From positions 1-27,336 of IMG/VR virus record IMGVR_UViG_3300030104_006348: a stretch of DNA of 27,336 bases; one strand, 5' to 3'. This DNA comes from a virus. Of the stretch, positions 1 through 27,336 are shown piece after piece (within the stretch, counting starts at the first letter, position 1; each line of letters opens with the position of its first letter). The translations under genes were made by a program, and so were the position numbers. The notes beneath the pieces were generated by a model. The model saw nothing but the letters and a program-made list of their open reading frames with translations, made no database searches and was not told the origin of the DNA.

Positions 1-366
1 GGTGTAAGTTTGATAGAACTGGGTAATATGTCACCAGAACTTCAGAATAGTGTGTTGAGGGGTAATGGATTAAATGATGATCAGATTAACACTCTTACAG
101 CACCGCTTGAAGCATCACTTGCAAGAGGTTTAAACTTACAACCAGGTGCTGCAAGAGTTACCAGACAAAAAGTTGATGTTACTATTAAAACACCACAATC
201 TCAAAATACAGGTGGTGCAACACAAGTGGTTCCAGTTCAACAGGGTAATGGTCAATTAAATAGTGCTGCTGCATCAGCTCAGGGTAAGGTTCCTAACTTT
301 GGAGCTGAAGATGGTGGGAACTTTGATCTTATCGTCGTTAAATCAATCTATAATATAGTAGGATAA
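1..366 (+). CDS. Unidentified virion-region protein, 5' end outside the window
   Basis: The reading frame is open from the first base, so this is probably the 3' part of a longer gene. A TTG at 10 and an ATG at 28 are the first possible starts inside the window, but neither has a convincing ribosome binding site. The visible part (about 121 residues) is rich in Gln, Asn, Ala and Gly in its middle, with no membrane segment or catalytic motif. It ends in a more hydrophobic stretch around DLIVVKSIYNIVG. The stop lies 3 bases before the next start, so it is likely co-transcribed with the tail lysin gene. I do not recognise the family. From its position it may be a tail or baseplate component, but that is inference. 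Confidence 0.6.
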   Translation, partial: GVSLIELGNMSPELQNSVLRGNGLNDDQINTLTAPLEASLARGLNLQPGAARVTRQKVDVTIKTPQSQNTGGATQVVPVQQGNGQLNSAAASAQGKVPNFGAEDGGNFDLIVVKSIYNIVG

Positions 367-369
367 GAC

Positions 370-3126
370 ATGCCATTACCTATGTTACTGGGAGGAATAG
401 CTAAGGGTATCGCTGGTGGTGCTGCGAAGGGTGCTGCTAAGAAGTTTGTCAGTGGTAAGAAAGATAAAAAACAAGAAGCAAAGACCGAAAGAAAATCAAA
501 GACAAAGGATTTAGGTCAGAAGACTTCAAAGAAAACCAAGGCAAAATCTACACCTAAGACTAAGAAGGTATCGACAGTCAAGTTACCAAAGAGTGTATAT
601 AAAGACGCCAAGAAGGCAGCAAAACCCACAGCAGGTAGTAATGTATCATATGACTCATTAAGTAAACAGCTTGACAATATCAATAAGACTGCTGGAGCAT
701 TAGGAACTCAGGCAGAATCAGAGAGACAGGCAGCGAAGGAAAACTTAAGACAGTCTAGAAAGGATGCTAAAGATAAAAAGGCAGACGACAAAGAGAAACA
801 ACTAGAGAAGAAGAAGGGTAAGAAAGGTGGTGGTATTCTTGGTGCTATAAAAAATGTTGGTAGTGAATTTGGTATAGGTAAATTTCTTACCAATATTGCA
901 CTTGGTGGACTTGCATTATTCCTTCTGAAAAATTTTGATAAGATTGAAAAATTATTCACACAATTAACACAAACATTTCAGAATCCATTTAGGTTTATTC
1001 AGACAAGTATTGTTGCAATGTCAACAGTTTTTGCTGGTCCATTAAGAAATGGATTGAGTTTACTATCAAAACCACTGAAGTTTGCTGGTAACCAGGTTGC
1101 AAAATTAGCTAAAAAAATAGCACCCATGATGAAGAAGACCTTTGCCAAAATTGGTAGTGGTCTTGTAGGTCTTACAAAAAATACTGTTGGTAGATTAACA
1201 AGTGCTATAACTGGTGGTGGAAAGGGTGCTGCTACAGGTGCTGCTCAAGGAACCAATGCCGCACGGAAGGGTCAATCTGTATCCAAGAGTCTTACAAAGG
1301 CAGGAAGACAACAAGGATTATTCAGACAGGCAAGGAAACTTTATGGTGGTGCGGCTAAGGGTGCTAAAAATGTAGCAAAAAAAGGTGCTGGTAGATTACT
1401 TAAAATTGGTGGTGTCTTTAAAAAGGTCCCTGTAATTGGTGGTTTACTTGGTCTGTTTATCGACCTGGCACTTGGTGAACCATTGGATAAAGCATTTGTA
1501 AATGCAATCGGTGGTGGTATCGGAGCGTGGATCGGTGGTGCAATCGGAACAGGACTCATTCCAATCCCTATTCTTGGATCTGCTATTGGTGGTTTTCTTG
1601 GATATGAAATAGGTAAATGGGGTGGAAATGTTTTATATGATATGATTAAGAAGAAGATGGGATTGATTCCTCCTATTGATCCTAAAGACAGGGAGATTGA
1701 TAGAGCATCTGATAGGATACCTGATAGAGATGATAGAGTTACGGGACAAACTTATAAACTACCTAGTGGTGAAAGTAAGGTATGGAATGGATCAAAATTT
1801 GTAACACCTCAGCAGTATCAACAACAGACAGGTAAGACTCCTTTACCTCTGAGTGGTTCAACTCCAAGTACATCATCTCCTCCAAGTGGTCCTCTCAACT
1901 TTAGTGGTTCTACTCAGCAAAAATTAATGTCAGCTGCTCAAGCAGCGATGGCTGCTGGATTTAGTCCAACACTTGCAAAACAAATGGCGGCCATTGCAAT
2001 GGCAGAGTCGGGAGGTGATCCAACAACTGACACCGTTAAGTCAGGGTTAGATCCCCTTAAGAAAAATGAGTATTCTATTGGTTTATGGCAGATCAACTGG
2101 AAGGTCCATGAACCTATGTTGAAAGCCATGGGTATCACAGAAGACGGGTTAAGAGATCCAGCTACTAACGCCAGAGCAGCGAAGAAGATTTACGACATGC
2201 AGGGACTCAATGCTTGGGGTGCATACGGTAACGCAAATTATAATAATTTCTATAGTATGGCTCAGAACTTGAACCTGTCACAACAACAAACCACCACACA
2301 ACCGCCAGGGCAGCAACCAACATCCACACCACTTGGAAGACCCGATCCTTTTGCTCCTGTCTCACAGACAACACCACAAGCACAGGTTGCACAGAGACAA
2401 ATACCTGCAGGACAACAAACACTCACTAACAAAATTCCTTACTCTCAATTCTCTAGTATGACTGGTGGTGGAAAAGTTGGTATGAGTGCAAAGGGTGATT
2501 ACAGAACTGCTCACAGACCAAATCACTTTGGTGTTGATATTGGAACCTCTGGTCAAAAGGGATATTACGTATCACTTAAAGCGGATGGTAAGGTCACTAT
2601 CAATCAATTTGATTCCAGAGGGGGTCATATGGTATTCATACGAGTTGGTAATATTGAATACGTTTTTATGCATCTTGCTCGTAAATCTGCATTGAGTGTT
2701 GGTTCTAATTACACTGCGGGAACTCCTATCGGTGAGATTGGAAACACCGGTAGATCATTCGGTGAACATCTACACTTTGAAGTAAGACCAGCAGGTGGTG
2801 GTTCTGGGACTGGCATAGATCCTAAACCCTACCTTAATATGTTAGAGATTGGTAGACTTGCAACCTCTGATGGAACACAAACACAACAAGTTCAACTATC
2901 TCAAAACCAACAGTCATCTGGTCAAGCTTCGTCGGTAAGTTCCCGTCCTTCTTATGATCCTATGTCACAAAATAATGGTGGAGGTATCGTTCCTGTTGGT
3001 GTTCCTGGTCAGTCCGGTGGTGGTGGAGGTGGAAGAGCATTGAATATGGGTGGTGCTTCTACTCAACAGGTGTTAAATAGTTATTATAAATCTCAACTGA
3101 TGGGATTCTTATATAAACAAGGATAA
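370..3126 (+). CDS. Tail-associated cell wall hydrolase: SLT lysozyme-like plus M23 peptidase
   Basis: A 918-residue protein that probably degrades host peptidoglycan locally during DNA injection. Residues 1-150 are extremely Lys-rich. A hydrophobic segment lies at about 168-188, and a glycine-zipper stretch (GGGIGAWIGGAIGTG and following) at about 353-425 could insert in a membrane. A lysozyme/SLT-like domain spans about 518-640, with candidate catalytic Glu546 in AESGGD and the family signature SIGLWQIN at 569-576. A LytM-type M23 domain spans about 700-815: H719 and D723 (HFGVD), H768, and HLH at 800-802 match the zinc ligands and catalytic histidines of that family. The C-terminus is Gln/Gly-rich with a poly-Gly run. 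The stop overlaps the next start (TAATG). Domain calls rest on motifs. A role as baseplate lysin rather than endolysin is inferred from the hub genes next to it. Confidence 0.85.
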   Translation: MPLPMLLGGIAKGIAGGAAKGAAKKFVSGKKDKKQEAKTERKSKTKDLGQKTSKKTKAKSTPKTKKVSTVKLPKSVYKDAKKAAKPTAGSNVSYDSLSKQLDNINKTAGALGTQAESERQAAKENLRQSRKDAKDKKADDKEKQLEKKKGKKGGGILGAIKNVGSEFGIGKFLTNIALGGLALFLLKNFDKIEKLFTQLTQTFQNPFRFIQTSIVAMSTVFAGPLRNGLSLLSKPLKFAGNQVAKLAKKIAPMMKKTFAKIGSGLVGLTKNTVGRLTSAITGGGKGAATGAAQGTNAARKGQSVSKSLTKAGRQQGLFRQARKLYGGAAKGAKNVAKKGAGRLLKIGGVFKKVPVIGGLLGLFIDLALGEPLDKAFVNAIGGGIGAWIGGAIGTGLIPIPILGSAIGGFLGYEIGKWGGNVLYDMIKKKMGLIPPIDPKDREIDRASDRIPDRDDRVTGQTYKLPSGESKVWNGSKFVTPQQYQQQTGKTPLPLSGSTPSTSSPPSGPLNFSGSTQQKLMSAAQAAMAAGFSPTLAKQMAAIAMAESGGDPTTDTVKSGLDPLKKNEYSIGLWQINWKVHEPMLKAMGITEDGLRDPATNARAAKKIYDMQGLNAWGAYGNANYNNFYSMAQNLNLSQQQTTTQPPGQQPTSTPLGRPDPFAPVSQTTPQAQVAQRQIPAGQQTLTNKIPYSQFSSMTGGGKVGMSAKGDYRTAHRPNHFGVDIGTSGQKGYYVSLKADGKVTINQFDSRGGHMVFIRVGNIEYVFMHLARKSALSVGSNYTAGTPIGEIGNTGRSFGEHLHFEVRPAGGGSGTGIDPKPYLNMLEIGRLATSDGTQTQQVQLSQNQQSSGQASSVSSRPSYDPMSQNNGGGIVPVGVPGQSGGGGGGRALNMGGASTQQVLNSYYKSQLMGFLYKQG

Positions 3127-4448
3127 TGCCAGCTTATCAAAACGCACCAGCATCTCCTGGTAATATTTCAAAATTTAAAATCTCATCTAATGTTTCTGAC
3201 AAGGCACTTGATCTATCGGGTGGTGTTGTAGAATTCAGATATTATGAGAGTGTACTGTCTAATAGTATCACTGCAACTGCTGTTGTTGTAGACAGTGGTT
3301 ATGAAGGTGATGGAGGATCTGTCAAAGCAGCTAAGGGTGTTCTAGATTCCCTACCAATCAGGGGTGGAGAGAGAACAGACATCGCAGTTGAAGATAACCT
3401 TGGAAATAAACTTAAGTTTAAAGATGGATTGTATGTCAATAGAGTAAGAGATGCAGACCCTGGAACTCAAAAAGATGTATTCTTTCTAGACTTTGCGTCT
3501 GCAGAATTCTTTGCCAATGAACAACAAAGAGTCATGCAAAGATTTGAGGGTAAGATATCAGAGCATGTCAAAGAGATCATAGGTACTATCAACGGTAAGT
3601 TTGAACAACTGGATAATACATCTTTGAGTTATAACTTTATTGGTAATGATAGGAAACCATTTTACACTTGTACGTGGTTAGCATCCAAGGCTGTACCAGA
3701 TAAAGACGTGGGTTCAAGAGCAGGATTTTTATTTTATCAAACCAGAGATGGTTTTAACTTTAGATCAATTGATAAGCTCTTTGAACAAGACCCAGTAAAG
3801 ACTTTTATATTCAACAACACGGGCGAAACACCACCTGAAGTTGATGCAAATGTTTTAAGTTACTCTATCGACCAGGATGTTGACCTCAAACAAAACTTGA
3901 CACTTGGTACATATAATAATAGATCTATCTACTTCAATCCATTCTCCATGGATTACTATGTGAAAGAGTACAAATACATTCCAGAAAATCTTGGGGCTGC
4001 AGGTAGATTCTTTGGTGGTGATATGGTAGCCGAAGAGTTCACACAATCACCAACTAGATTGATGAGTCATGTATTTGATGTGGGTGCAATGCCTAATGGA
4101 ACGGGTAACGATCAATTAGATCAGTGGAAGTCAGCCAAAACTGATCCTAACTATGACGCTGAGAACACCATGGCTCAATCAGTCATGAGATATAATCAAA
4201 TGTTCTCTATCAAAACAAACGTGACAATCGCAGCTGATTATAGTATAAAGGCTGGAGACATTGTTAAATGTAAATTCCCTGAAGTACGTGGTGACAGAAA
4301 GGATGGTACTAATCCCCAAACAGATGGCATATATATGGTAGCAAGTGTGTGTCACAGGGTAACTCCAAGGGATAGCTTTACTAAACTAGCGTTAGTCAGA
4401 GACTCCTTTGGTACTAAATCAGGATACAAATCCAGTAGTGCATATTAA
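3126..4448 (+). CDS. Baseplate hub protein, gp27-like
   Basis: A 440-residue soluble, mixed alpha/beta protein without signal peptide or membrane segments. Its length, its position directly before an OB-fold hub protein, and its C-terminal beta-rich part (around IKAGDIVKCKFPEV and DGIYMVASVCHRVTP) fit the T4 gp27 / Mu gp44 type of tail hub, a ring that links the tail tube to the central spike. The start codon overlaps the stop of the lysin gene and its stop overlaps the next start, both as TAATG, so translation is probably coupled and stoichiometry linked. No catalytic motif is visible. The gp27-like call comes from context and overall character; a structural comparison would be needed for certainty. 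Confidence 0.65.
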   Translation: MPAYQNAPASPGNISKFKISSNVSDKALDLSGGVVEFRYYESVLSNSITATAVVVDSGYEGDGGSVKAAKGVLDSLPIRGGERTDIAVEDNLGNKLKFKDGLYVNRVRDADPGTQKDVFFLDFASAEFFANEQQRVMQRFEGKISEHVKEIIGTINGKFEQLDNTSLSYNFIGNDRKPFYTCTWLASKAVPDKDVGSRAGFLFYQTRDGFNFRSIDKLFEQDPVKTFIFNNTGETPPEVDANVLSYSIDQDVDLKQNLTLGTYNNRSIYFNPFSMDYYVKEYKYIPENLGAAGRFFGGDMVAEEFTQSPTRLMSHVFDVGAMPNGTGNDQLDQWKSAKTDPNYDAENTMAQSVMRYNQMFSIKTNVTIAADYSIKAGDIVKCKFPEVRGDRKDGTNPQTDGIYMVASVCHRVTPRDSFTKLALVRDSFGTKSGYKSSSAY

Positions 4449-6847
4449 TGATTGAACAAGGACTCTTTAAAAGATATTTTGTAGGAAGAGATGGATTCAT
4501 CTGGTGGATAGGCCAGGTGGCTCCCGAATCAACATGGGAAGGTAACAAAACAACTCCTCCTCCAGCCAACAACTCAGCCATCAAAGGTTTTGGTGAGAGA
4601 TTCCGTGTCCGTATCATGGGGTATCACACCGCGAATATCGATGAGATACCTGATGAAGAACTACCGTGGGCGTATGTAATGTACCCCGTCACCGCAGGTG
4701 GTGGTGGTCGTAATGGTTCCCAGTCAGCTAACATCTCACAGGGTGATTTCGTCTTTGGTTTCTTCATGGATGGTGAGGATGCTCAGATGCCAGTCATCAT
4801 GGGTATCCTTGGTAACAATGAGTATGCTGCAGTCAGTAAAAATATTACCAAGGCAAGGTTCGTTCCCTTCAGTGGTTACACCGAGAATGATAATGTATCA
4901 TCAACATCATTGAATGTTGATAGAGGTGGTGAGATTGTTAGACAAGAGGGTGCTCAGACACCTGAAGGTAAAACTGATAATGAAGGTGATAAGACTGGTC
5001 AACCTAACAATGCGGAAGTTCATGAGGCAGCATCTGCATCAACTGGAAGACAAAGTGCTGCTGATGATGTTGCTTCAGAAGAGGAGACTAAACCTCTTGC
5101 ACAAAGTGAAGATTGTGAACCATTACCAGTAGGTAGGATTCAAAAAGAAATACAAAATATTATTGTCAAAATTCAAAGATTACAGAAGTCACTCTACAAA
5201 TATTCTGGTGCGGTAAAGAATCGGTTCGGTGATATTCAGAAACAGATCGATAAGGAAATTGAAAAGGTTACTAAATTAATTTCTGGAGGATTAAAAACAG
5301 TCTTCACCACCATAGAGAAGAATGTTCTTAACACTGTGAACAAAGAACTCAAGAAAACATATTTCCTTCTGTTCCCAAATGAAAGACCAGCATTGAAAGC
5401 AGCAGTTGAGACTGTGAATGATTTGATCGCATGTCTGTTCAGAAAATTCATCGGGCAACTTCTAGGACAGGTAGGTAGTTTCGTAAAGGATGCAGCTAAG
5501 AAAGTAATTGATGTTGGTAAGTGTCTTGTAGAGAATTTGATCGGAAACACTCTTGGCAAAATACTTACACAAGTTCAGGATGGTATTAGTGGAGCTTTGA
5601 GTTCTGTTACATCACTTATTGGACAAGCAACTAAAATTGCTGATGACATTCTTGGAGTCATTACGGATGTTCTTTCATTCCTTAAGTGTGATGAGAAACC
5701 TCAGTGTTCCGACGTTACTGAATGGAACATTCTTTCTGGTGGTGGAAAAGTAAGTAAAGGTGACATTGAAAATATTGTTGGGAGTGCTAAGAACTTTGCT
5801 AAAGGATTTCAGACATCAGTTGATAATGCTGTCAATGCAGGAGAGGGTCTTAAAGATACGGTTGAAGATTTGTTGAAGAATGATTTCACAGATGTCTTCA
5901 ATGTATCTGGATGTGGTGTAGGCCCTATAGCATGTGGTCCTCCTTTAGCTGAGTTCTTTGGAGTTGGAGAGGGAGCACTTGGTAATCTAATTATTGGTGC
6001 CGCAGGTGAAGTAATTGGTATTGATATGAAGAGTTTTGGTATCGGATATCAGAAAGGAAGGACATTTGGTAAGGTCAAAGACAATTGTGGTAAGGGAAAG
6101 GGTGCTGTCATTAGACCTATCATTGAAGATTACACTGATGATGACGGTAATACACAGTCTGGTATAGTTGATATTGAGATTGTGTATTCTGGTACAGGAT
6201 ATCTTGCAGCACCAGATGGAAGTAGGGGTGGTAATGAATATACTTGGGCTGACCCCGAAGATACGATTGTCAAGAAACCAAATGGTGATTATGAGGTCCC
6301 AAGACCACCCGGTAATGTGATTGTGGTTGGACCTGGTGATGAAGTTATCACTCCACCTGGTACAATTATCGTTACTGAACCTATTGAGGGCGATCAAGGT
6401 GGTGGTGAGGAAATCAGAGGTGGAATTCCTACTATTCTTGAAGCTCCTGGTGTAATCACATCACCTCAACCAGACTTTAGTAGACAATCTGGAGTGTATC
6501 CAACCGAATCTAATGGTTCTTACCCCGTCATCATGTATCTCTGTGAGATATTCATTGATGATAGTGGTATCAATTATAACTTTGAGGATAAGGTTGTGAT
6601 TGAACCTGACATTGGAGCGAAGGCAGAAGCTAAGTTTGATAAACAGGGGAGGGTCACATCTGTTAAGGTCACCGTACAAGGTGAGGGATTCACAGAATTC
6701 CCAAGGGTTTACATTAGATCTGAAACAGGTTATAATGCTCAATTGAGACCCAAACTCTGTATAGATAGAGTCGGGTCAGACAAACTCAAGGAACCAACAT
6801 CTCAAGATAAGATCATTTCAGTTATAGATTGTGTAGGTAAGATCTAA
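4448..6847 (+). CDS. Baseplate hub subunit, gp5-like OB-fold protein without lysozyme domain
   Basis: A 799-residue protein. Residues about 45-135 (RFRVRIMGYH ... LPWAYVMYPV ... GDFVFGFFMDG ... PVIMGILG) show the OB-fold pattern of the gp5/VgrG N-terminal domain that sits on the hub. An acidic, low-complexity linker follows. Residues about 230-430 are helical and hydrophobic with amphipathic repeats, then a Pro/Gly-rich stretch around 600-680 (VIVVGPGDEVITPPG). The C-terminus carries beta modules with G-x-G-Y/F motifs (GTGY near 586, GEGF at 745-748). T4 gp5 has a lysozyme domain after the OB fold; none is visible here, and wall hydrolysis seems to be delegated to the 918-aa protein upstream. 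It overlaps both neighbouring genes by one base. Confidence 0.75.
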   Translation: MIEQGLFKRYFVGRDGFIWWIGQVAPESTWEGNKTTPPPANNSAIKGFGERFRVRIMGYHTANIDEIPDEELPWAYVMYPVTAGGGGRNGSQSANISQGDFVFGFFMDGEDAQMPVIMGILGNNEYAAVSKNITKARFVPFSGYTENDNVSSTSLNVDRGGEIVRQEGAQTPEGKTDNEGDKTGQPNNAEVHEAASASTGRQSAADDVASEEETKPLAQSEDCEPLPVGRIQKEIQNIIVKIQRLQKSLYKYSGAVKNRFGDIQKQIDKEIEKVTKLISGGLKTVFTTIEKNVLNTVNKELKKTYFLLFPNERPALKAAVETVNDLIACLFRKFIGQLLGQVGSFVKDAAKKVIDVGKCLVENLIGNTLGKILTQVQDGISGALSSVTSLIGQATKIADDILGVITDVLSFLKCDEKPQCSDVTEWNILSGGGKVSKGDIENIVGSAKNFAKGFQTSVDNAVNAGEGLKDTVEDLLKNDFTDVFNVSGCGVGPIACGPPLAEFFGVGEGALGNLIIGAAGEVIGIDMKSFGIGYQKGRTFGKVKDNCGKGKGAVIRPIIEDYTDDDGNTQSGIVDIEIVYSGTGYLAAPDGSRGGNEYTWADPEDTIVKKPNGDYEVPRPPGNVIVVGPGDEVITPPGTIIVTEPIEGDQGGGEEIRGGIPTILEAPGVITSPQPDFSRQSGVYPTESNGSYPVIMYLCEIFIDDSGINYNFEDKVVIEPDIGAKAEAKFDKQGRVTSVKVTVQGEGFTEFPRVYIRSETGYNAQLRPKLCIDRVGSDKLKEPTSQDKIISVIDCVGKI

Positions 6848-7422
6848 TGGCAGCAGAAAAATGTACCCATACCATTAGATATGGCACTGCTGAGGGTGAA
6901 CTTCAGTTTGGCCATATCACAATGGACAATGTTCTATCAGGATGTCTGTTGAGGAGTGGTAGTTCTCTTAATCATTATATTTCTTTGGACTCCTCTGGTG
7001 AGGAGCATAGAAAACATGGTACAATTTGTCGTTCTCCTGGTTCATTTCAGGTTGAGGCAGGAGATAATGTAACAGGTGCTACTCCTGGAGTTTATATCGA
7101 AGCTGTTAGTGGTGATCTGGTATTGAAAGCACCCAGTGGTCGTGTTAAAATTGAAGGTGTCAACATTCAACTGGTCGCAACAGGATCAGATGGAAACAAT
7201 GGTAATGTAGAAATCACTGCCAATGAAAAAGTTATTGTCAAATCACAAATCATTGATTTATCATCTAAAGCATCTACCAAGATTTTTTCTGAAAAGACTG
7301 TTGATGTGATTGGTAGAGCAATTATTGATATCTATGGAGGATTTATTGACATGGCAGACGGAGCGACTAGTGTTAAAAGATCACTAGGAGTATCAATTAA
7401 TGAGGAGAAGAATAACGCATGA
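6847..7422 (+). CDS. Spike-like beta-structured protein
   Basis: A 191-residue protein that probably forms part of the central membrane-puncturing spike. After an N-terminal segment with several Cys and His, residues about 70-180 alternate short hydrophobic strands and turns (GVYIEAVSGDLVLKAPSGRV, then VEITANEKVIVKSQIIDLSS), the pattern expected for a gp5C/VgrG-type triple-stranded beta-helix. It starts within the stop of the OB-fold hub gene (TAATG) and its stop overlaps the next gene as ATGA. The OB fold and needle, a single chain in T4 gp5, therefore seem to be encoded separately. No enzyme motif is seen. It could instead be a generic beta-prism structural protein. Confidence 0.6.
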   Translation: MAAEKCTHTIRYGTAEGELQFGHITMDNVLSGCLLRSGSSLNHYISLDSSGEEHRKHGTICRSPGSFQVEAGDNVTGATPGVYIEAVSGDLVLKAPSGRVKIEGVNIQLVATGSDGNNGNVEITANEKVIVKSQIIDLSSKASTKIFSEKTVDVIGRAIIDIYGGFIDMADGATSVKRSLGVSINEEKNNA

Positions 7423-8195
7423 AGGTACCTGATTTATTTACTGGTAAAAGATTTTTCCTTGGGTTTGGAAACCCTGAGGCTTTAGGAAGAGGTCCAACAG
7501 AAATTCGTGGGTCTGGATATCTACAGGGTCCTACCATTACTGGTGCAGCTGCATTCCCTAATGTATGGGCAACATCAATGATTGGGCCCCTAGCTAATCC
7601 AGAATCACCTCCTCCCTTAATTCCGGGTGCATTGTGTTACGTACCCATTGCAAACCCATTCTCATTGTCTGTTGTAGGAAGCACAGCACTGATGGGTATG
7701 GTTCAGACTAACTTTGATGTGATTGTTGGAAGACACCTTGCAGCTCAGGGTGATGTGATTTCTAATTGTGGTGGTCACGTTCTTTCTCTAAAGAAGAACT
7801 TTGATATCCCTCACCCATCTAAGAAGGGTTATAGACTAAGACATACCTGCCCAGAGGCTCCCACTAATGATGTTTACATCAGAGGAACACTTAAAAATAA
7901 GGATGTTATTGAACTCCCCGATTACTGGGAACGTTTTGTACATCAGGATTCAATTACAGTGAGTATTACTCCTATCGGATCTCATCAGGACATCATTGTT
8001 AGGGGTAACAATGCGAAGGCAATCTACCTTCAATCACGATCCGCTGTTCCAATTCATTGTTACTATCATGTATATGCTGAACGAAAGGACGGAGACAAAT
8101 TAATTCCAGAATACAAAGGTAAATCACCAGCAGACTATCCGGGTGACAACAACCAGTATTCTATTGTAGGATACCATTACGACATCAAGAACTGA
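7419..8195 (+). CDS. Structural protein with C-terminal FDIPHP-type domain, paralog 1
   Basis: A 258-residue protein. The N-terminal half is Gly/Pro-rich with short beta strands and may be an oligomerisation or tip region. The C-terminal part, from about residue 125, carries NFDIPHPSKKGYRLRHTC followed by VYIRG at 152-156, YWERF, ITPIG, CYYHVYAERKDG and DYPG. This domain is shared with the next gene and, as far as I recall, is widespread at the C-termini of marine phage tail proteins, where it is usually left unnamed. At the position where the paralog reads LEGPEAGVYIRG, this copy reads PEAPTNDVYIRG, so a conserved stretch is altered. Its start overlaps the spike gene's stop (ATGA). It may cap the spike or serve as a minor fiber; function is not established. 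Confidence 0.6.
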   Translation: MKVPDLFTGKRFFLGFGNPEALGRGPTEIRGSGYLQGPTITGAAAFPNVWATSMIGPLANPESPPPLIPGALCYVPIANPFSLSVVGSTALMGMVQTNFDVIVGRHLAAQGDVISNCGGHVLSLKKNFDIPHPSKKGYRLRHTCPEAPTNDVYIRGTLKNKDVIELPDYWERFVHQDSITVSITPIGSHQDIIVRGNNAKAIYLQSRSAVPIHCYYHVYAERKDGDKLIPEYKGKSPADYPGDNNQYSIVGYHYDIKN

Positions 8196-8196
8196 C

Positions 8197-8892
8197 ATGA
8201 CATCATCAACACCAGACTTCGGACCATTTTTAGAAAGAAGTGGAGGGGGATCACCCACATGTAACGACAATCAAGTTACAGGACAAGCATCCACTATCTT
8301 CTCATACATTGCTAAACACAGTAATGATGATGACGATGCTCCACATAATCCATATACAAAAGTCCAATGCCAACCATATTATCATTCCACCGCACAGATT
8401 GATCGTCTACAGGTGAACACTGACCTCACCGGTGCAGCCCTTATTAATGTTGGTGGTGTTATCACAGGTTCTAGTGTTCAAGACACTGCTGGTAATATTC
8501 TAGCGGTCAAGAAAGACTTTGACATTCCTCACCCCACTAAAGAAGGACACAGATTGAGACATGTCTGCCTTGAAGGTCCAGAGGCTGGTGTTTATATCAG
8601 AGGAAAATTGAAGGGAACAAGTATCACTGTCCCTGGATACTGGGGTGGTCTGATTGACCCAGAGACCATTAGTGTTCATCTCACACCCATCGGAGCGTAT
8701 CAAGAATTGTATGTTGAATCCATTCAATATGGTAGAAGGATTCAGGTTAGAAATAATTTGAGTGGCCCTATTGAATGTTATTATACAGTCACTGCCGAGA
8801 GAAAGGATGGTGAGAAGTTGATCGCAGAATACAAAGGAACCAGTATCGAGGACTATCCAGGTAATAACGCCGAATACAGCCACAATAAGTAG
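8197..8892 (+). CDS. Structural protein with C-terminal FDIPHP-type domain, paralog 2
   Basis: A 231-residue protein that starts one base after the previous stop and is paralogous to it over the C-terminal ~130 residues. Visible motifs are DFDIPHPTKEGHRLRH (residues 107-122), LEGPEAGVYIRG (125-136), a GYWGG turn, LTPIG, CYYTVTAERKDGEKLI and DYPGNN. The N-terminal ~90 residues differ: polar, with an acidic NDDDDA stretch, then a small beta-repeat (INVGGVITGSSVQDTAG). It closes the coupled hub cluster. A σ70-like promoter begins 14 bases after its stop. It is likely a virion protein of the tail tip or fiber; the domain's exact role is unknown to me. Confidence 0.6.
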   Translation: MTSSTPDFGPFLERSGGGSPTCNDNQVTGQASTIFSYIAKHSNDDDDAPHNPYTKVQCQPYYHSTAQIDRLQVNTDLTGAALINVGGVITGSSVQDTAGNILAVKKDFDIPHPTKEGHRLRHVCLEGPEAGVYIRGKLKGTSITVPGYWGGLIDPETISVHLTPIGAYQELYVESIQYGRRIQVRNNLSGPIECYYTVTAERKDGEKLIAEYKGTSIEDYPGNNAEYSHNK

Positions 8893-8906
8893 TGGCACAC
8901 CCTCAC

Positions 8907-8935
8907 TTGACTTGGTGACTCGGGTCAAGTATAGT
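8907..8935 (+). promoter_or_regulatory. σ70-like early promoter for the 72-aa gene
   Basis: TTGACT (8907-8912) and TATAGT (8930-8935) are separated by exactly 17 bases. The predicted start near 8942 would leave a ~15-base leader with a Shine-Dalgarno AAGGAG. A 7-base inverted repeat, ACTTGAC (8905-8911) and GTCAAGT (8924-8930), overlaps the -35 and spacer and could be an operator. No T4-type late element is present, so host RNA polymerase use early in infection is inferred. Confidence 0.65.
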
Positions 8936-8956
8936 ATTACTGTATCAAGGAGTACC

Positions 8957-9175
8957 ATGTACCAACCCACTCATGACGCTGAAAACGGTTATCTTACCCG
9001 TGTGGTAATCGATACCTGCCTCCGTAAATTCTATCTCTACTCTGACCTTGGAGAGACGAGAGAGGTTGAATGTGAGACCACACAACAGTTCATGGATGTT
9101 CTTGAAGTGGTCAGGGCTCTGGTGCCAGAAGAGAGCGTGGCTTATGCTGAACCCCTGACCAAAAGCAGCAACTGA
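8957..9175 (+). CDS. Small unknown protein (72 aa)
   Basis: The ATG at 8957 is preferred over the upstream TTG at 8912 and GTG at 8915. A clear AAGGAG (8947-8952) sits 4 bases before the ATG, and both upstream codons lie inside the promoter spacer, before the predicted transcription start. The product is a small soluble acidic protein: a short beta-like stretch (TRVVIDTCLRKFYLYSDLG), then an amphipathic helix (TTQQFMDVLEVVRALVPEE). I recognise no family. The gene follows the structural cluster but has its own host-type promoter, so it is more likely an early accessory protein than a virion part. Its 3' end coincides with a potentially strong RNA fold at 9108-9161. Confidence 0.65.
   Translation: MYQPTHDAENGYLTRVVIDTCLRKFYLYSDLGETREVECETTQQFMDVLEVVRALVPEESVAYAEPLTKSSN
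9108..9161 (+). other. Predicted branched RNA fold inside the 3' end of the 72-aa gene
   Basis: TGGTCAGGG (9108-9116) and CCCTGACCA (9153-9161) form a perfect 9-base stem. The enclosed 36 bases contain two further potential hairpins: TCTG/CAGA (9118-9121 with 9126-9129) and AGCGT/ATGCT (9134-9138 with 9144-9148, one G-U pair). Together they resemble a three-way junction at the end of the early transcript. This was read by eye; no energy calculation was made. Confidence 0.4.
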
Positions 9176-9186
9176 TTTCAAAAAAG

Positions 9187-9230
9187 CCGGGAAAAAAATT
9201 CCTGGTAAAAAACGGCCCTTTTACTTTTTT
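9187..9230 (+). terminator. Possible terminator or 3'-UTR hairpin
   Basis: GCCGGGAA (9187-9194) can pair with TTCCTGGT (9200-9207), including two G-U pairs, around an A-rich loop. An alternative pairs GCCG (9187-9190) with CGGC (9214-9217). A run of A precedes it and T-rich sequence follows (9218-9230). The T-tract is not immediately next to the first stem, so termination is uncertain. It lies between two small genes. Confidence 0.35.
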
Positions 9231-9404
9231 ATGAGACCAGAAACAAGAGAATCGATGGAAATGTTGTTTACGGCAAAGTGGAATTTGCCGAAAGCAGCGG
9301 CTAATTGTAATTTGAGTCTAAAGGAGATGAAAATCACTTTTAACGAATATTGCAATTTTCACAAACCAATCTATAATGAGGCAGGTGAGCTAAATACTTT
9401 GTGA
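9231..9404 (+). CDS. Small unknown protein (57 aa), possible helix-turn-helix
   Basis: An ATG-to-TGA frame of 57 codons, free of stops, in an otherwise empty 285-base gap on the coding strand of the islet. The product begins MRPETRESMEMLFTAKWNLP and is mostly helical and basic/amphipathic. The stretch AAANCNLSLKEMKITF resembles the helix-turn-helix of a small DNA-binding protein (helix, turn around NLS, second helix). No Shine-Dalgarno is obvious; an internal ATG at 9255 is an alternative start. I have a vague memory of similar short proteins in cyanophages but cannot name a family. It probably belongs to the same early-expressed islet as its neighbours. Confidence 0.6.
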   Translation: MRPETRESMEMLFTAKWNLPKAAANCNLSLKEMKITFNEYCNFHKPIYNEAGELNTL

Positions 9405-9460
9405 CGTGAATTTATCGGTATGGATATGTAATGAACTAATACTACCTAATACGAAATTAC

Positions 9461-9775
9461 ATGCCATTAACACCAACCAAATACGACAAAATATACGTAA
9501 AATCCAGAAATCCTTACAAAACACCAGAGCCTGTTAAATATAAGGAAGAGAAAGAAGTACAACTAAGGTTGTATTTCAGGTGTGAGTCAAGTCATTACAC
9601 TAAACATATGAAAGTCAATTTCTGGTATTCCAATGATATGGAAGAATGGAGGTGGACACTCACCTCCGACGAGAAACCCACGCTACAAGAAAGTGGAAAT
9701 AGGGAAGAACTTAGGGATGCGATGAATGATGTGGCTGATACAGTCGAATATCTACTTGACAATGACCTATTATAA
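9461..9775 (+). CDS. Unknown small protein (104 aa)
   Basis: A 104-residue soluble charged protein, Lys-rich at the N-terminus (KYDKIYVKSRNPYKTPEPVK). A beta-like centre follows (VQLRLYFRCESSHY, KVNFWYSNDMEEWRWTL), then an acidic helix (REELRDAMNDVADTVEYLLDND). The pattern of alternating strands then a helix suggests one small compact domain. No signal peptide or catalytic motif is visible. Upstream, 9405-9460 contains no gene and no clear promoter; CTAAATAC at 9390-9397 weakly resembles a late element. The last codons contain the -35 box of a consensus promoter and the stop lies in a 16-base palindrome. I do not recognise the family. Confidence 0.65.
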   Translation: MPLTPTKYDKIYVKSRNPYKTPEPVKYKEEKEVQLRLYFRCESSHYTKHMKVNFWYSNDMEEWRWTLTSDEKPTLQESGNREELRDAMNDVADTVEYLLDNDLL

Positions 9776-9784
9776 CGTTATAAT
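9756..9784 (+). promoter_or_regulatory. Perfect consensus σ70 promoter
   Basis: TTGACA (9756-9761), a 17-base spacer and TATAAT (9779-9784) match the full bacterial consensus. The -35 overlaps the last codons of the 104-aa gene. The -10 is part of the 16-base palindrome ATTATAACGTTATAAT (9769-9784). Transcription would begin near 9790 and reach an intrinsic terminator after about 50 bases. Confidence 0.75.
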
Positions 9785-9789
9785 GTAAG

Positions 9790-9843
9790 AGCCGTGTGAA
9801 GGATGCACTCTGTGCTTATCGGGACCATATAGGTCCCTTTTTT
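9790..9843 (+). ncRNA. Predicted phage small RNA (~54 nt)
   Basis: The region runs from the predicted start of a consensus promoter to an intrinsic terminator. Before the terminator stem a first hairpin can form in two alternative ways: GTGTG (9794-9798) with TGCAC (9804-9808) around an AAGGA loop, or GCAC (9805-9808) with GTGC (9812-9815). The first form displays a Shine-Dalgarno-like AAGGA (9799-9803) in its loop. A 17-codon frame from GTG 9796 to TAA 9847 exists but extends through the terminator and has no ribosome site. The RNA interpretation is inference from the promoter/terminator pair. An attenuator leading into the large downstream gene is the main alternative. Confidence 0.5.
9821..9843 (+). 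terminator. Intrinsic terminator
   Basis: GGGACC (9821-9826) and GGTCCC (9832-9837) form a perfect GC-rich 6-base stem with loop ATATA, followed at once by six T. This is a canonical rho-independent terminator. It would separate the early islet from the late gene at 9885. Confidence 0.85.
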
Positions 9844-9846
9844 ATG

Positions 9847-9870
9847 TAATAAATATCTAATAATAGATAT
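9847..9870 (+). promoter_or_regulatory. T4-type late promoter (AATAAATA)
   Basis: AATAAATA (9848-9855) matches the T4-like late -10 element with one change and lies 29 bases before the start of the 1631-aa gene. A perfect inverted repeat ATATCTA (9853-9859) and TAGATAT (9864-9870) overlaps its downstream edge and the expected start site. Confidence 0.6.
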
Positions 9871-9884
9871 CGTGTGCAAGACAG

Positions 9885-12800
9885 ATGCCATTATCTCGTT
9901 TAGATAACTTTCTGAAGAATGTAAAAGGAAATATTATCTATGTTGACCCCAACAACTTAGATGCTACTGATGGTATTGAGAATCAGGGTAACTCATTCGC
10001 TCGACCATTTAAGACTCTTCAGAGAGCGTTAGTAGAGTCTGCTAGATTCTCATATCAAAAGGGTATCGATAACGATAGATTTGAAAAAACCACAATTTAC
10101 CTGGCACCTGGTACACACCACATTGACAATAGACCTGGATGGATTCCGATTGGTGCCAATAGCTTCAGACTTAGAAATGGATTAACCTCAAGTGATTTTC
10201 CTGCATTTAGTAGCACGTCTAACTTTGACATCTTTGATGGTAATAATGCTCTGTATAAACTGAATAGTATCCATGGTGGTGTGATTATTCCCCGTGGTAC
10301 ATCACTTGTAGGACAAGATCTTAGAAAATGTGTGATCCGTCCAATCTATGTGCCAAATCCAGAGAATGAACTGATTGAAAGATCGGCCATCTTCAGGGTC
10401 ACAGGTACGACTTACATGAATAGTTTTACCATTAAAGATGCTGATAATCAGAAAGCATGTTACAAGGATTATAGTAGTAATACATTCAAACCTGCATTTT
10501 CTCACCATAGGTTGACGGTATTTGAGTATGCCGATGGTAGGAATAATGTCAATATTAACGATGATTTTATCACCTATGCAACGGATCGTACTGATCTTGA
10601 CATGTATTATGAGAAAGTCGGTCTTGTATATGGTCCTGCAAGTGGAAGAGAGATTGAACCTGATTTCCCAAGCCCAGGTGTAGATATTCAACCTAGGATT
10701 GATGAATTCCGAATCGTTGGTCCTACACAAGGATCTGCTGGTATTTCAAGTATTAAGGCTGGTAATGGTGTAGTTCCTACATCTGTTATTGACGTTCAGT
10801 TAGCCACACCTATTTTTGGTCTCAACATTGACACCGAGGTTATCATTAATAATGTGACAGATGATAGGTATAATGGAACTTTCAATGTTACTGAAGTTAC
10901 GGCAACAACCGAAACTGGAGTAACGGGATTTAAGTATGAAGTTCCTGTGTCACCAGGTGATGCTCTTCCAAATCCATCTGGAACCACTGTGAATTTGTCT
11001 ACTGACACTGTAACTAGTGCGTCACCATACATCTTTAATTGTTCTATTAGATCACTGTTTGGTATGTGTGGTATGCATGCCGATGGTTCAAAGGCTGATG
11101 GATTTAAATCCATGGTTGTTGCTCAGTTTACTGGAGTTGGACTACAGATTGATGATAATGCCTTTGTAAAATATAATACGTCAAGTGGTGCATTTGATGA
11201 TTCGCTGACAATTCCAAATTTACATACAGACATTGATGCTGTATATAAACCTGCTTATAATAATTTCCATATCAAAGCATCAAACAATAGTTTGATTCAG
11301 TTAGTATCAATCTTTGCGATTGGATACTCAAATCAGTTCCTGGTTGAATCTGGTGCTGATTTCTCTCTTACCAACTCAAACTCGAACTTCGGTCAAATTG
11401 CGTTGGTCGCAAAGGGTTACAAAGATAATGTCTTCTCTCAAGATGATGCCGGATACATTACTCAAATCATTCCCCCCAGAACTCTGAAACCAGAGAATGC
11501 GACAATCGAATTCTCATCACTTGATATTACGAAGACTACCTCTGTCGGGGACACATCAAAACTGTATCTTTATAATTTCACTAATCAGGATGAGGCACCT
11601 AATAGTATCATTCAAGGATACAGATTCGGTGCAAAAAATGATGAAGATATCAATGTTGTAATTCCTGTTGGTGGTACTCCTACAACATTCCGTGCCAAAG
11701 TTGTCATGGATGATACTGCATATGCCACTAATAAGGCTATTGGTAAAAAGGTATCTAGAGTCGGTAGAAATGTTTCTACTGGTAACAGTATTACTAGTTC
11801 GACACTAACCTTTACTAGCACTCACCAGTTTATTCAAGGAGAAACAGTCAGAATTATCTCCAATGATGGAAGATTACCTGACGGTCTTGATAGCAATAAA
11901 GTTTATTTCTCAATCGTTGATGGATTAGGTGGTAATCAGATACAGATTGCCCAGTCATTGAATGACGCCCTTTCTGGCAATAATGTCACTATCAACAATT
12001 TAGGTGATACTTTGATCGTTGAAAGTAGGGTGAGTGACAAACTAGCCGGTGATATCGGACACCCAATTCAATTTGATACAACTAATAGTCAATGGTATGT
12101 AAATGTATCATCTGCATCCACTGAAAATAATTTGTATGCGAAGTTGATTGGTGGTGGAATCGGAGACGCCTCACCAAGAAGTTTCTTCACTAGATTGAAG
12201 GATTCCAGACAATCTGATGATAGAATTCATAAGGTAAGATATGTAATTCCCTCTTCTACAGGTTCTGATTCTGCAAGAACACCACTTGACGGATATATCA
12301 TACAAGAGTCTGGTGATGTGACCGGTGCTAACAATACCGAGGTTGCCCTGGAGTTTAATCCTGGTTCAGTTACCTTGAGTAATGATTCGCAGATGAGAAA
12401 CTTTAGTTTCATTGCAAATGTAGATTACAGAGCGGGTCTGGCTCACTATACCACTGAAAAACCACATAGACTTTCTATCGGTTCAAGTATCGAGATTGGT
12501 AATGTTACTAGTACGTTGTTCCCAGTTGCTGGTGTAGGTCAATCAGGTTTCAACGGTGTATATGAAGTTACTGGAATCACTAGCGCAAGAACATTCTCGA
12601 TTAATCAAATTCACTCTAGTCCTGGAACTTTCACCAATAATACATCATCTAGAACCACATCTCTTCCCTTTATGAAGAGAAAGAACTATAGTAGAGATTA
12701 TTACGTTTATGATGTAGAAACTATTAATGACTTCAAAAATGGTGAGCAGGATGGTATTTACTACTTAAGTCTGTTGGGTGCGGATGTTAAACCGACTGTT

Positions 12801-14780
12801 GCACCATTTAATAATGGTTATGCTTTCTCACAACCAGTTCAAAATCTTTATCCACAATTAGATAGAGATAATCCAAAATCCACTGCAACTTCCGCAGCAA
12901 GTCATGCACCTGCTAAATTAGTTGGTGAGACTGTTATTAATAATCCTCTGGATAGTATTACCGGAGAGACCCTTGAAGATTTGCTTGATGAGACTGGAAT
13001 TGGTGTAGGTATTACCGATATTGTAAGTAACAGTGTTGGAACAGCATATACCATCTTCACCGATCACGATCATGGTCTCAACAGAATCACAAAACCTGCT
13101 ATCGATAACCCTGGTGCAGGATATGGTGATGGTTCATCATCTATTCAATATTTTTACAATGCAACACTAGAAAATACTGGTGCAGGTTCTATCGGTAGGC
13201 ATGGATCGGCACTAGTAACTGTCGATGGAACTTCTTCTGGTGAGATTATTGATATCGCTATCATGGATGGTGGTAGTGCCTTCGTTGCTGGTGATACATT
13301 CAAAGTTGTCGGTATTGCAACCACCACTGGTTTCAGTGCTGCTACAGGTACAGTCAATAAGACATACAATAACTTGAACGACGTTATCACTATAGCTGGT
13401 ATTAATCAGTTTGACGGAAGAGCATTTAATTCTGATTATAAGATTACGTCAGTCCCGGCAATCAATGAAGTCGAGGTTGTACCATTAGCACCAACGTCGC
13501 CTGGTGTAACAGCTGGATTAGGTAATGCTGTGGCATCTCCAGGTGCATTCACTGTTGTTGGACCAGCATTTGATACGAGTAGTTTTGTATATAACAAGAA
13601 TGTAGGTCTTGCCACAGTCACCACAGACTTTGCTAATAACTTCAGAGTTAATAATAGTGTGACGGTAAGTGGTGCCTCTCAATCATTCTTTAATGGATCA
13701 TTTATCTGTGTTGATAAGATTGGATTGACAACTGTTGTCCTTGATGTTGGTATTAATACTGTTTCCCCTTCGACATCTGGCACTATTCAACTCCATAGTA
13801 ATGGACTACAGAATAATGCTGGTGATATTGTTGTTGGAAATGGTAAACTTCATGGTAGGGAACAACCCATCTATGCCGGTATTACTACAACATTATCTGC
13901 GGCTATCTCTAATAAGACCACTGATACTATCAATGTCAATAATATGACAGAGTTTGGTTTCTTGATCGGAGATTACGTTCAAGTTAATGATGAAATTATG
14001 AGAATTAAGACTACTGTAAGTCGTGTTGGTGGAACAACTCAACTGAAAGTCTTTAGAGCTGTATATGGTACAATTGCTGCAATTCACCCTGTTGGTTCTG
14101 TAATTCAAAGAATAAGAGCTTATCCTATTGAGTTTAGAAGAAATTCTATTATTAGAGCATCAGGTCATACATTTGAATATGTTGGATTCGGTCCTGGTAA
14201 TTACTCCACAGCATTCCCAGATAAGCAAACCAAAGAACTATCAACTGAGCAACAAATTATTTCTCAAGCTCAAAAAATGAGTGGTGGTGTTGTCAATTAC
14301 ACTGGAATGAATGACAGAGGTGATTTCTACATTGGTAATAAGAGAATTGCATCTATTACTGGTAGAGAACAACTCTTTAATACTCCGGTTCAAACTGTGA
14401 CTGGTGAGGATCCATTTGCATCTGGTGCTTCAGACGACGTTAATAATTTTAACTACTCTGAAAGTTCTGTAATCAAGATTGATAGAAATCTGGTTGTTAA
14501 TGGTGGTGATAAGACTAATATTCTTTCAGAGTTTAATGGTCCTGTCCAATTTACACAGAAAGTTGTAAGTACATCACCTGAAGGTCTTGAAGCAAGTAGT
14601 TTGTTTATCCAAGGTAATGCTCAGGTATCTAGAAAGATTACCGTTGGTATTTCAACTCCTAGTGAAGCTGGTAACCCTGGTGATATTGTTTACAACGCCA
14701 ATCCCACTTCAGGTGGAACAGTTGGTTGGGTCTATACTACCAGTAACGCTTGGAAGACCTTTGGAACTATCAGCAGTTGA
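9885..14780 (+). CDS. Very large beta-helix virion protein (1631 aa)
   Basis: A 1631-residue structural protein, probably a tail fiber or spike component facing the host. Residues 14-75 (NIIYVDPNNLDATDG ... PFKTLQRAL ... TIYLAPGTH) show the start of a right-handed parallel beta-helix like DUF1565/pectate-lyase-fold proteins. Many short beta repeats follow, with LTNSNSNFGQIALVAKG at 495-511. The C-terminal ~200 residues carry HTFEYVGFGPGNYSTAFP (from 1428) and RGDFYIGN. The last two blocks recur in the 1214-aa protein at 17652. I recall cyanophage proteins with a similar N-terminus annotated as VrlC-like virion proteins, but this is memory only. No lyase active site is evident, so a binding rather than enzymatic role is inferred. 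It has its own late promoter. Confidence 0.75.
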   Translation: MPLSRLDNFLKNVKGNIIYVDPNNLDATDGIENQGNSFARPFKTLQRALVESARFSYQKGIDNDRFEKTTIYLAPGTHHIDNRPGWIPIGANSFRLRNGLTSSDFPAFSSTSNFDIFDGNNALYKLNSIHGGVIIPRGTSLVGQDLRKCVIRPIYVPNPENELIERSAIFRVTGTTYMNSFTIKDADNQKACYKDYSSNTFKPAFSHHRLTVFEYADGRNNVNINDDFITYATDRTDLDMYYEKVGLVYGPASGREIEPDFPSPGVDIQPRIDEFRIVGPTQGSAGISSIKAGNGVVPTSVIDVQLATPIFGLNIDTEVIINNVTDDRYNGTFNVTEVTATTETGVTGFKYEVPVSPGDALPNPSGTTVNLSTDTVTSASPYIFNCSIRSLFGMCGMHADGSKADGFKSMVVAQFTGVGLQIDDNAFVKYNTSSGAFDDSLTIPNLHTDIDAVYKPAYNNFHIKASNNSLIQLVSIFAIGYSNQFLVESGADFSLTNSNSNFGQIALVAKGYKDNVFSQDDAGYITQIIPPRTLKPENATIEFSSLDITKTTSVGDTSKLYLYNFTNQDEAPNSIIQGYRFGAKNDEDINVVIPVGGTPTTFRAKVVMDDTAYATNKAIGKKVSRVGRNVSTGNSITSSTLTFTSTHQFIQGETVRIISNDGRLPDGLDSNKVYFSIVDGLGGNQIQIAQSLNDALSGNNVTINNLGDTLIVESRVSDKLAGDIGHPIQFDTTNSQWYVNVSSASTENNLYAKLIGGGIGDASPRSFFTRLKDSRQSDDRIHKVRYVIPSSTGSDSARTPLDGYIIQESGDVTGANNTEVALEFNPGSVTLSNDSQMRNFSFIANVDYRAGLAHYTTEKPHRLSIGSSIEIGNVTSTLFPVAGVGQSGFNGVYEVTGITSARTFSINQIHSSPGTFTNNTSSRTTSLPFMKRKNYSRDYYVYDVETINDFKNGEQDGIYYLSLLGADVKPTVAPFNNGYAFSQPVQNLYPQLDRDNPKSTATSAASHAPAKLVGETVINNPLDSITGETLEDLLDETGIGVGITDIVSNSVGTAYTIFTDHDHGLNRITKPAIDNPGAGYGDGSSSIQYFYNATLENTGAGSIGRHGSALVTVDGTSSGEIIDIAIMDGGSAFVAGDTFKVVGIATTTGFSAATGTVNKTYNNLNDVITIAGINQFDGRAFNSDYKITSVPAINEVEVVPLAPTSPGVTAGLGNAVASPGAFTVVGPAFDTSSFVYNKNVGLATVTTDFANNFRVNNSVTVSGASQSFFNGSFICVDKIGLTTVVLDVGINTVSPSTSGTIQLHSNGLQNNAGDIVVGNGKLHGREQPIYAGITTTLSAAISNKTTDTINVNNMTEFGFLIGDYVQVNDEIMRIKTTVSRVGGTTQLKVFRAVYGTIAAIHPVGSVIQRIRAYPIEFRRNSIIRASGHTFEYVGFGPGNYSTAFPDKQTKELSTEQQIISQAQKMSGGVVNYTGMNDRGDFYIGNKRIASITGREQLFNTPVQTVTGEDPFASGASDDVNNFNYSESSVIKIDRNLVVNGGDKTNILSEFNGPVQFTQKVVSTSPEGLEASSLFIQGNAQVSRKITVGISTPSEAGNPGDIVYNANPTSGGTVGWVYTTSNAWKTFGTISS

Positions 14781-14786
14781 TAAATA
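14779..14786 (+). promoter_or_regulatory. T4-type late promoter (GATAAATA)
   Basis: GATAAATA overlaps the TGA stop of the preceding gene and lies 29 bases before the start at 14816, the usual distance in this window. It differs from TATAAATA by one base. A second, weaker GATAAATG at 14811 covers the start codon itself. Confidence 0.65.
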
Positions 14787-14815
14787 AAAATAACATAAAC
14801 TGACCTGGTAGATAA

Positions 14816-17257
14816 ATGGCAATTGATAAGGATTTTGTCATCAAGAATGGCTTACAAGTCAATGAAAACCTAATATTTGCGGATCCCGATACTGATAAGG
14901 TCGGTATCGGTACCACCACCGCAAATAGAAAGTTGGTTGTCATTGGTGATGGAGAGGTCAGTCAATCCTTGGCCGTTGGTACTACCATCACTGCAGAAAG
15001 AATCACAGTAACTGGTGTATCTACCGCACAATCCGGTCTAGATGTTGGTGTCGGAGGAACAGTCCTAGGTGTATCTGTTCTTAATAAACAGATCGGTATT
15101 AATTCGACCAATCCAACTTACACAGTAGATCTTAGAGGTCCGGTGTCTACTGGAACTACTGCAGCATTTGTTTTTGGTGATGTAGAAGTAACTGGTTCAA
15201 TTAAGGCAACATCGTTATCAGGTCAGATCTCTGCTGGTGGTACTGTTGGTTTCACTAATGTAACTGTAGAGAAAAATTTAGTTGCAAATAATGCTGAAGT
15301 ATTCACAAAGTTCAACATTGATGATAATAGTAATAAGTTTAGATTTATAGCAGCTGGTGATCCTCCCGGAATTGGATTCACTCAAAATGTTGATAATCCT
15401 ACGATTTATCTTAATAGAGGTCAAAACTATAAATTTGTTGTTGATGCTGGTGGATTCCCATTCTACATTAAAACAGAACCCACTGCCGATCTATTAAATC
15501 AATTCAATAGAGGTGTCGTAAATAACGGTGCTCAGGTTGGAATTATAACCTTCAAAGTTCCATTTGATGCACCAAACCTACTGTTCTACCAGGCATCTAA
15601 TACAGCTGGTATGGGTGGTACTATTTTTGTTAATAACGACCAATTAACAAATTCAATCGGTATTCTTACCGTCACATCTTTCTTTGATAGTAATACTCAA
15701 GCAGATTTTGAACAGATCTTTGTATCGGGTATTGGAACCATCAACAATCTGAAGGGACCTCAGAACTTTAGTGTTAGTGCTGGTATTCTTACTGTTAGAC
15801 AAGATCAGACTGCATTAATTGGTGTGTCTACTGGTACTGATAGAATTAGAATTGATGAGGCAAACAGTAATGTTGATTATCAGTTAACCTTCTCTGATGC
15901 TCTTGATCTCGGTCAAAACTATCAAAGAATGTTTGTGGACCTTGATAACGGTCAATTAAGTTATAATCCATCTACCAATATTCTGACAGTCAATAGAATT
16001 GTTGGTAATTTGTCTGGTATTGCCACTGGTGCCGATAACATTAATGTTGATCAAAAAAATAACAATGTAGATTATCAAGTTATCTTCAGTGATACTGATG
16101 GTAGTGCATATCAAAGATTGTATATTGACACTAATAATACCGATCTTACTTACAATCCCAGTACTAAGACTCTTACATCTACGAATATCAATGCAACGAC
16201 ATTTACCGGTGCTTTGAGTGGAACTGCAACAAATGCAAATAATATTAATGTTGATGAGAAGAATGATAATACCGATTATCAGGTATTGTTCTCCGACAAT
16301 CAAGGAAATAGTTTCCAAAGACCTTATATTGATTCTAACAGTGGACAGTTTAAGTATAATCCATCAACACAAACACTGACAGCAGGAAATATTGCTGGTG
16401 CAGGTGACAATATTACCAATCTTGATGGTAGTAATATCTCACAAGGAACTATTAATGCAGACAGAATACCTGATGCCTCCACATCGGCTCAGGGTGTAGT
16501 TCAACTGGAAACATCAATTAGTAGTACATCTACAACTACAGCAGCAACACCATCTGCGGTCAAGGCTGCATATGATGCTGCAATTCAAGTCATCCCCACC
16601 GGGTCGGTGATGTTGTTCTATCAGAGTGCTGCTCCTACCGGTTGGACAAAAATTACAACTCAAAATAATAAAGCACTTAGAGTTGTAAGTGGTTCCGGTG
16701 GTGGAACTGGTGGTAGTAATAATTTTACATCTGCATTTGATTCCTCACGACCAGTTCCACTTCTTCAACACAACCATACTGCCAACTCGGCTAACCAAAG
16801 CTCGAATCACAGTCATTCTGCAAATGCATCATCAAGCTCTGGCGGAAATGGAGCACACGGACACTCCTTCAGTGACAACCATAGTCACAACGTGTCGGGA
16901 AATTCCAATAACAATGGAAACCATACTCATGGTACACCATCTGGACTTGGAGATGGTGATGGTAGTGCTTTTAGTAATGTGGGTGATGGACAAGGAGGTG
17001 GATCGGGTGTCAATAGTACCTCCAATAGCGCTGGTGGACATTCTCACAATGTGAGTGGTAACACTAACAATGCTACTGTATCTGGTAATACAGGAAACCA
17101 AAGTAACCACAGTCATAACGTGAACACCAACGTATCGGTTGGAAACAATAATTCCAATCACAAACACACGATTACTGTAAGTAATAACGGTTCAAGTGGA
17201 GCATCAATGGACTTTGATGTTCAATACATCGATGTCTTGATTTGTTCTAAGGACTAG
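14816..17257 (+). CDS. Collar-type short tail fiber with His-rich metal-binding tip
   Basis: An 813-residue fiber-like protein. The N-terminus (MAIDKDFVIKNGLQVNENL, then KVGIGTTTANRKLVV) is a typical phage fiber beta-repeat opening. Residues 342-528 hold three tandem ~65-residue repeats containing DYQ..FSD, YQR and YNPST. A phage tail collar domain, as in T4 gp12, starts at about 592 (VIPTGSVMLFYQ, APTGW). The C-terminal region from 652 to 784 is Ser/Asn/Gly/His-rich with eight H-x-H motifs; in trimeric T4 fibers such motifs coordinate metal ions along the axis. It ends in a hydrophobic strand (DFDVQYIDVLICSKD). Probable role: receptor contact or irreversible attachment. Its 3' end overlaps a minus-strand gene by 11 bases. 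Confidence 0.8.
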   Translation: MAIDKDFVIKNGLQVNENLIFADPDTDKVGIGTTTANRKLVVIGDGEVSQSLAVGTTITAERITVTGVSTAQSGLDVGVGGTVLGVSVLNKQIGINSTNPTYTVDLRGPVSTGTTAAFVFGDVEVTGSIKATSLSGQISAGGTVGFTNVTVEKNLVANNAEVFTKFNIDDNSNKFRFIAAGDPPGIGFTQNVDNPTIYLNRGQNYKFVVDAGGFPFYIKTEPTADLLNQFNRGVVNNGAQVGIITFKVPFDAPNLLFYQASNTAGMGGTIFVNNDQLTNSIGILTVTSFFDSNTQADFEQIFVSGIGTINNLKGPQNFSVSAGILTVRQDQTALIGVSTGTDRIRIDEANSNVDYQLTFSDALDLGQNYQRMFVDLDNGQLSYNPSTNILTVNRIVGNLSGIATGADNINVDQKNNNVDYQVIFSDTDGSAYQRLYIDTNNTDLTYNPSTKTLTSTNINATTFTGALSGTATNANNINVDEKNDNTDYQVLFSDNQGNSFQRPYIDSNSGQFKYNPSTQTLTAGNIAGAGDNITNLDGSNISQGTINADRIPDASTSAQGVVQLETSISSTSTTTAATPSAVKAAYDAAIQVIPTGSVMLFYQSAAPTGWTKITTQNNKALRVVSGSGGGTGGSNNFTSAFDSSRPVPLLQHNHTANSANQSSNHSHSANASSSSGGNGAHGHSFSDNHSHNVSGNSNNNGNHTHGTPSGLGDGDGSAFSNVGDGQGGGSGVNSTSNSAGGHSHNVSGNTNNATVSGNTGNQSNHSHNVNTNVSVGNNNSNHKHTITVSNNGSSGASMDFDVQYIDVLICSKD
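15839..16402 (+). repeat. Three tandem ~195-204-base coding repeats in the collar fiber
   Basis: Units start at 15839, 16034 and 16238, giving periods of 195 and 204 bases (65 and 68 codons). Each encodes an acidic N-x-D/V-D start, then DYQ..FSD, YQR.YID/FVD, YNPST..LT and a closing SG. They are diverged at DNA level, so they are old duplications that lengthen a beta-structured shaft. Confidence 0.7.
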
Positions 17258-17573
17258 GTGGTAATGTGTCAAGGGGATTATGAGGTGTAATCTGTGATTG
17301 CACGATCCCCTGTTGTAAACCTTCAATGTAGAGTTGTTGGTTTAAATGATTTGCTTGTGCTACATCGTTTCTAAAACTTTCTACTGCAGCACCAGTCTGA
17401 TTTGATTTCTGAGCAATCTCAACGGCCATCATAGGCATCCATGCGACGGCACACTTCCATTCGTCAATCTCTTGTCCTGTGTTTGGATTTACTCCCCTTA
17501 CCTCAGTGTACCAAGCACATTTACGACCGACACATTTCTTTTTGATGAGAGGGCAAAACTCACCTTCCTTCAT
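17247..17573 (-). CDS. Conserved-looking Cys-containing small protein (108 aa)
   Basis: The minus-strand ATG at 17573 is preferred over the upstream TTG at 17588, because the late promoter at 17599-17606 would start transcription near 17592 and leave a normal leader. The product begins MKEGEFCPLIKKKCVGRKCA and has four cysteines at 7, 14, 19 and 41 (C-x6-C-x4-C-x21-C) with Trp21, Trp39 and Trp45 nearby. This pattern could bind zinc or an Fe-S cluster. A helical Gln/Asn-rich region and a Pro-rich tail follow. I have the impression of similar proteins in other cyanophages but know no function. It lies opposite to all surrounding structural genes and overlaps the collar fiber's stop region by 11 bases. 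Confidence 0.75.
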   Translation of the reverse strand: MKEGEFCPLIKKKCVGRKCAWYTEVRGVNPNTGQEIDEWKCAVAWMPMMAVEIAQKSNQTGAAVESFRNDVAQANHLNQQLYIEGLQQGIVQSQITPHNPLDTLPPSP

Positions 17574-17598
17574 TGTGTAAATACTCAATCACCTCAAA

Positions 17599-17606
17599 TA
17601 TTTATC
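17599..17606 (-). promoter_or_regulatory. T4-type late promoter for the Cys protein
   Basis: On the minus strand this reads GATAAATA. It lies 26 bases upstream of the ATG at 17573 and 9 bases from the plus-strand element at 17616-17623, making a divergent pair. Confidence 0.6.
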
Positions 17607-17615
17607 TACTCACTT

Positions 17616-17623
17616 TATAAATA
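17616..17623 (+). promoter_or_regulatory. T4-type late promoter, perfect TATAAATA
   Basis: TATAAATA is the exact T4 late consensus and lies 29 bases before the start codon at 17652. An AGGAAAAG at 17632-17639 may serve as ribosome binding site, though it is rather far from the ATG. Confidence 0.75.
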
Positions 17624-17651
17624 CAACTAACAGGAAAAGCATTATAGTTTA

Positions 17652-20600
17652 ATGTCATTACTTAGGGCCGATAAGATAACCAATAGGTTTAAGAATAGTG
17701 GCCCGATCATTGTTGGTCCTTCCTCCGTAACTGGTGATTTTACGGTATCAGGAATTCTTACAGCATTAGGAATTGGTGTTACTAATGATGTTTTAATTGG
17801 TGGTGCTACCACCACAAAGTTTTTAACAGCTCAAAACTCAGCAAATCTTTTTAATACAACATTAACAGGTGTAACCACTGTTGGTGTAATTACTGGTGGT
17901 ACATACTTCGGTAATGGTGTTAATCTTTCTGGTATTGTAACATCAATTGCTGCTGGTTCTGGTGTTTTTATCTCTCCGGCTAGTGGTCAAGGAAGAGTAA
18001 CAATAAATGCAAATAATGTAGCAGTTTCTGGTTTTGCAGTCACAGCTGGTGTATCAACTAATCTGAAGGGTGGTGCCGGCGGTGTCATACCATATCAATC
18101 TGCCGTCAATACTACGGCATTTACTGGTGTAGGTAATACTGGAGAAATTCTTTTATCACAAGGAGCTAATACTCCTATTTGGACATCGCTTGCAGCGATT
18201 AATGTTTCTTTCGCTTCGAGTGCTGGTGTATCCACCAATCTGAGGGGTGGATCAGCAGGTAAAATTCCAATTCAAACTGCACCTGATACTACAGGTTTCC
18301 TTCCTGTTGGTGTTACAGGTAATATCCTGTTAGCACAGGGAACTTCAAACCCAATCTATATTGATCCTAAAGCATCATTAGATGTTCGTAGAGCACGGTT
18401 CGCAGGTATTGCTACCAATCTACAAAATGGTTTCATCTCCAACGTAACTTCATTAGAAGTTGTTGGTGTCACCACATTAGGTGTAACCACAGCAAAGACG
18501 TTAGATGTCACTGGTATCACCACCACTGACCTTTTAAATGTTTCTACTGCTGCAACGATTACCAATCTGACCTTATCTACAGGTCCCGGTGTTGCAGTCA
18601 CAGCCATTCTTGATGAGGATGACTTGGTATCTAACAGAGCAGATGCTCTGGTAACTCAACAATCAATCAAGGCATATGTTGATAGTCAAGTTACAGCACA
18701 AGACCTTGATGGTAATGCTGATAGTGGAACATTTGTAGTTGATCTTGATAGTCAGGAGTTAGGTGTTCGTGGAACTTCTAACGAAGTTATCACTGTTGGT
18801 GTCGGACAAAGTGTTACTGTTGGACTTGATACTAACGTAACCATTCCAAACAACCTGACGGTCACTACCAACTCACAAGTTAATGGTATCTCGTCTGTTG
18901 GTTCTGCCATCACGATGTATGGTGCAACTGGTATTGTCAGTGCCACTGCATTCTATGGTGACGGTACAAACCTTACCAACGTTCTTGGAATTGGTAATTC
19001 TGTTACTAATATCGTCTTTGTCAGTCCTGATGGTGATGACACAAAAGATGGTCGTAGAGTATCAACAGCAAAGAGAACTGTTGGTTCTGCACTTACAATT
19101 GCCGAAGCAAGTACAGTTATTAGAATCTCTGCTGGTAACTATTCAGAGAATAACCCACTCATTCTTCCTGAACAGGTAACTATTCTTGGTGATAGTTTGA
19201 GAGAAGTATCGCTGTCACCACAGAATGCTAATCAAGACTTCATCTATGTTGCTAACGGAAGTTATGTTGAGAATATATCCTTCACCGGAACTTTGAATGA
19301 GGGTAAGGCAATCATTGCATTTAATCCCGATAAACCATCGTTTGTAACACAAGGCCCATACATTAGAAATTGTACTAACTTCATCACTAATAGTATTGGT
19401 ATGAAGATTGATGGTGCTAGTGTAATCGGTCCTACAAGGGCGATGAACGTTGATAGTTACACTCAACTGAACCAGGGTGGTATTGGTGTTTCTATCTCTA
19501 ATGAGGGTTATGCTCAGTTAGTTTCTATCTTCACCATCTACAACGATCAGAGTATCATTTGTATCAATGGTGGTCAATGTGATCTGACTAACTCCAACTC
19601 TTCATTCGGTAGGTTTGGTCTGGTTGCTGATGGTATCGGTCCCACAAACTTTATCGGTACGATTACGACTGCAACTGCTGCAAATTCAGATGTATTCCCC
19701 ATTGATTTAAGTACAGAGACACTTTCAATTGAAAACGCATTGTATGATGCTGCATCAGGTCTTACAACGATTACCACTTATAAGGCTCATGGTTATAATC
19801 AGGGTATGAGTGTTAATCTTGCAGGTCTTGGTTTCTCCTGCAGATCATATGACCACACTTTTGTAAGTGGTGTTAATAATGCAATCACCGATGGTAATGG
19901 TGTAAATTATACCGCACAAACCGGAACAACTTATAATCAGGATACTGGAGCATTAGTTCTTGATGTCAATACGACTCATGGATTATCTGCTGCCACAGCA
20001 TTAACGGCAACAACTGGTACTGGTTGGATTCCATCCACAGGTATTTTGACTGTTGTTACAACAGCTGCACATGGATTGACAACAAATGATTATGTTAAAT
20101 TCGCGACAGAATCACTGACATTCTCTTGCACACAAGATGGTAATGCTACCAACCATGCATATCCCAGACAAACTGATCCCGTATTTAATAAGTGGATTCA
20201 GGTAACTGTAACTAATGCCACAACATTTACATGTAGTGTTGGTGTCTCAACAACCGGTGATTTTACACACACATTTGTTTCAGCAACTGCAGGTGGAGTT
20301 CTGAAGGCTAATGATACTGTCACCATTGCTGATAATGGTGTCACATTTACATGTGATAAGGACAACAATACTTCTAATCATTCTTATCCCAGACCTGGTG
20401 ATCCAGCATCTGGTGCTACTCTTGGTATTGAAGCCGTCACATCTGATACATTTACTGTTAATGTTGGTGCATCTAATATCTTTACCTTCCCATCCGGTAA
20501 CTTTGGTAACATATTCACCGTTAGTGAAGTAGTTGGTATCAATACATTTAAGACCTTTGTAGGATTCTCAACTCTGACTCATGTTTATAATAGCGGAGGA

Positions 20601-21296
20601 AACACCAATACATTTGTAACCAGACCTTATGACGGTCAGGTTGTTTATGTTGATAGTGTTTTCAATTCGATCAATGGTGTTACGATTACGAACGGTGGAA
20701 GTGGTTACACAAGTCCCCCCGCAATTACATTCTCTGATCCAAGTGAATCATGGGGTATCAGGGCAACTGCAAACGCAGTATTGACGAATGGTGTAGTAAC
20801 ATCAGTGGATATGATTTCTAATGGTAGAGGATACACTGGATCACCCACTGTAACTATCGCTGGTGCAGCTTCAGGCACCCCCAATCTCTTACCTACATAC
20901 TATGTGGTCAGTAGTGCAACTCCGATTGTCGGTGGTATCTCTACTGTTACCTTTACTGAAAGGGTACCCTACGCAGTCGGTGTTGGATCAACAGTTCCAT
21001 TCTTCAAACAGAGTAGAGTTCTTGCTTCAAGTCACGCCTTTGAATATATTGGATCTGGTAATACATTCCCTGATGCACTCCCTGCTCGTGGTGGTGTAGC
21101 AATCCCAGAAAATGAAATTGTGAATAAGAATGGGGGTTTGGTTATCTTCACTTCTACCGATCAAGCAGGTAACTTTAAAATTGGTGATGGTGTTGTTATT
21201 AATCAGTTAGAAGGTTCTATTTCTGGAGACGCATACAACAGAAGTTTGTTTGCAAACATCACACCTTACATTCTCGCACTAGGAGGGGGAGACTAA
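17652..21296 (+). CDS. Large beta-helix virion protein (1214 aa), paralog of the 1631-aa protein
   Basis: A 1214-residue fiber or adhesin-like protein. The first ~450 residues are fiber beta repeats (FGNGVNLSGIVTSI, GVSTNLRGG and FYGDGTNLTN types). A beta-helix module starts at about 455 (FVSPDGDDTKDG, STVIRISAGNYSENNP, VTILGDS). DLTNSNSSFGRFGLVADG at 644-661 and SHAFEYIG from 1127 correspond to motifs in the protein at 9885. GSGYTSPPAITFSDP near 1016-1030 belongs to a G-x-G-Y module also seen at the C-terminus of the gp5-like hub protein. The C-terminus is hydrophobic (ITPYILALGGGD). It has a perfect late promoter. Probably a long host-recognition protein, exact position in the virion unknown. 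Confidence 0.75.
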   Translation: MSLLRADKITNRFKNSGPIIVGPSSVTGDFTVSGILTALGIGVTNDVLIGGATTTKFLTAQNSANLFNTTLTGVTTVGVITGGTYFGNGVNLSGIVTSIAAGSGVFISPASGQGRVTINANNVAVSGFAVTAGVSTNLKGGAGGVIPYQSAVNTTAFTGVGNTGEILLSQGANTPIWTSLAAINVSFASSAGVSTNLRGGSAGKIPIQTAPDTTGFLPVGVTGNILLAQGTSNPIYIDPKASLDVRRARFAGIATNLQNGFISNVTSLEVVGVTTLGVTTAKTLDVTGITTTDLLNVSTAATITNLTLSTGPGVAVTAILDEDDLVSNRADALVTQQSIKAYVDSQVTAQDLDGNADSGTFVVDLDSQELGVRGTSNEVITVGVGQSVTVGLDTNVTIPNNLTVTTNSQVNGISSVGSAITMYGATGIVSATAFYGDGTNLTNVLGIGNSVTNIVFVSPDGDDTKDGRRVSTAKRTVGSALTIAEASTVIRISAGNYSENNPLILPEQVTILGDSLREVSLSPQNANQDFIYVANGSYVENISFTGTLNEGKAIIAFNPDKPSFVTQGPYIRNCTNFITNSIGMKIDGASVIGPTRAMNVDSYTQLNQGGIGVSISNEGYAQLVSIFTIYNDQSIICINGGQCDLTNSNSSFGRFGLVADGIGPTNFIGTITTATAANSDVFPIDLSTETLSIENALYDAASGLTTITTYKAHGYNQGMSVNLAGLGFSCRSYDHTFVSGVNNAITDGNGVNYTAQTGTTYNQDTGALVLDVNTTHGLSAATALTATTGTGWIPSTGILTVVTTAAHGLTTNDYVKFATESLTFSCTQDGNATNHAYPRQTDPVFNKWIQVTVTNATTFTCSVGVSTTGDFTHTFVSATAGGVLKANDTVTIADNGVTFTCDKDNNTSNHSYPRPGDPASGATLGIEAVTSDTFTVNVGASNIFTFPSGNFGNIFTVSEVVGINTFKTFVGFSTLTHVYNSGGNTNTFVTRPYDGQVVYVDSVFNSINGVTITNGGSGYTSPPAITFSDPSESWGIRATANAVLTNGVVTSVDMISNGRGYTGSPTVTIAGAASGTPNLLPTYYVVSSATPIVGGISTVTFTERVPYAVGVGSTVPFFKQSRVLASSHAFEYIGSGNTFPDALPARGGVAIPENEIVNKNGGLVIFTSTDQAGNFKIGDGVVINQLEGSISGDAYNRSLFANITPYILALGGGD

Positions 21297-21299
21297 AAA

Positions 21300-21644
21300 A
21301 TGCCACTAGCTTTAAACAATTATCAAACTATTACGGGTGTTGTAGGAACTAATACAGTCGGTATCTACACAGCACCAACTGGGTACAGTGCTATTGTTCT
21401 ATTGGCACAAGCCACCAACATTGGAAGTAATACACAGACAATTAATTTTTTACACGAAAGAACAGTCGCAGGTGTTGCAGTAACTACAGAAATTCTTTTG
21501 GGATTTCCTGTTCCTGCGAATGATGCTGCAAATCTTCTTGCAGGAAAACTTGTTCTTGAAACTGGTGACTCACTTAAAATAGGATCAAGTAGTAATACTG
21601 ATGTGAAATTTATTTCATCTGTTTTAGAGACACTTAATCAGTAA
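21300..21644 (+). CDS. Small beta-rich virion protein (114 aa)
   Basis: A 114-residue protein starting 3 bases after the previous stop, so probably on the same transcript. It is almost entirely short beta strands: GYSAIVLLAQATNIG, QTINFLHERT, LLGFPVPANDAANLL, GKLVLETGDSLKIG. The order of strands, the PVPANDA loop and a closing 'LETGDSLKI' turn resemble the C-terminal part of the 175-aa protein at 23596 (IPIPQGSSFV, ILRPNEVINLY), so the two may share a fold. There is no catalytic motif or signal peptide. The family name is not known to me; a fiber accessory or decoration role is inferred from the neighbours. Confidence 0.65.
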   Translation: MPLALNNYQTITGVVGTNTVGIYTAPTGYSAIVLLAQATNIGSNTQTINFLHERTVAGVAVTTEILLGFPVPANDAANLLAGKLVLETGDSLKIGSSSNTDVKFISSVLETLNQ

Positions 21645-21650
21645 TAAACA

Positions 21651-23570
21651 ATGGCAAGATTCGCTAGCAACGACCGTATAAATCTAAAAGTTGGTGTAAG
21701 TTCACATAGCGAACAACTTACATCACTGGAAGTAGTTGGTCGTGTTGGTATAAATTCTACCACATCAGAGAATGCACTAGACATTGTTGGTAATGCCAAT
21801 GTAGATGGGAATATAAGTGTATCTGGGTTATCAACCTTTACTGGTATTGTTACAACTGGTGGTGACCTGTATGTTGGTGGTGACCTATATGTAAAAGATG
21901 ATTTAGTATATGACGAAGTAACGGGTAGAAATATTAATATCAGTGGTGTTGCAACCATTGGTCAAACACTAGATGTCAATGGTAATCTAGATGTAGATGG
22001 TCATTCAGAACTTGATAACTTAAATGTATCTGGTTTTTCTACATTTGCTAGTAATGTAGAAGTAACTGCTCAAAAAATAATTATTAATAATACTAATTCA
22101 CAACTTCGATTTGAAGATGGATCTGGAGGTTTTTCAGCAAGTCTGACGAGGTTCGGAACTTCTTTTTCTGTAGGTTCAACTAATGACTTAAAACTTAGAC
22201 CTGGACTTAATAATGAAGTAAAAATATCTGATGGTTCTTTTGATTATCCTAGAGCAATTTTTAAACGTAATGAGGTAGAACTCTACTACAACAATTCTAA
22301 GAAATTTGAAACTACACCCACCGGTGTAAACATTACAGATGATTTGAATGTCGCTGGTGTTTCTACATTTGCAGGAAATATAAACGCGAATGGAAATATT
22401 GTTGGTGATAATGCTACAAGTATTTTAGGTATCAACTCTGTTACCGCAATAACATACTTTGGTGATGGTTCACAACTGACTGGCTCTGGTGGTGGTACCC
22501 TTATTCAAGGTATCTCCATTGAAGAGGAGGGAGTTAATGTTGGCACAGCTGGGTCAATTAAGACCATTAACTTCAAAGGTGCAAAGGTAACTGCTGCTTC
22601 AGTTAATGCCACTAAAGTTGATGTCACAGTCAATACTGGTCTTAATACAGCAGGCACATCTGGTTTCAATAATCTATTTGTAACTGGTGTATCTACATTT
22701 GCAGGTAATATCAACGCGAATGGAAATATTATTGGCGATAGTGCTACAAATATTTCTGGTATTAATTCAGTAACTGCAACAACATTCTTTGGTGATGGTT
22801 CTAATCTTTCTAACACTGGTGCAGTTTTAAGTGCCGCATCTGGAATTCAAAGACTGGTTGCGACCAGTCTGACTACGGGTGTTCTGACCGCTGCTGGAAC
22901 TGACGCGGACTTGACATTTAATGCAACAACTAACCTATTAAGTGCTGGTAAATTATCGATTGCAGGTATTTCTACATTAGCTGATGTTAATTCATCTGGT
23001 GTCATCACGGCAACAAGCTTTAGTGGAAGTGGTACAAATTTGTCAGGCATTGTTACTTCGCTAGTAGCAGGGGCCAATATTTCGATAAGTGGTGCTACCG
23101 GCCAAGTCACTATCGCTGGTCTTGCCAATACTGCTAATGTTACAGCCAACACCTTGACTGTATCAGGGTTCTCAACATTTGCAAGTGCGTCTTTTAGTGG
23201 TAATGTTTCAATTGCAGGAACACTTACTTATGAAGATGTCACTAATATTGATTCTGTTGGTGTCATCACTGCAAGAGCTGGAATAAGAATCGGAACAGGT
23301 GGTACAGTCGGACCTGTAGGATCTGGTATTGTAACATACTTTGGTGATGGTTCGCAACTAAGCGGAGTTCAGGGTGGTAAATGGGAAGAAACTGATGTAG
23401 GTATCAATACAGTTTCTAACGTCGGTATTGGTACAACAAATCCTGTTCATAAACTGGAAGTTCTTGGTGACACTAACCTAACTGGCAATCTAAACGTAAC
23501 AGGAATTACTACCATAAATGGAAATAGTGTTCCATCCATCGGAATGGTAATTGCCCTCAGTGGTTTCTAA
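21651..23570 (+). CDS. Modular tail fiber protein (639 aa)
   Basis: A 639-residue protein made mostly of short beta repeats: GISTF/GVSTFAGN, NINANGNI, TYFGDGSQL, VGIGTTNP. It opens with MARFASNDRINLKVGVSS, probably an attachment segment. A 115-base unit occurs twice (22356-22470 and 22686-22800). The stretch SGNVSIAGTLTYEDVTNIDS at 23196-23255 nearly matches one in the S74 fiber gene at 24931-24990. The C-terminus (LNVTGITTINGNSVPSIGMV) is short, with no collar or chaperone domain, unlike the two other fibers. It starts 6 bases after the preceding stop. Likely a distal or side fiber. Confidence 0.75.
   Translation: MARFASNDRINLKVGVSSHSEQLTSLEVVGRVGINSTTSENALDIVGNANVDGNISVSGLSTFTGIVTTGGDLYVGGDLYVKDDLVYDEVTGRNINISGVATIGQTLDVNGNLDVDGHSELDNLNVSGFSTFASNVEVTAQKIIINNTNSQLRFEDGSGGFSASLTRFGTSFSVGSTNDLKLRPGLNNEVKISDGSFDYPRAIFKRNEVELYYNNSKKFETTPTGVNITDDLNVAGVSTFAGNINANGNIVGDNATSILGINSVTAITYFGDGSQLTGSGGGTLIQGISIEEEGVNVGTAGSIKTINFKGAKVTAASVNATKVDVTVNTGLNTAGTSGFNNLFVTGVSTFAGNINANGNIIGDSATNISGINSVTATTFFGDGSNLSNTGAVLSAASGIQRLVATSLTTGVLTAAGTDADLTFNATTNLLSAGKLSIAGISTLADVNSSGVITATSFSGSGTNLSGIVTSLVAGANISISGATGQVTIAGLANTANVTANTLTVSGFSTFASASFSGNVSIAGTLTYEDVTNIDSVGVITARAGIRIGTGGTVGPVGSGIVTYFGDGSQLSGVQGGKWEETDVGINTVSNVGIGTTNPVHKLEVLGDTNLTGNLNVTGITTINGNSVPSIGMVIALSGF
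22356..22800 (+). repeat. Direct repeat of 115 bases within the modular fiber
   Basis: Copies at 22356-22470 and 22686-22800 are offset by exactly 330 bases (110 codons). They share long identical blocks such as AACGCGAATGGAAATATT. The high DNA identity compared with other repeats in the gene suggests a recent duplication or ongoing gene conversion. The interval between copies is unique coding sequence. Confidence 0.8.
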
Positions 23571-23576
23571 TAAATA
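23569..23576 (+). promoter_or_regulatory. T4-type late promoter (AATAAATA)
   Basis: AATAAATA overlaps the TAA stop of the modular fiber gene (23568-23570) and lies 27 bases before the next start at 23596. It matches the late consensus except for the first base. Confidence 0.55.
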
Positions 23577-23595
23577 ACTAAAAAGTACTAATACA

Positions 23596-24123
23596 ATGGC
23601 GGAGTCATTTACAAATTCACTGACAAGGGCTGCGGGTATTGTAACCTCAAGTAATTCAGGGTCTATTGGTATTACCACTTCCCTCATTACCGGAATCTCA
23701 ACCACTGGGGTTTCAGTTGGTGATATGGTAAAAACAACATTCTTTAGGGGTGGGTCAAAAGTTTCTGTGATTGGAGCAGGTCAAGTAAATCTTGACAGAA
23801 CATCTACCAATACCAGTACAAAGACTGGTCAAACTGTTACATTTATGGGTAAGACCACTGCTTTTACAGCAACCGAAAAATCAATCTTGGTTGGTGGAAC
23901 TTTCGCAAATCTGACTGATAATACGATTAATGTGAATGTAGAGGTTGGAATCGGAAATACTTTTGCTCTTATCGCAAACAATATTCCTATCCCTCAAGGA
24001 AGTTCGTTCGTTATCAGTGACGCTGGTAAAACAATCTTAAGACCCAATGAAGTAATTAATTTGTATTGTGATACAGCCACATCTGTGGATTCTAGTTTGA
24101 GTATTCTTAGTGGGGTTCAATAA
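23596..24123 (+). CDS. Small virion protein (175 aa)
   Basis: A 175-residue protein with an N-terminal Ser/Thr/Gly-rich beta part (GIVTSSNSGSIGITTSLITG). A predicted Ig- or jellyroll-like C-terminal part follows, from about 85 on: EKSILVGGTFANL, NVNVEVGIGN, NIPIPQGSSFVISDAG, ILRPNEVINLYC. The latter resembles the 114-aa protein at 21300. No enzyme motif is visible. The stop overlaps the start of the next gene (TAATG), so coupled translation is likely. Probably a fiber-associated structural protein, family unknown to me. Confidence 0.65.
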   Translation: MAESFTNSLTRAAGIVTSSNSGSIGITTSLITGISTTGVSVGDMVKTTFFRGGSKVSVIGAGQVNLDRTSTNTSTKTGQTVTFMGKTTAFTATEKSILVGGTFANLTDNTINVNVEVGIGNTFALIANNIPIPQGSSFVISDAGKTILRPNEVINLYCDTATSVDSSLSILSGVQ

Positions 24124-24770
24124 TGGGTCTTGGTAATAACGGATATATTGGAAGATCTCCTGGAGATTCTTCTGTAATTGTAAGAAGACAGGTATATCAA
24201 CCAACCGGTGTTCAAACTTCATTTACATTTGAATCTGGTTATGACAACAATTTCTTTGATGTCTTTATTAATGGTGCGAAGCAGATTAAGTCCATTGACT
24301 TCACTGCGGTAGATAATACAACATTCTCTTTAACATCACCAGCACAAAATGGTGATGTTATTGAGGCTGTCGCTTATAAAGCTTTCAATGCCACAAATAG
24401 TGGTGTGGGTATTCAATCTGCCGGGGTACGGATTGGAGAACCTTCAACTCTAAATTTTATTGGTGCAGGAAATACATTTAAAGTTAGAGAAGCTGGTGAG
24501 GTTATTGATATCTCCATTCAAGGTGGTGGAGGAGGTGGTGGTGTTGGAACTGCCATTAATTATGAAAACGGAGATTCAAGCCCATTTAGTTATATTAATG
24601 CAACAGCATTCGTAAATCAGAATATTGTTTTAGATACAACTACTGCTGGTGCAGATAACTCTTACGTTGTTGTTCAGGAACCACGATTAGTTGTTTCAGT
24701 TGGTGCTGCTGTTACGGTGGGACTTGGAAAAACCATGGTAACTGATCTATATCAACTCGGTGATCTCTAA
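24123..24770 (+). CDS. Small virion protein with poly-Gly hinge (215 aa)
   Basis: A 215-residue protein. Residues about 20-95 form a beta domain (FTFESGYDNNFFDVFINGAK, FSLTSPAQNGDVIEAVAYKA) of the kind seen in phage tail and fiber proteins that present loops. A short repeat (LNFIGAGNTFKVREAGEVIDISIQ) then leads into a run of seven glycines, a likely flexible hinge. The C-terminal ~70 residues are again beta-rich (NQNIVLDTTTAGADNSYVVV, LVVSVGAAVTVG). It overlaps the 175-aa gene by one base, and the two products may interact. Function is not established. Confidence 0.65.
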   Translation: MGLGNNGYIGRSPGDSSVIVRRQVYQPTGVQTSFTFESGYDNNFFDVFINGAKQIKSIDFTAVDNTTFSLTSPAQNGDVIEAVAYKAFNATNSGVGIQSAGVRIGEPSTLNFIGAGNTFKVREAGEVIDISIQGGGGGGGVGTAINYENGDSSPFSYINATAFVNQNIVLDTTTAGADNSYVVVQEPRLVVSVGAAVTVGLGKTMVTDLYQLGDL

Positions 24771-24776
24771 TAAATA
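24769..24776 (+). promoter_or_regulatory. T4-type late promoter (AATAAATA)
   Basis: AATAAATA followed by C overlaps the TAA stop at 24768-24770 and precedes the S74 fiber start at 24796 by 27 bases. The arrangement is the same as at 23569. Confidence 0.55.
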
Positions 24777-24795
24777 CAACTAAAAGATATAAGTA

Positions 24796-26886
24796 ATGTC
24801 GGCAATTAATGTAAATTCAATTACAGGAAGGACCGGAACTCATGGTCCTGTGCTGACTGGTGTCACTACGGTAACTGGTGGCACTCTAAATACCGCAGCT
24901 TTAAATGTCACCGGTGCAGCTTCATTTTCTGGTAACGTATCGATTGCTGGTACATTAAGTTATGATGATGTAACTGACATTGATTCCGTTGGTATTATTA
25001 CCGCACAGTCTGGTATTAATATATCTGGTGGAGACTTAACACTTCCAGATTCAATAATTCACGCTGGAGATACTAATACCAAGATTAGATTCCCTGCTAC
25101 AGATACATTCACTGTAGAAACTGCTGGTAGTGAAAGACTTCGTATAACTTCTGGTGGTTCAGTTGGTATCGGTAATACTGCATCTTCAAATATTAAATTA
25201 GATGTTGAAGGTTCGTTAAGAGCAAAAGCAGCAGCATATGCTGCACCTACAAATGGAACAGGACTAGAAATATATTATGCAACTGGTACACTAAATGACG
25301 CACCAAGTGGTTATTTATTGTCTTACGACAGGGATGCTAGTGCTTACAAAAAAATAAATTATGATGCTTCCGATCATAAATTTAGAACATCAGGAACAGA
25401 AAGACTTCGTATAGATTCTGATGGAAAACTTTGTGTAGGTATCAATAATGCCTTTGGTACAGAAAATGAGAATGTAAATATTGCGAGTAGTGGTGGAGGA
25501 CGTATTGCCCTTCTTCGTAATGATACCAGTATTACATCTGGCAATGAGTTGGGAAGAATCACTTGGTATTCTAATGATAGTACGTCATCAACATATCAAC
25601 AATGTGCTGCTATTAGAGCTCTTGCATCAGGAACTTTTGGCGATGGAGACAAACCTACTGACTTAACTTTCTCCACCACCCCTGATAATACTTCCACTCC
25701 CGCAGAAAGACTTCGTATAGATTCAAGTGGTCGGTTGCTGGTTGGCAAAACTTCTACATCGAATGAGCATACTCTTCAGGTTCAAGCGGCAAGTGGTGCT
25801 AATGCTATAAGCATTATTGGTAGATCGGTTGACGATCAAAGTGAGATTACTTTCTACGAAAATGATAATACAACAATCCTGGCACAATATCAGCAGGTAG
25901 CTGGTTATTCTGTTTTCAGGCACCGTGCTGGTTATCTTCGTTTTGACAGTGGCGGAGTTACTGAAAAGATGCGCCTCGATTCAAGTGGAAGATTACTGAT
26001 TGCTCAAACTAGCAGTCTTCTTTCTTATGCAGGTCTGCAGATAAAAGGAGACGCAGATACAGGTGCTCACATTTGCCTTGCTCATCAAGGTGCTACACCA
26101 GCTAGTGGTAATAATATTGGCAGCATTCGTTTTACAAATAATGCGGGTGGAATTGGTGCAATTGTTGGTGTAGAAGCAGACGGAAATTGGAGTGGTAGTA
26201 GTCAACCAAGTCGTATAATATTCGCCGCTACTGCTTCTGGAGCAACATCGCCAACAGAAATATTCCGTATTCATGGAGATGGCGCACTCTCTTACAATAC
26301 AACTGGTTTGAGTAACTATGGTCAAACAGGGAGTACTGGTAGCACTGCTGGCGGTAATACTGGTAATTGGATTTTCCGAAGAGATACCGGAGCTGTAGTT
26401 CAGGCAACCAGTGCCCTCTCCGGTTGGTCCAATATGTACATTAATAAGTACGCTTGGGCTAGTGGAAGAGATAGTAGATGGATTAATTTCTATCTAAATG
26501 GTAGTGGTCAGGATTCTATTACTTGGAACGGTAGTAATATTGTTTACGGTACATCATCTGACTACAGAATTAAGAAGAACGTCAGAGACTTTACCGGTGG
26601 CATTGATAAGGTAAAGCAACTTAAAGTTCGTATATTTGATTATATTGATAGCGAAAGAGGCACTGACCATGTTGGATTCATTGCTCACGAGTTACAGGAA
26701 GTAGTTCCAGAAGCAGTTGAAGGTGGAAAGGATGCCATGAGAAAAGGAGAAGACACTGAGGAACTTGTACCAGCACATCAATCTGTTGAGTATGGAAAAA
26801 TAACACCACTTCTTGCATCAGCACTTCAAGAAGCAATCGCCAAGATTGAAACACTTGAAGCAAGAATTGCTGCTCTTGAAAGTTAA
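24796..26886 (+). CDS. Tail fiber with C-terminal S74 intramolecular chaperone
   Basis: A 696-residue fiber protein. It begins with fiber beta repeats (GRTGTHGPVLTGVTTVTG, SGNVSIAGTLSYDD). Five variants of the ERLRIDSSGRLLVG motif follow between about 25129 and 26283, alternating with beta modules. The last ~110 residues are a Peptidase_S74 / endosialidase-type chaperone: SDYRIKKNVRDF from Ser588, VGFIAHELQEVVPEAV, VEYGKITPLLASALQEAI, and a closing coiled coil IAKIETLEARIAALES. In this family the chaperone helps the fiber trimerise and then cuts itself off at the Ser of the SDxRxK motif; that residue is present here. It is therefore probably a trimeric receptor-binding fiber. A late promoter lies in front and the stop overlaps a minus-strand gene by 4 bases. 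Confidence 0.9.
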   Translation: MSAINVNSITGRTGTHGPVLTGVTTVTGGTLNTAALNVTGAASFSGNVSIAGTLSYDDVTDIDSVGIITAQSGINISGGDLTLPDSIIHAGDTNTKIRFPATDTFTVETAGSERLRITSGGSVGIGNTASSNIKLDVEGSLRAKAAAYAAPTNGTGLEIYYATGTLNDAPSGYLLSYDRDASAYKKINYDASDHKFRTSGTERLRIDSDGKLCVGINNAFGTENENVNIASSGGGRIALLRNDTSITSGNELGRITWYSNDSTSSTYQQCAAIRALASGTFGDGDKPTDLTFSTTPDNTSTPAERLRIDSSGRLLVGKTSTSNEHTLQVQAASGANAISIIGRSVDDQSEITFYENDNTTILAQYQQVAGYSVFRHRAGYLRFDSGGVTEKMRLDSSGRLLIAQTSSLLSYAGLQIKGDADTGAHICLAHQGATPASGNNIGSIRFTNNAGGIGAIVGVEADGNWSGSSQPSRIIFAATASGATSPTEIFRIHGDGALSYNTTGLSNYGQTGSTGSTAGGNTGNWIFRRDTGAVVQATSALSGWSNMYINKYAWASGRDSRWINFYLNGSGQDSITWNGSNIVYGTSSDYRIKKNVRDFTGGIDKVKQLKVRIFDYIDSERGTDHVGFIAHELQEVVPEAVEGGKDAMRKGEDTEELVPAHQSVEYGKITPLLASALQEAIAKIETLEARIAALES
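25129..26283 (+). repeat. Five diverged ERLRIDSSGR-type repeats in the S74 fiber
   Basis: Motifs begin near 25129 (SERLRITSGG), 25396 (TERLRIDSDG), 25702 (AERLRIDSSG), 25963 (TEKMRLDSSG) and 26251 (TEIFRIHGDG), spaced about 260-305 bases. The beta modules between them differ, so this is a scaffold repeat with exchangeable inserts. Confidence 0.75.
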
Positions 26887-27110
26887 TCGTTGAGAGGACT
26901 ATCAGTTCTCCAATGTATTCCTGCTCCCTTCATGTTCTGAATCTCGGGAGCATCTTTCTCTACATCTTTTTTGAGTTGTTCCACCAACATAGCACCAAGT
27001 GCTTCCATTCTCTCAGGATGAATAGCAGTGATACTACCTTCCTCAATAGCAATCTTCATACTCTTTTCTTCTTTTTCAGTCAATCTGTTGCCGTTGATGG
27101 GGAGAGTCAT
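26883..27110 (-). CDS. Unknown small protein (75 aa)
   Basis: The minus-strand ATG at 27110 is preferred; a GTG at 27197 would add 29 residues of different, less protein-like composition. The product MTLPINGNRLTEKEEKSMKI... is charged and helical with a central region SITAIHPERMEALGAMLVEQLKKDVEKDA and ends in WRTDSPLND. No known motif is visible and the Shine-Dalgarno is poor (AGAG a few bases upstream). No clear minus-strand promoter was found in 27111-27200. The gene converges on the S74 fiber and shares 4 bases with its stop. Function unknown. Confidence 0.6.
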   Translation of the reverse strand: MTLPINGNRLTEKEEKSMKIAIEEGSITAIHPERMEALGAMLVEQLKKDVEKDAPEIQNMKGAGIHWRTDSPLND

Positions 27111-27197
27111 GGTGCTCTTTGAATGTATGGATATTCTAACATATCTATAAAAGAAGTGTGGGGATTTTAGAATGTTTTTAGATTCAATGGGTGACAC

Positions 27198-27226
27198 TTG
27201 ACAAAGTGGTGGAATGTGAGTAGGAT
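27198..27226 (+). promoter_or_regulatory. σ70-like early promoter
   Basis: TTGACA (27198-27203), exactly 17 bases, then TAGGAT (27221-27226). The -35 is perfect and the -10 matches four of six positions. It points into the gene starting at 27290. The surrounding 27111-27289 holds no other gene that I can see. Confidence 0.55.
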
Positions 27227-27261
27227 AACTCTGTCAGGGTTCATTGGGATAGCTTTAAAAA

Positions 27262-27269
27262 AATAAATA
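27262..27269 (+). promoter_or_regulatory. T4-type late promoter (AATAAATA)
   Basis: AATAAATA within an A-rich stretch lies 21 bases before the ATG at 27290. With the σ70-like promoter 36 bases upstream it would give early plus late expression. Confidence 0.5.
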
Positions 27270-27289
27270 CTAGTACATGATAATCACAT

Positions 27290-27336
27290 ATGTTATCGAC
27301 AAAGTATAGACTTCGGTTAGAGTTCATCTGTAAATG
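27290..27336 (+). CDS. Start of a small unknown gene, 3' end outside the window
   Basis: The frame opens with ATG at 27290 and reads MLSTKYRLRLEFICK before the window ends. The basic, amphipathic start looks like a real helix, and two promoter types stand just upstream. I have an impression that short cyanophage proteins begin this way but cannot assign a function. Only 15 codons are visible. A competing ATG at 27277 stops after 10 codons. Confidence 0.5.
   Translation, partial: MLSTKYRLRLEFICK

Follow-up and report, generated by a model that had tools for sequence, protein, structure and literature searches.

T4 opens a local hole in the cell wall with the lysozyme of its gp5, and the podophage phi29 carries a tail-knob hydrolase, gp13, in which an M23 peptidase is accompanied by a second, lysozyme-like domain. 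Sugar- and peptide-cutting domains also share one polypeptide in YomI (CwlP) of SPbeta, a protein with a tape-measure annotation, in which Pfam places SLT at residues 1425-1533 and M23 at 1579-1674; CwlP is regarded as a D,D-endopeptidase and, by gene neighbourhood, as a virion-associated lysin (review PMC9662197). The hub protein gp15 of cyanophage A-1(L) is a single baseplate protein that has domains of both the glycan and the peptidase type and is active on Anabaena cells (PMC10966104), and the contractile bacteriocin diffocin has CD1368, a single hub-hydrolase protein with lytic transglycosylase and endopeptidase (PMC11329794). The tape measure of T5, pb2, is reported to be both muralytic and fusogenic (Boulanger et al. 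2008, cited in PMC6116005). A tape measure with SLT plus M23 (YomI) and a cyanophage baseplate protein with dual wall activity (A-1(L)) are therefore already known. A first-pass annotation of the locus described here overstated the case for a combined wall drill, since both activities occur together in YomI, phi29 gp13 and the A-1(L) hub, and we reject the view that such a drill is without precedent. General accounts of domain shuffling likewise cover endolysins, tail proteins and tape measures (PMC10684548).

The window, by which we mean the whole stretch of 27,336 nucleotides analysed (IMG/VR record IMGVR_UViG_3300030104_006348), is a piece of a T4-like cyanophage genome. One of its open reading frames begins with ATG and runs through 918 codons without an internal stop, and the closest named genomes by its product are those of Synechococcus phages RB11-B, RN05-S, S-B05 and S-H68. 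The features of this gene and its neighbours are collected in the table.

Table. Features of the 918-aa protein gene and adjoining genes in the window
Feature	Position	Strand	Remarks
918-aa tail protein, T4-GC14 position	370..3126	+	second of tandem paralogous pair; wall-hydrolase carrier
N-terminal chassis, aa 1-440	370..1689	+	Lys-rich start; predicted long helix 94-148; hydrophobic helices 167-187 and 346-414; GxxxG repeats
Small predicted beta element, aa 456-496	1735..1857	+	just N-terminal to exchanged region; pLDDT about 67-79 at centre
SLT_3 lysozyme-like domain, aa 524-616	1939..2217	+	putative catalytic E546
Peptidase_M23 domain, aa 718-809	2521..2796	+	H719, D723, H768, H800, H802
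Conserved C-terminal helix, aa 898-918	3061..3123	+	ends ...NSYYKSQLMGFLYKQG; proposed hub-docking segment
Upstream paralogue (T4-GC13 position), last 118 aa only	10..366	+	cut by window edge; ends ...FDLIVVKSIYNIVG
440-aa tail protein, phrog_350 (GC15)	3126..4448	+	gp27-like baseplate hub
gp5-like central spike	4448..6847	+	weak Gp5_OB match; no recognisable lysozyme domain

Pfam placed both wall-cutting domains above cut-off: SLT_3 (E 8.7e-15, 55.4 bits against a cut-off of 27), SLT over aa 538-607 (E 2.7e-6, 27.4 bits against 21.3) and Peptidase_M23 (E 9.9e-14, 51.7 bits against 28.7). The putative SLT glutamate, assigned by motif only, lies in AMAESGG and is followed by SIGLWQIN, and the ES plus GLMQI-like motif expected of SLT and lysozyme-like domains is present. 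The M23 motifs HxxxD, H and HxH are all found, their five residues at exactly the positions that the first-pass annotation had given for an intact site, and 14 relatives conserve all of these motifs, the middle His of L015 being seen only by eye, as RSLHLA. The claim of an SLT-type lysozyme domain and an M23 peptidase in a single tail-cluster protein is thus borne out at the level of domains and complete active-site motifs, from which SLT is predicted to cleave glycan and M23 to cleave peptide.

Structure prediction, proposed earlier as a check, succeeded for one part of the protein: the full-length AlphaFold model has a mean pLDDT of 44 and M23 as its only confident core, which adopts a LytM-type fold and matches LytU (5kqb; Z 13.7, rmsd 3.3, 124 residues) as well as other M23 structures. 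Among the latter is phi29 gp13 (3csq_D; Z 8.8, rmsd 3.0, 108 residues), which has H(x)7D spacing (PMC9662197) whereas the 918-aa protein has H(x)3D. The A-1(L) hub gp15 (8kea_A; Z 7.4, rmsd 3.7, 106 residues) is the only hub-bearing entry among the matches listed, and it aligns through its peptidase part to a model that is poor outside M23. In A-1(L) the hub barrel itself bears the enzymes as fusions, whereas in the window the hub is a separate gene and the enzymes sit on its helical neighbour; diffocin CD1368 is also hub-fused, with NlpC/P60 in place of M23, and belongs to a bacteriocin directed against Gram-positive bacteria. YomI shares the order SLT then M23 but differs in size (2285 aa), in its PhageMin_Tail domain, in coming from a Bacillus siphophage and in being a single gene with no paralogue partner seen; the tblastn match between the two proteins covers the M23 part only. 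The 918-aa protein also matches phrog_1067 ("minor head protein"), as does the M23 protein of S-PM2 over its own M23 region.

With 42 K+R against 16 D+E in its first 150 aa, the N-terminus is indeed Lys-rich, as had been noted. Hydrophobic stretches occur at aa 167-187, 346-373 and 379-414, and these helices are conserved; hydrophobic segments are also present in T4 gp29 and in the annotated tape measure of HTVC008M. Within aa 340-430, GxxxGxxxG occurs 5 times (P about 0.01) and GxxxG 8 times (P about 0.07), where shuffles that preserve composition give 1.1 and 4.9, respectively, while Pfam Gly-zipper_Omp had no match in the 918-aa protein and reached relatives only, below cut-off. The earlier term "glycine zipper" is a fair but loose description of this segment, and the enrichment of the tandem pattern is modest. 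From the hydrophobic helices and GxxxG repeats, the protein may insert into the membrane and contribute to a DNA channel, a drill plus channel for which the siphophage protein T5 pb2 is the conceptual counterpart by description.

The gene order gp26, gp51, GC13, GC14, GC15, gp5 is seen across Kyanoviridae, the 918-aa protein being GC14, and is fixed in RB11-B, S-B05, S-H68, P-SSM2, S-PM2, S-N03, S-CREM2 and Syn9, with two small genes and a tRNA ahead of gp5 in Syn9. The first-pass annotation missed two features of this locus, a tandem paralogue upstream and an exchange of enzyme cassettes. BLASTP related GC13 to GC14 within one genome in Syn9 (E 4.7e-17), S-PM2 (E 6e-17), S-H34 (E 1.4e-5) and S-CAM1 (E 3.6e-5), and profiles of the two from the lineage of the window aligned with E 1.7e-9 over 187 columns, against E 0.0027 or worse for reversed and locally (window-) shuffled controls. 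Both S-PM2 proteins belong to phrog_5453; profile comparison of the P-SSM2 pair detected no relationship. By these comparisons the 918-aa protein is classed as the second of two tandem paralogues. Elsewhere in the window, at 7419-8195 and 8197-8892, another two adjacent genes are tandem paralogues, both matching phrog_17490 and phrog_28536.

Several GC13 counterparts have features of their own. That of L001 and L015 contains an amidase-like pattern (PGHA...E...EIHMDA...LIELGN) at about aa 534-728, and the GC13 fragment in the window seems to begin within the LIELGNM motif of this block (positions 10-60); the amidase-like reading is tentative because the block gave no significant Pfam or PDB match. 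The S-PM2 counterpart (L006:2114-5617) has an ADP-ribosyltransferase-like N-terminal domain at aa 66-218 (Pfam ART, E 1.3e-5, above cut-off) together with Phage_lysozyme2; this N-terminal domain may enter with the virion and modify the host. In S-CRM01 (L020:10410-13004) a single 864-aa gene, with Phage_lysozyme and an M15-like stretch, replaces the pair by fusion or loss, and could reveal which member of the pair is essential. Both genes are much lengthened in S-CREM2 (L017:6484-15555), which has the longest reported cyanomyovirus tail; there GC13 has low-complexity Ser/Thr/Asn runs and GC14 has QSMGSVAPAGGF-type repeats.

Comparison with close relatives delimited an exchanged cassette at about aa 485-665 of the 918-aa protein, with the frame kept. 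Between the window and L024, identity is 79% over the N-terminal 440 residues, 14% in the SLT region, 97% in M23, 90% in the C-tail and 95% in GC15, and at the nucleotide level the sequences are 87-98% identical downstream of the slot but agree at only about 40% across the slot itself. In L024 the slot holds a Hydrolase_2 domain, just above the Pfam cut-off, in place of SLT; L015 combines a Hydrolase_2-type domain, which scores under the curated cut-off, with a distinct M23 (47%). Pfam further found Phage_lysozyme2 in the slot of L031 and a sub-threshold DPBB in that of RB11-B, while the slot domains of L029, L035, S-B05 and RN05-S are unassigned, PDB searches with the S-B05-type domain yielding nothing useful, and L038 has M23 only. 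In L030, L032 and L033 an extra SGNH-like block of about 145 aa (QKIAVLAYGTNEWG..., about aa 655-810 of GC14), for which PDB sequence searches gave no useful match, lies between the glycan slot and M23. The M23 domain is kept in all lineage members sequenced through that region. The pairs of other phages carry Phage_lysozyme2 and M23 (S-PM2), SLT_3 and VanY (DSL-LC03), Glucosaminidase and M15 (S-RIM2) or Glyco_hydro_19 and Phage_lysozyme (S-N03, S-H34 and S-CREM2); in P-SSM2 and Syn9 Pfam recognised no wall enzyme in either GC13 or GC14. Altogether, the frame is conserved and the wall enzymes on it behave like exchangeable cassettes, with the replacement of one domain by another seen directly in the alignments. 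The tail drill looks modular because close relatives keep the frame but swap the sugar-cutting enzymes, and relatives thereby alter their wall-cutting chemistry with the tail-fitting parts unchanged.

Downstream of the pair, GC15 gave a low-confidence model (pLDDT 44) whose top Foldseek match was T4 gp27 (E 6.7e-10). We read GC15 as the hub because of this match and because the others listed at E 0.001 or better were hub, VgrG or baseplate-type entries. Profile comparison with T4 gp27 gave a probability of 6-10%, VIA-align returned mostly tube-barrel matches to residues 10-131 with only some hub entries, and a PDB sequence search with the GC15 alignment had no match. GC15 is a virion protein in S-SM1 (PMC3037559). 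In S-SKS1 (L012:8001-9265) the hub gene matches in two pieces, unannotated in the record, perhaps through a frameshift or sequencing error. The Pfam match of Gp5_OB to the gp5-like protein is sub-threshold, and Pfam found no lysozyme domain in gp5 of the window, as the first-pass annotation had remarked, or of eight T4-like cyanophage relatives; that the lack of a recognisable gp5 lysozyme is general among the T4-like cyanophages tested escaped that annotation. Because the GC13/GC14 pair carries mixtures of enzymes while gp5 has no recognised lysozyme, the task of cutting the wall seems to have passed from spike to pair, although divergent gp5 domains could be missed.

The positional counterparts of GC13 and GC14 in S-CREM2, ORF208 and ORF209, were identified as virion proteins through mass spectrometry (73 and 71 peptides, respectively); the authors call them endolysins and suggest a capsid location (PMC10665884). 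By analogy, the 918-aa protein is probably a virion protein in the phage studied here. An internal capsid protein ejected with the DNA, opening the wall and lining a channel in the manner of T7 gp16, which has a wall-cutting domain (PMC6116005), would agree with that suggestion, and the fold matches of M23 include a pre-ejectosome chain of cyanophage A4 (9k2v_A; Z 12.0, rmsd 4.7, 129 residues). We consider this very unlikely, however, since the gene lies in the hub/baseplate cluster, away from the capsid genes, and T4-like phages are long-tailed and do not need an internal core to span the envelope. The endolysin label itself comes from several PHROG matches, and a lysis enzyme that frees progeny late in infection would fit it; yet phrog_7, phrog_790, phrog_1200 and phrog_12490, though so labelled, contain long cyanophage hub-cluster proteins, phrog_7 matching the S-CRM01 protein over its full length, and the label probably misleads annotation. 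The virion presence of the S-CREM2 counterparts, albeit in another phage, speaks against a lysis role too, and hydrophobic helices with a conserved C-terminal helix are not endolysin features; such a role is highly improbable.

The position of the pair in the tail cluster, next to the hub and spike genes (gp51-GC13-GC14-hub-gp5), fits a tape measure. A match of the 918-aa protein to the tape-measure family phrog_167 was dropped and carries no weight, because all of the 14 control genomes match that family as well. No similarity to T4 gp29 was detectable by hhalign. Tail and protein lengths (both members of the pair) are 418 nm and 1565/1456 aa in S-CREM2, 138 nm and 933/722 in S-N03, and 129 nm and 936/735 in S-H34, with 140-170 nm and the single 864-aa gene in S-CRM01. 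Simple proportionality of length to tail fails for GC13 or GC14 alone, and at 1.5 A per residue either S-CREM2 protein alone is too short for its tail. These data could be accommodated by a wall hydrolase that does not act as a ruler but is carried by the gp27-like hub at the end of the tube until contraction delivers it, another gene measuring the tail: the gene directly adjoins the hub gene, similarity to gp29 is absent, lengths differ widely among relatives, and enzymes are carried on hub proteins in A-1(L) and diffocin (PMC10966104, PMC11329794). Against this, a place in the tube lumen suits the long helical N-terminus with its several hydrophobic helices, as it does the conserved C-terminal helix, and the pair occupies the place beside gp51 that is held in HTVC008M by an annotated tape measure; we regard a hub-bound, non-measuring hydrolase as unlikely.

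We favour, at a probability of roughly two in three, a tape-measure-like virion protein that occupies the tail lumen and hub as second member of a tandem pair, docked at the hub by its C-terminal helix and delivering wall enzymes after contraction. The tube-lumen, hub-docked placement is suggested because gene position, the long helical N-terminus, the hydrophobic helices and the conserved C-terminal helix all fit it. The tape-measure part is the weaker half, as gp29 similarity is absent, phrog_167 fails its control and lengths are not simply linked to the tail. The poor full-length model outside M23, the capsid location suggested for the S-CREM2 proteins and the P-SSM2 pair, in which Pfam recognised no wall enzyme, also count against the favoured reading. 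The C-terminal helix would dock on the gp27-like hub, over the gp5 spike. In A-1(L) the tape measure has C-terminal helices that build a tripod and, within the hub, intertwine with helices at the N-terminus of the spike (PMC10966104), and the helix of the 918-aa protein could wind with the spike in the same way. On sheath contraction the spike would breach the outer membrane and the paralogue pair would leave the tube, the 918-aa protein being ejected from the tail; SLT would then cut glycan strands and M23 peptide cross-links, producing a local hole in the wall, and the hydrophobic helices would probably help the DNA pass the inner membrane.

More broadly, T4-like cyanophages might have exchanged two T4 components, the tape measure gp29 and the lysozyme of gp5, for a paralogous pair of tape measures that shares the tube lumen, is co-docked at the hub by C-terminal helices and serves as a standing chassis for hydrolase cassettes, a proposal that we put forward tentatively and hold to be somewhat less probable than its negation. 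In open PMC papers we did not find the tail-length protein of marine T4-like cyanophages named, and neither the paralogous pair at this locus nor cassette exchange on it was found described there. GC13 and GC14 are currently labelled hypothetical protein, peptidase or endolysin; the pair between gp51 and the gp27-like hub offers a concrete candidate for the tail-length protein. A domain swap on a nearly unchanged frame means that a single step can alter the wall-cutting chemistry of entry and leave tail assembly intact, and this could matter for host range.
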